A stretch of 64,000 nucleotides of DNA, from assembly GCF_001424545.1 (NCBI RefSeq), contig NZ_LMQL01000014.1, positions 1 through 64,000 on the forward strand, written 5' to 3'. Numbering within the stretch: position 1 is the first letter of the stretch; the number at the start of each line of letters is the position of its first letter. The notes below the pieces were generated by a model, which saw only the letters and a list, made by a program, of their open reading frames with translations, searched no databases and had not been told where the DNA came from. The translations under genes and the position numbers were made by a program. Below, piece by piece: positions 1-64,000 of the stretch. Source of the DNA: Ramlibacter sp. Leaf400 (GTDB lineage Bacteria; Pseudomonadota; Gammaproteobacteria; Burkholderiales; Burkholderiaceae_C).

Positions 1-299
1 TCAACCTCTGACTCGCGGCAGCTGTCTGAACGGAGCTGCGTAGCAGCGCAGTGAGTTCTGCCGCGCAGGCCGGGCCGCGGAATGCCCTGCGAGTTGCGAG
101 CGCAAAGCGCGAGCCAACCGGCCCACCATGAGCCCGGGCCAGGCACCGCCTGCCGCGCAGGCGCCCTGCCCGAGCCCACCCTGCCCAACCGCACCCGAAC
201 GCACCCGAACGCAACAGCACAACCCGTTCCCGCATTTCTCCTACACCGCCCCGCTCGCCCCCCCTCCTAGCATCGAATCTCCCGCACCAGGAGAACGCC
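1..299. other. Leader region without a recognisable gene
   Basis: I see no supported gene here. Open frames exist on both strands, but they are Arg/Ala/Pro-rich low-complexity translations typical of chance frames in GC-rich DNA. The last part holds the ribosome-binding site (aggaga, about 289-294) of the FAD-Rieske gene that begins at 300. Confidence 0.5.
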
Positions 300-1799
300 A
301 TGGACACCAGTTCGCTGTGGCGCGCGATCGCGCGCGCCCCGGGCTTCGGCACGCTGCAGGGCTCGGTGGAGTGCGACGTCATGGTGGTCGGGGGCGGCAT
401 CACCGGCGTCACGACAGCGCTGCTGCTCGCCCAGCAGGGCCGCAAGGTCGTGCTGCTGGAGGCGGAGACGATCGGCAGCGGCAGCACCGGCCACTCCACC
501 GGCAACCTGTACGCCACCGCCAGCCGGGGCCTGTCGGGCATCGCTTCGCACTGGGGCGACCCCGTCGCCAGGGAAGTGCTGGCCGCGCGCACGGCCGCGG
601 TCGACTTCGTCGAGGCGCAGTGCCGCGACATCCCTTCGGCGCTGTTCACCCGCTGCGCGCTCTACCGCGCGGCCCGCTTCGCCTCGGACCACGCGGCCAT
701 CGAGCAGGAGCACAAGGTGCTGGCGCGGCTGGGATGCCGGGTGCGGCTGGACAGCGGCCTGCCGGGCGGCCTGCCGCCGCCGTCGGGACAGGTGCTGGTG
801 CTCGAGGACCAGGCTCAGTTCCAGCCCCAGGCCTACGTGGCCGCTCTGGCGCAGCGTGCCGCGCAGGCCGGTGCCTCAATCCACGAGCATTCGCGCGTGG
901 TGGAGTTCGACTTCAAGCAGCGGGTGGCCACCACCGCCACCGGCACGGTCCGGGCCGGCGAGATGGTGCTGGCCACGCACTCGCCCAAGGGCGTGCACGT
1001 GGTCCACGCCGAGATGCCGGTGCACCGCGAATACGCCGTGGCGTTCGAGGTGGGCGCCGTCGACCCCGGCCCCGGCATCTTCTGGTGGGAGGGCGACGAG
1101 GGCCTGTCGGTGCGCATCCTCGAGCACGAGGGCCGGCGCTTCCTGGTCGCCATCGGCCCCGAGCAGAAGGTCGGCACCCACAACGCCAAGGCGGCGCTGA
1201 TGGCCGTCGAGGCCATGGCCAACAGCTACCTCAGCCCCGGCCGCGCGGTCCATCGGTGGTCGGCGCAGAACTACCGGTCGCACGACGGCCTGCCCTACAT
1301 CGGCCGCGACCACTCGGGCTGCTTCGTCGCCTCGGGATTCGCCGCCGACGGATTGACGTGGGGCACGGTGGCGGCGCGCGGCATCGCGGCGCAGCTGGCG
1401 GGGCAGAGGGACACCTTCATCGAACGCTGCACGCCGGGGCGCTTCACGCCGGTCAAGGGCGGCAAGGCCCTGCTCGAGGAGTTCTCCACGATGGCGCAGT
1501 CGCTGGTGAAGGACTACGTCACGCACCGGAAGCAGGAAAAGCTGGTCAGCCTGGCGCCCGGCGACAGCGCCATCGTCGACAGCGAAGGCGAGACGGTGGC
1601 GGCCTGGCGCTCGCCGGAGGGTGAACTCTTCGCCGTGTCATCGGTGTGCACGCACATGGGCTGCAAGGTGCACTGGAACAGCGTGGAGACCAGCTGGGAC
1701 TGTCCCTGCCACGGCAGCCGGTTCCGGCCGGACGGGACGGTGATCGAGGGGCCTGCCATCGCGCCGTTGCAGCGCAAGCAGGTTCGCGGGATCGGCTAG
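300..1799 (+). CDS. FAD-dependent oxidoreductase with C-terminal Rieske [2Fe-2S] domain
   Basis: The 499-residue protein joins a DadA/glycine-oxidase-like FAD domain to a Rieske ferredoxin domain. The dinucleotide-binding glycines GGGITG lie at residues 31-36, with an acidic residue at the end of the next strand (LLEAE). The Rieske ligands are C450-x-H452 and C468-x2-H471. The extra cysteines C455 and C470 (CTHMGC and CPCHGS) match the disulfide pair of bc1/b6f-type, higher-potential Rieske centres. It probably oxidises an amine or similar small substrate and passes electrons to the Fe-S centre; the substrate cannot be read from sequence. A clear aggaga site precedes the ATG. It stands alone, with a convergent small gene downstream. 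Confidence 0.85.
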   Translation: MDTSSLWRAIARAPGFGTLQGSVECDVMVVGGGITGVTTALLLAQQGRKVVLLEAETIGSGSTGHSTGNLYATASRGLSGIASHWGDPVAREVLAARTAAVDFVEAQCRDIPSALFTRCALYRAARFASDHAAIEQEHKVLARLGCRVRLDSGLPGGLPPPSGQVLVLEDQAQFQPQAYVAALAQRAAQAGASIHEHSRVVEFDFKQRVATTATGTVRAGEMVLATHSPKGVHVVHAEMPVHREYAVAFEVGAVDPGPGIFWWEGDEGLSVRILEHEGRRFLVAIGPEQKVGTHNAKAALMAVEAMANSYLSPGRAVHRWSAQNYRSHDGLPYIGRDHSGCFVASGFAADGLTWGTVAARGIAAQLAGQRDTFIERCTPGRFTPVKGGKALLEEFSTMAQSLVKDYVTHRKQEKLVSLAPGDSAIVDSEGETVAAWRSPEGELFAVSSVCTHMGCKVHWNSVETSWDCPCHGSRFRPDGTVIEGPAIAPLQRKQVRGIG

Positions 1800-1817
1800 C
1801 GCGACCGCGCGGGCAGC

Positions 1818-2057
1818 TCAGCGCTTCTTCGTCGGCAGGCCCATGGCCTGGCGGCTCTTGTCGATGCGGGCCTTGCGCTTGTCGTTCTCGCGCTGCACGG
1901 CCTTCTTCTTGGTGTAGCCCGACCAGTCGGCCCAGGTCCACCACACGGCGGCCAGGCCGAAGGGGATCAGCACGCCCCACCAGGGCCAGCCCGCCACCGG
2001 GTCGATCTCCAGGTACTTCAGGGCCAGCAACAGCATGCCCACACCGAGGAACAACAT
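1818..2057 (-). CDS. Small Trp-rich membrane protein (TIGR04438-like)
   Basis: This 79-residue protein has an N-terminal hydrophobic stretch (LFLGVGMLLLALKYLEI), a Trp cluster (GWPWWGVLIPFGLAAVWWTW) that may form a second membrane span, and a highly basic tail with many Lys and Arg. The pattern matches the small Trp-rich protein family common in Burkholderiales. Its function is unknown; a role at the inner membrane is inferred only from composition. It is convergent with the FAD-Rieske gene and divergent from the cytochrome c gene. Confidence 0.75.
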   Translation of the reverse strand: MLFLGVGMLLLALKYLEIDPVAGWPWWGVLIPFGLAAVWWTWADWSGYTKKKAVQRENDKRKARIDKSRQAMGLPTKKR

Positions 2058-2181
2058 CGACGACTCTCCGCTCCGCTCTTGGCGCCGTTTACCTGGCCTT
2101 CACGGGCGGGAACCCATCCGGTCAACCAAGGTCAATACAATCACGTTCAAGCACTGTAACCCAACCATAGAGGATCGCTTC

Positions 2182-2487
2182 ATGAAACGTGCCCTGATCG
2201 CCCTTGCCGCCGCGTTCGCCGTGGCCGGTCCCGCCCTGGCGGACCAGGCGCTGGCCACGGCCAAGAACTGCATGGCCTGCCATGCCACGGACAAGAAGCT
2301 GGTCGGCCCGTCGTACAAGGACGTGGCGGCCAAGTACGCCGGCCAGAAGGACGCCGTCGACAAGCTCGCCGCCAAGATCCAGAAGGGCGGCTCCGGCGTC
2401 TGGGGCCCGGTCCCGATGCCGGCCAACACGCAGGTCAGCGAGGCGGAAGCCAAGAAGCTGGCGGCCTGGGTGATGAGCCAGAAATAA
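2182..2487 (+). CDS. Periplasmic class I cytochrome c (c551/c552 type)
   Basis: The 101-residue precursor has a Sec signal (MKRALIALAAAFAVAGPALA, cleavage after residue 20) and one haem-binding motif C30-M-A-C33-H34. M79 in the segment WGPVPMPAN is the expected axial methionine. Size and layout fit small c551-type electron carriers that deliver electrons to terminal oxidases or nitrite reductase. The ATG at 2182 was chosen because it starts the signal peptide; longer in-frame extensions are not plausible. A bidirectional terminator follows directly. Confidence 0.92.
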   Translation: MKRALIALAAAFAVAGPALADQALATAKNCMACHATDKKLVGPSYKDVAAKYAGQKDAVDKLAAKIQKGGSGVWGPVPMPANTQVSEAEAKKLAAWVMSQK

Positions 2488-2502
2488 GCCGAAAGGCTTC
2501 AG

Positions 2503-2535
2503 ACAAAAGGCCCGCTGATGCGGGCCTTTTGTTTT
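2503..2535. terminator. Bidirectional intrinsic terminator between cytochrome c and acs
   Basis: A perfect 13-bp stem (2503-2515 with 2520-2532) closes a TGAT loop and is flanked by A-runs and T-runs on both sides. It can therefore terminate the plus-strand cytochrome gene and the minus-strand acs gene. Confidence 0.9.
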
Positions 2536-2548
2536 GGACGCTGGTCCG

Positions 2549-4534
2549 TCAGATCTTCTCGGCCAGCTGCTCAAGGATGGCCGGGTTCTCCAGCGTGCTG
2601 GTGTCCTGCGTGATCGCCTCGCCCTTGGCGATGCTGCGCAACAGGCGCCGCATGATCTTGCCGCTGCGTGTCTTGGGCAGGTTGTCGCCGAAGCGGATGT
2701 CCTTGGGCTTGGCGATGGGGCCGATCTCCTTGGCCACCCAGTTGCGCAGGTCGTTGGCGATCTGCTTGGCCTCGTCGCCGGTCGGGCGCGGGCGCTTGAG
2801 CACGACGAAGGCGCAGACCGCCTCACCGGTGAGCTCGTCCGGCCGCCCCACCACGGCGGCCTCGGCCACCAGGTCGGTCTTGGACACCAGGGCCGATTCG
2901 ATCTCCATCGTGCCCAGCCGGTGGCCCGAGACGTTCAGCACGTCGTCGATGCGGCCGGTGATGCGGAAGTAGCCGCGCTGCGCGTCGCGCACCGCGCCGT
3001 CGCCCGCCAGGTACAGCTTGCCGCCCATCTCCTCGGGGAAGTAGCTCTTCTTGAAGCGATCGGGGTCGCCCCAGATGGTGCGGATCATCGAAGGCCAGGG
3101 GCGCTTGACCACCAGCATGCCGCCGGCGCCGTTGGGGATGTCCTTGCCGGTCTCGTCGACGATGGCGGCCATGATGCCCGGCAGCGGCAGCGTGCAGGAG
3201 CCCGGCACCAGCGGCGTGGCGCCCGGCAGCGGCGTGATCATGTGGCCACCGGTCTCGGTCTGCCAGAAGGTGTCCACGATCGGGCAGCGCTCGCCGCCCA
3301 CGTTCCGGTGGTACCACATCCACGCTTCCGGGTTGATCGGCTCGCCCACGCTGCCCAGGATGCGCAGCGACGACAGGTCCGAGTTCTTCGGGTGCACCTT
3401 CTCGTCGGTCTCGGCCGCCTTGATCAGCGAGCGGATCGCCGTGGGCGCCGTGTAGAAGACGGTCACCTTGTGCTTCTCGATCATCTGCCAGAAGCGGCCG
3501 GCGTTGGGGTACGTGGGGATGCCTTCGAAGATCACCTGCGTGGCGCCCACCGACAGCGGGCCGTAGGCCACGTAGGTGTGGCCGGTGATCCAGCCGATGT
3601 CGGCGGTGCACCAGAACACGTCCTGCGGCCGGATGTCGAAGGTCCACTGCATGGTGAGGTTGGCCCACAGCACGTAGCCGCCGGTGGCGTGCTGCACGCC
3701 CTTGGGCTTGCCGGTGGAGCCCGAGGTGTAGAGCACGAAGAGCGGATGCTCCGCGTCCACGGGCACGGGCTCGCACCGGTCGGACTGGCCCTGGAGCGCC
3801 TCTTCGAAAGTCTTGTCGCGCCCCGCCACCATGGTGCAGGCGGTCGGCGTGCGCATGTAGACCAGCACCGACTTGAGCGTGTCGCAGCTGCCCATGGCGA
3901 TGGCCTCGTCCACGATGGCCTTGAGCGGCAGCTCCTTGCCGCCGCGCATCTGGAAGTTGGCCGTGATCACCGCCACCGCGCCGGCGTCGATGATGCGTTC
4001 GTTCAGCGCCTTGGCCGAGAAGCCGCCGAACACCACGCTGTGGGTGGCGCCGATGCGCGCGCAGGCCTGCATGGCCACCACGCCGTCGATGGTCATCGGC
4101 ATGTAGATGATGACGCGGTCGCCCTTCCGGATCCCCTGGGCCTTGAGCGCGTTGGCGAAGCGGCTCACCCGCGCCAGCAGCTCCTTGTAGGTCACGTTGG
4201 TGACGGCGCCGTCGTCGGCCTCGAACACGATGGCCGTCTTGTTCTCCACCGGCGTGCCGATGTGCTTGTCCAGGCAGTTGGCCGAGGCGTTGAGCTCGCC
4301 ATCCTCGAACCACCTGTAGAACGGCGCCCTGGACTCGTTCAACGTCCTGGTGAACGGCTTGGTCCACTGCACGTTCTCGCGCGCCAGCCGGGCCCAGAAG
4401 CCCTCGAAATCCTGCTCCGCCTCCTGGCACAGCGCCTCGTAGGCCGCCATGCCCGCGATGCGGGCGCCTCGCACGGCCGCCTCGGGCGGAGGGAAGACGC
4501 GGTTTTCGACCAGGACCGATTCGATGGCGCTCAT
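2549..4534 (-). CDS. acs: Acetyl-CoA synthetase
   Basis: The 661-residue protein has the full length of AMP-forming acetate-CoA ligase. Visible motifs are the P-loop [26 protein letters not shown] (adenylate and acetate pocket with the Trp typical of Acs), and the C-terminal SGKIMRR with the acetylatable Lys near residue 626. It converts acetate, ATP and CoA to acetyl-CoA in the cytoplasm. It is monocistronic, divergent from a YqhA-like membrane gene across about 150 bp, and ends at a shared bidirectional terminator. Confidence 0.96.
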
Positions 4535-4686
4535 GCTTGTCTCCGGCTAGGGTGGGAATCGCGGCGTACTGTCGGCGGGACCACTTACATTCGACTGACT
4601 GGCCCGCAGCTTACAAAGTTACAGCGGATCGGCGGGGCTGGCCATGGGGCAAATCTACAATCGCGCCGACATTTCCCCACCCCTAC

Positions 4687-5304
4687 ATGGCCGAACCCAA
4701 TCCCCTCCTGCGCCGCGAGTCCCCGCTGCGTCCCCTTCCCAACCTGATCTTCGCCAGCCGCTGGCTGCAGCTGCCCCTGTACCTGGGGCTGATTGCGGCG
4801 CAGGCGGTGTACGTCTTCCACTTCTGGGTGGAGCTGGTGCACCTGCTGGAAGCCGCCTTCGGCAGCCAGACGGCGCTGCAGCAGCTCATCACCAGCATCG
4901 GCTACAAGACCACGGCCCCGATCACCTCGCTGAACGAGACGGTGATCATGCTGGTGGTGCTGGCGCTGATCGACGTGGTGATGATCTCCAACCTGCTGAT
5001 CATGGTGATCGTGGGCGGCTACGAAACCTTCGTCAGCCGCATGAACCTCGAAGGCCACCCGGACCAGCCCGAATGGCTGAGCCACGTCAACGCATCGGTG
5101 CTCAAGGTCAAGCTGGCCACCGCCATCATCGGCATCAGCTCGATCCACCTGCTCAAGACCTTCATCAACGCCGACAACTACACCGACCGGGTGCTGATCG
5201 CGCAGACGGCGATCCACATCACCTTCCTGCTGTCGGCCATGGCCATCGCCTACACCGACCGGCTGATGGCCATCGCGGCCGCGCAGGGCCACGCCAAGCA
5301 TTGA
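4687..5304 (+). CDS. YqhA/TIGR00645-family inner membrane protein
   Basis: The 205-residue protein starts MAEPNPLLRRESPLRPLPNLIFASRWLQ in the pattern of the YqhA family. It has four probable membrane spans: around LYLGLIAAQAVYVFHFWV, VIMLVVLALIDVVMISNLLIMVIV, the KLATAIIGISSIHLL segment and the C-terminal ITFLLSAMAIAYTD. The physiological role is unknown. The ATG at 4687 is preferred over an upstream in-frame extension that reads through the divergent promoter region. The stop overlaps the likely TTG start of the next gene. Confidence 0.85.
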   Translation: MAEPNPLLRRESPLRPLPNLIFASRWLQLPLYLGLIAAQAVYVFHFWVELVHLLEAAFGSQTALQQLITSIGYKTTAPITSLNETVIMLVVLALIDVVMISNLLIMVIVGGYETFVSRMNLEGHPDQPEWLSHVNASVLKVKLATAIIGISSIHLLKTFINADNYTDRVLIAQTAIHITFLLSAMAIAYTDRLMAIAAAQGHAKH

Positions 5305-6215
5305 CCGCGGACGCCACGGCCGCGGCGCAGCGCGCCGCCAACCGCCGCGGCGTGCTGGCCCTGTCGGCCGGCATGGCCAGCTTCGTCACCAACGATTCGC
5401 TGGTGAAGTACGTCGGCCAGTCGCTTCCCGGCTCCGAGCTGATCTTCATCCGCGGCCTGTTCGCCACCGTGCTGGTGCTGGCCATCGCGCATGCGATGCG
5501 CGCAACGTCCAGCATGGCGGTGCTCACGGAAAGGCGGGTGATGGTGCGGGCCGGCTTCGACGCCTTCGCGACGATGACCTACCTCACGTCGCTGTTCCAC
5601 CTGCCGCTGGCCAACGCGACCGCGATCAACATGGCCACGCCGCTGTTCATCACGCTGTTCGCGGTGATCGGCTTCGCCGAGAAGGTCGGCGCGCGGCGCT
5701 GGCTGGCCCTGGCCACCGGGTTCGCCGGCGTACTGCTGGTGGTGCAGCCCACGGCTGCGGGCTTCAACGCCTACGCCCTGCTCTGCCTGGGCGGCACGCT
5801 GCTGCACGCGGCGCGGGACCTGACCACGCGCACCATCGACAAGCGCATCCCGTCCATCCTGATCACGCTGAGCACGGCGGTGGCCGTCACGCTGCTGGCC
5901 GGGCTGTGGGGCCTGGTGGCGCGCGACTGGCAGCCGGTGAACGCGACGCAGCTCGCGCTGCTGGCCGCGGCCAGCGTGTTCCTGAGCGGGGGCTATTTCT
6001 CCCTCACCGTGGCGATGCGCTCGGGCGAGATGAGCCTGGTGGCGCCGTTCCGCTACACGGGGCTGCTGTTCGCGCTGGTGCTGGGGTTCGCCGTCTGGGG
6101 CGACGTGCCCAATCCGATGGCGTGGGCGGGGATCGCGCTGCTGGTGGGCGCCGGCGTGGTGGTGCTGCACGGCGAGCGGCGGGGCCGGCCGGAGCTGGAG
6201 CCGGCGGCCGACTGA
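5301..6215 (+). CDS. EamA/DMT-family transporter
   Basis: The 304-residue protein has about ten hydrophobic helices in two EamA repeats, for example LALSAGMASFVTNDSLVKYVG and PGSELIFIRGLFATVLVLAIA in the first half and LIALFRYTG-like segments (APFRYTGLLFALVLGF) in the second. The family exports or imports small metabolites; the substrate is unknown. The best start is TTG at 5301, which overlaps the previous gene's TGA (TTGA) and suggests translational coupling. The next ATG is about 25 codons inside the first helix. Confidence 0.82.
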   Translation: MTADATAAAQRAANRRGVLALSAGMASFVTNDSLVKYVGQSLPGSELIFIRGLFATVLVLAIAHAMRATSSMAVLTERRVMVRAGFDAFATMTYLTSLFHLPLANATAINMATPLFITLFAVIGFAEKVGARRWLALATGFAGVLLVVQPTAAGFNAYALLCLGGTLLHAARDLTTRTIDKRIPSILITLSTAVAVTLLAGLWGLVARDWQPVNATQLALLAAASVFLSGGYFSLTVAMRSGEMSLVAPFRYTGLLFALVLGFAVWGDVPNPMAWAGIALLVGAGVVVLHGERRGRPELEPAAD

Positions 6216-6216
6216 C

Positions 6217-7227
6217 TCACGCCGGGGGGTAGTCCTCGGTGTCCACCTCGCCGCGCGCCTGTGCGCCATAGCGGTGGCCGCTGACCGTCTGCTGGTTGAT
6301 GTGCGCCTCGACCCGCGCGAGCAGCGACGGGTCGAGCTTCACGTCCGCCGCCGCCAGGTCCTCCCGCAGGTGCGCCACCTTCGTCGTGCCGGGGATGGGG
6401 ATGATGTCCTCGCGCCTGTGCAGCAGCCAGGCCAGCGCCAGCTGGGCCGGCGTGCAGCCCGCCTCCCGGGCCAGCGCCTTGTAGCCGGGCAGCAGCCGCA
6501 GGTTGCGGGCGTAGTGCTCCAGTTCGAACCGCGGCATGGACCGGCGGATGTCCTTGGCGTCCAGCGTGGCCACGTCGTGCAAAGAGTCGCACAGGAAGCC
6601 GCGGGCCACCGGGCTGAAAGCGACGAAGGCGATGCCCAGTTCGCGGCAGGCGTCGAGCACCGCGATCTCGGGGTTGCGCGTCCACAGCGAGTACTCGGTC
6701 TGCACCGCCGTGATCGGATGCACCACATGCGCCTTGCGGATCGTCGCGGCCGAGACCTCCGACAGGCCCAGGGTGCGCACCTTGCCCTGCTCCACCAGCC
6801 GGCTCATCGCGCCCACGCTCTCTTCCACCGGCACCTTCTTGTCCCAGCGGTGCAGGTAGTACAGGTCGATCACGTCGGTCTGCAGGCGTCGCAGGCTGTC
6901 CTCGCAGTTGCGGCGCAGCGCCTCGGGCCGGCCGTCGATCACGCGCCGCACGGCGCCGTCGTCGCCCGTCACGCCGGCCATGCCGCCCTTGCTGGCCAGC
7001 GTGATGCGGCTGCGGTGGGGCTTGAGCGCGCGGCCCACGAGCGTCTCGTTGGCGCCGAAGCCGTAAAGCGCCGCCGTGTCGAACAGCGTGACGCCTTCGT
7101 CCAGCGCCGCGAGCAGCAGGCGTTCCCCGTCCTCGGGCGGCGGCGGTGCCCCGTAGGCGTGGCTGAGGTTCATGCAGCCGAGGCCGAGGGCGGAGACGGT
7201 GAAGGGGCCGAGGGTGCGTTGCTGCAT
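6217..7227 (-). CDS. Aldo/keto reductase
   Basis: The 336-residue protein starts MQQRTLGPFTVSALGLGCMNLSHAYG and has the AKR tetrad: Asp and Tyr in FDTAALYGFGANE, Lys in ASKGG and His in YYLHRWD. NADPH-binding features include the late IPGTTKVAHLRED segment. It resembles the YajO/AKR11-13 group that reduces small aldehydes and ketones. It lies downstream of the pmd operon on the same strand, separated from pmdC by a REP-like element, so co-transcription is possible but not shown. It is convergent with the DMT transporter. Confidence 0.88.
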   Translation of the reverse strand: MQQRTLGPFTVSALGLGCMNLSHAYGAPPPPEDGERLLLAALDEGVTLFDTAALYGFGANETLVGRALKPHRSRITLASKGGMAGVTGDDGAVRRVIDGRPEALRRNCEDSLRRLQTDVIDLYYLHRWDKKVPVEESVGAMSRLVEQGKVRTLGLSEVSAATIRKAHVVHPITAVQTEYSLWTRNPEIAVLDACRELGIAFVAFSPVARGFLCDSLHDVATLDAKDIRRSMPRFELEHYARNLRLLPGYKALAREAGCTPAQLALAWLLHRREDIIPIPGTTKVAHLREDLAAADVKLDPSLLARVEAHINQQTVSGHRYGAQARGEVDTEDYPPA

Positions 7228-7247
7228 CAGGAGTCTCCAGAAGAGGA

Positions 7248-7335
7248 CGTCATCCCCGCGGAGGCGGGGATCCAGGGCTTCCACCGCAGTCCGCGAAGGC
7301 GGACGCACTGGATTCCCGCCTTCGCGGGAATGACG
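7248..7335. repeat. REP-like dispersed palindrome, copy 1 (subtype A)
   Basis: An 88-bp element bounded by cgtcatccccgcg and cgcgggaatgacg, with a central inverted pair around gtccgc...gcggac. It lies between pmdC and the aldo/keto reductase. Related copies are at 21935, 28268, 29973 and 62776. Confidence 0.85.
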
Positions 7336-7348
7336 GGTTGTCTTGGCT

Positions 7349-8308
7349 TCAGCCCAGCTGCTTTTCCAGCCGGTCCAGCACCTCGTAGCAAGGCAGCACC
7401 TGCGCCACGCTCGCATTGGGCTCGCGCTTCTCGCGGATCGCCGCCACGAACTCGCGGTCCTGCAGCTCGATGCCGTTCATGGACACGTCCACCTTGCTCA
7501 CGTCGATCTTCTCGTCCTTGCCGTTGAACAGGTCGTCGTAGCGCGCGATGTAGGTCGCCGTGTCGCCGATGTAGCGGAAGAACGTGCCCAGCGGGCCGTC
7601 GTTGTTGAACGAGAGCGACAGCGTGCAGATGGCGCCGTTCTCGGCCTGGAGCTGGATGCTCATGTCCATGGCGATGCCCAGCGCGGGATGGATCGGCCCC
7701 TGGACCGCGTTGGCCTTCACCACGCGGCTGCCGGTCTGGTACTGGAACAGGTCGACCGTGTGGGCCGCGTGGTGCCACAGCAGGTGGTCGGTCCAGCTGC
7801 GCGGCTGGCCCAGCGCGTTCATGTTCGTGCGGCGGAAGAAGTAGGTCTGCACGTCCATCTGCTGGATGGCGAACTCGCGCGCCTGGATCTTCTTGTGCAC
7901 GTACTGGTGGCTGGGGTTGAAGCGGCGGGTGTGGCCCACCATCGCCACCAGGCCGGTCTTCTTCTGCAGGTCCAGCACCGCCTTGCCGTCGGCCAGGTTG
8001 TCGCACAGCGGAATCTCCACCTGCACGTGCTTGCCGGCCTTCAGGCAGGCCAGGGCCTGCGAGGCGTGCATCTGCGTGGGCGTGCACAGGATCACCGCGT
8101 CGACGTCGTCGCGGGCCAGGGTCTCGTCCAGCTCGGTGGTCGCATGCCCGATGCCGTACTTGGCCGCCACCTCCCGGGTCTTGTCCAGCTCGCGGCCGAT
8201 CACCGACGTGACCTGCACGCCGTCGATCAGCTTGAGCCCGTCCAGGTGCTTCTGGCCGAAGGCGCCGGCGCCGGCAAGCGCGATGCGCAGGGTGTTCTTG
8301 TTCGCCAT
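7349..8308 (-). CDS. pmdC: 4-carboxy-2-hydroxymuconate-6-semialdehyde dehydrogenase (LigC/PmdC)
   Basis: This 319-residue Gfo/Idh/MocA-fold enzyme has its NAD(P)-binding glycines in GAGAFG at residues 13-18 and the family segment EIPLCDN in place of the EKP motif. It oxidises the hemiacetal form of the protocatechuate 4,5-ring-fission product to 2-pyrone-4,6-dicarboxylate. It is the last gene of the pmd set, starting one base after pmdB ends. The assignment rests on family sequence plus its position beside the dioxygenase genes. Confidence 0.93.
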   Translation of the reverse strand: MANKNTLRIALAGAGAFGQKHLDGLKLIDGVQVTSVIGRELDKTREVAAKYGIGHATTELDETLARDDVDAVILCTPTQMHASQALACLKAGKHVQVEIPLCDNLADGKAVLDLQKKTGLVAMVGHTRRFNPSHQYVHKKIQAREFAIQQMDVQTYFFRRTNMNALGQPRSWTDHLLWHHAAHTVDLFQYQTGSRVVKANAVQGPIHPALGIAMDMSIQLQAENGAICTLSLSFNNDGPLGTFFRYIGDTATYIARYDDLFNGKDEKIDVSKVDVSMNGIELQDREFVAAIREKREPNASVAQVLPCYEVLDRLEKQLG

Positions 8309-8309
8309 G

Positions 8310-9161
<852 letters not shown>

Positions 9162-9551
9162 TTACTTCTTCTCCTTCTCGGGCGACGTCCAGCTCGCGGG
9201 ACGGCCGCCGCCGATCATCATGTTGCGGTACTCGTCCTCGCTCATGCCCGTCATGGAGCCGGCCATCTGCTGGAAGCTCTTGCCGTCGGTCGCGCCGATC
9301 TTGGCCAGGAAGTAGATGTTGCCGCCCAGCGAGATGCAGCGGTTCAGGTCGCGCGCCAGCACCGCCTGCTTCTGCTCCTCGCTCATGGGCCACTCGTCCA
9401 GGTAGGCGCGCTCGTCGGCCTTGAAGCGCTCGCGGTTGGGCGCCTTCATCAGCGACATGCAGAACTGGTTGAGCCAGTAACCCTTGCGGCTCTGGTCGGC
9501 GTCGAAGATGGTCGTGCCGGGCACGTCCTTGTACGGCTTGTCCAATGGCAT
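9162..9551 (-). CDS. pmdA: Protocatechuate 4,5-dioxygenase alpha subunit (LigA/PmdA)
   Basis: This small 129-residue helical subunit (MPLDKPYKDVPGTTIFDADQ at the start) matches LigA in length and in the central RCISLGGNIYFLAKIGATDGKSF segment. It caps the active site of the beta subunit. The start at 9551 is the only ATG giving normal family length. The TAA stop abuts the pmdB ATG exactly. Confidence 0.95.
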   Translation of the reverse strand: MPLDKPYKDVPGTTIFDADQSRKGYWLNQFCMSLMKAPNRERFKADERAYLDEWPMSEEQKQAVLARDLNRCISLGGNIYFLAKIGATDGKSFQQMAGSMTGMSEDEYRNMMIGGGRPASWTSPEKEKK

Positions 9552-9553
9552 GG

Positions 9554-10495
9554 TCAGCCTCCTTGCTTGAGTTCGGGCCAGTAGAGGCGCGTCGGGTTGT
9601 CCACCAGCAGCTTCTTCTGCAGCTGCGGCGTGGTGGCGATGTGCGGGATGAAGTCCACCAGCAGCCCGTCGTCGGGCATGTGGTCCTTCAGGTTCGGGTG
9701 CGGCCAGTCGGTGCCCCACAGCACGCGGTCGGGGAAGCTCTCCACCACCTTGCGCGCGAAAGGCACCACGTCGCGGTAGGCGTTGCGCTCGCCGTCCAGC
9801 GCCGGCGGGCCGCCGACCGACAGGCGCTCGGGGCAGCTCACCTTGCTCCAGACGTTGGGATGCTCGCGCATGAACTTGAGGAACAGCGCGAACTCGTCGC
9901 CGTCCACGCCCTTGCGGACGTCGGGCCGGCCCATGTGGTCCACCACCACCGTGGTCGGCAGCGCGGTGAAGAAGTCCCACAGCTCGGGCAGGTCCTGCGC
10001 CTCGAAGTAGATCACCACGTGCCAGCCCAGCGGGGCGATGCGGGCGGCGATCTCCATGAGCTCGTCCTTGGGCGTGAAGTCCACCAGCCGCTTGACGAAG
10101 TTGAAGCGCACGCCGCGCACGCCGGCGGCGTCCATGGCCTGCAGCTCCTGGTCGGTGACGCTGCGGCGCACGGTGGCGACGCCGCGCGCGCGGCCTTCGG
10201 CGCGTTGCAGCGCATCGACCAGGGCCCGGTTGTCGGCGCCGTGGCAGGTGGCCTGCACGATCACGTTCTTGTCGAAGCCCAGGTGGTCGCGCAGCGCGAA
10301 CAGCTGCTGCCAGCTGGCGTCGCAGGGCGTGTACTTGCGCTCCGGCGCGAAGGGGAAGTCGGCGCCGGGGCCGAAGACGTGGCAGTGCGCATCGACGCTG
10401 CCGGGGGGGACCTTGAACTCCGGCTTGCTCGGACCGGTGTACCAGTCGAGCCAGCCGGGGGTCTTCTCGAATCCGCCTGTGGTGGGTTTGGTCAT
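9554..10495 (-). CDS. pmdD: 2-pyrone-4,6-dicarboxylate hydrolase (LigI/PmdD)
   Basis: The 313-residue amidohydrolase-superfamily enzyme has H37 and H39 in VDAHCHVFGP, H187 in VVDHMGRPD and D263 in WGTDWPHPN, the residues expected of LigI. It hydrolyses the pyrone made by PmdC to oxalomesaconate. It sits between the aldolase gene and pmdA in the Comamonas order E-F-D-A-B-C. The start at 10495 is the ATG that gives the usual N-terminus. Confidence 0.94.
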   Translation of the reverse strand: MTKPTTGGFEKTPGWLDWYTGPSKPEFKVPPGSVDAHCHVFGPGADFPFAPERKYTPCDASWQQLFALRDHLGFDKNVIVQATCHGADNRALVDALQRAEGRARGVATVRRSVTDQELQAMDAAGVRGVRFNFVKRLVDFTPKDELMEIAARIAPLGWHVVIYFEAQDLPELWDFFTALPTTVVVDHMGRPDVRKGVDGDEFALFLKFMREHPNVWSKVSCPERLSVGGPPALDGERNAYRDVVPFARKVVESFPDRVLWGTDWPHPNLKDHMPDDGLLVDFIPHIATTPQLQKKLLVDNPTRLYWPELKQGG

Positions 10496-10500
10496 GGCGG

Positions 10501-11184
10501 TCAGTCGACGTAGCGCAACCCGGCCTTGGCCAGCGGCTCGCGCATCTTGTACATGTCCAGGCCCAGCACGCCCGACGCCAGCTTGGCGCGCTTCTCGCCT
10601 TCGTTGGCCTCTCGGGCGGCGGCCGCTTCCAGGGTCTTGGCGGCCAGCGCGCGCGGCACGACGACCACGCCGTCGTCGTCGGCCACCACCACGTCGCCCG
10701 GGTTCACGATCATCCCGGCGCACACCACCGGGATGTTCACCGAACCGATCGTGGCCTTGATCGTGCCCTTGGAGCTGACGGCCTTGCTCCATACCGGGAA
10801 CTGCATCTCGGTGAGGGTCTTGACGTCGCGCACGCCGGCGTCGATGACCAGCGCGCGGGCGCCGCGGGCCTTGAAGGACGTTGCGAGCAGGTCGCCGAAG
10901 TAGCCGTCCGTGCAGGGCGAGGTGATGGCGGCCACCACGATGTCGCCCGGCTGGATCTGCTCGGCCACGACGTGCATCATCCAGTTGTCCCCCGGATGCA
11001 GCAGCACGGTGACGGCGGTGCCGGACACCTGGGCGCCCGCGTAGATCGGCCGCATGGAGGTGGCCATCAGGCCGACGCGGCCCATGGCCTCGTGGACCGT
11101 GGCCGAGCCGAGGTGCGCCAGCTTGTCCGCCGTGTCGCGGTCGGTGCGCTGGATGTTGCGGTAGACGACGCCGAGTTCGTACAT
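10501..11184 (-). CDS. pmdF: 4-carboxy-4-hydroxy-2-oxoadipate aldolase / oxaloacetate decarboxylase (LigK/PmdF)
   Basis: This 227-residue protein of the RraA-like class II aldolase family has the metal and substrate segment [13 protein letters not shown], whose Arg-Asp pair corresponds to the catalytic pair of LigK/HMG aldolases. It cleaves the last intermediate to pyruvate and oxaloacetate. It lies five bases upstream of pmdD and downstream of the hydratase gene. Confidence 0.93.
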
Positions 11185-11201
11185 GTGTTGCTCCTCTCGC
11201 C

Positions 11202-12230
11202 TCAATGCCCGCGCGACGCCAGCAGCGTGTCCAGCCGCGGGAACACGCGGCGCGCGTTGCCTTCGAAGATCGCCTTGCGGTCCTGCGGCGACAGGCGCTC
11301 GCAGGCATCGATGTAGCGCTTGGTGTCGTCGTAGTAGTTGCCGGTGGTCGGGTCGATGCCGCGCACCGCGCCGATCATCTCGCTGGCGAACAGCACGTTC
11401 TTGACCGGGATCACGGTGTTGAGCAGGTCGATGCCGGGCTGGTGGTACACGCAGGTGTCGAAGAAGATGTTGTTCATCACGTGCGTGTCCAAGAGCGGCT
11501 TCTTCATCTCCTGCGCCAGGCCGCGGAAGCGCCCCCAGTGGTAGGGCACCGCGCCGCCGCCGTGCGGGATGATGAAGCGCAGGCTGGGGAAGTCCTTGAA
11601 CAGGTCGCCCTGCACGCACTGCATGAAGGCGGTGGTGTCGGCGTTCAGGTAGTGCGCGCCGGTGGTGTGGAAGCAGGCGTTGCACGAGGTCGAGACGTGG
11701 ACCATGGCGGGCACGTCGTACTCGACCATCTTCTCGTAGATGGGGTACCACCACTTGTCGGTGAGCGGCGGCTCCTTCCAGTGGCCGCCGGACGGGTCGG
11801 GGTTCAGGTTGATGCCGACCGCGCCGTACTCCCTGATGCACTTCTCCATCTCGGGGATGCAGGTCCTGGGGTCCACGCCCGGCGACTGCGGCAGCATGGC
11901 CACCGGCACGAAGTTGTCCGGAAAGAGCTGCGCGACGCGGAAGCACAGCTCGTTGCAGATGGCGGCCCAGGTGCTGGACACGTCGAAGTCGCCGATGTGG
12001 TGCGCCATGAAGCTCGCGCGCGGCGAGAACAGCGTCAGGTCGTTGCCGCGCTCCTTCATCAGCCTGAGCTGGTTGCCGGTGATGGTCTCGCGGATGTCGT
12101 CGTCGCTGATCTTCAGTTGCGAGACCTTGGGCATCGCGGACGGGTCCTTGATGCCGGCGACCTGTTTGTTGCGCCAGTCTTCCAGCGCCTTGGGCGCGGT
12201 GGTGTAGTGGCCGTGGCAGTCGATGATCAT
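11202..12230 (-). CDS. pmdE: 4-oxalomesaconate hydratase (LigJ/PmdE)
   Basis: The 342-residue amidohydrolase-fold protein starts [14 protein letters not shown], with the metal-type H6-x-H8 pair. Other conserved segments are [24 protein letters not shown] and [14 protein letters not shown]. LigJ-type hydratases add water to 4-oxalomesaconate to give 4-carboxy-4-hydroxy-2-oxoadipate. This is not the GalB type of pseudomonads. It precedes pmdF by 17 bp. Confidence 0.92.
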
Positions 12231-12264
12231 TCGGCGGTCTCCTGGTTGTTTGGCGGATTCGGTG

Positions 12265-12951
12265 TCAGGCGGCGTCCATGCCGCAGCGCCGCTTGACTTG
12301 CGCGGTCTCGGGCGACGCCATGAAGGCGAGCAGCTCGCGCACGACCTGCGGCTGCGCGGCGGTGGCGCACACGGCGCCGGAAAAGACGGTGTTGATCTGG
12401 ACAGGCTCCGGCAGCGGCCCCAGCACCTCGATGCCTTCGAGGTGCATCAGCTCGCTGTACTGCTGGAAGCCCAGCGCGACTTCCCCCTTGGCCACCAGCG
12501 ACCCCACCGGCACGCCAGGCGGCGCCTGCACGGTGCGCTGCTTCACTTCGTCGGCGATGCCCCAGCGCTCGAACAGCCGCATCAGCGCGGTGCCGCTCGG
12601 GCCGGTGGAATAGCCGATGGTGGGCGCGGCCCGCACGGCCTGCTTGAGTGCTTCCTCGCTGCCGATGTCCGGCCGACTGGCGCCCTTCCTCACGGCCACC
12701 GCGACGCCGGAGAACACCAGGTCGGCGCGGTCGCCCGCCGCATGGCCTGCGGCAAGCAGCTTGTCGATCGCGTCGGAGGCGAGGAACACCACGTCGAAAG
12801 CCTCGCCGGCCGCGACGCGTTTTGCGGCATCCACTCCGCCCACCGATTCGATCTGCAGCGGCGTTCCGCCGCGTCGCTCCCAGGCGGAGGCCAGTTCGGC
12901 CAGCACCTGGCGGGTGGCCATGGACGAAATCCCGCGCAGGGGGGCACTCAT
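12265..12951 (-). CDS. ModA-like substrate-binding-fold protein without signal peptide
   Basis: The 228-residue protein (from MSAPLRGISSMATRQVLAEL) reads as a molybdate-type periplasmic binding fold: LAELASAWERRGG, a FDVVFLASDAIDKLLAAGH segment and a hinge with GPSGTALMRLFERWGI. No hydrophobic signal precedes the fold even if the open frame is extended to 13005, so it should stay in the cytoplasm. It is the first gene of the pmd operon and faces the LysR gene. Its role is unknown; it may bind an aromatic acid or pathway intermediate. Confidence 0.72.
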   Translation of the reverse strand: MSAPLRGISSMATRQVLAELASAWERRGGTPLQIESVGGVDAAKRVAAGEAFDVVFLASDAIDKLLAAGHAAGDRADLVFSGVAVAVRKGASRPDIGSEEALKQAVRAAPTIGYSTGPSGTALMRLFERWGIADEVKQRTVQAPPGVPVGSLVAKGEVALGFQQYSELMHLEGIEVLGPLPEPVQINTVFSGAVCATAAQPQVVRELLAFMASPETAQVKRRCGMDAA

Positions 12952-13023
12952 GGGGCGGCTCCGGTCGGCATCCAGGCATTCTGCAAAGGCCGGCGCCCGC
13001 GGCAAAGCGGGCCGGGGGCCTAT

Positions 13024-13048
13024 CAGCTAGAACAAGCCCGTATAGCTG
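13024..13048. promoter_or_regulatory. Candidate LysR operator of the pmd operon
   Basis: A perfect inverted repeat cagcta-N13-tagctg lies in the 121-bp gap between the divergent pmd operon and its LysR gene, 25 bp upstream of the LysR ATG. Dyads of this size in such gaps are typical LysR binding sites. Inference from position and symmetry. Confidence 0.55.
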
Positions 13049-13072
13049 CCCCAGCGCTACTACACTTTCGGC

Positions 13073-13984
13073 ATGGATCTGCGGCAGCTGGAGTATTTCG
13101 TTCGCGTCGCCGAACTCGGCAGTTTCACGCGAGCCGCGATCGAGCTCGACGTGGCCCAGCCCGCGCTCAGCCGGCAGGTGCGGCTGCTCGAGCTCGAGCT
13201 TCGCCAGGCCCTGCTGGTGCGCAACGGCCGCGGCGCGGTGCCCACCGAAGCGGGCAAGACGCTGATGGAGCACGGCCGGGGCATCCTGCACCAGGTGCAG
13301 CGCGCGCGGGACGACCTCGGCCGGCTGCGTGGCGGCCTGTCGGGGCGCGTGGCGGTCGGGCTGCCGAGCAGCGTGGCCCGCGTGCTCACCGTGCCGCTGA
13401 CCCGCGCCTTCCGCCAGGCCATGCCCGAGGCGCGGCTGTCGATCAGCGAGGGGCTGTCCGGCGGACTGGAGGCGGGCCTGGCCAGCGGCCGGCTCGACAT
13501 CGCGGTGCTCTACAACGCCCAGTCCTCACGCGAGCTCGACGCCGAGCCGCTGCTGCACGAGGAACTGCTGCTCGTGCGCGCCCGGCCGCCGGGGCTGCAC
13601 GAGGACCCGCCGCCCGGCCCGATCGGGTTGCGCGAAGTGGCCGCGCTGCCGCTGGTGATCCCGACGCGGCCGAACGCGATCCGCATGCACGTGGAATCGG
13701 CCCTGGCGGCGATCGGCTGCAAGCCGGACGTGGCGCTGGAGATCGATGGCGTGCAGGCCATCCTGGACCTGGTGCGGGACGGGGCCGGCTGCGCCATCCT
13801 CTCGCGCAATGCGCTGCTGCACTCGCCGCGGCCGTCGGCCTTCACCGCCCAGGCCATCGGGCAGCCGCCGCTGAGCATCCGGCTGTCGCTGGCGACCAGC
13901 GCGCAGCGGCCGGTGACGCCGGTGCAGGGGGCGACGGTGGAGCTGATCCGGAAGACGGCGCTGAAGGTGGTGCCGCACGCCTGA
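13073..13984 (+). CDS. LysR-family regulator of protocatechuate catabolism (PmdR-like)
   Basis: The 303-residue protein has a standard N-terminal winged helix (MDLRQLEYFVRVAELGSFTRAA, DVAQPALSRQVRLLELEL) and a two-lobed effector domain from about residue 90. It is divergent from the pmd operon, the usual arrangement for an activator that responds to a pathway intermediate. The regulated operon is inferred from position and the dyad in the shared gap. Confidence 0.85.
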   Translation: MDLRQLEYFVRVAELGSFTRAAIELDVAQPALSRQVRLLELELRQALLVRNGRGAVPTEAGKTLMEHGRGILHQVQRARDDLGRLRGGLSGRVAVGLPSSVARVLTVPLTRAFRQAMPEARLSISEGLSGGLEAGLASGRLDIAVLYNAQSSRELDAEPLLHEELLLVRARPPGLHEDPPPGPIGLREVAALPLVIPTRPNAIRMHVESALAAIGCKPDVALEIDGVQAILDLVRDGAGCAILSRNALLHSPRPSAFTAQAIGQPPLSIRLSLATSAQRPVTPVQGATVELIRKTALKVVPHA

Positions 13985-14015
13985 GGGGACACCGGGTCGC
14001 TGCTACGCTGCCACC

Positions 14016-14909
14016 ATGGACCGTCGCACCGTGCTCCAGCTGCTGGGCCTTGGCGCCCTCGTGCCCGCGCACGCCAACTCGCCCGCCGCCCCGCTCACCA
14101 AGCCCATCCCCTCCTCCGGCGAACAGATCCCCCTCGTCGGCCTGGGCACCTGGATCACCTTCAACGTCGGCCGCGACCCGCAGGGCCGGCAGCAGTGCGC
14201 CGACGTCATGCGGGCCTTCTTCGCTGGCGGCGGGCGTCTCATCGACAGCTCCCCGATGTACGGCTCCTCGCAACCCGTCGTCGGCGAAGGTCTGCAGAAA
14301 CTGGGCATGCCGGATTCGCTGTTCTCGGCCGAGAAGGTCTGGACCTCCTCCGACGGCGCGGCGCAGATCGAGGCCTCGCGCCGGCTCTGGCAGGTGCCGC
14401 GTTTCGACCTGCTGCAAGTCCACAACCTGCTGGACTGGGAAGAGAAGCTGCCGCTGCTGCAGGAGATGAAGAAGGCCGGCCGGCTGCGCTACGTGGGCAT
14501 CACCACCTCGGAAGGACGGCGCCACCGGGACTTCGAGCAGGTCATGCGCGGGCACCGCCTGGACTTCATCCAGCTCACCTACAACCCGGTGGACCGCGAC
14601 GCCGAGAAGACGCTGCTGCCCCTGGCGCGCGAGCGCGGCATCGCGGTGCTGGCGAACCGGCCGTTCCAGGAGGGCGCGCTGACCCGCAAGCTGCAGCGCC
14701 ACCCGTTGCCGCCCTGGGCCGCCGAGATCGGCTGCGCCAGCTGGGCGCAACTGGTGCTCAAGCACATCGTCTCGCACCCGGCCGTGACCTGCGCCATTCC
14801 CGCCACCAGCAGCGTGGCGCATGTGCGCGAGAACCTGGCGGCGGGCTCGGGCCCGATGCCGGACGAAGCGATGCGCCGCCGCATCGCCGACCACATCGGG
14901 AAGCTCTGA
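14016..14909 (+). CDS. Periplasmic-type aldo/keto reductase with Tat-like leader
   Basis: The 297-residue protein begins MDRRTVLQLLGLGALVPAHA, a twin-arginine leader followed by a short hydrophobic stretch. The body is an AKR barrel: LIDSSPMYGSSQPVVGEGL (Asp and Tyr), a lysine in SAEKVWTSS and DLLQVHNLLDW. Export through Tat would deliver the folded enzyme to the periplasm. It starts 31 bp after the LysR gene and is followed four bases later by a membrane protein gene, so the three could form one transcript. The substrate is unknown. Confidence 0.82.
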   Translation: MDRRTVLQLLGLGALVPAHANSPAAPLTKPIPSSGEQIPLVGLGTWITFNVGRDPQGRQQCADVMRAFFAGGGRLIDSSPMYGSSQPVVGEGLQKLGMPDSLFSAEKVWTSSDGAAQIEASRRLWQVPRFDLLQVHNLLDWEEKLPLLQEMKKAGRLRYVGITTSEGRRHRDFEQVMRGHRLDFIQLTYNPVDRDAEKTLLPLARERGIAVLANRPFQEGALTRKLQRHPLPPWAAEIGCASWAQLVLKHIVSHPAVTCAIPATSSVAHVRENLAAGSGPMPDEAMRRRIADHIGKL

Positions 14910-14912
14910 CCG

Positions 14913-15500
14913 ATGTCCGAGTGGTGGAGCTACCGGCCCTCGGACTTCCTGATGTTCTCGGCCCGCAGCTGGGGCCGCCTGCTCCAGGCGTGGAACGAAG
15001 CGCTGTGGCCGTTGCAGTGGGGCCTCCTGGCTGCGGGCGTGGCCCTCCTTGTCATGGCCGCACGCGATCCGCGGCGCGCGAGGCCCTGGGCCAACGTGGC
15101 GCTGGCCGCGGCCTGGGCGGGGGTCGCGTGGGCGTTCCACTGGCAGCGCTTCGCCGACATCAACACCGGCGCCCGCTGGTTCGCCCTGGCCTTCGCGGCG
15201 CAGGCTGCGCTGCTGCTTACGCTGGGCCTGGGCAAGGCGCCGCAGGCACCGTCGCACGGGCTGCGTCGCTTCGGGCTGACCATCGCCTCGGCCGCCCTGC
15301 TCTACCCGCTGCTCGCGCCGCTGGCCGGCCGCGGCTGGGCCCAGGCCGAGATTGCCGGCGCCATGCCGGACCCGACGGCGCTGTTCACCGTCGGGCTGCT
15401 GCTCGCGCTCCCGCAACGCTACCGCGGGGTGCTGCTGGCGATCCCGGTGCTGGCGCTCGTCGTGGGCTGGACGACCGCATGGCTCCTTCGGGCCGGTTGA
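14913..15500 (+). CDS. DUF6064-like membrane protein
   Basis: This 195-residue hydrophobic protein has about six spans and the N-terminal signature YRPSDFLMFSARSWGRLL that I associate with the DUF6064 family. No catalytic motif is visible. The start is four bases after the aldo/keto reductase stop, suggesting co-translation. Function unknown. Confidence 0.65.
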   Translation: MSEWWSYRPSDFLMFSARSWGRLLQAWNEALWPLQWGLLAAGVALLVMAARDPRRARPWANVALAAAWAGVAWAFHWQRFADINTGARWFALAFAAQAALLLTLGLGKAPQAPSHGLRRFGLTIASAALLYPLLAPLAGRGWAQAEIAGAMPDPTALFTVGLLLALPQRYRGVLLAIPVLALVVGWTTAWLLRAG

Positions 15501-15558
15501 CCGCTGCGCGCCACGCCGGGCCCCAGGATCGGCGCTTCCAACAAGAAAGGACTTTCAG

Positions 15559-16038
15559 GTGGACACACTCTGGTGGCTGGTGAGCTGGGGCCTGATCCTG
15601 CTCGGCCTGGCCGGCATCGTGCTGCCGGCTTTGCCCGGCACGCTGTTCGTGCTGGCGGGAATCGTGCTGGGCGCGTGGATCGACGGGTTCACCCGCGTCG
15701 GCTGGTTCGCGGTCGCGGCGGTCACCGTGCTGGCCGTCCTGGCCTGGGTGATGGACTACGTCTCCGCCGTGCTCGGCGCCAAGCGCGTGGGTGCGAGCAA
15801 GCAGGCGATCTGGGGCGCGGCCATCGGCACGGTGGCGGGCATCTTCATGGGGATCGTCGGCGTGTTCGTGATGCCGCTGGTGGGTGCGGCCATCGGCGAA
15901 TTCATGGCGCGCCGCGACCACGGGCGCGCGGTGCACGTGGGCGTGGCCACCTGGCTGGGGCTGATGGCGGGGATGCTGGCGAAGTTCGTGCTGGCGTTCG
16001 TGATGATCGGGATCTACGTGGTGGCGCTGCTGTTCTAG
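15559..16038 (+). CDS. DUF456 family membrane protein
   Basis: The 159-residue protein matches the DUF456 pattern: an N-terminal hydrophobic segment with GLAGIVLPALPGTLFVLAGIVLGAW, then MDYVSAVLGAKRVGASKQAIWGA and Gly-rich helices. GTG at 15559 was chosen as start because aagaaagga (about 15543-15551) sits at proper spacing. Function unknown; an inner-membrane location is predicted. Confidence 0.85.
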   Translation: MDTLWWLVSWGLILLGLAGIVLPALPGTLFVLAGIVLGAWIDGFTRVGWFAVAAVTVLAVLAWVMDYVSAVLGAKRVGASKQAIWGAAIGTVAGIFMGIVGVFVMPLVGAAIGEFMARRDHGRAVHVGVATWLGLMAGMLAKFVLAFVMIGIYVVALLF

Positions 16039-16087
16039 CCGCGCAGGTCCGATTCCGGTCGCGTCGCCCTTGCGGCGTGACCTCATT

Positions 16088-16144
16088 CCTTGGTGGGCGG
16101 TGACTTTGGCCGGAGCATCCGCCGGCTTTTTCATCCCACCAAGG
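16088..16144 (+). promoter_or_regulatory. Long-range hairpin that can sequester the ribosome-binding site of the NHL gene
   Basis: A perfect 10-bp inverted repeat, ccttggtggg (16088-16097) with cccaccaagg (16135-16144), encloses a smaller hairpin gccgg/ccggc followed by five T (16109-16131). The second outer arm contains the aagg of the aaggag ribosome-binding site at 16141. Outer and inner structures could both form; the inner one could act as a weak terminator for the DUF456 gene. Confidence 0.5.
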
Positions 16145-16150
16145 AGTGAC

Positions 16151-17335
16151 ATGGGAGTTCATGCAAGCACGCGGCAACGGCTTCTCGCAGCAGCTTTCCT
16201 GGCGGTGTTCGCCGCGGCGTGTGGGGGCGGCGGCGGAGGTTCATCCGAACCAGCGCCGGCTCCGGCGCCTTCGCCGGCACCGCCACCCGCTCCGCAAGCG
16301 CTGGCCGCCTTCCGGGTGATCGGGCAACAGAACTTCGACAGCGGGAGCGTCTCGGGCGATCCCCTCATCAGTCTGGATTTCCCAGCCGGCAGTCCTGCGG
16401 TGAGCTCCGACGGAAAGCTCTTCGTGCCCTCGCAGGGAGGCGTCAGGGTTTTCCGCCAGTACATGGATGGCGACGGACCCGCCGCCGCCTTCACTTTCAC
16501 CGTCGACAACTCCGTTCCCGCCGGTGTCTCCATCCATGAGCAGAAGCTGGTGGTCGTCGAAGACAACCTGGTGGCCATCTTCGACGCCGTGCCGGATGAG
16601 CCGCCCGGCGCGCCTGCCGCGACCGCAGGGGGCGGTGCGCCCTGCACCGCAAGCGCACTGAACGGGCCGCGTGCGGCCTACCTGACGCCCGCGGGCCAGC
16701 TGGTCGTGGCCGACACGGGCAACCACCGCGTCCTGATCTGGGACCCGATTCCCGCAGGTGGCGGTGCTCTGGGAAACGCCAGGGTCGTCCTCGGGCAGCA
16801 GCGGAAAGACACCTGCGTCGCGAACGATCGTGACGGAAACCGCGCAAGCGATGCCCCAAGCGCTGAAACCCTCAACGGACCGACCTCCGTGTGGACGAAC
16901 GGCGAGAAGCTGATCGTGGTGGACCGGCGCAATCACCGTGTCCTGATCTGGGACAACCTGCCGACCGAAGACGCCCAGGCCGCCAACCACGTGATTGGTC
17001 AGTCAGACTTCGACAAGGCCCTCACCAACGCCGGCGGGCCGGCGCCGACGGCCTCGACGCTCTTCGATCCGATCTCGGTCGATGTGAGCGAGACCGGGGA
17101 GATGGCCGTGGTGGACCGTCAGAACAACCGCGTCCTGATCTGGAACAGCATCCCGACGTCCAGCACGCAGCCCGCCGACCGGGTGGTGGGTCACGCCGAT
17201 TTCGTCACCGGAACACCGGGCCCGCCCAGCGCAACGTCCATGAACAACCCCTCGGGCGTGCGCTTCGACGGCCAAAACATGATCGTCGTGGACGGCAGCA
17301 ACAACCGCGTGCTGGTCTTCCGCGCGCTCGATTGA
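16151..17335 (+). CDS. Lipoprotein-like NHL-repeat beta-propeller protein
   Basis: The 394-residue protein has a leader ending LAVFAAACGGGGGG, a poor lipobox followed by polyglycine, then a Pro/Ala linker (PAPAPAPSPAPPPAPQ). The rest carries repeated NHL blades ending in near-identical motifs: GNHRVLIWD, RNHRVLIWD, QNNRVLIWN and SNNRVLVFR. Each blade is preceded by a GQ/GHxDF-type strand. Such propellers mediate binding at the cell envelope; the partner is unknown. A strong terminator follows. Confidence 0.8.
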   Translation: MGVHASTRQRLLAAAFLAVFAAACGGGGGGSSEPAPAPAPSPAPPPAPQALAAFRVIGQQNFDSGSVSGDPLISLDFPAGSPAVSSDGKLFVPSQGGVRVFRQYMDGDGPAAAFTFTVDNSVPAGVSIHEQKLVVVEDNLVAIFDAVPDEPPGAPAATAGGGAPCTASALNGPRAAYLTPAGQLVVADTGNHRVLIWDPIPAGGGALGNARVVLGQQRKDTCVANDRDGNRASDAPSAETLNGPTSVWTNGEKLIVVDRRNHRVLIWDNLPTEDAQAANHVIGQSDFDKALTNAGGPAPTASTLFDPISVDVSETGEMAVVDRQNNRVLIWNSIPTSSTQPADRVVGHADFVTGTPGPPSATSMNNPSGVRFDGQNMIVVDGSNNRVLVFRALD

Positions 17336-17387
17336 AGGCGCCCCGACCCAGCGCCCGACTTTTTTGGTGTCCTCGTAGAGCGAGTTT

Positions 17388-17416
17388 GCGGCCGGTCCAT
17401 CCGGCCGCTTTTTTTT
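17388..17416 (+). terminator. Intrinsic terminator
   Basis: A perfect 8-bp stem gcggccgg/ccggccgc closes loop tccat and is followed by eight T (17409-17416). It ends the NHL-repeat gene and lies just before the convergent AEC transporter gene. Confidence 0.9.
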
Positions 17417-17439
17417 GCCCGCCCCCTGCTCCGGACGCC

Positions 17440-18405
17440 TCAGCGCGGCACCTGCCCCAGCAGCCACAGCAGGCTGGTCAGCGTGAAGAACGACAGGATC
17501 GTCGTCCCCAGCTGCGCCGCCGCCGCCATGGCGTCGTGGCCGTGCTTCTGCGCCATGATCGGGTAGATGCTCAGCATGGGCACGGCGGCCATCATCACCA
17601 CGGCCGTCTGCAGCTCGCGGTCCATCGGCGGCAGCAGCACCACCATCAGCAGCACGGCCAGGGGATGCAGCAGCAGCTTGCCGGCCGCGATCACCCCCAC
17701 GTCGTGGGCCATGCCACGCGCGCGGATGCCCACCAGCGTGCCGCCGATCACCATCAGAGAGATCGCAGCCGTGGACATGGCGAACAGGTTCACCGCCTTG
17801 GCCAGCGGCTCCGGCAGGCGCCAGCCGAGCACCGAGAACAGGAAGCCCAGCGCGATGCCGTGGATCATGGGGTTGCGCAGCACCGCACGGCCGGATTGCG
17901 CGAGCGCCGCGCGCAGGCGCTCCCCGCGCGTGCCGGTGGCGCCGGCCTCGCCCGTGTCGCTGTCGGCCAGGGCCAGCGCCAGCGGCAGCAGCAGGAAGTT
18001 CTCCACCACCATCGCCAGCGCCAGGCCGACGCCGGCGGTGGACGAGCCGAACACCTGCATCACCAGCGGGAAGCCGATGAAGCCGCTGTTCGGGCAGGAC
18101 ATGCCCATGGCCATGATGGCGCTGGCCGACATCGACTTGCCCGCCACCCGCCGCGCCCAGAACAGGCCGGCACCCATGGCCAGCAGCGAGCCGCCCGCGT
18201 AGGCGGCGACAAAGACCGGGTTCAGCACCTCGGCCACGCTGCGCTGCGACAGCGCGTTGAACAGCAGCGCCGGCAGCGCGATGTTGATCACGTACTTGCC
18301 GAAGACCCGCAGGTCGGTCCGCTCGAACAGCCCGCCGCGGGTGGCCAGCCACCCCACGGCCATCACCACGTAGATCGGGACGGTGATGGACAGGACCTGC
18401 AGCAC
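17440..18405 (-). CDS. AEC-family (auxin efflux carrier-like) transporter
   Basis: The 321-residue protein has about ten spans in two bundles, with the AEC signature regions GMSCPNSGFIGFPLVMQVFG (first half) and GIRARGMAHDVGVIAAGKLLLHPLA (second half). Bacterial members move malonate, malate and other carboxylates. The likely start is GTG at 18405. It is the last gene of a minus-strand run with a dehydrogenase and a Bug binding protein. Confidence 0.88.
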   Translation of the reverse strand: MLQVLSITVPIYVVMAVGWLATRGGLFERTDLRVFGKYVINIALPALLFNALSQRSVAEVLNPVFVAAYAGGSLLAMGAGLFWARRVAGKSMSASAIMAMGMSCPNSGFIGFPLVMQVFGSSTAGVGLALAMVVENFLLLPLALALADSDTGEAGATGTRGERLRAALAQSGRAVLRNPMIHGIALGFLFSVLGWRLPEPLAKAVNLFAMSTAAISLMVIGGTLVGIRARGMAHDVGVIAAGKLLLHPLAVLLMVVLLPPMDRELQTAVVMMAAVPMLSIYPIMAQKHGHDAMAAAAQLGTTILSFFTLTSLLWLLGQVPR

Positions 18406-18421
18406 GCGCTCTCGTTCCGGA

Positions 18422-19444
18422 TCAGCGCTTGCGGGCGGCGATCAGCGCGTCGGCGTAGGCCTGCCAGGGCGCGTCCTTGGGCAGGTCCTTGAACACGCCC
18501 TGCGCCGCGAGGTCGGCCACCCACTGCTGCTTCTCGGCGATGGCCGCCGTCAGCATGGGCGGGAAGCCCGCTTCCTCCACGGTGTTGGCGGCTTCGCGCA
18601 TCTCCTCGGCGCGGCGCTTGCCGTGCTGCACCACGCGGCTGAAGAAGTAGGCGCCCTGCTTCGGCCAGTCGATGGAGGGGAAGGTCTCGGCCAGCGTGGG
18701 GAGCACGTGGTCCTCCACGCCGTACTGGCGTGCGGTCGCGTAGCTCTCGATCACCAGCGCCTCCAGGCCCTTGATCATCACGCTGCGGCACATCTTGATC
18801 GCGCTGGCGACGCCCAGCCGCTCCGACACGGCCCTGGCGTCCAGGCCCCAGCCCGTGAGCAGCTGCGCCAGTTCGGCCGCCTGGGCGCCGCCCAGCAGCA
18901 TGGGCACGCGGATGCCGTAGGGCGGCACCGACGTCATCACGCCGGCCTCGACGTAGTGCGCACCGCGGGCATCGACGAGCGCCGCCGCCTGCTGCTTGGT
19001 GCCGGGCGATGCGGAGTTCAGGTCCAGGAACACCGTGCCGGGCCGAAGGAACGGCGCGGCTTCCTGCGCCACGGCCAGTGTGTTGGACGCGGTGACGGCG
19101 GAAATCACCAGGTCGCTGGCTTCGCACAGCGACCGTATCGAGTCGTGCGCCACCACGCCGGCGGCGCGGGCGTGCGCGCGTTCGGCCTCCCGGGGCCCTG
19201 CCTGCGCGGGGATGAACATCGGGTGCGTGGTGTCGGTGGAGCGCGTGAGGCCGGCCGGGGGCGTGCTGCCGGTCGATTGCGCGCTGCCGGTCGATTGCGC
19301 GGTGCCGGCCGCGGCCGGAGCCGGCGGTCCGAACTTCAGGTCCCAGGCGCCCACGTCCACGACGCCGGGCCTGGACTTCAGGCCCAGGCTGAAGATCTTG
19401 CCCACCTCGCCGTAGCCGATCAGGCCGATGCGTCGAACTTCCAT
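18422..19444 (-). CDS. NAD(P)-dependent dehydrogenase with DUF1932 domain and an internal insertion
   Basis: The 340-residue protein combines an N-terminal 6-phosphogluconate-dehydrogenase-like Rossmann fold (IGLIGYGEVGKIF) with a C-terminal all-helical DUF1932 domain (ASAIKMCRSVMIKGLEALVIESY). Family members act on 3-hydroxy or 2-hydroxy acids. Between the second strand (GAWDLKF) and the helix leading to VVAHDSIRSL there is a low-complexity insertion, about residues 40-95, with repeated QSTGS units and HPMFIPAQAG. The latter resembles a translated piece of the dispersed repeat. The rest of the fold is intact and the frame is open. Confidence 0.82.
   Translation of the reverse strand: MEVRRIGLIGYGEVGKIFSLGLKSRPGVVDVGAWDLKFGPPAPAAAGTAQSTGSAQSTGSTPPAGLTRSTDTTHPMFIPAQAGPREAERAHARAAGVVAHDSIRSLCEASDLVISAVTASNTLAVAQEAAPFLRPGTVFLDLNSASPGTKQQAAALVDARGAHYVEAGVMTSVPPYGIRVPMLLGGAQAAELAQLLTGWGLDARAVSERLGVASAIKMCRSVMIKGLEALVIESYATARQYGVEDHVLPTLAETFPSIDWPKQGAYFFSRVVQHGKRRAEEMREAANTVEEAGFPPMLTAAIAEKQQWVADLAAQGVFKDLPKDAPWQAYADALIAARKR
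19265..19300. repeat. Tandem 18-bp duplication inside the DUF1932 dehydrogenase gene
   Basis: Two identical copies of gctgccggtcgattgcgc, in frame, encode the QSTGS repeats. They sit within the insertion that interrupts the Rossmann fold. Confidence 0.9.
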
Positions 19445-19453
19445 GGCGTCTCC

Positions 19454-20437
19454 TTATTGCCGGGGGATGCCGGCGCGGGCGATCACGTCGGACCAGCGCC
19501 GCACGTCGGCGGCCAGGTGCTCGCGCAGCTGCGCCGGCGTGCTGCCTTGCGCGACCAGGTTGAGTTCCGCCAGGCGCTGGCGCACGTCGGCCTTGGCGAC
19601 CGCGGCGTTCACTTCGCGGCTCAAGCGCTCTATGGCCGCTGCGGGCGTCTTCGCCGGCGCCGCCAGCCCGTTCCACGAGGTCACGTTGAACGAGGCCAGC
19701 GGCCCGCCGACTTCCCGGGCGGTGGGTACGTCGGGGAACTGGGGCGCGCGCTTCGCGCCCAGCACCGCCAGCGGCCGAAGCGCCCTGGAGCGGATCTGGC
19801 CGACCAGCGGGCCCAGGATGTCCACGCCCGCGTCGATCTCGCCGGAGCGCAGCGCGGTGATCACCGGCGGCGTTCCGTTGAAGGGCACGACCTGGGCCGA
19901 GATGCCGGCGGTCGCCTTGAACAGTTCGGCCGCCAGGTTCTGCGTCGTGCCCACCTGGGGCGAGCCGAGGTTGAGCTTGCCGGGGTTGGCCCGTGCGTAG
20001 TCCAGCAGGTCCTGCAGGGTGCGGAAGCGCCCGCCCTCGGCGGCCACCAGCACCAGGTCGAAGGTGGCCATCAGCGACACCGGCGCGAAGTCGCGCAGCG
20101 TGTCGAAGGGCAGCGCCTTGAACAGGGCCGCGCTCACCGCGGTGCCGCTGGAGACCAGCAGCAAGGTGTGGCCGTCCGGCTCGGCCCGGGCGACCTGCTC
20201 GCCGGCCACGACGCCGCCGGCGCCGGGCTTGTTCTCGATCACCACCGGCTGGCCGAGGGCGGCCGACATCGCTTGGCCGACCGAGCGCGCCGTCAGGTCG
20301 GCGGCGCCGCCGGGCGCGTTGGGCACCACGATGCGCAGCGGGCGCGACGGGAAGGCGGCCTGGGCCCGGGACGCGAGCGGCGCCGCCGCGGCCAGGGCGG
20401 CGAGCCGTTGCAGGAACTGGCGGCGCAAGAAAGGCAT
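19454..20437 (-). CDS. Bug/TctC-family tripartite tricarboxylate transporter binding protein
   Basis: The 327-residue protein begins MPFLRRQFLQRLAALAAAAPLASRAQA, a leader with Arg pairs, and continues with the Bug hallmarks RIVVPNAPGGAADLTARSVGQ and VVIENKPGAGGVVAGEQVARA. Bug proteins bind carboxylates in the periplasm. No TctA/TctB membrane genes are nearby, which is usual for the many orphan Bug genes of Comamonadaceae. It lies 10 bp after livF and 9 bp before the dehydrogenase gene in an apparent operon. Confidence 0.9.
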   Translation of the reverse strand: MPFLRRQFLQRLAALAAAAPLASRAQAAFPSRPLRIVVPNAPGGAADLTARSVGQAMSAALGQPVVIENKPGAGGVVAGEQVARAEPDGHTLLLVSSGTAVSAALFKALPFDTLRDFAPVSLMATFDLVLVAAEGGRFRTLQDLLDYARANPGKLNLGSPQVGTTQNLAAELFKATAGISAQVVPFNGTPPVITALRSGEIDAGVDILGPLVGQIRSRALRPLAVLGAKRAPQFPDVPTAREVGGPLASFNVTSWNGLAAPAKTPAAAIERLSREVNAAVAKADVRQRLAELNLVAQGSTPAQLREHLAADVRRWSDVIARAGIPRQ

Positions 20438-20447
20438 CCGCGCGAGC

Positions 20448-21152
20448 TTAGCGCGCGACGCCCAGCAGGCGGTCCAGCAGCGCCGGGTCGGCGCGAAGTT
20501 CCCGTGCGGTCCCGCCGTGCACCACCGTGCCGCGGTCCAGCACCACCGCGCGGTCGGAGATGGCCAGGATGGCCTGCGGGTGCTGCTCGACGATGATGGC
20601 CGACAGGCCCTCCTCGCGCGTGATGCGGCGGATGGCCCTCAGCAGCTCGTCCACGATGATGGGCGCCAGGCCTTCCAGCGGCTCGTCCAGCAGCAGCAGG
20701 CGTGGGTTGAGCACCAGCGCGCGGCCCACGGCCAGCATCTGCTGCTCGCCGCCCGACAGCTGCGTGCCCAGGTTGCCCTTGCGCTCGGCCAGGCGCGGGA
20801 ACATGGCGTACACGCCCTCCGGCGTCCAGCGGCCCGGCCGCGCGACGGCGGTGAGGTTCTCGTCCACGGTGAGCGACTTGAAGATGTTGCGCTCCTGCGG
20901 CACCCAGCCGATGCCGGCGCCCGCGCGCTGGTGCGAGGCCAGCTTGTGCAGCGCCGCGCCGCCCAGCGTGATGCTGCCGCCGTGCTGGCGCGTGGCGCCG
21001 GCCAGCGTGTTGATCAGCGTGGTCTTGCCGGTGCCGTTGCGGCCCAGCAGCGCCAGCGTGGCGCCCTCGTCCAGCGAGAACGACACGTCCTGCAGCACCA
21101 CGGCCTCGCCATAGCCGGCGGACAGGCGCTCGACCTTGAGCAGTTCAGGCAT
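20448..21152 (-). CDS. livF: Branched-chain amino acid-type ABC transporter ATPase LivF
   Basis: The 234-residue ATPase has Walker A LLGRNGTGKTTL, signature LSGGEQQMLAVGRAL and Walker B LLLLDEPLEGLAP, ending with the short LivF C-terminus. Its start overlaps the end of livG by 8 bp. It powers the LivHM permease. Because vanAB and its regulator lie at the operon head, the substrate may be an aromatic acid rather than an amino acid (inference). Confidence 0.93.
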   Translation of the reverse strand: MPELLKVERLSAGYGEAVVLQDVSFSLDEGATLALLGRNGTGKTTLINTLAGATRQHGGSITLGGAALHKLASHQRAGAGIGWVPQERNIFKSLTVDENLTAVARPGRWTPEGVYAMFPRLAERKGNLGTQLSGGEQQMLAVGRALVLNPRLLLLDEPLEGLAPIIVDELLRAIRRITREEGLSAIIVEQHPQAILAISDRAVVLDRGTVVHGGTARELRADPALLDRLLGVAR

Positions 21153-21924
21153 GGACGGCCTCCTCTTCGCCTGCCGTCTCCCCGTGGCCGAGGTAGACCT
21201 CGCGCACGCGCGGGTCGGCGGCGATCTGGTCGGGGTCGCCTTCGGTCAGCACGGCGCCGTTCACCAGCACGGTCATGCGCCTGGCGAAGCTGAACACCAG
21301 GTCCATGTCGTGCTCGATCAGCAGCACCGACACGTCGGCCGGCAGCGCGGCCACGGTCTGCAGGATCTCCTCGCGCTCGCCCGCGGGCACGCCGGCCACC
21401 GGCTCGTCCAGCAGCAGCACGCGCGGCTCGCAGGCCAGGGCGATGGCGATCTCCAGCAGGCGCCGCTTGCCGTAGGGCAGGACTTCGGTGGGCACGTCCA
21501 TCACCTCGGCCAGGTGGAAGCGCTCCAGCAGCTCTTCGCTGCGCTGCGTCACGCCGCGGTCGCGGCCCAGCGCCTGCCAGAAGCGCCCGCCCAGGCCGCG
21601 CTGCTGCGAGACCACCAGCGCCAGCGTCTGCAGCGGCGTCATGGAGGCGAACAGCTGGTTGATCTGGAAGGTGCGCACCATGCCGCGGCGCACCCGCAGG
21701 TGCGGCGCCAGCGTGGTGATGTCCTGCCCTTCCAGCACGATGCGGCCGGCCGTGGGCTCCAGCACGCCGGTGAGCAGGTTGACCAGCGTGGTCTTGCCGG
21801 CGCCATTGGGGCCGATGAGGGCGTGGCGCGCGCCGCGCTTGAGGTCGAGCGTGACGTCGCTGGTGGCGGTGATGCCGCCGAACTTCTTCACCAGGCCCTG
21901 GCAGGAGAGGACGACGTCGCTCAT
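21145..21924 (-). CDS. livG: Branched-chain amino acid-type ABC transporter ATPase LivG
   Basis: The 259-residue ATPase has Walker A IGPNGAGKTTLVNLLTG, the LivG-type signature LPYGKRRLLEIAIAL and Walker B VLLLDEPVAGVP. The C-terminal YLGHGE motif is typical of LivG. It follows livM across a REP-like element. Confidence 0.93.
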   Translation of the reverse strand: MSDVVLSCQGLVKKFGGITATSDVTLDLKRGARHALIGPNGAGKTTLVNLLTGVLEPTAGRIVLEGQDITTLAPHLRVRRGMVRTFQINQLFASMTPLQTLALVVSQQRGLGGRFWQALGRDRGVTQRSEELLERFHLAEVMDVPTEVLPYGKRRLLEIAIALACEPRVLLLDEPVAGVPAGEREEILQTVAALPADVSVLLIEHDMDLVFSFARRMTVLVNGAVLTEGDPDQIAADPRVREVYLGHGETAGEEEAVHA

Positions 21925-21934
21925 TCGCAGACTC

Positions 21935-22020
21935 CGTCATTCCCGCGGAGGCGGCAATCCAGTGCGTCCGCTTTCGCGGACTGCCGGGAGCCCTGGGTCC
22001 CCGCCTTCGCGGGGACGACG
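21935..22020. repeat. REP-like dispersed palindrome, copy 2 (subtype A)
   Basis: An 86-bp copy bounded by cgtcattcccgcgg and cgcggggacgacg, placed inside the liv operon between livM and livG. Confidence 0.85.
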
Positions 22021-22030
22021 AAGGTGGTTC

Positions 22031-23008
22031 TCATGCCGTCCTCCCGCGCTGGAACAAGGTCCAGGGCTTCAACAACCGGTCCCGCCCGACCAGCACCAGC
22101 ACCACCAGGAACAGGCCCAGCCAGAACGTCCAGTACTGCGGCGTGATCGCCGACAGGAAGTCCTGCATCAGCTTGAACACGATGGCCCCCAGCACGCCGC
22201 CATACAGCCAGCCCGTGCCGCCGACAACCAGGATCAGCATCACGTCGGCCGAGCGGTGGAACTCGAAAACGTCCAGCGACGCGAAGCCCGTGGTCTGCGC
22301 CAGCAGCGCGCCGGCCGCGCCCGCCAGCGCCGCGGCCACGGTGTAGGCCACGGCGATGCGCGAGCCCACCGGGATGCCGATGGCCATGGCCCGCAGCCGG
22401 TTGTCGCGGATCGCCTGCAGCGTGCCGCCGAAGGGCGAATTCACCAGGCGGCGCGCGAGCAGGAAGAAGACCAGCAGCACGGTGAGCGAGTACCAGGCGG
22501 CCGTGCGGCCGGCCAGGTCGAACTCGAACCGGCCCAGCAGCGGCCCCATCACCACGCCCTGCAGGCCGTCGGCGCCGCCGGTCAGCCAGTCGAGCTTGTT
22601 GGCCAGCTCCAGCAGGATCAGCGCGGCGCCCAGCGTCACCATCAGGCGCGTGAGGTCGCTGCCGCGCTGCACGGTGAAGCTGGCGATGGCGCCCAGCACG
22701 GTGGCCGCGGCGATGCCCACGGCCAGCCCGACCAGCGGGTCCGGCAGGAAGTGCTTGGCGAACAGCGCCGCGGCGTACGCCCCGAAGCCGAAGAAGGCCG
22801 CGTGCCCCAGCGACACGATGCCGGTGAAGCCCAGCACCAGGTCGAGCGACAGCGCGAACAGCGCCACGATGGCGATCTCGTTGACGATGGCCGCGTACTG
22901 CGCCAGCACCAGCGGCGACGCGAAGGCCACCGCCCACAGCAGCGGCTCCCACAGGCGCCAGCGGGTGGCGCGCAGCAGCGAAGATCGGGCGCGTTCACCG
23001 GTCGTCAT
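22031..23008 (-). CDS. livM: Branched-chain amino acid-type ABC permease LivM
   Basis: The 325-residue membrane protein carries the permease signature GFTGIVSLGHAAFFGFGAYAAAL and the late GGTGWLYGGVLGAIVF segment typical of LivM. The ATG at 23008 overlaps the livH stop by four bases; the longer open frame upstream runs through livH and is not real. Confidence 0.92.
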   Translation of the reverse strand: MTTGERARSSLLRATRWRLWEPLLWAVAFASPLVLAQYAAIVNEIAIVALFALSLDLVLGFTGIVSLGHAAFFGFGAYAAALFAKHFLPDPLVGLAVGIAAATVLGAIASFTVQRGSDLTRLMVTLGAALILLELANKLDWLTGGADGLQGVVMGPLLGRFEFDLAGRTAAWYSLTVLLVFFLLARRLVNSPFGGTLQAIRDNRLRAMAIGIPVGSRIAVAYTVAAALAGAAGALLAQTTGFASLDVFEFHRSADVMLILVVGGTGWLYGGVLGAIVFKLMQDFLSAITPQYWTFWLGLFLVVLVLVGRDRLLKPWTLFQRGRTA

Positions 23009-23880
23009 GCCTTGCCTCCCTGCCGCACGAAGAGGCCCTGCGGCCGCCAGATCAGGATGGCGATCATCAGCAGGTACACGATGAAGGCGCCCATCTTGGG
23101 GATGTAGTACTTGCCCGCCACGTCGGCGATGCCCAGCAGCAGGGCCGCCAGCAGCGGGCCGGTGATGGACGAGGTGCCGCCCACCGCCACCACGATCAGG
23201 AAATAGATCATGAACTTGAGCGGGAAGCTCGGGTCCAGCCCCAGCACCTCGGCGCCCAGCGCGCCGCCCAGGCCGGCCAGGCCGCAGCCGAAGGCGAAGG
23301 TGGAGAGGAAGACGATGTTGACGTTGATGCCCAGGCCCGCGGCCACGCGCTGGTCGTCCACCGAGGCGCGCAGGCGGCTGCCGAAGCGCGTCTTCGACAG
23401 CACGTACTGCAGCACCAGCGTGAGCGCGGCGCACACCGCGATGATGAACAGGCGGTAGTGGCCCATGCCCAGCGTCCAGGCGCCGCTGCCGATCTCGGTG
23501 CGGCCCTTGAGCCACTCGGGCAGGTGGATGAACTGCTGGGTCGACCCCATGAAGTAGTCGACGCTCGCCACCGCCATGAAGGTCAGCCCGATGGAGAACA
23601 GCACCTGGTCCAGGTGCGGCTTGCGGTACAGCGGCCGGTACAGCGTGCGCTCCAGCACGCCGCCGATCAGCGCCGCGCCCAGGAAGGCCAGCGGCAGGCA
23701 CAGCAGGAAGGGCACGCCGGCGCGCTGCATCAGCAGCACCGTGATGTAGCCACCCGCCATGGCGAAGGCGCCGTGGGCCAGGTTGATGAAGTTCATCAGG
23801 CCCATGGTCACGGCCAGGCCCAGGGCCAGGATGAAGAGCAGCATGCCGTAGGCGATGCCGTCGAAGAGGATGGTGAGCAT
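23005..23880 (-). CDS. livH: Branched-chain amino acid-type ABC permease LivH
   Basis: The 291-residue permease starts MLTILFDGIAYGMLLFILALGLAVTMGLMNFINLAHGAFAMAGGY, the classic LivH N-terminus. The sense sequence just before the ATG is agcccctcca, with no Shine-Dalgarno motif; it is the end of the inverted heptamer repeat. This suggests coupling to or control by that structure. Confidence 0.93.
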   Translation of the reverse strand: MLTILFDGIAYGMLLFILALGLAVTMGLMNFINLAHGAFAMAGGYITVLLMQRAGVPFLLCLPLAFLGAALIGGVLERTLYRPLYRKPHLDQVLFSIGLTFMAVASVDYFMGSTQQFIHLPEWLKGRTEIGSGAWTLGMGHYRLFIIAVCAALTLVLQYVLSKTRFGSRLRASVDDQRVAAGLGINVNIVFLSTFAFGCGLAGLGGALGAEVLGLDPSFPLKFMIYFLIVVAVGGTSSITGPLLAALLLGIADVAGKYYIPKMGAFIVYLLMIAILIWRPQGLFVRQGGKA

Positions 23881-23883
23881 TGG

Positions 23884-23972
23884 AGGGGCTAGGGGCTGGG
23901 GGCTAGGGGCTAGGGTTCCGGAGGCAACGGACGGCTGTTTCCCTAGCCCCTAGCCCCTAGTCCCTAGCCCCT
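23884..23972. repeat. Inverted heptamer repeat between livK and livH (element A)
   Basis: Two 32-nt arms (23884-23915 and 23941-23972) made of about four copies each of the heptamer CTAGCCC or its complement pair with 30 of 32 matches around a 25-nt spacer. In the livK-livH transcript the G-rich arm comes first, with runs of three or four G separated by CTA, a quadruplex-type pattern. The spacer contains aacagccgtccg in the transcript sense, shared with the second element at 49382. Confidence 0.9.
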
Positions 23973-23998
23973 GCAAAGCGCGCTTCAGCGCGCTTTGC
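23973..23998 (-). promoter_or_regulatory. Hairpin enclosing the livK stop codon
   Basis: A perfect 11-bp stem gcaaagcgcgc/gcgcgctttgc with a 4-nt loop; the loop holds the TGA of livK. No T-run follows, so it is not a classical terminator. It abuts inverted-repeat element A. Confidence 0.85.
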
Positions 23999-25157
23999 CC
24001 GGATCCTTCACATCCTTGATCGCGTCGAACTCCACGTTCCACAGCTGGCCGTCCTTCTTCTCCACCTTGCGCAGGTAGATGGTCTGCACCACGTCGCGGG
24101 TCTGGGCGTCGATGAACACCGGGCCGCGCGGGCTTTCGAAGATCTGGCCCTTCATGCCGTCGACCAGCGCCTGGCCGCCGCCCTTGCCGCCGGTCTTCTT
24201 CAGCGCCTCGTAGATCACGCGCATGCCGTCATAGCCGCCCACGGCCATGAAGTTGGGGCGCAGGTTCTTGTTGGCCTTCTGGAAGGCCTCGACGAACTTC
24301 TTGTTGGCGGGCGAGGGATGGGCCGCCGAGTAGTGGTGCGAGGTGACCACGTTCAGGGCCACGTCGCCCATGTCGTTGAGCTGGTCGTCGTCCGTCACGT
24401 CGCCGGTGCCGATCAGCTTGATGCCGGCCTTGTCCATGCCGCGCTCGCCGAACTGCTTCATCACCGCGGCGCCCGCGCCCGAGGGCACGAAGACGAACAG
24501 CGCGTCGGGCTTGAGGTCGCGCACCTTCTGCAGGAAGGGCGCGAAGTCCGGGTTGCGCAGCGGCACGCGCAGCTTGTCGGCCACCTTGCCGCCGTTGAAG
24601 ACGAAGCGATCGGTGAAGTACTTCTCGGCGTCGATGCCGGGGCCGTAGTCGCTCACCAGCGTCACCACGGTCTTGATGCCGTTCTTGGGCGCCCAGTCGG
24701 CCATGCCCACCGAAGCCTGCGGCAGCGTGAAGCTGGTGCGCACGATGAAGGGCGAGGCCTCGGTGATGCTGGAGGTGGCCGCGGCCATCACCACCAGCGG
24801 CGTCTTCGACTGCGTGGCGATCGGCGCGACGGCCATGGCCGACGGCGTGATGCCCATGCCGGCCAGCACGTCCACCTTCTCGTTGACCACCAGTTCCTGC
24901 GCCAGCCGGCGGGTCTGGTCGGGCAGGCTGGTGTCGTCCTTGACGATCAACTCGACCTTGCGGCCGGCCACGGTGTCGCCGTTCTGCGCCACCCACAGGC
25001 GGGCGGCGGCCTCGATCTGGCGGCCGGTGGTGGCCTGCTGGCCGGTCATCGGCAGGATCAGGCCGATCTTGAACGGCGCGCCCTGTGCCCAGGCCAGGGG
25101 GCCGGCGGACAGCAGGGCGGTGCAGGCGGCGGCCTGGATCAGGGTTCTCTTTTTCAT
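23985..25157 (-). CDS. Liv-type ABC transporter substrate-binding protein
   Basis: The 390-residue precursor has a Sec signal (MKKRTLIQAAACTALLSAGPLAWA) and a type I periplasmic binding fold (FKIGLILPMTGQQATTGRQIEAAARLW, VSDYGPGIDAEKYF, GGYDGMRVIYEAL). It is the first gene of the transport operon livK-H-M-G-F and lies 158 bp from the GntR gene on the same strand. Members of this family in aromatic-degrading bacteria often bind benzoate-like acids, so vanillate or a relative is a reasonable candidate ligand (inference). Confidence 0.9.
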   Translation of the reverse strand: MKKRTLIQAAACTALLSAGPLAWAQGAPFKIGLILPMTGQQATTGRQIEAAARLWVAQNGDTVAGRKVELIVKDDTSLPDQTRRLAQELVVNEKVDVLAGMGITPSAMAVAPIATQSKTPLVVMAAATSSITEASPFIVRTSFTLPQASVGMADWAPKNGIKTVVTLVSDYGPGIDAEKYFTDRFVFNGGKVADKLRVPLRNPDFAPFLQKVRDLKPDALFVFVPSGAGAAVMKQFGERGMDKAGIKLIGTGDVTDDDQLNDMGDVALNVVTSHHYSAAHPSPANKKFVEAFQKANKNLRPNFMAVGGYDGMRVIYEALKKTGGKGGGQALVDGMKGQIFESPRGPVFIDAQTRDVVQTIYLRKVEKKDGQLWNVEFDAIKDVKDPGKAR

Positions 25158-25315
25158 GGACGGTCTCCGTGGTTGGACGAAAGGGATCGCGGCCCGCGCG
25201 GCCCCGCCGGCAGGCCGCGATTCTCGGTCGCGGCCCCCCCGGGGCCAAGTCGGGCGCCGGTCTATCAGCTATCCAGATTCAGCATAGCGACGCAGGCGGT
25301 ATCGAAGGGCGCGCA

Positions 25316-26077
25316 TCAGGCTCGCTCGCGGATGAGGCGAACGCCCGGCATGCGGTCGGCGTGCTGGTGGCTGCTGACGGCTTCGCGCAGGTTGCGGCGC
25401 GCCAGCCGCGAGTGCTCGCGCATGATGGCTTCGGCCCGGCTGCCCTCGCGCTGCTCGATGGCTTCGAGCACCTGGCGGTGCTGGTCCTGCGCCACCACCA
25501 GCATGTCGCGCGCGCGCGGCGTGTTGGCCTGCACCACGGCGAAGGCGGACGGCGAGGCGAACGGCAGGCTCACCACCCGCTCGAGTTCGCGCGCCAGCAC
25601 CGGGCTGGCCGACATGCCGCTGAGCAGCACGTGGAAGCTCTCGTTGTGCTTGACGTAACGGCTGAAGGCTTCGTCGTCCAGGGCGGGCTGCGCCAGCAGC
25701 GCGTCGATGGCGTCCAGGCAGTCGCGCGCCTGCGCCAGCACCTCGGGCGACACGCCTCGCTCGGCGGCCAGCCGGGCCGCGAGGCCTTCCACCGTGCCGC
25801 GCAGCTCGATCGCATCGGCGGCGTCGCGCTCCGAGAAGGTCCGCACCGCATAGCCTCCGCCGGGGAGCGACTGCAGCAGCCCCTCCTGCTCCAGCCGCAT
25901 CAGCGCGGCGCGGATCGGCGTGCGCGACACGCCCAGCTTCTCGACGATGGCCAGCTCGGCGATGCGGGCGCCACCGGCCAGTTCGCCGGCCAGGATCATC
26001 TCGCGCAGGCGCAGCTGCGCCTTGACCGCCTGGGAAGTGCCGGCGTCCGCTTCGAGGGGGGCAGAGGTCGCGCTCAT
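25316..26077 (-). CDS. GntR-family (FadR/FCD type) regulator, VanR-like
   Basis: The 253-residue protein has an N-terminal winged helix (LREMILAGELAGGARIAELAIVEKLGVSRTPIRAALMRLEQEGLL) and an all-helical FCD effector domain. It is divergent from vanA; a palindrome TTGTATACAA lies 8 bp upstream of its own start and a near copy lies upstream of vanA. This fits an autoregulated repressor of vanAB released by vanillate, as known for VanR proteins. It may also affect the liv operon downstream on the same strand. Confidence 0.87.
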   Translation of the reverse strand: MSATSAPLEADAGTSQAVKAQLRLREMILAGELAGGARIAELAIVEKLGVSRTPIRAALMRLEQEGLLQSLPGGGYAVRTFSERDAADAIELRGTVEGLAARLAAERGVSPEVLAQARDCLDAIDALLAQPALDDEAFSRYVKHNESFHVLLSGMSASPVLARELERVVSLPFASPSAFAVVQANTPRARDMLVVAQDQHRQVLEAIEQREGSRAEAIMREHSRLARRNLREAVSSHQHADRMPGVRLIRERA

Positions 26078-26084
26078 GGCTCAG

Positions 26085-26094
26085 TTGTATACAA
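26085..26094. promoter_or_regulatory. Candidate GntR operator at the regulator start
   Basis: The perfect palindrome TTGTATACAA, very AT-rich against the local background, sits 8 bp before the ATG of the divergent GntR gene. FadR-type GntR proteins recognise short palindromes of this kind. Confidence 0.65.
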
Positions 26095-26183
26095 GCGGCA
26101 GTCTATCCGCAGGCGCGCCGACCCGGCAATCTCACGTTTTCACTGAGAACACGCCGCCAGCGATGGCCGGCCGTTTGCCTTTG

Positions 26184-26193
26184 TTGTATACAT
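26184..26193. promoter_or_regulatory. Candidate GntR operator at the vanA promoter
   Basis: TTGTATACAT, nine of ten bases identical to the site at 26085, lies 38 bp upstream of the vanA ATG. The pair of sites in one divergent gap supports joint control of vanAB and the regulator. Confidence 0.65.
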
Positions 26194-26231
26194 CGCTTAT
26201 CCTCCAGCCCCTTTTTCGACCGCCCCCCGCC

Positions 26232-27275
26232 ATGTTCCCGAAGAACGCCTGGTACGTCGCCTGCACCCCCGACGAGATCGATGCCAAGCCCCTGGGCCGC
26301 ACCGTCTGCAACGAGAAGATCGTGTTCTACCGGCCGCAGGAGGGCCAGGTGGCGGCGGTCGAGGATTTCTGTCCGCACCGCGGCGCGCAGCTCTCGCTGG
26401 GACGCGTCTGCGAAGGCAACCTGGTCTGCGGCTACCACGGCCTGGTGATGGGCTGCGACGGCAAGACCGTCTCCATGCCCGGCCAGCGCGTGCAGGGCTT
26501 TCCGAAGATCCGCGCCTACCCGGTGGTCGAGCGCCACGGCTTCGTCTGGGTCTGGCCGGGCGACGCGGCGCAGGCCGATCCCGCCAAGATCCATCCGCTG
26601 GAATGGGCCGACAACCCGGACTGGGCCTACGGCGGCGGCCTGTACCACATCCAGTGCGACTACCGCCTGATGGTGGACAACCTGATGGACCTGACGCACG
26701 AGACCTACGTGCACGCCACCAGCATCGGCCAGAAGGAGATCGACGAATCCCCCGTCACCACCAAGACCGAGGGCGACCGCGTCGTCACCAGCCGCTTCAT
26801 GGACAACGTGATGGCCCCGCCCTTCTGGCGCGCCAACCTGCGCGGCAACCACCTGGCCGACGACGTGCCGGTGGACCGCTGGCAGGTCTGCCATTTCGTG
26901 CCGCCCAGCCACGTGATGATCGAGGTGGGCGTGGCGCACGCCGGCAAGGGCGGCTACCACGCCGATCCCAAGGACAAGGTCTACAGCATCGTGGTGGACT
27001 TCCTCACGCCCGAGACCGACACCACCATGTGGTACTTCTGGGGCATGGCGCGCAACTTCAACCCCAAGGACCGCAACCTCACGGCGCAGATCCGGGAAGG
27101 CCAGGGCAAGGTGTTCGCCGAAGACACGGCGGTGCTGGAGGCCCAGCAGCGCAACCTGAGCGCGTACCCGGGGCGCAAGCTGCTGATGCTCAACATCGAC
27201 GCGGGCGGCGTGCAGGCGCGCCGCATCATCGACCGGCTGGTCGCTCAGGAACAACCGGCGCAACTGGCGGCATGA
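26232..27275 (+). CDS. vanA: Vanillate O-demethylase oxygenase subunit
   Basis: The 347-residue Rieske oxygenase has the [2Fe-2S] ligands C47-x-H49 and C66-x2-H69, and the mononuclear iron site N150-x5-H156-x4-H161 in VDNLMDLTHETYVHA. It removes the methoxy methyl group of vanillate as formaldehyde, giving protocatechuate, using electrons from VanB. The ATG at 26232 gives MFPKNAWYVACTPDEI, the usual VanA N-terminus. vanB follows seven bases later. Confidence 0.94.
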   Translation: MFPKNAWYVACTPDEIDAKPLGRTVCNEKIVFYRPQEGQVAAVEDFCPHRGAQLSLGRVCEGNLVCGYHGLVMGCDGKTVSMPGQRVQGFPKIRAYPVVERHGFVWVWPGDAAQADPAKIHPLEWADNPDWAYGGGLYHIQCDYRLMVDNLMDLTHETYVHATSIGQKEIDESPVTTKTEGDRVVTSRFMDNVMAPPFWRANLRGNHLADDVPVDRWQVCHFVPPSHVMIEVGVAHAGKGGYHADPKDKVYSIVVDFLTPETDTTMWYFWGMARNFNPKDRNLTAQIREGQGKVFAEDTAVLEAQQRNLSAYPGRKLLMLNIDAGGVQARRIIDRLVAQEQPAQLAA

Positions 27276-27282
27276 TTGGCGT

Positions 27283-28239
27283 ATGAGCGATCTGACCGTC
27301 AAGGTGCTGAGCAAGCGCCAGGAAGCCCAGGACATCGCCAGCTTCGAGCTGGGCCGCGAGGACGGCGGGCCGCTGCCCGCCTTCAGCGCCGGTTCTCACG
27401 TGGACGTGCACGTGCCCGGCGGGCTGGTGCGCCAGTACTCGCTGTGCAACGACGCCGGCGAGACGCACCGCTACCGCATCGCGGTGCTGCGCGACGCCAA
27501 GACGCGCGGCGGCTCCGCCGGCATGCACGACACCGTGAAGGAAGGCGACCTGATCACCATCAGCGAGCCGCGCAACCATTTCGCGCTGGTGCATGCGCAG
27601 CGCACCGTGCTGCTGGCCGGCGGCATCGGCATCACGCCGCTGCTGTGCATGGCGCAGCGGCTGCATGCAATCGACTCGGACTTCGACCTGCACTACTGCA
27701 CGCGCTCGGCCGAGCGCACCGCCTTCCGCGACGAGATCCTGGCCGCGCCGTTCGCCGGCCGGGTGAAGTTCCACTTCGACGACGGCGACAGCAAGCAGAA
27801 GCTCGACCTGCTCGACGCGCTGGGCAAGCAGGACCCGGGCACGCACCTGTACGTGTGCGGGCCCACCGGCTTCATCGAGCACGTGACCCAGACGGCCCAG
27901 GGCCTGGGCTGGACGGCCGGGCAGATCCACCTGGAGTACTTCGGCGCGGCGCCGCAGGACACCACGGGCGACCGCCCGTTCGAGGTGAAGCTGGCCAGCA
28001 GCGGCAAGCTGGTCCCGGTGGCCGCCGACCAGACCGTGGTGCAGGCGCTCGCCGCCCACGGCGTGGAGGTGCTCACCTCCTGCGAGCAGGGCGTGTGCGG
28101 CACCTGCATCACGCGCGTGCTGGACGGCGAATGCGACCACCGCGACCTGTACTTCACCGACGAGGAGAAGGCCCGGCACGACCAGTTCACGCCGTGCTGC
28201 TCGCGGGCGAAGAGCTCGGTGCTGGTGCTGGACCTGTGA
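27283..28239 (+). CDS. vanB: Vanillate O-demethylase reductase subunit
   Basis: The 318-residue protein is a phthalate-dioxygenase-reductase type enzyme: a flavin-binding RQYSLCN segment (residues 50-56), the NAD-binding GGIGITPLL (113-121) and a C-terminal plant-type ferredoxin with C267-x4-C272-x2-C275-x29-C305. It passes electrons from NADH to VanA. A REP-like element separates it from the MetE-like gene. Confidence 0.94.
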   Translation: MSDLTVKVLSKRQEAQDIASFELGREDGGPLPAFSAGSHVDVHVPGGLVRQYSLCNDAGETHRYRIAVLRDAKTRGGSAGMHDTVKEGDLITISEPRNHFALVHAQRTVLLAGGIGITPLLCMAQRLHAIDSDFDLHYCTRSAERTAFRDEILAAPFAGRVKFHFDDGDSKQKLDLLDALGKQDPGTHLYVCGPTGFIEHVTQTAQGLGWTAGQIHLEYFGAAPQDTTGDRPFEVKLASSGKLVPVAADQTVVQALAAHGVEVLTSCEQGVCGTCITRVLDGECDHRDLYFTDEEKARHDQFTPCCSRAKSSVLVLDL

Positions 28240-28267
28240 GGCCAGCCCGGCACCCCGCCACCCCCGC

Positions 28268-28354
28268 CGTCATTCCCGCGGAGGCGGGAATCCAGTGCGT
28301 CCGCCTTCAGCGGACTGCCGGAAGCCCTGGATCCCCGCCTGCGCGGGGATGACG
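28268..28354. repeat. REP-like dispersed palindrome, copy 3 (subtype A)
   Basis: An 87-bp copy between vanB and the MetE-like gene, bounded by cgtcattcccgcgg and cgcggggatgacg. Confidence 0.85.
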
Positions 28355-28383
28355 AATTCTTTCTTCCAAGGAGACCAACAACC

Positions 28384-29493
28384 ATGATGCAACTCCCCGC
28401 CCGCTACGACCACGTCGGCAGCTTCCTGCGGCCCAAGTACCTGCTGGAAGCGCGCGAGAAGAAGGCCCGCGGCGAGATCACCCCCGGGCAGCTGCGCGAG
28501 GTCGAGGACAAGGCGATCGCCGAGATCGTGAAGTTCCAGCAGGACATCGGCCTCAAGAGCATCACCGACGGCGAGTTCCGCCGCACGTACTTCCACATCG
28601 ACTTCCTCGAGCAGCTGGGCGGCGTGAAGACCGACATCCCGGTCACGATCAGGAAGCCCGACGGCACCGAGGAACTGGCCCCGCCGGTGATCCGCGTGAT
28701 CGACAAGGTGCGCCATGCCAGGGACATCCAGAAGGCCGACTTCGAGTACCTGAAGTCGCAGGTGGGACCGGGCCACACGCCCAAGGTGACCATCCCCTCG
28801 CCCACCATGCTGCACTTCCGCGGCGGCCGCGCCGGCATCAGCAAGCAGGCCTACCCGGAGCTGGACCCGACCTTCTACGACGACGTGGCCCAGGCCTACG
28901 GCGACGAGCTGCGCTCGCTGCACGCCGCCGGCTGCCGCTACGTCCAGATGGACGACACCAACCTGGCCTACCTGTGCGACGAAAAGATGCGCGAGGCGGC
29001 CCGCCAGCGCGGCGACGACCCCAACGAGCTGCCGCACCGCTACGCGAAGTTCATCAACAAGGTGGTGGCCCAGCGGCCGCAGGGGATGCTGCTGGCCATG
29101 CACCTGTGCCGCGGCAACTTCAAGAGCACGCACGCGGCGGCCGGCAACTACGAGCCGGTGGCCGAGGCGCTGCTCAAGGAGATGGACATCGACGCGTACT
29201 TCATGGAGTACGACGACGAGCGCTCCGGCGACTTCCGCCCGCTGCGCTACCTGCCCAAGGGCAAGACCGTGGTGCTGGGCCTGGTGACCACCAAGTTCGG
29301 CCAGCTGGAGGACAAGGACGCCCTCAAGCGCCGCATCGACGAGGCCGCGAAATACGCGCCGATGGAGCAGCTGGCCCTGTCGCCGCAGTGCGGCTTCTCC
29401 AGCACCGTGCACGGCAACAACATCGCGGTGGAAGACCAGCGCAACAAGCTGCGCCTGGTGGTGGAGACGGCGCAGGAGATGTGGGGCGCCTGA
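28384..29493 (+). CDS. MetE C-terminal-domain-like methyltransferase
   Basis: The 369-residue protein corresponds to the catalytic half of cobalamin-independent methionine synthase. Probable zinc ligands are in MHLCRGNF (His-x-Cys) and LSPQCGFSS (Cys). The N-terminal MetE half is absent, as in MetE-like proteins of unknown methyl acceptor or donor. It follows vanAB on the same strand across a repeat. A link to one-carbon metabolism from demethylation is possible but not shown, since VanAB yields formaldehyde and not methylfolate. Confidence 0.82.
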   Translation: MMQLPARYDHVGSFLRPKYLLEAREKKARGEITPGQLREVEDKAIAEIVKFQQDIGLKSITDGEFRRTYFHIDFLEQLGGVKTDIPVTIRKPDGTEELAPPVIRVIDKVRHARDIQKADFEYLKSQVGPGHTPKVTIPSPTMLHFRGGRAGISKQAYPELDPTFYDDVAQAYGDELRSLHAAGCRYVQMDDTNLAYLCDEKMREAARQRGDDPNELPHRYAKFINKVVAQRPQGMLLAMHLCRGNFKSTHAAAGNYEPVAEALLKEMDIDAYFMEYDDERSGDFRPLRYLPKGKTVVLGLVTTKFGQLEDKDALKRRIDEAAKYAPMEQLALSPQCGFSSTVHGNNIAVEDQRNKLRLVVETAQEMWGA

Positions 29494-29604
29494 CGGCGCA
29501 AGCCGTCATGCGTGGGGCGACTGACGGCGCAAGCCGTCATGCGTGGGGCGACTGACGGCGCAAGCCGTCATGCGTGGGGCGGCTGACGGCGCAAGCTGTC
29601 ATGC
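29490..29604. repeat. Tandem 31-bp hairpin repeats
   Basis: Three full units starting at 29490, 29521 and 29552 and a partial fourth at 29583 each contain tgacggc-gcaa-gccgtca, a 7-bp stem closed by a GNRA-type GCAA loop. The stop codon of the MetE-like gene lies inside the first unit. The fourth unit runs into a half copy of the dispersed REP-like element (about 29597-29625). Confidence 0.9.
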
Positions 29605-29729
29605 CCGCGGAGGCGGGCATCCAGTGCTTCCGCTCCCGGCTTTACCCGCCGAAACACCTGAGAGCACGCCGGCCACAAGCTGTTCACCTGCGGCTGCGCC
29701 AATCGAGGCTTCCTGATCCGGAGGCTTCG

Positions 29730-29927
29730 ATGAAGAGAACCCTGTTGCTGCTGGCCGCCGTGTGCGGCGTCTTCGCCCTGGCGGGCTGCGTCGGCTTCGT
29801 GCCGGTGCCGGCCGGCCCCGAAGTGGTCTACCAGAACAGCCCGCCGCCGCGCGCGTACCGCGACCGGGACGGCGACGGCGTGCCCAACCGCTACGACCGG
29901 CGGCCGAACAACCCGTACCGGTATTGA
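29730..29927 (+). CDS. Small lipoprotein with Asp-rich DxDGDG motif
   Basis: The 65-residue protein has a lipoprotein leader (MKRTLLLLAAVCGVFALAGC) with lipobox LAGC. The mature part is short, Pro-rich and ends with YRDRDGDGVPNRYDRRPNNP, which resembles a calcium-binding thrombospondin type 3 loop. A ggaggc site precedes the ATG. Function unknown; attachment to a membrane is predicted. Confidence 0.75.
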   Translation: MKRTLLLLAAVCGVFALAGCVGFVPVPAGPEVVYQNSPPPRAYRDRDGDGVPNRYDRRPNNPYRY

Positions 29928-29972
29928 TCGAGGCTCCCTCCCCCTCCGGGAGAGGAAGAAGACGGGCCAGAC

Positions 29973-30059
29973 CGTCATTCCCGCGAAGGCGGGAATCCAG
30001 TGCTTTCGGAAGTCCGCTGAAGGCGGACGCTCTGGATCCCCGCCTACGCGGGGATGACG
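29973..30059. repeat. REP-like dispersed palindrome, copy 4 (subtype A)
   Basis: An 87-bp copy between the small lipoprotein gene and the convergent Bug gene. Confidence 0.85.
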
Positions 30060-30060
30060 G

Positions 30061-30108
30061 CGCGCGCTTGCTGCGGCGCGCGCTTGCTGCGGCGCGCGCT
30101 TACTGCGG
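30061..30108. repeat. Three tandem 16-bp units overlapping a gene end
   Basis: Units of cgcgcgcttgctgcgg at 30061, 30077 and 30093. The third differs by one base (cttactg), which creates the TTA that is the stop codon of the minus-strand Bug gene. Confidence 0.9.
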
Positions 30109-31086
30109 CTCCAGCCCCACCTTCTTCACCAGCGCCGCGTACTTGGCCAGCTCACGCCGGAACGCGGCCTGGGCCTCCTCGGGGCTGCTGATGTTGATGG
30201 TGTTGCCCTGCTTGGCCATCGCCTCCTTCACGGCCGGATCGCTGAAGGCGGCCACGACGGCTTCGTGGTTCTTCTTCACCAGGGCCGGGCTCATGCCCTT
30301 GGGCCCGATCACGGCGAACCAGGCTTCGACCGCGAAGTTGGACAGGCCCTGTTCCGCGAAGGTCGGGATGTCGGGCGCGGCCGGGGTGCGCTGCGGCGTT
30401 AGCGTGCCGATCGCCTTGAGCGCCCCCTTCTGGATGTGCTGCTGCACGCTGGGCAGCGCGGCGACGGCGAAATCGATCTGGCCGCCCAGCAGGTCGGTCA
30501 CCATGGGGCCCACGCCCTTGTACGGGATGTGCTTGGCCTTCAGGCCTGCCGCGTCCAGGTAGAGCTCGCCGGCCAGGTGCAGGATGGTGCCGTTGCCGCC
30601 GGACCCGAAGTTCAGCGAGCCGGGCTGGCCCTTGAGCACCGCCGCGAACTCGCGATGGTTGGCCGCGGACACCTTGGCCGGGTTGGCCACCAGCACCATG
30701 GGCGTGGCGCCCACCACCGCGATCGGCGTGAAGTCGTTCGGCATGTCGAACGGCAGCGACTTGAGCACGCTGGGGAAGATCACCACGTTGTTGGACACCA
30801 CCGACAGCGTGCTGCCGTCCGGCTGCGAACGCGCCAGCGTCTGCAGGCCCACCACGCCGCCCGCGCCGGGCTGGTTCTCCACCACCACGTTGGCGTTGAG
30901 CGCCTTGGACAGCGCCGGCTGCGCGGCGCGGGTGATGGTGTCGACGCCGGAGCCGGTGGCATTGGGCAGGACGAACTTGACGGTGCCCGACTGCGCATGC
31001 ACGGCCAGCGGCCACAGGCCGGCGGCCAGGGTGGCGGCGGTGGCGGCGAGCACCGTGCGGCGCGGAAGTCTCGGATTGAAGCTCAT
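30100..31086 (-). CDS. Bug/TctC-family binding protein
   Basis: The 328-residue precursor begins MSFNPRLPRRTVLAATAATLAAGLWPLAVHAQ, a twin-arginine-like leader. It continues with Bug motifs VKFVLPNATGSGVDTITRAAQ and VVVENQPGAGGVVGLQTLA. It probably binds a carboxylate in the periplasm. It sits downstream of the CoA-transferase and lyase genes on the same strand, so its ligand may be the acid that those enzymes degrade (inference). A longer upstream open frame is a shadow of the CoA-transferase gene. Confidence 0.9.
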   Translation of the reverse strand: MSFNPRLPRRTVLAATAATLAAGLWPLAVHAQSGTVKFVLPNATGSGVDTITRAAQPALSKALNANVVVENQPGAGGVVGLQTLARSQPDGSTLSVVSNNVVIFPSVLKSLPFDMPNDFTPIAVVGATPMVLVANPAKVSAANHREFAAVLKGQPGSLNFGSGGNGTILHLAGELYLDAAGLKAKHIPYKGVGPMVTDLLGGQIDFAVAALPSVQQHIQKGALKAIGTLTPQRTPAAPDIPTFAEQGLSNFAVEAWFAVIGPKGMSPALVKKNHEAVVAAFSDPAVKEAMAKQGNTINISSPEEAQAAFRRELAKYAALVKKVGLEPQ

Positions 31087-31129
31087 GTTCTCTGTCTCCT
31101 TGGTTGGTTGAATCTCTTTCGCCGGATTC

Positions 31130-32332
31130 TCAGGCCACGACGTGCCGCGAGCGCAGCGCGGCGATGTCCCCGTCAGCGTAACCCAGTCCCTGCAGCAGCT
31201 CGTCGGTGTGCTCGCCCATGCGGGGCGGATCCAGCCGCACGCCCAGGCGCTGCCCTTCCATCGTGATCGGGCACAGCGCGGCGCGGGCGGTGCTGCCGGC
31301 CAGCGGGCCGTCGGGCAGGCGCACGTCGGCCAGGCCGCCGGTGGCCAGGAGGTGCGGGTCGTCGAACAGTTCCTCGGGCTTGCGGATCGGCGCGAACGGC
31401 AGGCCATGCTTCTCGAAGATCGCCGCCAGCTCGGCGGCCGGGCGGCCGGCCAGCCGCTCGCGCAGCATCGGCAGGAGCCGCGGCCGCTGGCGCACGCGGT
31501 CGTTGTTGGTGGTGAAGGTGGGCTCGTCCAGCAGGTCCTCGAAGCCCAGCGCCGAGCAGAACACCTTCCACTGCGCGTCGCTGACCGCGGCCAGGAAGAT
31601 CTGTTCGCCATCCTTGACGGTGAAGACGTCGTACACCGCCCAGGCCGAGATGCGTTCGGGCATGGGCGCGGCGGGCTGGCCGGTGATGGCGTACTGCAGC
31701 ATGTGCTGGCCGACCAGGAACACGTTGTTCTCGAACAGCGCGCTCTGCACCTCCTGGCCGCGGCCGGTGATGCCGCGCTGCACCAGCGCGCCCAGCGCGC
31801 CGATGGCGCCGAACATGCCGCCCATGATGTCGTTGACGCTGGTGCCCGCGCGCAGCGGATCGCCCGGGCGCCCGGTCATGTAGGCCAGGCCGCCCATCAT
31901 CTGCACCACCTCGTCCAGCGCCGTGCGGTGCTCGTACGGCCCGGGCAGGAAGCCCTTGTGGCTGACGTAGATGAGGCGCGGGTTGTCCTTCGACAGGCTG
32001 GCGTAGTCCAGCCCGTACTTGTCCATGGTGCGGGGCTTGAAGTTCTCCGCCACCACGTCGGCCGTGGCGCACAGGCGCCGTGCGATCTCGGCGCCGTCGG
32101 TGCTGCGCAGGTCGATCGCGATGCTCTTCTTGTTGCGGTTGAACATGGGGAAGAAGCCCGCGCCCGCGCCCAGCAGGTGGCGCGTGCGGTCGCCGTCGAT
32201 CGGCTCGACCTTGATGACCTCGGCGCCCATGTCGGCCAGCACCATCCCGCAGGTGGGGCCCATGACCATGTGGGTGAACTCGACCACGCGAAGGCCGGCC
32301 AGGGGCTGCGGCGCCAGGGACGGCGCGCTCAT
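31130..32332 (-). CDS. Class III (CaiB/BaiF) CoA-transferase
   Basis: The 400-residue protein has the family opening LAGLRVVEFTHMVMGPTCGMVLADMGAEVIKVEP and DVVAENFKPRTMDKYGLDY. It moves CoA between carboxylic acids. In the region where the family normally has the catalytic Asp, I read VQSALFENNVFL, so Glu may replace it; this alignment was made by eye. It overlaps the upstream lyase gene by four bases (ATGA), consistent with a joint pathway in which an acid is activated and then cleaved. Confidence 0.9.
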   Translation of the reverse strand: MSAPSLAPQPLAGLRVVEFTHMVMGPTCGMVLADMGAEVIKVEPIDGDRTRHLLGAGAGFFPMFNRNKKSIAIDLRSTDGAEIARRLCATADVVAENFKPRTMDKYGLDYASLSKDNPRLIYVSHKGFLPGPYEHRTALDEVVQMMGGLAYMTGRPGDPLRAGTSVNDIMGGMFGAIGALGALVQRGITGRGQEVQSALFENNVFLVGQHMLQYAITGQPAAPMPERISAWAVYDVFTVKDGEQIFLAAVSDAQWKVFCSALGFEDLLDEPTFTTNNDRVRQRPRLLPMLRERLAGRPAAELAAIFEKHGLPFAPIRKPEELFDDPHLLATGGLADVRLPDGPLAGSTARAALCPITMEGQRLGVRLDPPRMGEHTDELLQGLGYADGDIAALRSRHVVA

Positions 32333-33285
32333 GCGGCCACCTCCTCGCGCAGCGTCTTCGGAAGGCCCGCGCGCCAGATCGACCCGTGCAGCGGCTCGCC
32401 CTCCAGCCAGCGCGCCAGCTTGCCGCGCAGCGCCAGCAGCGCGTCGAAGTCCAGCCCCGTCTCGATGCCCATGCTGGCGAGCATATAGGCCAGGTCCTCG
32501 GTGGCGACGTTGCCGCTCGCGCCCGGCGCGTGCGGGCAGCCGCCGATGCCGCCCAGGCAGGCGTCGAAGCGCCGGATGCCCAGCCGCAGCGCGGCGTAGC
32601 AGTTGGCTAGGCCCAGGCCCCGCGTGTCGTGGAAGTGCGCGGTGGCCAGCCGGTCGCCGGCCACCCGCAGCACCTGCTCGAACAGGCGGCTCACCATCGC
32701 CGGGTCGGCATAGCCCACGGTGTCGGCCAGGCCCACGCGGTCGACGCCGGCGTCGAGCACCGCGGCCACCAGCCGCACCACCTCGGCCGGGCGGACCTCG
32801 CCCTGGATCGTGCAGCCGAAGGCGGTGCTGATGCCCACCTCCAGCAGGGTGCGCGACCCCGCGGCATCGCGCGCCGCGCGGATGCGGCCGATGTCCGCCA
32901 CCACCTCGTCCGGCGTCTTGCGCAGGTTGGCCAGGCTGTGCTGGTGGCTGGCCGACAGCGGCAGCAGCATGGCGTGCGCCTCCTCGGCGATGGCGCGCTC
33001 GGCGCCCTTGAGGTTGGGCACCAGCACGGAGGCGACGACGCCGGGCAGGGTCTTGGCGAAGGCCAGGACTTCGGCGGTGTCGGCCAGCTGCGGCAACAGG
33101 CGGGCCGGCACGAAGGAGCCGATCTCCAGTTCGCGCTGGCCCGCGGCGTAGGCGTCGCGGATCCATTCGAGCTTGGCCGCGGTGGGCACCGTGCGGGCGA
33201 CGATCTGCAGGCCGTCGCGCAGGCCCACTTCGCGGACCACGACCTGGTGCGGCAGGCCGTCGGGGGTGAGGGCTTGGTCATTCAT
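32329..33285 (-). CDS. HMG-CoA lyase-like protein
   Basis: The 318-residue DRE-TIM enzyme starts MNDQALTPDGLPHQVVVREVGLRDGLQ. It carries the metal ligands in HFHDTRGLGLAN and the active-site cysteine loop GGIGGCPHAPGASGNVATED. Family members cleave 3-hydroxy-3-methylglutaryl-CoA or related tertiary hydroxyacyl-CoAs such as citramalyl-CoA. The CoA-transferase gene that follows and the divergent aconitase-like gene make a branched C5-C6 acid route more likely than leucine breakdown (inference). Confidence 0.88.
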   Translation of the reverse strand: MNDQALTPDGLPHQVVVREVGLRDGLQIVARTVPTAAKLEWIRDAYAAGQRELEIGSFVPARLLPQLADTAEVLAFAKTLPGVVASVLVPNLKGAERAIAEEAHAMLLPLSASHQHSLANLRKTPDEVVADIGRIRAARDAAGSRTLLEVGISTAFGCTIQGEVRPAEVVRLVAAVLDAGVDRVGLADTVGYADPAMVSRLFEQVLRVAGDRLATAHFHDTRGLGLANCYAALRLGIRRFDACLGGIGGCPHAPGASGNVATEDLAYMLASMGIETGLDFDALLALRGKLARWLEGEPLHGSIWRAGLPKTLREEVAA

Positions 33286-33320
33286 GGGGGCAAGTCTAGA
33301 ATTTCCGGATCGACACGGCA

Positions 33321-33333
33321 TCTCAAAATGAGA
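33321..33333. promoter_or_regulatory. Candidate LysR box TCTCAAAATGAGA
   Basis: A perfect dyad with the T-N11-A form of LysR operators, located in the 85-bp gap between the divergent lyase and LysR genes. Confidence 0.65.
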
Positions 33334-33370
33334 AGCCTAACGTTCCATCCAGGAATACCTGAAAAGCCGC

Positions 33371-34279
33371 GTGCGCGACCTCGACCTGACCACCCTTCGC
33401 CTGTTCGTCTCCGTCTGCGAGACCGGGAACATCGCGCGTGCCGGCGAGCGGGCCAGCATCGTCGGCTCGGCCATCAGCAAGCGGCTGGCCCAGCTGGAGG
33501 ACCAGCTGGGCACGCCGCTCCTGGTGCGCAAGCGCCACGGCGTGGTGCCCACCTCGGCCGGCCACACGCTGCTGGAGCACGCCCGCGCCATGCTGGACAG
33601 CGCCGCCCGCATCGAGCACGACATGCAGAACTACGCGGGCGGCGCGCGCGGCCAGGTGCGCATCCTTGCCTCCGTGTCGGCGATGACCGAATCGCTGGCC
33701 GACGACGTCGCGGCCTTCCTGCGGCAGCCGGCGCACCGCGACATCCAGGTGGACATCGAGGAGCGCGTCAGCCCCGAGATCGTGCGCGGCGTGCGCGAGG
33801 GCCTCGCCTCGCTGGGCGTGTGCTGGGACGCGGCCGAGCTGGGCGCGCTGCAGTCGCAGCCGTACCGCAACGACCACCTGTGCATCGTGGTGCCGCCCGG
33901 GCATCCGCTGGAAGGGCGCAAGTCGCTGCGCTTCGAGCAGACGCTGGACTACGAGCACGTCAGCCTGCCCGTCAACAGCGCGGTGCAGGTCATGCTGCAG
34001 CGGCAGGCCGCACGGCTGGGCCGGCCGTTGCGGCATCGCGTGGTCGTCTCCAATTTCGAGGCGGCGCTGCGCGTGGTGCGGGCGGGGCTGGCCATCAGCC
34101 TGGTGCCGCGCGAAGTCACCGAACTGCAGACCGCGGCCTACGGGCTGCGCACCATTCCGCTGGCCGAGCCCTGGGCCCAGAGGCGGTTCATCATCTGTTT
34201 CCGCGACGCGGGATCGCTCTCGCCGGCAGCCCAGCTGCTGGTGGAGCACCTCGCGACGCCACAACCCTCTTCGCCATGA
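33371..34279 (+). CDS. LysR-family regulator
   Basis: The 302-residue protein has a winged helix at the N-terminus (LDLTTLRLFVSVCETGNIARAGERASIVGSAISKRLAQLE) and an effector domain. The start is GTG at 33371. It is divergent from the lyase/CoA-transferase/Bug operon and overlaps the aconitase-family gene by four bases (ATGA), so it probably controls both directions. Confidence 0.88.
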   Translation: MRDLDLTTLRLFVSVCETGNIARAGERASIVGSAISKRLAQLEDQLGTPLLVRKRHGVVPTSAGHTLLEHARAMLDSAARIEHDMQNYAGGARGQVRILASVSAMTESLADDVAAFLRQPAHRDIQVDIEERVSPEIVRGVREGLASLGVCWDAAELGALQSQPYRNDHLCIVVPPGHPLEGRKSLRFEQTLDYEHVSLPVNSAVQVMLQRQAARLGRPLRHRVVVSNFEAALRVVRAGLAISLVPREVTELQTAAYGLRTIPLAEPWAQRRFIICFRDAGSLSPAAQLLVEHLATPQPSSP

Positions 34280-36252
34280 ACACCGATTCGCTCGACCTGG
34301 GGCGGCAGCCCCGCGTGCTGTTCCTCTCGCAGGACCCCGCCCTCGTCTCGCGCCAGCTGGCCGGCGGGCGCCTCGGGCTCGCGCAGGCCGGCGCCCTGCG
34401 CCATGACGTCTCCACCGACGAGATCACGCCGGTGGCCCTGCTCTCCTACTACGACGACCGGCTCGCCCGCTTCCCGTACGTGGGGCTCCAGTGCGGCGAC
34501 CAGCTGCCGATCGCGCCCGGTGCCGTGCACGCCGGCGGCTTCCAGGTGACGGTGGCCGGGCGGCGCTACGGCAAGGGCTCCTCGCGCGAGCACAGCCCGG
34601 CGGCCGAGCGGCTGGCCGGCATCCGCCTGGTGATCGCCGAAAGCTTCGAGCGGATCTACCGGCAGAACGCGGACAACATCGGCCTCTTCACCTCCACCGA
34701 CTTCGGCCTGCTGGAGCGCATCGAGCGGGGCGAGCCGATCCCGCTGGACGACCTGCTGCGCGGCCGCGAGCCGCTGGCCGCCGCCATCCTGCGCAGCGGC
34801 GGGCTGCTGCGGTTCGGGCAACGGCACCTGCAGGGCGCGCGCGCCGCCGGCGCCGGGCCCGGCCGGCCGATGACGCTGTACGAGAAGATCGTGCACCGCC
34901 ACCTGCTGGCCACGCCGGTCACGCCGGCCGACCCGGAGCCGGGCGACGGCTGCTTCCTGCGCGCGGACTGGCGCTTCATCCACGAGTACTACACGGGCAT
35001 GGCGGCGCACCTGCTGCAGACGGTTTTCGGCCCGCAGTTCGCGCTGCACGACCCCGACTCGGTGGTGGTGTTCGAGGACCACACCTCGTACGTCGAGGAA
35101 AGTCCGGCGCACCTGAAGGCCGGGCTGGTGCCCAACATGCGGGCGATGCAGCAGGCCCAGCGCGACTTCGTCCAGCGGCACGGCCTGCGCTGCCACCGCA
35201 CGCTGACCGACGAGGAGGCGGCCGCGGACGACGGCAGCAACGTCGCCGGCATCTCCCACGCGATGATGGCCGAGCGCTACGCCCTGCCCGGCCAGCTGGT
35301 GGCGGGCACCGACTCGCACACGCCGCACAGCGGCGCGCTCGGCTGCGTGGCCTTCGGCGTGGGCACCACCGACATGGCCAACGCCTTCGCCACCGGCGCG
35401 GTGCGCATGACGCTGGGCCCGGTGCTGCGGGTCCAGCTCGATGGCCGGCTGCCGGCGGGCGTGACGGCCAAGGACCTGGTGCTGCACCTGCTGGCGCTGC
35501 CGGAGATCCGCTCCGGTGGCGGGGTCGGCAAGGTGTTCGAGTTCGGCGGCAACGCGGTGTGCGCGATGGCGACGGACGAGCGCGCCACCCTCACCAACAT
35601 GACGGCGGAGCTGGGCGGGCTGACGGGCATCGTCGAGCCCGACGAGGAGACGGTGCGCTTCATCAAGGAGCGGCGCGGGGTCGACTTCGCGCTGGAGGCG
35701 TGGATGTGCAGCGATCCCGGCGCGTCGTATGCGGGCCGCGTGGAAGTCGACTGCAGCGGCCTGTCGCCCATGGTGGCCGCGCCCGGCGATCCGGGCAACG
35801 CACTCGCGCTCGACCGGCTGCCGCAAGCCGTGCGGGTCGACATCGCCTACGGCGGCTCCTGCACGGCCGGCAAGCGCGAGGACTTCGACCACTACCACGA
35901 GGTGCTGGCCTGGGGCCTGCAGCACGGGCTGAAGGTGCCGGCCGGCGTGCAGCTCTTCCTGCAGTACGGCACGACGGCGGTACGCGACTACTGCATCGAG
36001 CGCGGCTACGACCAGGTGTTCAACGCGTCCGGCGCGCGCATCCTGCAGCCCTCCTGCGGCGCCTGCGCGAACTGCGGGCCCGGGTCGTCGGTGGAGTCCG
36101 GCCAGGTGACGGTGAGCGCGGTCAACCGCAATTTCCCAGGCCGTTCAGGCCCCGGTCAGGTCTGGCTGGCGAGTCCGCCGACCGTGATGGCCAGCGCGCT
36201 GGCGGGCGAGCTGTGTTCTTTCGAGGGACTGAAGAACAGGCGCGCTTCCTGA
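34276..36252 (+). CDS. Aconitase-family hydratase with N-terminal LeuD-like and C-terminal LeuC-like domains
   Basis: The 658-residue protein has a swivel (LeuD) domain first, with DEITPVALLSYY and the RRYGKGSSREHSP substrate loop, up to about residue 190. A LeuC-type catalytic domain follows from MTLYEKIVHRHLLATP. Fe-S cysteines are in YGGSCTAGKREDF and SCGACANCGPG, and GTDSHTPHSGALGC is also conserved. Most aconitases have the catalytic domains before the swivel, so the order is reversed. It should hydrate or dehydrate a 2-methyl or 2-alkyl malate-type acid; the substrate is unknown. Confidence 0.85.
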   Translation: MNTDSLDLGRQPRVLFLSQDPALVSRQLAGGRLGLAQAGALRHDVSTDEITPVALLSYYDDRLARFPYVGLQCGDQLPIAPGAVHAGGFQVTVAGRRYGKGSSREHSPAAERLAGIRLVIAESFERIYRQNADNIGLFTSTDFGLLERIERGEPIPLDDLLRGREPLAAAILRSGGLLRFGQRHLQGARAAGAGPGRPMTLYEKIVHRHLLATPVTPADPEPGDGCFLRADWRFIHEYYTGMAAHLLQTVFGPQFALHDPDSVVVFEDHTSYVEESPAHLKAGLVPNMRAMQQAQRDFVQRHGLRCHRTLTDEEAAADDGSNVAGISHAMMAERYALPGQLVAGTDSHTPHSGALGCVAFGVGTTDMANAFATGAVRMTLGPVLRVQLDGRLPAGVTAKDLVLHLLALPEIRSGGGVGKVFEFGGNAVCAMATDERATLTNMTAELGGLTGIVEPDEETVRFIKERRGVDFALEAWMCSDPGASYAGRVEVDCSGLSPMVAAPGDPGNALALDRLPQAVRVDIAYGGSCTAGKREDFDHYHEVLAWGLQHGLKVPAGVQLFLQYGTTAVRDYCIERGYDQVFNASGARILQPSCGACANCGPGSSVESGQVTVSAVNRNFPGRSGPGQVWLASPPTVMASALAGELCSFEGLKNRRAS

Positions 36253-36310
36253 GCTTGAAGCCGGGGGGCTCAGCGCCTACCTTGCACGCCCCAACTCCAG
36301 GAGTGCCGTC

Positions 36311-36604
36311 ATGTCCACCTACATCGCATTGGCCAAGTTCACCGACCAGGGCCTCAAGGGCGTGAAGGACACCGTCAAGCGGGCCGAGGCGGCCAGGGAG
36401 ATGGCCTCCAAGTACGGCGTCCAGATGAAGGACATCTACTGGACCCTGGGCGAATACGACATCGTCATCCTGCTGGATGCCCAGGACGATGCATCGCTGA
36501 CGGCCTTCAACCTGGCGCTGTCCTCGATGGGCAACGTGAAGTTCCAGACGCTGAAAGCGTTCAACCGGGACGAGACGACGGCGCTGCTCGGCAAGATCAA
36601 GTAA
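36311..36604 (+). CDS. GYD domain protein
   Basis: The 97-residue protein is a single alpha/beta domain of the GYD family (YIALAKFTDQGLKGVKDTVKR ... YWTLGEYDIVILLDAQDD). An aggag site precedes the ATG. Members are ferredoxin-fold like; function is not established. Confidence 0.88.
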   Translation: MSTYIALAKFTDQGLKGVKDTVKRAEAAREMASKYGVQMKDIYWTLGEYDIVILLDAQDDASLTAFNLALSSMGNVKFQTLKAFNRDETTALLGKIK

Positions 36605-36614
36605 GGGATGCATT

Positions 36615-36648
36615 AGTCCTGGATCCCGCCTGCGCGGGGATCAGGACT
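36615..36648. terminator. Hairpin between convergent GYD and SpoVR genes
   Basis: Outer arms agtcct/aggact and inner arms gatcccgc/gcggggatc (one bulge) form a hairpin in the 51-bp convergent gap. The inner part resembles a half copy of the dispersed repeat. A short T-run lies a few bases beyond, so termination is plausible but not certain. Confidence 0.5.
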
Positions 36649-36655
36649 GCGGTTT

Positions 36656-38197
36656 TCAGCCGTGCATCGGCGCGGGCGTCACTTCCCAGTGCTGCAGCAC
36701 GCGCTCGTGGTTGTCCACGCTCTCCAGCCTCACGCGGAAGCCCCACAGGCGCGCCACGTGCTTGACCACTTCCTCGGCCGTGTTGTCCAGCGGCCGGTCG
36801 TTGTGGCGGGTGTGGCGCAGGGTCAGTGAGCGGTCGCCGCGCAGGTTGACGTTCCAGACCTGGATGTTGGGCTCGCGCCAGTTCAGGTCGTACTGCTTGG
36901 ACAGCGCCTCGCGCACGCGGCGGTAGCCCAGTTCGTCGTGGATGGCGGACACCTCCAGCTCGCGCTGGGAGGCGTCGTCGACGATGGAGAACAGGCGGAA
37001 CTCGCGCATCAGGCGCGGCGACAGGTACTGGCCGACGAAGCTCTCGTCCTTGAAGTGCCGCATCGCGTAGTCGATGGTCTTGAGCCAGTCGCCGTTGCCC
37101 GCGATGTCGGGGAACCACTCCTTGTCCTCCGGCGTCGCCTCCATGCAGATGCGCTTCAAGTCCGTGAACATGGCGAAGCCGAGCGCGTAGGGGTTGATGC
37201 CCGAATAGCGCGGGTCGGTCACCGGCGGCTGGAACACCACGTTGGTGTGCGACGAGAGGCACTCGATCATGAAACCGTCGGCCAGCTGGCCCCGGTCGTA
37301 CATGGTGTTGAGCAGCGTGTAGTGCCAGAACGTGGCCCAGCCCTCGTTCATCACCTGGGTCTGACGCTGCGGATAGAAGTACTGCGCGATCTTGCGCACG
37401 ATGCGCACCACCTCGCGCTGCCAGGGCTCCAGCAGAGGCGCGTTCTTCTCGATGAAGTACAGGATGTTCTCCTGCGGCTCCTCGGGAAAGCGCCGGTGCT
37501 CCTTCTTCTGCTGCTTGCCGGGCACTCGCGGCAGCGTGCGCCACATGTCGTTGACCTGCTGCTGCAGGTAGGCCTCACGCTCCTTGCGGCGCTGCTCCTC
37601 CTCGACCATGCTGATCTTCTGCGGCCGGCGGTAGCGGTCGACGCCGTAATTCATCAGCGCATGGCAGGCGTCCAGCACCTCCTCCACCGCCTCCAGGCCG
37701 TGCCGCTCCTCGCACTCGGCGATGTAGCTCTTGGCGTAGACCAGGTAGTCGACGATGGACGAGGCATCCGTCCACATGCGGAAGAGGTAATTGCCCTTGA
37801 AGAACGAGTTGTGGCCGAAGCAGGCGTGCGCCATCACCAGCGCCTGCATCGGGAGGGTGTTCTCCTCCATGAGGTAGGCGATGCAGGGGTCGGAGTTGAT
37901 GACGATCTCGTAGGCCAGGCCCATGTGGCCGCGGCGGTAGTTCTTCTCGCTGGAGATGAACTGCTTGCCGAAGGACCAGTGCCGGTAGTTGACCGGCATG
38001 CCGACCGAGGCGTACGCGTCGAGCATCTGCTCGGCCGAGATCAGCTCCAGCTGCACCGGGTAGGTGTCCAGCTTGAAGCCTTCGGCGGTGCGGCGGATCG
38101 CGTCGAAGTACTCCTCGATCAGCTCGAAGGTCCAGTCCGACGCGTTGGGCAGCCGGTTGGCGCCGCGCGTGGGGGTTTCGCCGATGACTGCGCTCAT
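36656..38197 (-). CDS. SpoVR family protein (YcgB-like)
   Basis: The 513-residue protein matches SpoVR in length and content (YPVQLELISAEQMLDAYASVGMPVNYRHWSFGKQF, MAHACFGHNSFFKGN, MNEGWATFWHYTLLNTMYDRG). The repeated His and Glu residues suggest a metal site. It is the last gene of the PrkA-YeaH-SpoVR operon linked to starvation and stress responses. Biochemical role not established. It overlaps yeaH by four bases. Confidence 0.93.
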   Translation of the reverse strand: MSAVIGETPTRGANRLPNASDWTFELIEEYFDAIRRTAEGFKLDTYPVQLELISAEQMLDAYASVGMPVNYRHWSFGKQFISSEKNYRRGHMGLAYEIVINSDPCIAYLMEENTLPMQALVMAHACFGHNSFFKGNYLFRMWTDASSIVDYLVYAKSYIAECEERHGLEAVEEVLDACHALMNYGVDRYRRPQKISMVEEEQRRKEREAYLQQQVNDMWRTLPRVPGKQQKKEHRRFPEEPQENILYFIEKNAPLLEPWQREVVRIVRKIAQYFYPQRQTQVMNEGWATFWHYTLLNTMYDRGQLADGFMIECLSSHTNVVFQPPVTDPRYSGINPYALGFAMFTDLKRICMEATPEDKEWFPDIAGNGDWLKTIDYAMRHFKDESFVGQYLSPRLMREFRLFSIVDDASQRELEVSAIHDELGYRRVREALSKQYDLNWREPNIQVWNVNLRGDRSLTLRHTRHNDRPLDNTAEEVVKHVARLWGFRVRLESVDNHERVLQHWEVTPAPMHG

Positions 38198-39504
38198 GTC
38201 GTGGTCCCCACCGGGTTCTTCTTGAAGAGGTCGCGGAACACCGGGAAGATCTGCGCCGGCGTCACGATCTTCTGCATCGCGAAGTTGACGTTGGAGTCAC
38301 GCACCCGCGTGTACTCCTCCCACAGGTTCTGGTCCTCGTCGGCCACCTGCACGTAGGCGAAGTAGCGGCACAGCGGCAGCAGCTTGCCGTCCAGCAGCTC
38401 GCGGCACTTGGACGAGTCCTGCTGCCAGTTGTCGCCGTCCGACGCCTGGGCGCCGTAGATGTTCCACTCGCTGCCCATGTAGCGCTCGCGGATGATCTCG
38501 TGCATGAGCGTCAGGGCGCTGGACACCACGGTGCCGCCGGACTCGGTGGCGTGGAAGAACTCGTCCTCCGGCACCTCGGCGGCCTGGGTGTGGTGGCGGA
38601 TGAAGATCACGTCGGTCTGCTTGTAGTGCCGCGTGAGGAACAGGTACAGCAGGATGAAGAAGCGCTTGGCCAGGTCCTTGCGCGCCTCGTCCATGGAGCC
38701 GGACACATCCATCAGGCAGAACATCACGGCCTTGCTGGTGGGCAGCGGCTCGCGCACCCGGTTGCGGTAGCGCAGGTCGAAAGGGTCGAGGAAGGGCACG
38801 CGCTTGAGGCGCTGGCGCAGCGCCTCGATCTCGGCCTTGAGCGAGGCGATCTCCGCCTTGGGCGTGTCCTGGCGGGCTTCGATGACCTTGAGGTGCTCCT
38901 CGGCCAGGCGCAGCTGGCGCCGGGCGTCGCCGCCCATGGCGATGCGGCGGGCCAGGCCCACGCGCATGGAGCGAACCACGTGCAGGCTGGTGGGATTGCC
39001 CTCCGAGATGAACCCGGCGCGGCGCGACTTCCACTCCGGCGCGTCGGCCAGCAGCTGCGTGCGGATCAGCCGCGGCAGCGCCAGGTCGTCGAAGAAGTAG
39101 TTCATGAACTCCTCCCGCGTGATGCGGAAGGTGAAGTCGTCCTCGCTGGTGCCGTCCTGCGAGGCGCCGCTGCCGCCGCCACCGCCCGCGCCACCGCGCG
39201 GCCGCTGGATGCGGTCGCCGCGCACGTACTCCTGGTTGCCCGGGTGCACCATCTCGCGGCTGCCGCCGGGGCCGTGGTTGAAGACCGGCTCGGAGACGTC
39301 GCGCTTGGGCAGGCTGATATCGGCGCCGTCCTCGATGTTGTGGATGCTGCGGTCGCCCACCGCCTTGCGCACCGCGTCGCGGATCTGCTCGCGGTAGCGC
39401 CGCAGGAACCTCTCCCGGTTGCCGATGGACTTGTTCTTGCCCGACAGCCGCCGGTCGATGACTTGGTGGAGCGCCGAGCGCTCCGTTCGGGTGTTGGAGG
39501 CCAC
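38194..39504 (-). CDS. yeaH: YeaH/YhbH family protein (DUF444)
   Basis: The 436-residue protein has an N-terminal basic region (HQVIDRRLSGKNKSIGNRERFLRRYREQIRDAV), a Gly-rich linker (RGGAGGGGGSGASQDG) and a C-terminal von Willebrand A-like fold with the MIDAS-type MDVSGSMDEARK. The start is GTG at 39504. It sits between prkA and spoVR in a conserved order. YeaH and the kinase YeaG act together in nitrogen-starvation responses in Escherichia coli. Confidence 0.92.
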   Translation of the reverse strand: MASNTRTERSALHQVIDRRLSGKNKSIGNRERFLRRYREQIRDAVRKAVGDRSIHNIEDGADISLPKRDVSEPVFNHGPGGSREMVHPGNQEYVRGDRIQRPRGGAGGGGGSGASQDGTSEDDFTFRITREEFMNYFFDDLALPRLIRTQLLADAPEWKSRRAGFISEGNPTSLHVVRSMRVGLARRIAMGGDARRQLRLAEEHLKVIEARQDTPKAEIASLKAEIEALRQRLKRVPFLDPFDLRYRNRVREPLPTSKAVMFCLMDVSGSMDEARKDLAKRFFILLYLFLTRHYKQTDVIFIRHHTQAAEVPEDEFFHATESGGTVVSSALTLMHEIIRERYMGSEWNIYGAQASDGDNWQQDSSKCRELLDGKLLPLCRYFAYVQVADEDQNLWEEYTRVRDSNVNFAMQKIVTPAQIFPVFRDLFKKNPVGTTT

Positions 39505-39539
39505 GGGCTTTACGGCTTTCCTGGTCTACACCATGGTGG

Positions 39540-41462
39540 TCACGAACTCTTGCGAACGCGCAGGTACCACTCGCACAGCAGCCGCACCTGCCGGTGCGTA
39601 TAGCCCTTCTCGACCATGCGGTTGACGAAGTCCTCGTGCTTCTTCTGCTCGTCGGCGCTGGCCTTGGCATTGAAGCTGATCACCGGCAGCAGGTCCTCGG
39701 TGTTGGAGAACATCTTCTTCTCGATGACCGTGCGCAGCTTCTCGTAGCTGGTCCACACCGGGTTCTTGCCGGCGTTGTTGGCGCGGGCGCGAAGCACGAA
39801 GTTGACGATCTCGTTGCGGAAGTCCTTGGGATTGGACAGGCCCGCGGGCTTCTCGATCTTCTCCAGTTCCGCGTTGAGCGCGGCGCGGTCGAAGATCTCG
39901 CCGGTGTCGGTGTCGCGGAACTCCTGGTCCTGGATCCAGAAGTCGGCATACGTCACGTAGCGGTCGAAGATGTTCTGGCCGTACTCGGAATACGACTCCA
40001 GGTAGGCCGTCTGGATCTCCTTGCCGATGAACTCCGCGTAGCGGGCCGACAGGTGCTCCTTGATGTACGAAAGGTACTTCTGCTCCACCTCCGGCGGGAA
40101 CTGCTCGCGCTCGATCTGCTGCTCCAGCACGTACATCAGGTGCACAGGGTTGGCGGCGATCTCGGTGGAGTCGAAGTTGAAGACCTTGGACAGGATCTTG
40201 AACGCAAAGCGCGTGGAGATGCCCGTCATGCCCTCGTCGACTCCGGCGTAGTCGCGGTACTCCTGGTAGCTCTTGGCCTTGGGATCGGTGTCCTTCAGGT
40301 TCTCGCCGTCGTAGATCAGCATCTTGGAGAAGATGCTGCTGTTCTCCGGCTCCTTCAGGCGCGTGAGCACCGAGAACTGCGCCATCATCTTGAGCGTTCC
40401 GGGGGCGCACACCGCGTCCTTGAGCGAGGAGTTGCGGATCAGCTTGTCGTAGATCTTCACTTCCTCGGTTACGCGAAGGCAGTACGGCACCTTGACGATG
40501 TAGATGCGGTCGAGGAAGGCCTCGTTGTTCTTGTTGTTCTTGAACGCCTTCCACTCGCTCTCGTTGGAGTGGGCCATGACGATGCCGTCGAACGGGATCG
40601 CGCCGAAGCCTTCCGTGCCCTTGAAGTTGCCTTCCTGCGTGGCGGTCAGCAGCGGGTGCAGCACCTTGATCGGCGCCTTGAACATCTCCACGAATTCCAG
40701 CAGGCCCTGGTTGGCCAGGCACAGGCCGCCGGAGTAGCTGTAGGCGTCCGGGTCGTCCTGGGCATACGTTTCCAGCTTGCGGATGTCGATCTTGCCGACC
40801 AGGGAGCTGATGTCCTGGTTGTTCTCGTCGCCCGGCTCGGTCTTGGCGATGCCGATCTGCTTGAGGATGGAGGGGAAGCGCTTGACGACGCGGAACTTGC
40901 GGATGTCCCCGCCGTATTCCTCCAGCCGCTTGACGGCCCAGGGCGACATGACGCGCTGCGTGTAGCGGCGCGGGATGTTGAACTGCTGCTCGAGGATGGG
41001 GGCGTCCTCGTCGTTGTTGAACAGGCCCAGCGGCGACTCGTTCACCGGCGAGCCCTTGATCGAAAAGAACGGCACCTGCTCCATCAGCTGCTTGAGGCGC
41101 TCGGCGATGGAGGACTTGCCGCCGCCCACCGGGCCCAGCAGGTAGAGGATCTGCTTTTTCTCTTCCAGCCCCTGCGCGGCGTGGCGGAAGTGCGAGACCA
41201 CCTGCTCGATGGGCTCCTCCAGGCCGTAGAAGTCCTTGAAGGCCGGGTAGATGCGCACCATCTTGTTGCCGAAGATGCGCGACAGGCGCGGATCGTGGCG
41301 GGTGTCGATCATCTCCGGCTCGCCGATCGCGGCCAGCATGCGCTCGGCGGCGGTGGCATAGACCAGGGGGTCCTTCTTGCACGCCTCGAGGTACTCCTCG
41401 AGGGTCATTTCTTCCTCGCGCGTCTGCTCGTAGCGTGCCAGGAAATTGCGAACCACATCCAT
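39540..41462 (-). CDS. prkA: PrkA/YeaG serine protein kinase
   Basis: The 640-residue protein has an AAA+-like N-terminal domain with Walker A GPVGGGKSS at residues 110-118 and the C-terminal PrkA kinase-related domain (SYSGGLCLANQGLLEFVEMFKAP, FDGIVMAHSNESEWKAF). It is the first gene of the PrkA-YeaH-SpoVR operon and is divergent from nothing: the upstream gap contains its promoter. Confidence 0.93.
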   Translation of the reverse strand: MDVVRNFLARYEQTREEEMTLEEYLEACKKDPLVYATAAERMLAAIGEPEMIDTRHDPRLSRIFGNKMVRIYPAFKDFYGLEEPIEQVVSHFRHAAQGLEEKKQILYLLGPVGGGKSSIAERLKQLMEQVPFFSIKGSPVNESPLGLFNNDEDAPILEQQFNIPRRYTQRVMSPWAVKRLEEYGGDIRKFRVVKRFPSILKQIGIAKTEPGDENNQDISSLVGKIDIRKLETYAQDDPDAYSYSGGLCLANQGLLEFVEMFKAPIKVLHPLLTATQEGNFKGTEGFGAIPFDGIVMAHSNESEWKAFKNNKNNEAFLDRIYIVKVPYCLRVTEEVKIYDKLIRNSSLKDAVCAPGTLKMMAQFSVLTRLKEPENSSIFSKMLIYDGENLKDTDPKAKSYQEYRDYAGVDEGMTGISTRFAFKILSKVFNFDSTEIAANPVHLMYVLEQQIEREQFPPEVEQKYLSYIKEHLSARYAEFIGKEIQTAYLESYSEYGQNIFDRYVTYADFWIQDQEFRDTDTGEIFDRAALNAELEKIEKPAGLSNPKDFRNEIVNFVLRARANNAGKNPVWTSYEKLRTVIEKKMFSNTEDLLPVISFNAKASADEQKKHEDFVNRMVEKGYTHRQVRLLCEWYLRVRKSS

Positions 41463-41742
41463 TGGGAACTCCTTCGGTTTCGCTCGGCTCCAGCCTCTGT
41501 TCGTCCGCTGATGTCCGCTTCCACTTTAGCGCCTAACCCTTGATGAGGCACCGTGGAGCTGTAGGCAAACAACGAACTTCACTGTAGGTGAACCGTAGAG
41601 AAAAATCGAGTGGAAAAAGTTTCTAGGGGAATGCTCTGTGCACCGTGTCGTGCATGCGAGCAACAGCGCTTGCTTCATTGGTAAAGCCGCTTGCGCGCAC
41701 GAGGTTTTTGCGGCACCTTGAAGACCGCGTGTCGCCTCGTTT
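41463..41742. other. 280-bp gap upstream of prkA
   Basis: This gap has an AT-rich core (about 41520-41640) that contrasts with the surrounding GC-rich DNA and should hold the prkA promoter. I could not assign a specific sigma factor box. Nothing else is recognisable; small open frames here are not supported. Confidence 0.5.
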
Positions 41743-43734
41743 TCAGCGCGGCGGCACGCGCTGCCCGGGCAGCGTGAAGCGCAAGCACGCACCCTGCCCC
41801 GGCTGCGCTTCGGCCCAGATGCGGCCACCGTGCCGGTCCACGATCCGGTGCACGATTGCAAGTCCTATGCCCGTGCCCTCGAACTCGCTCACGGGGTGCA
41901 GGCGCTGGAACGCCTCGAACAGTTTTCCGGCGTAGGCCATGTCGAAGCCGGCACCGTTGTCGCGAACGAAAAAGACCGTTTCCCCGTCCACCCGCTCCGT
42001 TCCGATCTCGATGCGCGCCGCGCTGGTGCGCGCCGTGAACTTCCAGGCATTGGCCACCAGGTTGCCCACCACCTGCGACAGCAGCCTCGGGTCGCCCTCG
42101 GCCGGCAGGGTTGGCGGCATCACCACGTCGAAGCGGCGCCCGGGCTCCTGGTTGCGGCAGAAGTCGAGCGAGGCCCGCGCCAGCACCGCCAGGTCCACCG
42201 GCTCGCGGTGCAGGGCGGTGCGCGAGAGCCGCGCCAGGGCCAGCAGGCCCTCGGTGAGCTCGCCCATGTGCCGCACCGCGTTGCGGATGCGCTTGACGAA
42301 ATGCAGGTTGCGGCCCTCGATGGCCTGGCCCGCGTTCTGCTCCAGCACCTGGCTGAAGCCGTCGATCGAGCTGAGCGGCGCCCGCAGGTCGTGCGCGATG
42401 GAGTACGAGAACGATTCCAGGTCGCGGTTGGCGGCCTGCAACGCCTCGGTGCGCTGGCGCACGCGCTCCTCCAGCTGCGCGTTCAGCCGCAGGATCTCGT
42501 TCTGCGAGCGCACCCGCTCGGTCATGTCGCGGGCATAGACGGCCAGCCCCTGGCGCGAGGGATAGGCCTTGACGTGCACCCACAGGTCCAGCGGCGGGTA
42601 GTACTCCTCGAACTGCACCGGGGCCTGGTTCTGCATCGCCCGCAGGTAGTGGCCGTGGGCCGGGGTGCCCACCAGGTCGGGGAAGGCCTCCCAGACGTTG
42701 CGCCCGAGCAGCTGCGCGCGCGGCTGGCGCAGGATGCGCTCGGCCTGCGGGTTGAGGTAGGTGAAGCACCACTGGCTGTCCAGCGTGAAGAACGCATCCG
42801 TGATGCTCTCCAGCGTCGTGGACAGCTGCCCGGCCAGCAGGCGCACCTGCTCGGCGGCCTGGCGGCTGGCCGACACGTCCTGGATCGCGCCCTGGATGCG
42901 GCGCACGCGGCCGTGAGCATCCCACTGCGCCTCGCCCAGCAGGCGCACCGCCACGGGGCGGCCCTGGGCCGTGCGCAGCTCGGCCTCGATGTCGAAGGGC
43001 GCGCCTTCGTGCAGGCAGTGGGCGAACGCGTGACGCACCCGGTCACGCTCGTGGGGCAGGTAGAAGGCGACCGCCTGCTCCAGCGTGGGCGCGAAGCCGG
43101 GTTCGACCTGGTGGAGGGCACAGACCTCGTCGGACCAGGTCAGCGTCGGCACCCTCGCGTCCAGCGTCCACGCGCCCAGCCGGCCCAGCCGCGCCGCCAT
43201 CCGCAGCATGGTGTGGGCCGACTGGATGCGCTGGTCGGCCAGCACGGCCGGCGTGATGTCGCGGGCCGTGCCGCGGTAGCCGCGCAAGCCGCCGCCTTCG
43301 TCGAACACCGGCTCACCGCTGACCGCGACGTAGCTCAGGGCGCCGCTGGCCAGCCGGCGCACGTAGGTGAAGTTGGAGAACGGCAGGCGCTGGTCGAGCG
43401 CCCGGCGGTGCTCCTCCCAGTTGGTGGACAGCGGCGTGACGTCCGGCAGCTCCCAGCGGCGCAGGCCCACGACGTCGTGGCCCTCGAAATGGATCACCCG
43501 CTCCTCCGCCGCGATGGCCGTGAAGCGCAGGTCGGCGTCCTGTTCCCAGAACCAGTCCAGCGACAGCCGGCTCACGCTTCGGAAGCGCTCCTCGCTTTCG
43601 CGCAGCGCCTGCTCGGCCCGCTTGCGCTCCTGGATGGCTTCGGCCAGCTCCTGGTGGAGGCTGGAGGAGAGATCGCCCGGTTCCCCCGGCGGGTCGCCGG
43701 GGACGAGGTACAGCGGGGGAACGGGACCGGGCAT
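41743..43734 (-). CDS. Soluble PAS-domain sensor histidine kinase
   Basis: The 663-residue protein (671 if the GTG at 43758 is used) has no membrane span. It begins with a short coiled coil (HQELAEAIQERKRAEQALRESEERF) and has about three PAS domains, including a GRNVWEAFPDLVGTPAHGHYL segment. It ends with a HisKA/HATPase pair: phospho-acceptor His in YSIAHDLRAPLSS (about residue 448), N box VVGNLVANAWKF, G1 DNGAGFDM and G2 EGTGIGLAIV. The lack of a receiver gene nearby makes it an orphan kinase. The stimulus is unknown. Confidence 0.88.
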   Translation of the reverse strand: MPGPVPPLYLVPGDPPGEPGDLSSSLHQELAEAIQERKRAEQALRESEERFRSVSRLSLDWFWEQDADLRFTAIAAEERVIHFEGHDVVGLRRWELPDVTPLSTNWEEHRRALDQRLPFSNFTYVRRLASGALSYVAVSGEPVFDEGGGLRGYRGTARDITPAVLADQRIQSAHTMLRMAARLGRLGAWTLDARVPTLTWSDEVCALHQVEPGFAPTLEQAVAFYLPHERDRVRHAFAHCLHEGAPFDIEAELRTAQGRPVAVRLLGEAQWDAHGRVRRIQGAIQDVSASRQAAEQVRLLAGQLSTTLESITDAFFTLDSQWCFTYLNPQAERILRQPRAQLLGRNVWEAFPDLVGTPAHGHYLRAMQNQAPVQFEEYYPPLDLWVHVKAYPSRQGLAVYARDMTERVRSQNEILRLNAQLEERVRQRTEALQAANRDLESFSYSIAHDLRAPLSSIDGFSQVLEQNAGQAIEGRNLHFVKRIRNAVRHMGELTEGLLALARLSRTALHREPVDLAVLARASLDFCRNQEPGRRFDVVMPPTLPAEGDPRLLSQVVGNLVANAWKFTARTSAARIEIGTERVDGETVFFVRDNGAGFDMAYAGKLFEAFQRLHPVSEFEGTGIGLAIVHRIVDRHGGRIWAEAQPGQGACLRFTLPGQRVPPR

Positions 43735-43822
43735 CGTGTTCGGCCGGGAACGGCGCACCCGTGCCCGGCGGCTGCATCCTACCCGCGGCGGGTCCGCCGC
43801 CCGGACGGGCCGACTGGCGTCC

Positions 43823-44686
43823 TCAGCCCAGGCCGAGCAGCCTCACTGCGTTGCCCTTGAGGATCCCCGGCATCACCTCGGGCTTGAAGCCCGCATCCTC
43901 GAAGTCCTTCATCCAGCGGTCGGGCGTGATCAGCGGGTAGTCGCTGCCGAACAGGATGCGGTCCTTCAGCAGCGTGTTGGCGTACTGCACCAGCTGCTTG
44001 GGGAAGTACTTGGGGCTCCAGCCCGAGAGGTCGATCCACACGTTCGGCTTGTGCGTCGCCACCGACAGCGCCTCGTCCTGCCAGGGGAAGCTGGGATGCG
44101 CCATGACGATCTGCATGTCGGGGAAGTCGATCGCCACGTCGTCCAGGTGCATCGGGTTGCTGTACTCCAGCCGCAGGCCGCCGCCGCAGCGCATGCCCGA
44201 GCCGATGCCGCTGTGGCCGGTGTGGAAGATCGTCGGCATCTTGTGCGCGTTGATCACCTCGTAGATCGGCCAGGCCATGCGGTCGTACGGGTGGTAGCCC
44301 TGCACCGTCGGGTGGAACTTGAAGCCCTTGACGCCTTCTTCCCTGATCAGGCGCTCGGCTTCGCGCGCTCCCATCTTGCCCTTGTGCGGATCGATGCTGG
44401 CGAAGCACACCATCATGTCGCTGTTCTCGCGTGCGGCCTGCGCGATCTCCTCGTTCGGGATGCGGCGGCGACCCAGCTTGGACTCGCTGTCCACGGTGAA
44501 CATCACCAGTCCGATCTTGCGTTCGCGGTAGTAGGCGATGGTCTCGGGGATGGTGGGGCGGCGGTTGCTGCGGAAGTACTTGTCGGCCGCGCGGTCGTAC
44601 TCCTCGCCGTAGTTGTCGAAGGGGTTCCAGCAGCTGACCTCGGCGTGCGTGTGCACGTCGATGGCGATGAGGTTGGCGTGGTCCAT
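43823..44686 (-). CDS. Amidohydrolase of the hydroxycinnamate pathway (CouO-like)
   Basis: The 287-residue metal-dependent hydrolase has H12-x-H14 (IDVHTHAEV), KFHPTVQGYHP, HTGHSG, MAHPSFPW and GSDYPLITPDR. It is similar to amidohydrolases that cleave 4-hydroxyphenyl-beta-ketoacyl-CoA in the CoA-dependent breakdown of p-coumarate and ferulate. It is divergent from a crotonase gene with a shared operator candidate, and all other enzymes of that route lie next to it. Its exact reaction is inferred from context. Confidence 0.78.
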   Translation of the reverse strand: MDHANLIAIDVHTHAEVSCWNPFDNYGEEYDRAADKYFRSNRRPTIPETIAYYRERKIGLVMFTVDSESKLGRRRIPNEEIAQAARENSDMMVCFASIDPHKGKMGAREAERLIREEGVKGFKFHPTVQGYHPYDRMAWPIYEVINAHKMPTIFHTGHSGIGSGMRCGGGLRLEYSNPMHLDDVAIDFPDMQIVMAHPSFPWQDEALSVATHKPNVWIDLSGWSPKYFPKQLVQYANTLLKDRILFGSDYPLITPDRWMKDFEDAGFKPEVMPGILKGNAVRLLGLG

Positions 44687-44732
44687 GTCGGTCTCCGAAT
44701 CAGGGTTTACCCCGTCGTGAAGGGCTTGTTTT

Positions 44733-44756
44733 GATTATGGCTCATAACCAATAATC
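44733..44756. promoter_or_regulatory. Candidate MarR-type operator
   Basis: Two overlapping dyads lie in the 90-bp gap between the divergent amidohydrolase and crotonase genes: TTATG-GCT-CATAA (44735-44747) and GATTAT-N12-ATAATC (44733-44756). They are AT-rich and symmetrical, as are MarR sites. The MarR gene at the other end of the cluster (56048) is the likely regulator (inference). Confidence 0.6.
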
Positions 44757-44776
44757 AGCCCACTCCGGAACGCATC

Positions 44777-45550
44777 ATGACCTCCCCCGACCTCCAGATC
44801 GAGCACCGCGGCGCAGTCGCCGTGGTGCGCCTCAACCGTGGCGCCAAGCGCAACGCCCTCAACGACGGCCTCATCCTGGCCATCCGCAATGCCTTCGAGT
44901 CGCTGCCCGAAGGCATCCGCGCCGCCGTGCTCGACGGCACCGGCGACCACTTCTGTGCCGGGCTCGACTTGTCCGAGCTCAAGGAGCGCGACGCCGGCGC
45001 CGGCATGCACCACTCGCGCATGTGGCACGCCGCGCTGGAGCAAGTCCAGTTCGGCCCCGTGCCCGTCGTGGCCGCGCTGCACGGCGCGGTGGTCGGCGGC
45101 GGGCTCGAGCTGGCGGCGGCCTGCCACGTGCGCGTGGCCGACGACACCACCTTCTACGCCCTGCCCGAGGGCTCGCGCGGCATCTTCGTCGGCGGCGGCG
45201 GCTCGGTGCGCATCCCGCGGCTGATCGGCGCGGCGCGCATGGCCGACATGATGTTCACCGGCCGCGTCTACAACGCGCAGGACGGCGAGCGCGCCGGTTT
45301 CGCCCAGTACCTGGTGCCGCAGGGCCAGGCCTTCACCAAGGCGCTCGAGCTGGCCGAGCGCATCGCCCAGAACGCGCCGCTGACCAACTACGCGCTGATG
45401 CACGCGCTGCCGCGCATCGCCGAGCAGCCGGCCGACCAGGGCTACCTGACCGAGGCGCTGATGTCCGCCATCGCGCAGAGCGCGCCCGAGGCCAAGGAGC
45501 GCGTGCGCGCCTTCCTCGAAGGCCGCGCCAGCAAGGTGAGCAAGGGCTGA
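44777..45550 (+). CDS. Enoyl-CoA hydratase/crotonase (hydroxycinnamoyl-CoA hydratase type)
   Basis: The 257-residue crotonase has oxyanion-hole segments HFCAGLDL and HGAVVGGGLELAAA, with Glu in GGGLELA and a second Glu in YALPEGSRGIFVGGGG at the two hydratase positions. It may hydrate feruloyl-CoA or p-coumaroyl-CoA. It begins the plus-strand hydroxycinnamate operon and is followed within 8 bp by the feruloyl-CoA synthetase gene. Confidence 0.87.
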   Translation: MTSPDLQIEHRGAVAVVRLNRGAKRNALNDGLILAIRNAFESLPEGIRAAVLDGTGDHFCAGLDLSELKERDAGAGMHHSRMWHAALEQVQFGPVPVVAALHGAVVGGGLELAAACHVRVADDTTFYALPEGSRGIFVGGGGSVRIPRLIGAARMADMMFTGRVYNAQDGERAGFAQYLVPQGQAFTKALELAERIAQNAPLTNYALMHALPRIAEQPADQGYLTEALMSAIAQSAPEAKERVRAFLEGRASKVSKG

Positions 45551-45558
45551 GCGGGCGC

Positions 45559-47433
45559 ATGGACATGGCCGCCCTGCCCCGCTACCGCCCCCTGGCTTTC
45601 GGCGTCACGCGCGCCCGGCTGCGCCGCACCGGCGACGGCGTGCAGTACGTGCGCGCCGAGCTCGACCTGCAGCCCTGCGCCGCGCGCATGACCGACAAGC
45701 TCGTGCACTGGGCCACCACCGATCCCGGCCGCCTGTTCATGGCCCGGCGAGAACGCCGCGCCGACGGCAGCACCGGCGACTGGCAGCGGATCACCTACGG
45801 CCAGGCGCTGGACGCCGCACGCAGCATCGGCCAGGCCCTGCTCGACCGCGGCCTCTCGCCCGAGCGGCCCGTGGCCATCCTCAGCGAGAACAGCCTCGCG
45901 CACGCGCTGCTGGCGCTGGGCTGCCTCTACGCGGGCGTGCCCTTCTGCCCGGTCTCGCCGGCCTACTCCACCGTGAGCCAGGACTACGACAAGCTGCGCC
46001 ACGTTCTGGACACGCTCACGCCCGGGCTGGTGTTCGCCACCGAAGGCTCGCGCTACGCGAAGGCGATCGCGGCCACGGTCAGGCCAGGCACCGAGCTCGT
46101 GCTCGCGCAGGGCGACGTGCCCGGCCGCACGGTCACGCGCTGGTCGCAGCTGCTGGACACGCAGCCGACGCCGGCCGTGGACGCGGCCATGCAGGCCACC
46201 ACGCCGCAGACCATCACCAAGTTCCTGTTCACCTCGGGCTCGACCAAGCTGCCCAAGGCGGTGATCAACACCCACGCGATGTGGTGCGCCAACCAGCAGC
46301 AGATGCGCCAGTCCATGCCGGTGCTGGCCGAGGAGCCGCCGGTGCTGGTCGACTGGCTGCCCTGGAACCACACCTTCGGCGGCAACCACAACGTCGGCCT
46401 GGTGCTCTACAACGGCGGCTCGCTCTACATCGACGACGGCAAGCCCACGCCCGCGCTGATGGGCGAGACGCTGCGCAACCTGCGCGAGGTGGCGCCCACC
46501 CTCTACTTCAACGTGCCCACCGGCTTCGAGGCGCTGGCGCACGCGATGAAGGCCGATCCGGTCCTGCGCCGCAACCTGCTGTCGCGCGTGCGCATGTTCT
46601 TCTTCTCCGGCGCGGCGCTGGCCCAGCCCGTCTGGGACCTGCTGCACGAGGTGCAGGAGTCCGAGGTCGGCGAACGCATCGTGATGGGCACCGGCCTGGG
46701 CATGACCGAGTCGTCGCCCTTCGCCGTCTTCATCACCAACCCGCAGGTCAAGTCCGGCCACCTAGGCCTGCCCTGCGCGGGCATGGAGCTCAAGCTGGTG
46801 CCCAGCGAGGGCAAGGTCGAGGTCCGCTACAAGGGCCCCAACGTCACGCCGGGCTACTGGCGCTCGCCCGAGGCCACGGCCGAGGCCTTCGACGAGGAGG
46901 GGTTCTTCCGCACCGGCGACGCCGTGCAGTGGATCGACGAGGCCGACCCCCACCTGGGCCTGCGCTTCGACGGCCGCATCGCCGAGGACTTCAAGCTGGC
47001 CACCGGCACCTTCGTCAGCGTCGGCCCGCTGCGCGCGAAGATCATCGCGGCCGGCGCGCCCTACGTGCAGGACGCGGTGATCACCGGCCTGAACCGCCAG
47101 GAGGTGGGCGCGCTGGTGATCCCCACCGCCGCCGTGCGCAAGCTGGCCGGCCTGCCGGACGGAGCGCCGATGAAGACCGTACTGGAGAGCCCTGCGGTGC
47201 AGGCCCACTTCCAGAAGGTGATCGACGAGCTGGCCGCGCAAGCCACCGGCAGCGCCAACCGCGTCGCCCGCCTGCACCTGATGCACGAGCCGCCTTCCAT
47301 CGACAAGGGCGAGGTCACCGACAAGGGCTCGATCAACCAGCGCGCCGTGCTCAAGCACCGCGACGCCCTGGTGCAGGCCTTCCACGACGACGGCCTGCCC
47401 TTCACCCTCAAGCCGCAAGGAGCGAAGCGATGA
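45559..47433 (+). CDS. fcs: Feruloyl-CoA synthetase
   Basis: The 624-residue adenylate-forming ligase has the P-loop FLFTSGSTKLPKAVINTH (an unusual Leu-Pro within the Gly-rich loop), the conserved core GTGLGMTESSPFA, FRTGDAVQW and a late hinge DGRIAEDFK. Length and overall sequence match bacterial feruloyl-CoA synthetases that activate ferulate, p-coumarate and caffeate. It overlaps the SDR gene by four bases. Confidence 0.9.
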   Translation: MDMAALPRYRPLAFGVTRARLRRTGDGVQYVRAELDLQPCAARMTDKLVHWATTDPGRLFMARRERRADGSTGDWQRITYGQALDAARSIGQALLDRGLSPERPVAILSENSLAHALLALGCLYAGVPFCPVSPAYSTVSQDYDKLRHVLDTLTPGLVFATEGSRYAKAIAATVRPGTELVLAQGDVPGRTVTRWSQLLDTQPTPAVDAAMQATTPQTITKFLFTSGSTKLPKAVINTHAMWCANQQQMRQSMPVLAEEPPVLVDWLPWNHTFGGNHNVGLVLYNGGSLYIDDGKPTPALMGETLRNLREVAPTLYFNVPTGFEALAHAMKADPVLRRNLLSRVRMFFFSGAALAQPVWDLLHEVQESEVGERIVMGTGLGMTESSPFAVFITNPQVKSGHLGLPCAGMELKLVPSEGKVEVRYKGPNVTPGYWRSPEATAEAFDEEGFFRTGDAVQWIDEADPHLGLRFDGRIAEDFKLATGTFVSVGPLRAKIIAAGAPYVQDAVITGLNRQEVGALVIPTAAVRKLAGLPDGAPMKTVLESPAVQAHFQKVIDELAAQATGSANRVARLHLMHEPPSIDKGEVTDKGSINQRAVLKHRDALVQAFHDDGLPFTLKPQGAKR

Positions 47434-48194
47434 ACATCCAGGGCCATGCCGCCGTCGTCACCGGCGGCGCCTCCGGCCTCGGCGAGGCCACCGCGCGCGA
47501 GCTCGCGCGCCTGGGCGCCAGGGTCGCCGTGCTGGACGTCAACCTCGACCTGGCCCGCAAGGTCGCCGCCGACATCGGCGGCGTCGCCTGCCAGTGCGAC
47601 ATCACCGACACCGACAGCGTGCAGGACGCGCTGGCCCAAGCCGCGCAGGCCCACGGGCCGGCGCGCATCTGCATGAACATCGCCGGCATCGGCACCGCCA
47701 AGCGCGTGGTGCAGAAGGACGGCAACGCGGCCCCGCTGGAAGACTTCGCGCGGGTGATCAGCGTGAACCTGGTCGGCACCTACAACGTCAGCCGCCTGTT
47801 CGCCGCCGCGTGCGCGAAGCTTGCGCCGCTGGACGACGGCGAGCGCGGCGTGATGCTGTTCACCGCTTCGGTGGCGGCCTTCGACGGCCAGGTGGGGCAG
47901 CAGGCCTACAGCGCTTCGAAAGCGGGCCTGGCCGGCATGACGCTGCCGATGGCGCGCGACCTGGCCCAGCACGGCATCCGCGTGTGCACCATCGCGCCGG
48001 GCCTGTTCTCCACGCCGCTGATGCGCCAGCTGCCCGAGCCGGTGCAGCAGTCGCTGGCCGCCTCCATCCCCTTCCCCTCCAGGCTGGGCAAACCCGAAGA
48101 GTTCGCGCAGCTGGCCTGCCATATCGTCACCAACTCGCACCTCAACGGCGAGGTGATCCGCCTCGACGGCGCCTTGCGCATGGCGCCGCGCTGA
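47430..48194 (+). CDS. Short-chain dehydrogenase/reductase (3-hydroxyacyl-CoA dehydrogenase role)
   Basis: The 254-residue SDR has the NAD motif TGGASGLGEATARELA (GxxxGxG), NIAG, the catalytic Ser in LFTASVAAFDG and the YSASK motif. The sequence is near HSD10/type II 3-hydroxyacyl-CoA dehydrogenases (APGLFSTPLM). In this operon it can oxidise the hydroxyacyl-CoA made by the crotonase to the ketoacyl-CoA that the amidohydrolase cleaves (inference). An aaggag site precedes the ATG. Confidence 0.88.
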   Translation: MNIQGHAAVVTGGASGLGEATARELARLGARVAVLDVNLDLARKVAADIGGVACQCDITDTDSVQDALAQAAQAHGPARICMNIAGIGTAKRVVQKDGNAAPLEDFARVISVNLVGTYNVSRLFAAACAKLAPLDDGERGVMLFTASVAAFDGQVGQQAYSASKAGLAGMTLPMARDLAQHGIRVCTIAPGLFSTPLMRQLPEPVQQSLAASIPFPSRLGKPEEFAQLACHIVTNSHLNGEVIRLDGALRMAPR

Positions 48195-48217
48195 GCGGCC
48201 GGGCCTTCTTTTTTTTT
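48184..48217 (+). terminator. Weak intrinsic terminator or attenuator after the SDR gene
   Basis: The short stem gccgc/gcggc with the SDR stop codon in its loop is followed by a 9-base T-tract (48209-48217). It lies before the ABC-transporter genes and may only reduce read-through. Confidence 0.5.
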
Positions 48218-48236
48218 CACCAGGAGACAAACCAAG

Positions 48237-49358
48237 ATGAAATTCGCACGCACGCTGGTCACCGCTGCCGTGACCCTGCTGGCCGCCGGCGCGGCGGTGG
48301 CCGACATCAACATCGGCGTGAGCCTGTCGCTCACCGGTCCCGGCTCCGGCCTGGGCATCCCGATGCAGAACCAGTTCAAGCTGTTCCCCAAGGAGATCGG
48401 GGGCGAGAAGGTCAACCTGATCATCCTGGACGACGCCTCCGATCCCGGCAAAGGCGTGAGCAACGCGCGCCGTTTCGTCACCGAGGACAAGGTGGACCTG
48501 ATCATCGGCTCGTGCCTCACGCCCGTGGCGGGCGCCATGACGCCGGTGGCGACGGAAGCCAAGACCGTGCAGCTGGCCGCCTCGCCCGTGGGCGGCGACA
48601 GCCCCTGGCTGTTCCGCCTGCCGCAAGGCAACGACGTCATGGCCCACGCGATGGTGGAGCACATGAAGAAGCAGAACATCAAGACGATCGGCTTCCTCGG
48701 CTACACCGACGCCTACGGCGAACTCTGGCTCAAGGCCCTCACCCCGCTGGCCGAGAAGGCCGGCATGAAGGTGGTCGCCGCCGAGCGCTTCGCCCGCACC
48801 GACACCAGCGTCACGCCGCAGGCGCTCAAGCTGGTCTCGGGCAATCCCGACGCCATCCTGGTGGTGGCCTCCGGCTCCGGCGCCGCGATGCCGCAGATGG
48901 CCCTGGCCGAGCGGGGCTACAAGGGCAAGGTCTACCAGACGCACGCGGCGGCCACCGGCGACCTGATGCGCATCGGCGGCAAGGCCGTCGAGGGCACCTA
49001 CGTGGTGTCCGGCCCGGCCGTGGTCGGCCAGCAGCTGCCCGACAGCCACCCCTCCAAGAAGGCGGCGATCGACTTCTTCACCACCTACGAGAAGAATTTC
49101 GGCGCGCCCAACCAGTTCGCCGGCCACAGCTACGACGCCGCCATCGCCCTGAACAAGGCCGTGCCGATCGCGCTGAAGAAGGCCAAGCCCGGCACGCCCG
49201 AGTTCCGCTCCGCGCTGCGCGAGACCTTCGAGTCCATGGGCCGCACCGTGTTCGCGCACGGCGTGATGAACTGGACCAAGGACGACCACTGGGGCTACAC
49301 GAACGAGACGGGCGTGATGCTGAAGGTGGCGGACGGGAAGTTCGTGGTGGAGAAGTAG
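48237..49358 (+). CDS. Liv-type ABC transporter substrate-binding protein (second system)
   Basis: The 373-residue precursor has a Sec signal (MKFARTLVTAAVTLLAAGAAVA) and a type I binding fold (INIGVSLSLTGPGSGLGIPMQNQFKLFP, DDASDPGKGVSNARRFVTEDKVDLIIGS). Its location in the ferulate operon suggests a hydroxycinnamate or other aromatic ligand. The stop codon lies in a strong hairpin. An aggag site is about 10 bp before the ATG. Confidence 0.88.
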   Translation: MKFARTLVTAAVTLLAAGAAVADINIGVSLSLTGPGSGLGIPMQNQFKLFPKEIGGEKVNLIILDDASDPGKGVSNARRFVTEDKVDLIIGSCLTPVAGAMTPVATEAKTVQLAASPVGGDSPWLFRLPQGNDVMAHAMVEHMKKQNIKTIGFLGYTDAYGELWLKALTPLAEKAGMKVVAAERFARTDTSVTPQALKLVSGNPDAILVVASGSGAAMPQMALAERGYKGKVYQTHAAATGDLMRIGGKAVEGTYVVSGPAVVGQQLPDSHPSKKAAIDFFTTYEKNFGAPNQFAGHSYDAAIALNKAVPIALKKAKPGTPEFRSALRETFESMGRTVFAHGVMNWTKDDHWGYTNETGVMLKVADGKFVVEK

Positions 49359-49380
49359 TCCGCAAAGCGGACTGCTTCTC
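49350..49380 (+). promoter_or_regulatory. Hairpin enclosing the second livK stop codon
   Basis: A 14-bp stem (49350-49363 with 49367-49380, one G-U-type mismatch) closes an AAA loop. It includes the TAG of the binding-protein gene and has no following T-run. It abuts inverted heptamer element B. Confidence 0.85.
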
Positions 49381-49381
49381 G

Positions 49382-49517
49382 AGGGGCTAGGGGCTGGGGG
49401 CTAGGGACTAGGGGAACAGCCGGTCCGGGCCATGCCTTCCCTAGCCCCTAGCCCCTAGCCCCTAGCCCCTAGCCCCTAGCCCCTAGCCCCTAGCCCCTAG
49501 CCCCTAGCCCCTAGTCC
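49382..49517. repeat. Inverted heptamer repeat between livK and livH (element B)
   Basis: The left arm (49382-49414) holds about four GGGCTAG-type heptamers; the right arm holds ten perfect CTAGCCC heptamers (49441-49510) and one CTAGTCC. The G-rich arm precedes in the transcript and has four runs of at least three G. The spacer carries aacagccggtccgg, similar to element A. The region ends ten bases before the livH ATG. Confidence 0.92.
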
Positions 49518-49526
49518 CTTCCCCCC

Positions 49527-50564
49527 ATGGACCTCTCCATCGCCGGCATCCTCGCCCTGGACGGCCTCACCAATGGGGCCGTGTACGCGCTCCTGGCGCT
49601 GGCCACGGTGCTGGTCTTCGCGGTCACGCGCGTCATCTTCATCCCGCAGGGCGAGTTCGTCGCCTTCGGGGCGCTCACCCTCGCGCTGCTGCAGACCGGC
49701 AAGGTGCCGGGCACCGTGTGGTTCCTGCTGGTCCTGGCGGCCGCGGCTGCCATTTCCGACGTCTTCCACGGCGTGCGCCACCACCAGGCGCCCGGACGCA
49801 TCGCCCGGACGGTCGCCCGCACGCTCGCGATCCCCGTGCTCGTTTCGCTCATCGCCTTCTGGGCCGCGCCCAGGGGCTTCCCGCTGGTCGTGCAGGCCCT
49901 GCTCACGCTGGCCCTGGTCACGCCCTTCGGCACGCTCATCTACCGGCTGGCCTACGAAAAACTCGCCGACGCCTCCGTGCTGGTGCTGCTGATCGTCTCG
50001 GTCGGCGTGCACTTCGCGCTGGTGGGCCTGGGGCTGTACTTCTTCGGCGCCGAGGGCTTCCGCAACCCCAGCTTCTGGAGCGAGCGCTTCACCGCCGGGC
50101 CGCTCACGCTCAGCGGGCAGACGGTCATCATCTTCGCGGCCTCGCTCGCGCTCATCGTGATGCTCTGGCTCTACTTCGAGAAGACGCTGTCCGGCAAGGC
50201 ACTGCGCGCCACCGCGGTCAACCGCGTCGGCGCGCGCCTCATGGGCATCTCCTCCAACGGCGCCGGCCGGCTGGCCTTCACCATGGCGGCCTTCATCGGC
50301 GCGCTGTCGGGCCTGCTGATCGGGCCGACCACCACCATCTTCTACGACAGCGGCTTCATCATCGGCCTCAAGGGCTTCGTGGCGGCCGTGTTCGCCGGCC
50401 TCGCCAGCTATCCGCTGGCCCTGGTCGGCGCGCTGGCGGTGGGCCTGCTCGAGAGCTTCAGCTCCTTCTGGGCCAGCGCGTTCAAGGAGGTGATCGTGTT
50501 CGGCTCCATCCTGCCGGTGCTGCTGTGGCGCTCGCTGCGTGACCCGCACGGAGAGGAGCACTGA
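49527..50564 (+). CDS. livH: Liv-type ABC permease (LivH, second system)
   Basis: The 345-residue permease has the LivH opening ([39 protein letters not shown]) but carries an extra stretch of about 50 residues (around 70-125, [17 protein letters not shown]) compared with the usual 290-300 residues. The sequence before its ATG is cttcccccc, without any Shine-Dalgarno motif. Confidence 0.9.
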
Positions 50565-50565
50565 G

Positions 50566-52335
50566 ATGGCGAACGTTCGCCGCTTCGCCTTTCCGCTTTT
50601 CGCCCTGCTGATGCTGGCGCTGCCGGCGCTGCCGGTGCCGGACTTCTGGATCACGCAGAGCAACTACATCGGCATGTACGCGCTGGTGGCGCTGGGCCTG
50701 GTGCTGCTCACCGGCGTGGCCGGCCTCACCTCGTTCGGGCAGGCCGCCTTCGTCGGCGTGGGCGCGTATTCGGCGGCCTTCCTGGCCGTCAAGATGTCCG
50801 GCTCGCCCTGGCTGGCACTGCTGATCGGCGTGGGCATCGCCGTGGTAGCCGCCGTGGCGCTGGGCGCCATCACGCTGCGCATGTCGGGCCACTACCTGCC
50901 GCTGGCCACCATCGCCTGGGGCCTGGCGCTGAACTACAGCATGGCCAACATGGAGTGGCTGGGCAAATACGACGGCATCCTGGGCATCCCCACGCTCAAG
51001 GTGTTCGGATACGACCTGGGCACGGGCCGCGGCCTGCACGTGCTGATCTGGATCTTCGCCCTGCTCGCGGCCCTGGCCTCGATCCGGCTGCTCGATTCGC
51101 GCCCCGGCCGTGCGATCCGCTCGCTCAAGGGCGGCGCCACCATGGCCGAGGCCATGGGCATCTCCACCTTCCGCGCCAAGCTCACGGTCTTCGTGATCGC
51201 CGCCGTGCTCGCATCGGTTTCCGGCTGGCTGTTCGCCTTCTTCCAGCGCACCGTCAACCCGTCGCCGTTCTCGATCGGCAAGGGCATCGAGTACCTCTTC
51301 ATGGCGGTGCTCGGCGGCGTCGGCCACGTCTGGGGCGCGTTCCTCGGTGCCGGGGTGGTGAAGATCGTCGAGGACCAGCTGCAGGTCCTGCTGCCGCGCC
51401 TGATCGGCACCAGCGGCAACTTCGAGACCATCGTGTTCGGCATCGTGCTGGTGGTGGTGCTCAAGTACGCGCCCGACGGCCTCTGGACCTTCGTCTCGCG
51501 CCGCCTGCCGCGCGCCGACCGGGTGCGCGACTGGGACGGCGCGCCGCCCCTGCCCGCGCGCGACAAGCCCACGCACGGCGAGGCGCTGCTGGAAGTGGAC
51601 CGGGTCCGCAAGGAATTCGGCGGCCTGGTGGCGGTCAACGACGTCAGCTTCCAGGTGCGCGCCGGCGAGATCCTGGGCCTGATCGGCCCCAACGGCGCCG
51701 GCAAGTCCACCACCTTCAACCTGATCACCGGCGTGCTGGCCACCACCGCCGGCGGGGTGCGCTTTCGCGGCCAGGACATCACCGGACTGCCCTCGCGAAA
51801 GATCGCCCGGCGCGGCATCTCCCGGACGTTCCAGCACGTGAAGATCATCCCGGACATGACGGTGCTGGAGAACGTGGCCCTGGGCGGCTACCTGCGCGGC
51901 AGCAGCGGCACGGTGCGCGCCATGCTGCGGCTGGACCGGGCCGAGGAGAGGCGCCTGTTCGCCGAAGCCGAGCGCCAGCTGGCCCGCATCGGCATGGCCG
52001 ACCGCATGCACGAGCTGGCCGGCAACCTGGCGCTGGGGCCGCAGCGCCTGCTGGAGATCGCCCGCGCGCTGTGCAGCGACCCCTCGCTGCTGCTGCTGGA
52101 CGAGCCCGCCGCCGGCCTGCGGCACAAGGAGAAGCAGGCGCTGGCCGAGGTGCTGCGCCAGCTCAAGCAGGAAGGCATGAGCCTGCTGCTGGTGGAACAC
52201 GACATGGAGTTCGTCATGGGCCTGACCGACCGCATCGTGGTCATGGAATTCGGCACGCGCCTGATGGAAGGCACGCCAGCCGAGGTGCAGGCCAGCCCGG
52301 CGGTGCGGGCGGCGTATCTGGGGACGGAGCATTGA
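50566..52335 (+). CDS. Fused LivM permease-LivG ATPase
   Basis: The 589-residue protein begins with a LivM permease domain to about residue 315 (LTGVAGLTSFGQAAFVGVGAYSAAF; GGVGHVWGAFLGAGVV). A short linker (ADRVRDWDGAPPLPARDKPTHG) leads to a LivG ATPase domain with Walker A GPNGAGKST at about 374-382 and LLLLDEPAAGL. The fusion has no internal stop or overlapping start. A gagaggag site precedes the ATG at 50566. Confidence 0.92.
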   Translation: MANVRRFAFPLFALLMLALPALPVPDFWITQSNYIGMYALVALGLVLLTGVAGLTSFGQAAFVGVGAYSAAFLAVKMSGSPWLALLIGVGIAVVAAVALGAITLRMSGHYLPLATIAWGLALNYSMANMEWLGKYDGILGIPTLKVFGYDLGTGRGLHVLIWIFALLAALASIRLLDSRPGRAIRSLKGGATMAEAMGISTFRAKLTVFVIAAVLASVSGWLFAFFQRTVNPSPFSIGKGIEYLFMAVLGGVGHVWGAFLGAGVVKIVEDQLQVLLPRLIGTSGNFETIVFGIVLVVVLKYAPDGLWTFVSRRLPRADRVRDWDGAPPLPARDKPTHGEALLEVDRVRKEFGGLVAVNDVSFQVRAGEILGLIGPNGAGKSTTFNLITGVLATTAGGVRFRGQDITGLPSRKIARRGISRTFQHVKIIPDMTVLENVALGGYLRGSSGTVRAMLRLDRAEERRLFAEAERQLARIGMADRMHELAGNLALGPQRLLEIARALCSDPSLLLLDEPAAGLRHKEKQALAEVLRQLKQEGMSLLLVEHDMEFVMGLTDRIVVMEFGTRLMEGTPAEVQASPAVRAAYLGTEH

Positions 52336-52349
52336 TGGAAGCAGAAGGC

Positions 52350-52442
52350 CGTCATCCCCGCGCAGGCGGGGATCCAGCGCAGCGCGCCCCCCGGCGCTGG
52401 AAAAGGTGGAAGCTCTGGATTCCCGCCTCCGCGGGAATGACG
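52350..52442. repeat. REP-like dispersed palindrome, copy 5 (subtype B)
   Basis: A 93-bp copy with the same outer arms (cgtcatccccgcg ... cgcgggaatgacg) but a different centre, cagcgcagcgcgc ... gcgctgg. It lies between the livMG and livF genes. A 20-bp partial terminal copy follows at 52443-52462. Confidence 0.85.
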
Positions 52443-52467
52443 ACAGCCTCCGCGGAATGACGAAACC

Positions 52468-53250
52468 ATGAGCCCTCCACTTCTCCAAGTCCACGACCTG
52501 CACGCCGGCTACGGCCGCGCCGAGGTGCTCACCGGCCTGCATTTCGAGCTCGGCGCCGGCCAGGTGGTCACCGTCATCGGCCCCAACGGCGCCGGCAAGT
52601 CGACCACGCTCAACGCCCTGATGGGCGTGCTGCCCTCGCGCGGCCGCATCCTCTTCGACGGCCAGGACGTGTCCGACACCACGCTCGAGGAACGGGTGAT
52701 GCTCGGCCTGGCCCTGGTGCCGGAAAAGCGCGAGCTGTTCGGCACCATGCCGGTGGAAGACAACCTGGTGCTGGGCGGCTTTCGCGCGATGAAGCTGCGC
52801 GTGCCGCGCTGGCGCGACGGCCTGGACCGCGTCTACGAACTGTTCCCGCGCCTGAAGGAGCGCCGCACCCAGCTGGCCGGCACGCTGTCGGGCGGCGAGC
52901 GGCAGATGCTGGCCGTGGGCCGCGCGCTGATGTCGCAGCCCAAGCTGCTGATGCTGGACGAGCCCAGCCTGGGCCTGGCCCCTCTGGTGGTGCGCGAGAT
53001 CTTCCAGATCATCACCCGCCTGCGCGGCCAGGGCGTGTCCATCCTCCTGGTCGAGCAGAACGCCCGCGCCGCGCTCGAGGTGGCCGACCACGGCTACGTG
53101 CTGGAGACCGGCGAGATCCGGCTGCAGGGCGCCGCGCGCGACCTGGCCGGCGACCCGCGGGTGATCGAAACCTACCTGGGCGCCGGCCGCAGCAACGGCC
53201 GCGCGACCGCCTCCCCTTCCTCTTCCCACCCACAGGAGACATCCGCATGA
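52468..53250 (+). CDS. livF: Liv-type ABC transporter ATPase LivF (second system)
   Basis: The 260-residue ATPase has Walker A IGPNGAGKSTTLNALMG, signature LSGGERQMLAVGRALM and Walker B LLMLDEPSLGLAP. The C-terminus is extended by a Ser/Ala-rich tail. It overlaps the Bug gene by four bases (ATGA). Confidence 0.93.
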   Translation: MSPPLLQVHDLHAGYGRAEVLTGLHFELGAGQVVTVIGPNGAGKSTTLNALMGVLPSRGRILFDGQDVSDTTLEERVMLGLALVPEKRELFGTMPVEDNLVLGGFRAMKLRVPRWRDGLDRVYELFPRLKERRTQLAGTLSGGERQMLAVGRALMSQPKLLMLDEPSLGLAPLVVREIFQIITRLRGQGVSILLVEQNARAALEVADHGYVLETGEIRLQGAARDLAGDPRVIETYLGAGRSNGRATASPSSSHPQETSA

Positions 53251-54239
53251 GAACCGACCGCCGACAGATCCTGCAGGCCGGCGCCGCCTTCGGCGCCCTG
53301 GCCGCCCTTCCGATGGCGCTGCGCGCGCAGTCCTTCGACGTCGTGAAGATCGTCAACGGCTTCCCGGCCGGCGGCACCGCCGATGCCACGGCCCGCCGCA
53401 TCGGCGAGCGCATGACCGGCACGTCCTACGCCAAGAACGCCGTGGTGGTGGAGAACAAGCCCGGCGCGGGTGGCCGCATCGCCTGCGACGTGGTCAAGGC
53501 CGCCGCCCCCGACGGCACCACGCTGCTGCTGACGCCCTATTCGATGATGTCGATCTACCCGCACATCTACCGCACGCTCAGCTACGACCCGTTCAAGGAC
53601 TTCGTGCCGGTCTCCATCGGCGCGGTCATGACGCACGCGCTCTCGGTCGGGCCGATGGTGCCGGCCAGCGTGAAGACGGTGAAGGACTACCTGGCCTGGT
53701 CCAAGGCCAATCCGGACAAGGCCAACTACGGCTCGCCCGCCGCCGGCTCCACGCCGCACTTCCTGGGCGCGCTGCTCGGCCTGAACAACAACGTGGACCT
53801 CAAGCACGTGCCCTACCGCGGCTCCGCGCCGGCGGTGGCCGACATGCTGGGCGGCACGCTGGCCTCCACCTCCACGCCCACCGGCGACGCGCTGGCCAAC
53901 CACCGCGCCGGCAAGGTCCGCATCCTGGCGACCTCGGGTGCCCAGCGCACGCCCTTCACGCCGGACGTGCCCACCTACGCGGAGCAGGGCTTCCCCGAGC
54001 TGACCACCGAGGAGTGGTTCGGTTTCTACGCGCCGGCCCGCACGCCGGCCAACGTGGTGCAGGCCGCCAATGCCGCCATCAACCAGGCGATCAAGGAGAA
54101 GTCCGTGGTCGACTCGCTGGCGCTCATGGGCCTGGTCGCGCGCGGCTCCACGCCGGCGGAGATGGAGAAGAGCCAGAAGGACGAGCACACCCGCTGGGGT
54201 CCGCTGGTCAAGAAGATCGGTTTCACCGCCGACTCCTGA
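53247..54239 (+). CDS. Bug/TctC-family binding protein
   Basis: The 330-residue precursor begins MRTDRRQILQAGAAFGALAALPMALRAQS, with a Tat-like RRQIL leader, and carries Bug motifs VKIVNGFPAGGTADATARRIGE and VVVENKPGAGGRIACDVVKAA. It is part of the ferulate/ABC operon, overlapping livF. The ligand may be a phenolic or aliphatic acid; no TctAB genes are nearby. Confidence 0.9.
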   Translation: MRTDRRQILQAGAAFGALAALPMALRAQSFDVVKIVNGFPAGGTADATARRIGERMTGTSYAKNAVVVENKPGAGGRIACDVVKAAAPDGTTLLLTPYSMMSIYPHIYRTLSYDPFKDFVPVSIGAVMTHALSVGPMVPASVKTVKDYLAWSKANPDKANYGSPAAGSTPHFLGALLGLNNNVDLKHVPYRGSAPAVADMLGGTLASTSTPTGDALANHRAGKVRILATSGAQRTPFTPDVPTYAEQGFPELTTEEWFGFYAPARTPANVVQAANAAINQAIKEKSVVDSLALMGLVARGSTPAEMEKSQKDEHTRWGPLVKKIGFTADS

Positions 54240-54294
54240 TCGCCTGAAGGCGGCGCCTCGCGGCGCCGTCCGTCCCCGTCACCGGAGCACCGCC

Positions 54295-56040
54295 TTGTCC
54301 GTCTCTCCAAGCCTCGGCCTCGCCCTGCTGGCAGCCGCCGTCCTGGCCGCCTGCGGCAGCCCGCCCGCCGTCACCCCCGCCGCCCCCGTCGCCGCGCCCA
54401 GTGCCGGGCCGGGCCCCTTGCGGGCCGCCCAACCGGGGCCCCTGCGCGCCTGCGCCGAACTGAAGGAACGCTTCGCCTTCGCGAACACGGCCATCGACTC
54501 GGCCGCGCCCATCGCGGCCGGCACGGTCAGGCAGGGCGCCGATGCCATCGCGGCGCACTGCCTGGTGACCGGCAGCATGCACCGGCGCACCGGCAGCGAC
54601 AACCGCGAGTACGCCATCGGCTTCGAGATGCGGCTGCCGCAGGCCTGGAACGGGCGCTTCTACTACCAGGGCAACGGCGGGCTGGACGGCAACATCCAGC
54701 CGGCGCTCGGCGCCCTCGGTGGCGGGCCGCTGACCGGCGCGCTGATGCAGGGCTTCGCGGTGATCAGCTCGAACGCCGGCCACACGGCGGCGCAGACGCC
54801 CTTCTTCGGCATCGAGCCGCAGGCCCGCCTGGACTACGGCCACCAGGCGGTGGCCAGGCTCACGCCCATGGCCAAGGCCCTGGTCGCCGCGGCCTACGGA
54901 CGGCCGCCCGACCGCTCCTACATCGGCGGCTGCTCCAACGGCGGCCGGCACGCGATGGTGGCGGCCGCCCGCATCGGCGAGCAGTACGACGGCTACCTGG
55001 TGGGCGCGCCCGGCTACCGCCTGCCCTACGCGGCACTCGCGCAGCTCTGGGGCGCGCAGCAGTGGAGCCGCATCGCGACCGCCGGCGCCACCACCCGCCA
55101 CCCGATGAACCCCAACGCGACCATCCCCGACCTGGGCAGCGGGTTCACCGCGCAGGAGCGGCAGGCCGTGGCGCGCTCCATCCTGCAGCGCTGCGATGCG
55201 CTGGACGGCGCGCGCGACGGCATGGTGCAGGACGTGCAGGCCTGCCAGGCCGCCTTCGACGTGAAGCGCGACGTGCCCGGCTGCACCGGCGCCCGCGACG
55301 GCCAGTGCCTGACCCCCGCGCAGAAGGACGTGGTGGCCGCGATCTTCGCGGGAGCGCGCACGCCCACGGGCCAGACGCTCTACAGCCCCTTCCCGTACGA
55401 CCCGGGCGTGGCCGGCAACAACTGGGCCACCTGGAAGTTCGCCAACTCGCTGGTGCTCGATCCGGTGGCCATCGGCAGCGTGTTCACCGCCCCGCCGGCG
55501 CCGGTGGACACGCGCAGCGCGGACCTCGACTTCCTGCTGCGCAAGGTGCACGCGGTCGACGGGCCCTACCGCGAGTCGGGCGCCGACCTGATGATGCCGC
55601 CCGGCCAGCAGGACCCGCGCAACCTGGCGCCGCTGGCGCAGCGAGGCGCCAAGATGGTTGTCTACCACGGCGTGAGCGACCCGGTGTTCTCCGCCGAGGA
55701 CACGCGCCAGTGGATCGAGCGGCTGGACCGCGCGATGGCCGGCCGCGGCGGCGAATTCGCGCGCTACTTCCCGGTGCCCGGCATGAACCACTGCAGCGCC
55801 GGTCCCGCGGCCGACCAGTTCGACCTGCTGGCGCCCCTGGTGCGCTGGGTCGAACAGGGCGTCGCGCCGCAGGCCGTCAGCGCTTCGGTGCGCGGCGCGG
55901 GCCACCCCGGCGGCGCCAACGCCGAACTGCCGGCCGACTGGTCGGGCCAGCGCACGCGTCCGCTGTGCGCCTACCCGACGGTGGCGCGCTACAAGGGCAG
56001 CGGCTCCCTGGACGACGCCGCCAACTTCTCCTGCCGCTGA
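54295..56040 (+). CDS. Lipoprotein tannase/feruloyl esterase family protein
   Basis: The 581-residue protein has a short leader with lipobox VLAAC, so it is probably anchored as a lipoprotein. The catalytic triad pattern of the tannase/feruloyl esterase family is visible: Ser in YIGGCSNGGRH, Asp in GVSDPVFSAEDT and His in PGMNHCSAGP, with the neighbouring Cys of the CS-D-HC motif. It would release ferulate or similar acids from esters outside the inner membrane. The TTG start at 54295 has ggag seven bases upstream. The next gene is a MarR regulator. Confidence 0.87.
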   Translation: MSVSPSLGLALLAAAVLAACGSPPAVTPAAPVAAPSAGPGPLRAAQPGPLRACAELKERFAFANTAIDSAAPIAAGTVRQGADAIAAHCLVTGSMHRRTGSDNREYAIGFEMRLPQAWNGRFYYQGNGGLDGNIQPALGALGGGPLTGALMQGFAVISSNAGHTAAQTPFFGIEPQARLDYGHQAVARLTPMAKALVAAAYGRPPDRSYIGGCSNGGRHAMVAAARIGEQYDGYLVGAPGYRLPYAALAQLWGAQQWSRIATAGATTRHPMNPNATIPDLGSGFTAQERQAVARSILQRCDALDGARDGMVQDVQACQAAFDVKRDVPGCTGARDGQCLTPAQKDVVAAIFAGARTPTGQTLYSPFPYDPGVAGNNWATWKFANSLVLDPVAIGSVFTAPPAPVDTRSADLDFLLRKVHAVDGPYRESGADLMMPPGQQDPRNLAPLAQRGAKMVVYHGVSDPVFSAEDTRQWIERLDRAMAGRGGEFARYFPVPGMNHCSAGPAADQFDLLAPLVRWVEQGVAPQAVSASVRGAGHPGGANAELPADWSGQRTRPLCAYPTVARYKGSGSLDDAANFSCR

Positions 56041-56047
56041 CACCTCG

Positions 56048-56533
56048 ATGCCGCAAGCCCGCAACTCCGCCGCGCCCCGCAGCGACGAGGTCCCGGTCGT
56101 CGAGAAGGTCGACACGGCCTTCCTCGACAGCCTGCTGGGCTACAACGCGCGCCGCGCCGCGCTGGCGGTGATCGAGGTGTTCCTGCGCCGGATGGCGGCC
56201 TACCAGCTGCGGCCGGTGGACTTCTCGGTGCTCTCGCTGATCGTGCACAACCCTGGCATCACCTCGCGCCAGTTGTGCACCGCGCTGGGCATCCTGCCCC
56301 CCAACCTGGTGAACCTGGTCGGTGCGCTGGAAAAGCGCGAGCTGATCGAGCGCAAGCCGCACCCGCGCGACGGGCGCGCCACCGGCCTGCACCCGACCGC
56401 CGCCGCCCAGAAGCTGATGCGCCAGGCCGAGCGCACCGCCGCCGAGCTGGAGCGCGAGGTCGCCGACCGCCTGACGCCGGGGGAGCAGAAGACGCTGCTG
56501 CGGTTGCTGCGCAAGGTGTACGAGCGGGCTTGA
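56048..56533 (+). CDS. MarR-family regulator (hydroxycinnamate-responsive type)
   Basis: The 161-residue protein has a MarR winged helix: LSLIVHNPGITSRQLCTALGILPPNLVNLVGALEKRELIERKPHPRDGRA. In many bacteria MarR proteins bind hydroxycinnamoyl-CoA to derepress ferulate and coumarate genes. It closes the operon, eight bases after the esterase gene. The predicted operator lies 11 kb upstream at 44733 (inference). Confidence 0.87.
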   Translation: MPQARNSAAPRSDEVPVVEKVDTAFLDSLLGYNARRAALAVIEVFLRRMAAYQLRPVDFSVLSLIVHNPGITSRQLCTALGILPPNLVNLVGALEKRELIERKPHPRDGRATGLHPTAAAQKLMRQAERTAAELEREVADRLTPGEQKTLLRLLRKVYERA

Positions 56534-56546
56534 GGGCGCCACGGGC

Positions 56547-56639
56547 CGTCATTCCCGCGTAGGCGGGAATCCAGCGCAGCGCGCCTCCTAGCGCTGGGGA
56601 AGGCGCAAGCTCTGGATTCCCGCCTCCGCGGGAATGACG
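56547..56639. repeat. REP-like dispersed palindrome, copy 6 (subtype B)
   Basis: A 93-bp copy with outer arms cgtcattcccgcg and cgcgggaatgacg and a centre of the cagcgcagcgcgc/gcgctgg type. It lies after the MarR gene. Confidence 0.85.
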
Positions 56640-56819
56640 AAAACCAAAAAAAAGAGGCCGCATCGCTGCGACCTCTCAAGCGGTGTTTCCGTCCCGCGTT
56701 CAACCATGAAGAAACCTCAGGCGGCACTCGAAACCGGAGCGCCGCCCTTTTCACTCGCAGTTTCCGTGCCACCTGCGCGCCGTATGCTTGTCGGCTCCGC
56801 TTCGACCTCTGGAGACCCC

Positions 56820-57404
56820 ATGAACCGCTACCCCATGCCCGAACTGAAGGACCTGCCGGACGACCTGCGCCAGCGGATCCTGGAAGTGCAGGAGAAGGCC
56901 GGCTTCGTGCCCAACGTGTTCCTGGCGCTGGCGCGCCGGCCGGCCGAGTGGCGCGCCTTCTTCGCCTACCACGACGCGCTGATGACGCCCGAGACGGTGG
57001 GGCGCGACAGCGGCCTGACCAAGGGCGAGCGCGAGATGATCGTCACCGCCACCAGCGCGGCCAACCACTGCCTGTACTGCGTGGTGGCGCACGGCGCCAT
57101 CCTGCGCATCTACGAGAAGAAGCCGCTGGTGGCCGACCAGGTGGCGGTGAACTGGCGCAAGGCCGACATCCCGCCGCGGCAGCGCGCCATGCTGGACTTC
57201 GCGATGAAGGTCTGCCTGCGCTCGGACGAGATTGACGAGGCGGACTTCCCGCCGCTGCACGCGCACGGCTTCTCCGACGAGGACATCTGGGACATCGCGG
57301 CCATCACCGCGTTCTTCGGGCTGTCCAACCGGATGGCGAGCTTCTCGGGGATGGTGCCGAATCCGGAGTTCTACCTGATGGGGCGGGTGCCAAAGGCGAA
57401 GTGA
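56820..57404 (+). CDS. AhpD-like peroxidase-related protein (carboxymuconolactone decarboxylase family)
   Basis: The 194-residue protein has the CxxC motif in NHCLYCVVAHG, as in AhpD-like alkylhydroperoxidases, and the family segment FVPNVFLALARRPAEWRAFFAYHD. It is probably a small oligomeric enzyme that uses the cysteines for peroxide or thiol redox work. The ATG at 56820 has ggag nine bases upstream. Confidence 0.87.
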   Translation: MNRYPMPELKDLPDDLRQRILEVQEKAGFVPNVFLALARRPAEWRAFFAYHDALMTPETVGRDSGLTKGEREMIVTATSAANHCLYCVVAHGAILRIYEKKPLVADQVAVNWRKADIPPRQRAMLDFAMKVCLRSDEIDEADFPPLHAHGFSDEDIWDIAAITAFFGLSNRMASFSGMVPNPEFYLMGRVPKAK

Positions 57405-57465
57405 GGCGCCCGGGCGCATGCCGTAACCCCGGCTGCCGGAGAACCCGTCATTCCCGCGCGGAGTT

Positions 57466-57557
57466 CGTCATTCCCGCGAAGGCGGGAATCCAGCGCAGCG
57501 CGCCTGCGGCGCTGGTGAAGGCGGGAGCTCTGGATTCCCGCCTTCGCGGGAATGACG
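57466..57557. repeat. REP-like dispersed palindrome, copy 7 (subtype B)
   Basis: A 92-bp copy preceded by a 20-bp partial terminal copy at 57446-57465. It fills the gap between the AhpD-like gene and the convergent N-formylglutamate amidohydrolase gene. Confidence 0.85.
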
Positions 57558-57563
57558 GCTCAT

Positions 57564-58442
57564 CTACAACCGCCGAGGGTCCACCTCCAGCAGCCACTGC
57601 GCCATCGCGCGCAGGTTCTCCCGCAGCGCGGGCGCCGAAGGCAGCAGCTCGAAAGTGGCTTCGTCCATGTACAGCTTGCGGTTCACCTCCACCTGGATGC
57701 TGTGCCGCTGCCCGGCCGGGTCGCCGTAGCGCCGCACCAGCTCCACGCCCTTGTAGGGGAAGTTCACCTCCACGTCGTACCCGCGGTCCCGCAGGAACTG
57801 CGCAAGCTGCGCCGTCAGGCGCGGGTCGGCGGTGCTGCCGTCGCGGTCGCCGATCACGAAGTCGGCGTGGGCGATGCCCGGGTAGTCCGTCGCATGGCTG
57901 CCCGCGATCGAGGGCATCGAGTGGCAGTTCAGGTGCATGCTGAAGCCGTGGCGCGCATGGGCCTCCTCGATCGCCCGCTGCACCGCCGCGTGGTAGGGCC
58001 GCCAGCAGCGCTGGATGCGGTCGCGCACCTCCTGCGGCCTGAGCTGGCGCGTGTACATGGGCTCGCCGGTGTCGGTGTTCTTCCAGACCAGGCCCTTGCC
58101 CAGCCGCACCTTGGACAGCGCCACCGGGTCGGTGACGACCTCGCCTTCCCAGGCGCCGTCGAGCATCTCGACGTCGACCTCGTGCTCGCCGCGGTTGGCG
58201 TCCAGGTAGCTGCGCGGGAACAGCGCCTCGATCCAGGCGATGCCCAGTTCGGGCGCGAAGTCGTAGAGCTTCTCCACGTGGGTGTCCTCCGCCGTGCGAA
58301 GGAGCGAGAAGTCGCAGGAGAACGCAAAGTCCTCGGGGTAGCGGGTGCCGCTGTGCGGCGAATCGAAGACCAGCGGGGTGCGGCCGGGGATGGTGCGGAC
58401 CGTCGCCGCCGCCGTGCCTTGGCTTTCACGATCAGGAGACAT
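57564..58442 (-). CDS. N-formylglutamate amidohydrolase
   Basis: The 292-residue protein has the family features PLVFDSPHSGTRYP, DTHVEKLYD, DANRGEHEVD and LNCHSMPS. It hydrolyses N-formylglutamate or related N-acyl glutamates; histidine-pathway genes are absent nearby. It is divergent from a 5-oxoprolinase-type gene, so the two may handle glutamate derivatives together (inference). Confidence 0.9.
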   Translation of the reverse strand: MSPDRESQGTAAATVRTIPGRTPLVFDSPHSGTRYPEDFAFSCDFSLLRTAEDTHVEKLYDFAPELGIAWIEALFPRSYLDANRGEHEVDVEMLDGAWEGEVVTDPVALSKVRLGKGLVWKNTDTGEPMYTRQLRPQEVRDRIQRCWRPYHAAVQRAIEEAHARHGFSMHLNCHSMPSIAGSHATDYPGIAHADFVIGDRDGSTADPRLTAQLAQFLRDRGYDVEVNFPYKGVELVRRYGDPAGQRHSIQVEVNRKLYMDEATFELLPSAPALRENLRAMAQWLLEVDPRRL

Positions 58443-58532
58443 GGCAGGACTCTAACGCCGCACGGCCCACGCGGGGCGCCGGGGCCGGGGCCCGCCAGGC
58501 GGTAAATTCGAGGCACAAGGCGCCCACCCACC

Positions 58533-62162
<3,630 letters not shown>

Positions 62163-62236
62163 TCCGGGCGGAAAGCTGCGGAACCCGCTGCGGCTAGACT
62201 GCCCCGATGACTGTTTCCGCCCACGCGAACTCCCCG

Positions 62237-62773
62237 ATGACCCGACCCCTCCGTGCCGCCGGCGCCCTGCTGGCGCTGGCGCTCAGCCTGCCGGCCCTGG
62301 CGCAGCTCAAGCTGCCCTCCTCCGGCGCTCCCGCCACCGGCACCCGGCCCGCCGCGAGCAGCGCCGCTGCGGCGTCCGCCCCCGCGGCCGCCGCCTCGGC
62401 CCCGGCAGCGTCTTCCGCCCATGTCGAAAAGGAGAAAGCCGGCCAGCTCGCCGCCGCCGGCTGGCTCACCCTGCTGGACCGCCGCGACTGGGGCACGGCC
62501 TGGGAGACGTCGGCGTCGACCTTCCGCAAGGCGGTGCCGCTGCCCAACTGGCTGGAAGGCGCGCCCAAGGCCCGCGCCGATTTCGGCCCGCTGCAGGAAC
62601 GCACGCCGGCGGCGGTCAGCTACAAGGACCGTCTCGACCGCCAGCCGCCGGGCGACTACGTCACCGTGGTGTTCGTCAGCAAGTACGAGAAGCGCGGCGA
62701 GGTCGAGGAGATGGTGACGACTGTGCGCGAGGCGGATGGGCGGTGGCGGGTGATGGGGTATCTGACGCGGTAA
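62237..62773 (+). CDS. Exported DUF4019 protein
   Basis: The 178-residue precursor (188 if the ATG at 62207 is used) has a Sec signal MTRPLRAAGALLALALSLPALA and an Ala/Pro-rich linker. A DUF4019 domain follows (LAAAGWLTLLDRRDWGTAWETSASTFRKAV ... YVTVVFVSKYEKRGEVEEMVTTV). Role unknown; periplasmic. The shorter start was chosen because it gives a normal signal peptide. Confidence 0.8.
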   Translation: MTRPLRAAGALLALALSLPALAQLKLPSSGAPATGTRPAASSAAAASAPAAAASAPAASSAHVEKEKAGQLAAAGWLTLLDRRDWGTAWETSASTFRKAVPLPNWLEGAPKARADFGPLQERTPAAVSYKDRLDRQPPGDYVTVVFVSKYEKRGEVEEMVTTVREADGRWRVMGYLTR

Positions 62774-62775
62774 CC

Positions 62776-62862
62776 CGTCATTCCCGCGAAGGCGGGAATC
62801 CAGTGCGTCCGCCTTCAGCGGACTGCCGAAAGCTCTGGGTCCCCGCCTTCACGGGGATGACG
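62776..62862. repeat. REP-like dispersed palindrome, copy 8 (subtype A)
   Basis: An 87-bp copy between the convergent DUF4019 and DUF4142 genes, bounded by cgtcattcccgcg and cacggggatgacg. Confidence 0.85.
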
Positions 62863-62875
62863 CGGGGTCTCTATT

Positions 62876-63667
62876 TCAGCGCGCAGGCGACTTCCGACCT
62901 TCCGACGCCTCGCGCGTCCCCACCGGCCTCGGCCGCGGCGCCTCCCCACGCCGCCCGTCCCACGAACCCAGCCCGGCCGCCGACGACTGCTGCTGCCGCA
63001 AGGTGGGCAGCTGCCGGTCGATCCAGGCCTTGATCACCGGGTCGTCCACGGTGGCCGCGGCCTTTTCGTACTGCTGCACGTCCTCGCGCTGCCGGTCGCG
63101 GCCGACCCGCTCCACGAACTCGCGGTCGAACTTCGAACCACTGAGCCGGCCCAGCCGGTTGAGCGCCTTGCGCTGGACGTTGTCCATCATCGGCGGCGCC
63201 ATGCCGCGTGCGGCCAGCAGCTGCACCAGCTCCGCATCGGCGGCCTCGTGGTCCTGCAGCAGCTCGCTCGCGAAGGTGCGCACGCCGGGGTTGTCGGAGC
63301 GCTTGAGCGCCAGCCGCGCGGCCTCGACCTCGAAGCGGGCATGCAGCGCGGCCGTGCGCAGGAAGTCGCGCGCCTGGCGCTCCTCGGGCGGCAGGCGCGT
63401 GGCGGTGCGGGCGGATTCGGCGGCGTAGCCGGGGTACCTGGGGGTTGCGGGCGCCGCAGTGCGCGCCGGTGCCGAGGCCTTCGCAGCGGGTCTGGCCGCG
63501 GCCTTCGCCGCAGCAGCCGATGCGGGGGACCCCGGGGCCTGCGCCTGCGCCCTGGGCGCGTACGGCCCCTGGAAGTACTCCGCCTCGGTCTCGGCCCGGG
63601 CCGACCGCGCCAGCCACAAGGCGGCGGCCGCGCCGGCCAGCGCCCACATCCAACGTCGCGAAACCAC
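62876..63667 (-). CDS. Exported DUF4142 protein
   Basis: The 263-residue precursor has a signal sequence (RRWMWALAGAAAALWLARSARA), an Ala-rich linker and a helical DUF4142 domain (RDFLRTAALHARFEVEAARLALKRSDNPGVRTFASELLQDHEAADAELVQLLAARGM). GTG at 63667 is preferred: gaggag lies five bases upstream in the sense strand. A ferritin-like fold is expected for this family. Function unknown. Confidence 0.82.
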   Translation of the reverse strand: MVSRRWMWALAGAAAALWLARSARAETEAEYFQGPYAPRAQAQAPGSPASAAAAKAAARPAAKASAPARTAAPATPRYPGYAAESARTATRLPPEERQARDFLRTAALHARFEVEAARLALKRSDNPGVRTFASELLQDHEAADAELVQLLAARGMAPPMMDNVQRKALNRLGRLSGSKFDREFVERVGRDRQREDVQQYEKAAATVDDPVIKAWIDRQLPTLRQQQSSAAGLGSWDGRRGEAPRPRPVGTREASEGRKSPAR

Positions 63668-63790
63668 TGCTGCTCCTCGCCGCGCGCACTCCACGCGCGG
63701 CCTCGGAGGGAATTGTTCAGCGACGCGCGGGCGCGCACTGTCGGCGCCGTCCCACGCGCGCGTAGGACGACGCCAGCGCGGTGGAATGCG

Positions 63791-64000
63791 TCAGCTGCCC
63801 GTCTTGTTGGCGCCACTGGCGCCACCCGTGCCGGTGCTCGCGCCGCCGCCCGTGGTGGTCCCCGGAGTGCCGCCCGCGCCCATGCGGGTCGAGTCGCTGC
63901 CAGCGCCCTTGCCCATCTTCTCGCCGCCTTCCTTGCCGGCCTGCGGCAGCTTCTGCGCCATCGCCAGGTGTTCCTTCAGCGTCGGCAGCGTCTTGTCGAC
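63791..64000 (-). CDS. C-terminal part of a second DUF4142-like protein (cut by the window end)
   Basis: The last 69 codons and stop of a minus-strand gene are visible. They read VDKTLPTLKEHLAMAQKLPQ, the usual end of a DUF4142 domain, followed by a Gly/Thr/Ala-rich tail. The rest lies beyond the window. It is next to, and on the same strand as, another DUF4142 gene, suggesting a duplicated pair. Confidence 0.65.
   Translation of the reverse strand, partial: VDKTLPTLKEHLAMAQKLPQAGKEGGEKMGKGAGSDSTRMGAGGTPGTTTGGGASTGTGGASGANKTGS

What the first reader, a model, noticed from the sequence alone, without database searches (positions are those of the whole stretch)
49350..49526. livK-livH gap B: the same architecture at an unrelated liv operon
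A second livK-livH pair, on the other strand and 25 kb away, has the same order: hairpin over the stop codon (14-bp stem), G-rich heptamer arm, spacer with the shared core aacagccg-tccg, C-rich arm, and a livH start without Shine-Dalgarno. The C-rich arm is expanded to ten perfect heptamers plus a variant. Two copies in the same gene context and transcript orientation argue for function in setting the ratio of binding protein to permease. The copy number looks slippage-prone.
Basis: partly seen in the sequence, partly recalled or inferred. Interest (0 to 1): 0.8.

Follow-up and report, generated by a model that had tools for sequence, protein, structure and literature searches.

The report
Dispersed heptamer-armed hairpin between operon genes
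The odd repeat between two transporter genes is one copy of a small scattered DNA element with repeated seven-letter arms, and arms of the same kind flank the genes for one poorly understood protein in many unrelated bacteria, which gives a new lead on where such repeats come from.

Summary
In detail: 49382-49519 is an inverted repeat with tandem-heptamer arms in a livK-livH gap. But it is not a liv device. The genome (probably Ramlibacter) holds at least 28 copies. Two sit in livK-livH gaps (of 8 such pairs); 25 of 28 lie between codirectional genes such as dnaK-dnaJ, rpsO-pnp, ftsH-folP, ybaB-recR. Arms are stereotyped: outermost base A in 53 of 54, four heptamers in 39 of 54. The copy in the carA-carB gap carries an ORF between the same arms: PF05635, the 23S rRNA intervening-sequence protein (IVP/S23). 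Among 25 genus genomes only two have IVP, and they have the most element hits. Across bacteria, IVP genes are flanked by arrays of 7-nt units, usually inverted: 71 of 136 loci against 6 of 136 control pairs, with 53 different units among 63. I read the finding as a short, ORF-less relative of an IVP element, transcribed as a long hairpin (likely an RNase III substrate), whose arms of about five motifs suit a pentameric protein. Mobility, RNase III cutting and IVP binding are inferred, not shown. Nine paper searches found no general IVP-heptamer link; one paper notes heptamers beside S23 in one 23S rRNA insert.

The parts
49382..49414 (+). 5' arm, G-rich: outermost A, GGGG, then four 7-nt units (second unit CTGGGGG)
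49415..49438 (+). 24-nt loop, beginning AACAGCCGGTCCG
   Evidence: AACARCC at an inner arm end in 14 of 27 ORF-less copies
49439..49519 (+). 3' arm, C-rich, expanded to 11 units (39 of 54 parsed arms have four)
49350..49380 (+). hairpin over the livK stop codon; adjacent, judged not part of the element
   Evidence: not enriched before copies
48237..49358 (+). upstream gene, livK-type binding protein (PF13458)
49527..50564 (+). downstream gene, livH-type permease (PF02653)
23884..23972 (-). second copy of the same element (gap A), between livK 23985-25157 and livH 23005-23880

Best explanation
The feature is one short, ORF-less copy of a dispersed element family whose arms are inverted tandem heptamers. 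In this genome one copy with the same arms carries, between them, a single gene: a PF05635 (IVP/S23) protein. Shown: the dispersal, the shared arm design, the carrier copy, and the link between PF05635 genes and inverted 7-nt arrays in many phyla. Inferred: the elements insert between genes of operons, are transcribed with the mRNA, fold into a hairpin of about 33 base pairs that RNase III can cut (as known for 23S rRNA intervening sequences), and so do little harm. Inferred with less support: the ring-shaped IVP pentamer recognises the purine-rich arm, about five motifs spaced 7 nt apart, one per subunit, either to spread the element (with a host enzyme, since IVP has no recognised catalytic domain) or to control its own translation, its ORF starting directly after the 5' arm.
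For: At least 28 copies, 25 of 28 between codirectional genes and 24 of 28 within 35 nt of both neighbours; 25 of 26 codirectional in G011. Outermost A in 53 of 54 arms, four units in 39 of 54. Carrier copy L055: the ORF starts at the end of the 5' arm and stops inside the 3' arm; PF05635 E 2e-36, TIGR02436, 2gsc/XCC0516 E 1.5e-26. Only 2 of 25 genus genomes have PF05635 and they rank first and second in element hits. IVP flanks in 136 loci: period-7 array in 71, inverted exact match of 12 nt or more in 68, direct in 17; matched control pairs in the same loci 6, 4 and 5 of 136. 5' arrays purine-rich 44 of 50, 3' arrays 9 of 47; array length peaks at 30-32 nt (27 of 97). Coxiella 23S insert: heptamers before S23, RNase III cut in the stem, S23 of Xanthomonas a homopentamer (PMC4990558, passages).
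Against: No insertion event or target duplication was seen. IVP has no known enzyme activity. About half of the IVP loci (65 of 136) show no array at the threshold. The two arms of a copy are not more alike than arms of different copies (0.879 against 0.874, 1397 of 5000 permutations as high), so there is no sign that pairing is maintained by selection. The five-motif fit to a pentamer is a coincidence of lengths until binding is tested, and 20 of 97 arrays are longer than 45 nt. G000 and G011 share about 10 of 28 sites, so copies are also inherited or sites are reused. Ten of 80 loci have period-8 arrays.
Confidence: 0.6

Rival explanations
1. A liv-specific control element that sets the ratio of binding protein to permease.
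For: Two copies in livK-livH gaps; 4 of 22 binding-protein genes have a copy 3' (P about 1.6e-5 with an estimated gene number); gap A and gap B are both occupied in G011 as well.
Against: 26 of 28 copies are elsewhere and 6 of 8 livK-livH pairs lack it; 11 of 14 same-genus genomes lack it at gap B.
Confidence: 0.05
2. A host regulatory network: IVP is an RNA-binding regulator and the hairpins are its sites in many operons, kept by selection.
For: Operon gaps, stereotyped arms, a single IVP gene, some sites shared between species.
Against: Patchy in the genus: the sister of G000 (G013) and, in the carB tree, of G011 (G014) have no hits and no IVP; G001, G020 and G021 have copies but no IVP found (G001 is 81% complete); neighbours have no common theme.
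Confidence: 0.2
3. Slippage-born G-quadruplex repeats with no tie to any protein.
For: Arms here have five G-runs; Rehm et al. (PMC4692102; abstract, passages and Discussion) describe such heptamers in Xanthomonas and Nostoc with a preference for four units, 70 and 75 inverted pairs in two Xanthomonas genomes, and G4 formation in vitro. Two arms here are expanded (11 and 10 units).
Against: Only 18 of 63 IVP-flanking units contain GGG, yet the layout is the same; slippage does not explain inverted pairs, a fixed outermost A, or the tie to PF05635.
Confidence: 0.07

Closest known systems
23S rRNA intervening sequences (IVS) encoding S23/IVP (PF05635)
   Same: Same protein family in the carrier copy; complementary ends that form a stem; in Coxiella also tandem heptamers before the ORF (PMC4990558, passages)
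   Different: Sits between protein genes, not in 23S rRNA; 27 of 28 copies here have no ORF; many dispersed copies
G-rich heptamer repeats of Xanthomonas and Nostoc (Rehm et al. 2015, PMC4692102)
   Same: Heptamer arrays, about four units, inverted pairs, gaps between aligned genes
   Different: Other unit; the paper's text has no hit for S23 or four helix; its G4 reading does not fit units without GGG
TAACTGA heptamers of Beggiatoaceae and others (PMC4679880, passages)
   Same: Intergenic heptamer sets with patchy distribution; no mechanism known
   Different: Reported as direct repeats (one indirect); no hit for S23 in that text
MITEs and REP/REPIN elements
   Same: Short dispersed palindromes between genes, with a coding relative
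   Different: Arms are tandem heptamers; the coding relative has IVP, not a transposase
TRAP-type ring proteins that bind periodic triplets in RNA (recalled)
   Same: Analogy only: ring protein and a periodic motif containing NAG
   Different: No relation claimed; 7-nt spacing, pentamer, inverted arms
Avd of diversity-generating retroelements
   Same: Weak similarity of the IVP to Avd-like models
   Different: Below both families' cut-offs; no retroelement parts looked for

Membership tests
23S rRNA intervening sequence (IVS) | Encodes a PF05635 protein | tested here: not met
   Not met for the window's copy (no ORF in the 24-nt loop); met for L055 only
23S rRNA intervening sequence (IVS) | Inserted in the 23S rRNA gene | tested here: not met
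   Neighbours are protein genes
23S rRNA intervening sequence (IVS) | Complementary ends forming a stem | tested here: met
   33-nt arms, 94% complementary; fold z -8.1
23S rRNA intervening sequence (IVS) | Excision from RNA by RNase III | not testable with these tools
   No RNA data
PF05635 (carrier copy L055) | Score over the family cut-off | tested here: met
   124.9 bits against 33.8
MITE | Terminal inverted repeats, many dispersed copies | tested here: met
MITE | Target-site duplication | tested here: inconclusive
   Looked at by eye at carA-carB and gap B only; none clear
MITE | Coding relative with a transposase and the same ends | tested here: not met
   Coding relative has only an IVP ORF; a transposase elsewhere was not looked for
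REP/REPIN | GTAG or CGTC tag at one end | tested here: not met
   Ends are AGGG; the tag is known to me from an abstract start (PMC3733652) and recall
REP/REPIN | RAYT (Y1 transposase) in the genome | not tested
   No search made
Avd (diversity-generating retroelement) | Score over the Avd model cut-off | tested here: not met
   PF22296 23.7 bits against 40; NF033474 26.5 against 80
G-quadruplex heptamer repeats (as a general class) | Unit with a run of at least three G | tested here: inconclusive
   Met in the window's copy; met in only 18 of 63 IVP-flanking units

The most novel reading that the evidence does not exclude
PF05635 proteins are the common cause of inverted heptamer arrays across bacteria: a class of minimal mobile elements made only of a pentameric four-helix protein and two arms of about five 7-nt motifs, which live in operon mRNA as self-processing hairpins. 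23S rRNA intervening sequences, cyanobacterial short tandem repeats and the Xanthomonas and Nostoc heptamers would be one family, the unit sequence drifting with the protein, the period of 7 and the count of five set by the ring.
Probability: 0.4. Interest if true: 0.9.

Novelty: new variant of a known kind. Interest (0 to 1): 0.78.

Why it matters
Heptamer repeats in cyanobacteria, Xanthomonas and Beggiatoaceae have been described with no agreed origin, and the PF05635 protein has no known function according to PMC4990558 (passage). A statistical tie between the two, seen in many phyla, gives each a testable partner. It would also widen 23S rRNA intervening sequences from an oddity of ribosomal RNA to one landing place of a broader element, and suggests a ring protein that reads motifs spaced 7 nt apart.

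Tried and rejected
The stop-codon hairpin as a regular part of the element: rejected, no more common before copies than at control gene ends. Co-evolution of the two arms: not seen. G-quadruplex as the general principle: 18 of 63 units have GGG. The core AACAGCCGTCCG as an independent marker: one exact hit in the genome, gap A itself; with one mismatch 23 forward and 14 reverse hits, against 17 and 18 for the reversed pattern, so no excess. Rfam: 67 matches in 48900-50000 at E up to 1, all below gathering score, 66 microRNA families and one IRES, which I take as chance on a G/C palindrome. One literature search was swamped by an unrelated acronym. My first control pairs (12 of 408) overlapped each other and, in loci where the gene lies near an end, the gene's own flanks; I replaced them by one clean pair per locus.

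Papers: PMC4692102 (abstract, passages, Discussion); PMC4990558 (passages); PMC4679880 (passages); other papers only as listings with the start of the abstract. Searches of this library (no preprints, few subscription papers) showed no statement of a general link between PF05635 and heptamer arrays; I judged this from titles, term counts and abstract starts.

Full report
1. Observation. The element at 49382-49519 is as described: two arms of tandem heptamers in inverted orientation, a 24-nt loop, and the next gene starting 7 nt later without a Shine-Dalgarno-like sequence. The 3' arm has 11 units where most arms have four. The fold of 49340-49540 is far beyond shuffles (-122.1 against -85.7 kcal/mol, z -8.1). 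Gap A (23884-23972, minus strand) is the same kind of thing.

2. Dispersal. Patterns searched in the window's own assembly (4.59 Mb, 15 contigs) give at least 28 copies. The lists were cut at 100 rows, so a few degenerate copies may be missing. With a simple codon-usage gene finder trained on the window, 25 of 28 copies lie between genes on the same strand, 1 is convergent and 2 divergent. In 24 of 28 both neighbours lie within 35 nt of the element, so the element usually is the gap. In a second species, G011, 25 of the 26 copies that one search listed are between codirectional genes. Background in the window: 43 of 58 adjacent pairs, or 25 of 39 with gaps of 10 nt or more; Fisher P 0.011 and 0.001 for the 50 of 54 copies of both genomes. 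Neighbours by Pfam include Hsp70-DnaJ, S15-PNPase, FtsH-pterin-binding enzyme, a six-S1-domain protein with an HU/IHF-type protein, YbaB-RecR, MreD-PBP, PhaC-thiolase, two type II/IV secretion ATPases, RNase PH and argininosuccinate synthase. Five of 28 copies adjoin genes of liv type (L031, L033, L045, L052, L053).

3. The liv question. The genome has 22 PF13458 genes over cut-off. Eight are followed by a livH-like gene and 2 of the 8 carry the element; two more binding-protein genes carry it before other genes. So there is an excess at the 3' ends of binding-protein genes (4 of 22; P 1.6e-5 with about 4300 genes, my estimate) but no livK-livH rule. At gap B in 14 same-genus genomes (best livH match; identity falls to 56% in G012): element in G000, G001, G011; a different GC-rich palindrome in G013 and G014; neither in 9. 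The livH tree (14 rows, G014 left out) needs at least two gains or losses; G013, the sister of G000, lacks the element.

4. Anatomy. Arms could be parsed in 54 cases. The base outside the first G-run is A in 53; the exception is a mis-parsed arm of L035. Four units in 39; the others have 0 (the same L035 arm), 3, 5, 6, 10 or 11. The second unit is CTGGGG(G/A) in 14 of 27 5' arms, a shared variant that points to common descent. AACARCC stands at an inner arm end in 14 of 27 ORF-less copies, 10 on the 5' side and 4 on the 3' side. Against a maintained pairing: the two arms of a copy are no more alike than arms of different copies. Because every CTAGGGG unit contains CTAG and 7 is not a multiple of 3, three units put TAG stops in all frames of both strands; in L055 the upstream gene ends in such a TAG.

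5. The carrier copy. In L055 the arms enclose a 124-codon ORF whose ATG follows the 5' arm directly and whose stop lies in the 3' arm. It is PF05635 (E 2e-36) and TIGR02436; the nearest solved structure is 2gsc, XCC0516. It sits between carA and carB, as in G011. In 41 relatives PF05635 is found, within the genus, only in G000 and G011 of 25 genomes (five of the 25 are 69 to 81% complete), and these two have the most element hits (99/74 and 62/38 forward/reverse; next 20/9; 17 of 25 have none). G035, of another family, has an IVP gene with GCAAGAG-type heptamers upstream and both orientations downstream. The closest named proteins are of Ramlibacter, so I take the window to be from that genus.

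6. The general link. I used 80 PF05635 loci from named genomes of many phyla (the best 80 of 590 candidates in a capped list, so biased to close relatives of the query) and 56 from a search of 398 Pseudomonadota genomes, 62 of which have the family. Self-match at lag p was scored in the flanks (match +1, mismatch -2, threshold 12). Period 7: 39 of 80 and 32 of 56. Other periods: in the first set period 8 gave 10, period 15 gave 3 and the rest of 2-13 gave 0 or 1 of 80; in the second set 0 to 2 of 56; period 14 follows as a multiple of 7. With equal 250-nt flanks, 71 of 136 loci have a period-7 array, 68 an inverted exact match of at least 12 nt and 17 a direct one; one clean control pair per locus gives 6, 4 and 5 of 136; after removing near-identical loci 69, 66 and 17 of 132. 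Some loci are from related species and are not independent. The 5' array is purine-rich in 44 of 50 and the 3' array in 9 of 47. Units are diverse, 53 distinct among 63, with a modest shared RRNBAGK tendency (information 3.55 bits; 60 letter-shuffled sets mean 3.02, largest 3.29). Array length peaks at 30-32 nt (27 of 97), the length of five 4-nt motifs at 7-nt spacing; 20 of 97 are longer than 45 nt. In 59 loci with usable neighbours, 39 have IVP and both neighbours on one strand. Six of 33 plasmid records with a hit were read, all cyanobacterial, and all six have a heptamer array; in Pseudanabaena (L067) the near downstream array is direct, not inverted. Two loci of the 56 carry a 23S rRNA-like motif nearby, by short motifs recalled from memory.

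7. Reading. The family looks like the intervening sequences of 23S rRNA, placed in operon gaps. In Coxiella the insert has tandem heptamers before S23 whose number differs between strains, RNase III cuts in its stem, and S23 of Xanthomonas is a homopentamer (PMC4990558, passages). The simplest account is an element that tolerates insertion in transcribed gaps because its hairpin is processed, with IVP binding the arm. Movement, its enzyme and its target choice are not shown. Of 28 sites, 8 have both neighbours and 2 more have one neighbour at a G011 copy, so about 10 are shared and the rest private. The carrier occurs in G000 and G011, which are not sisters in the carB tree (sisters G013, support 94/96, and G014, 100/98; many other forks unresolved). 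This fits repeated insertion, exchange or loss.

8. What is known. Rehm et al. 2015 described heptamers in Xanthomonas and Nostoc, noted inverted pairs, four units and aligned neighbours, and left function open. TAACTGA repeats are another set with no mechanism (PMC4679880, passages). A term search found no S23 or four helix in either text. Nine library searches showed no general link; preprints and most subscription papers are not held. The cyanobacterial label STRR is known to me from listings and recall.

Noticed in passing
window 29481-29604: Four copies of a 31-nt tandem repeat (96% match) at and after the end of the gene 28384-29493, itself containing a small palindrome.
   Followed up: no
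window 30058-30109: A 16-nt tandem repeat, 3.2 copies, 97% match, next to the gene end at 30100.
   Followed up: no
L203 (G013) and L216 (G014), gap before livH: The same livK-livH gap holds a different long GC-rich palindrome (GGGTGGGGGC ... GCCCCCACCC type) in two other species.
   Followed up: partly
L064 and L067: IVP genes lie between cas6 and cas4 on plasmids of Anabaena sp. 90 and Pseudanabaena galeata, with heptamer arrays.
   Followed up: partly
IVP loci: Ten of 80 IVP loci score for a period of 8 rather than or besides 7; the meaning is open.
   Followed up: no
L038 (G000:C3:263610-263704): One copy in this genome has mostly CGAGGGR units instead of CTAGGGR on both arms.
   Followed up: no
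Copies are over-represented directly 3' of PF13458 binding-protein genes (4 of 22), perhaps because these genes end in wide, transcribed gaps.
   Followed up: partly
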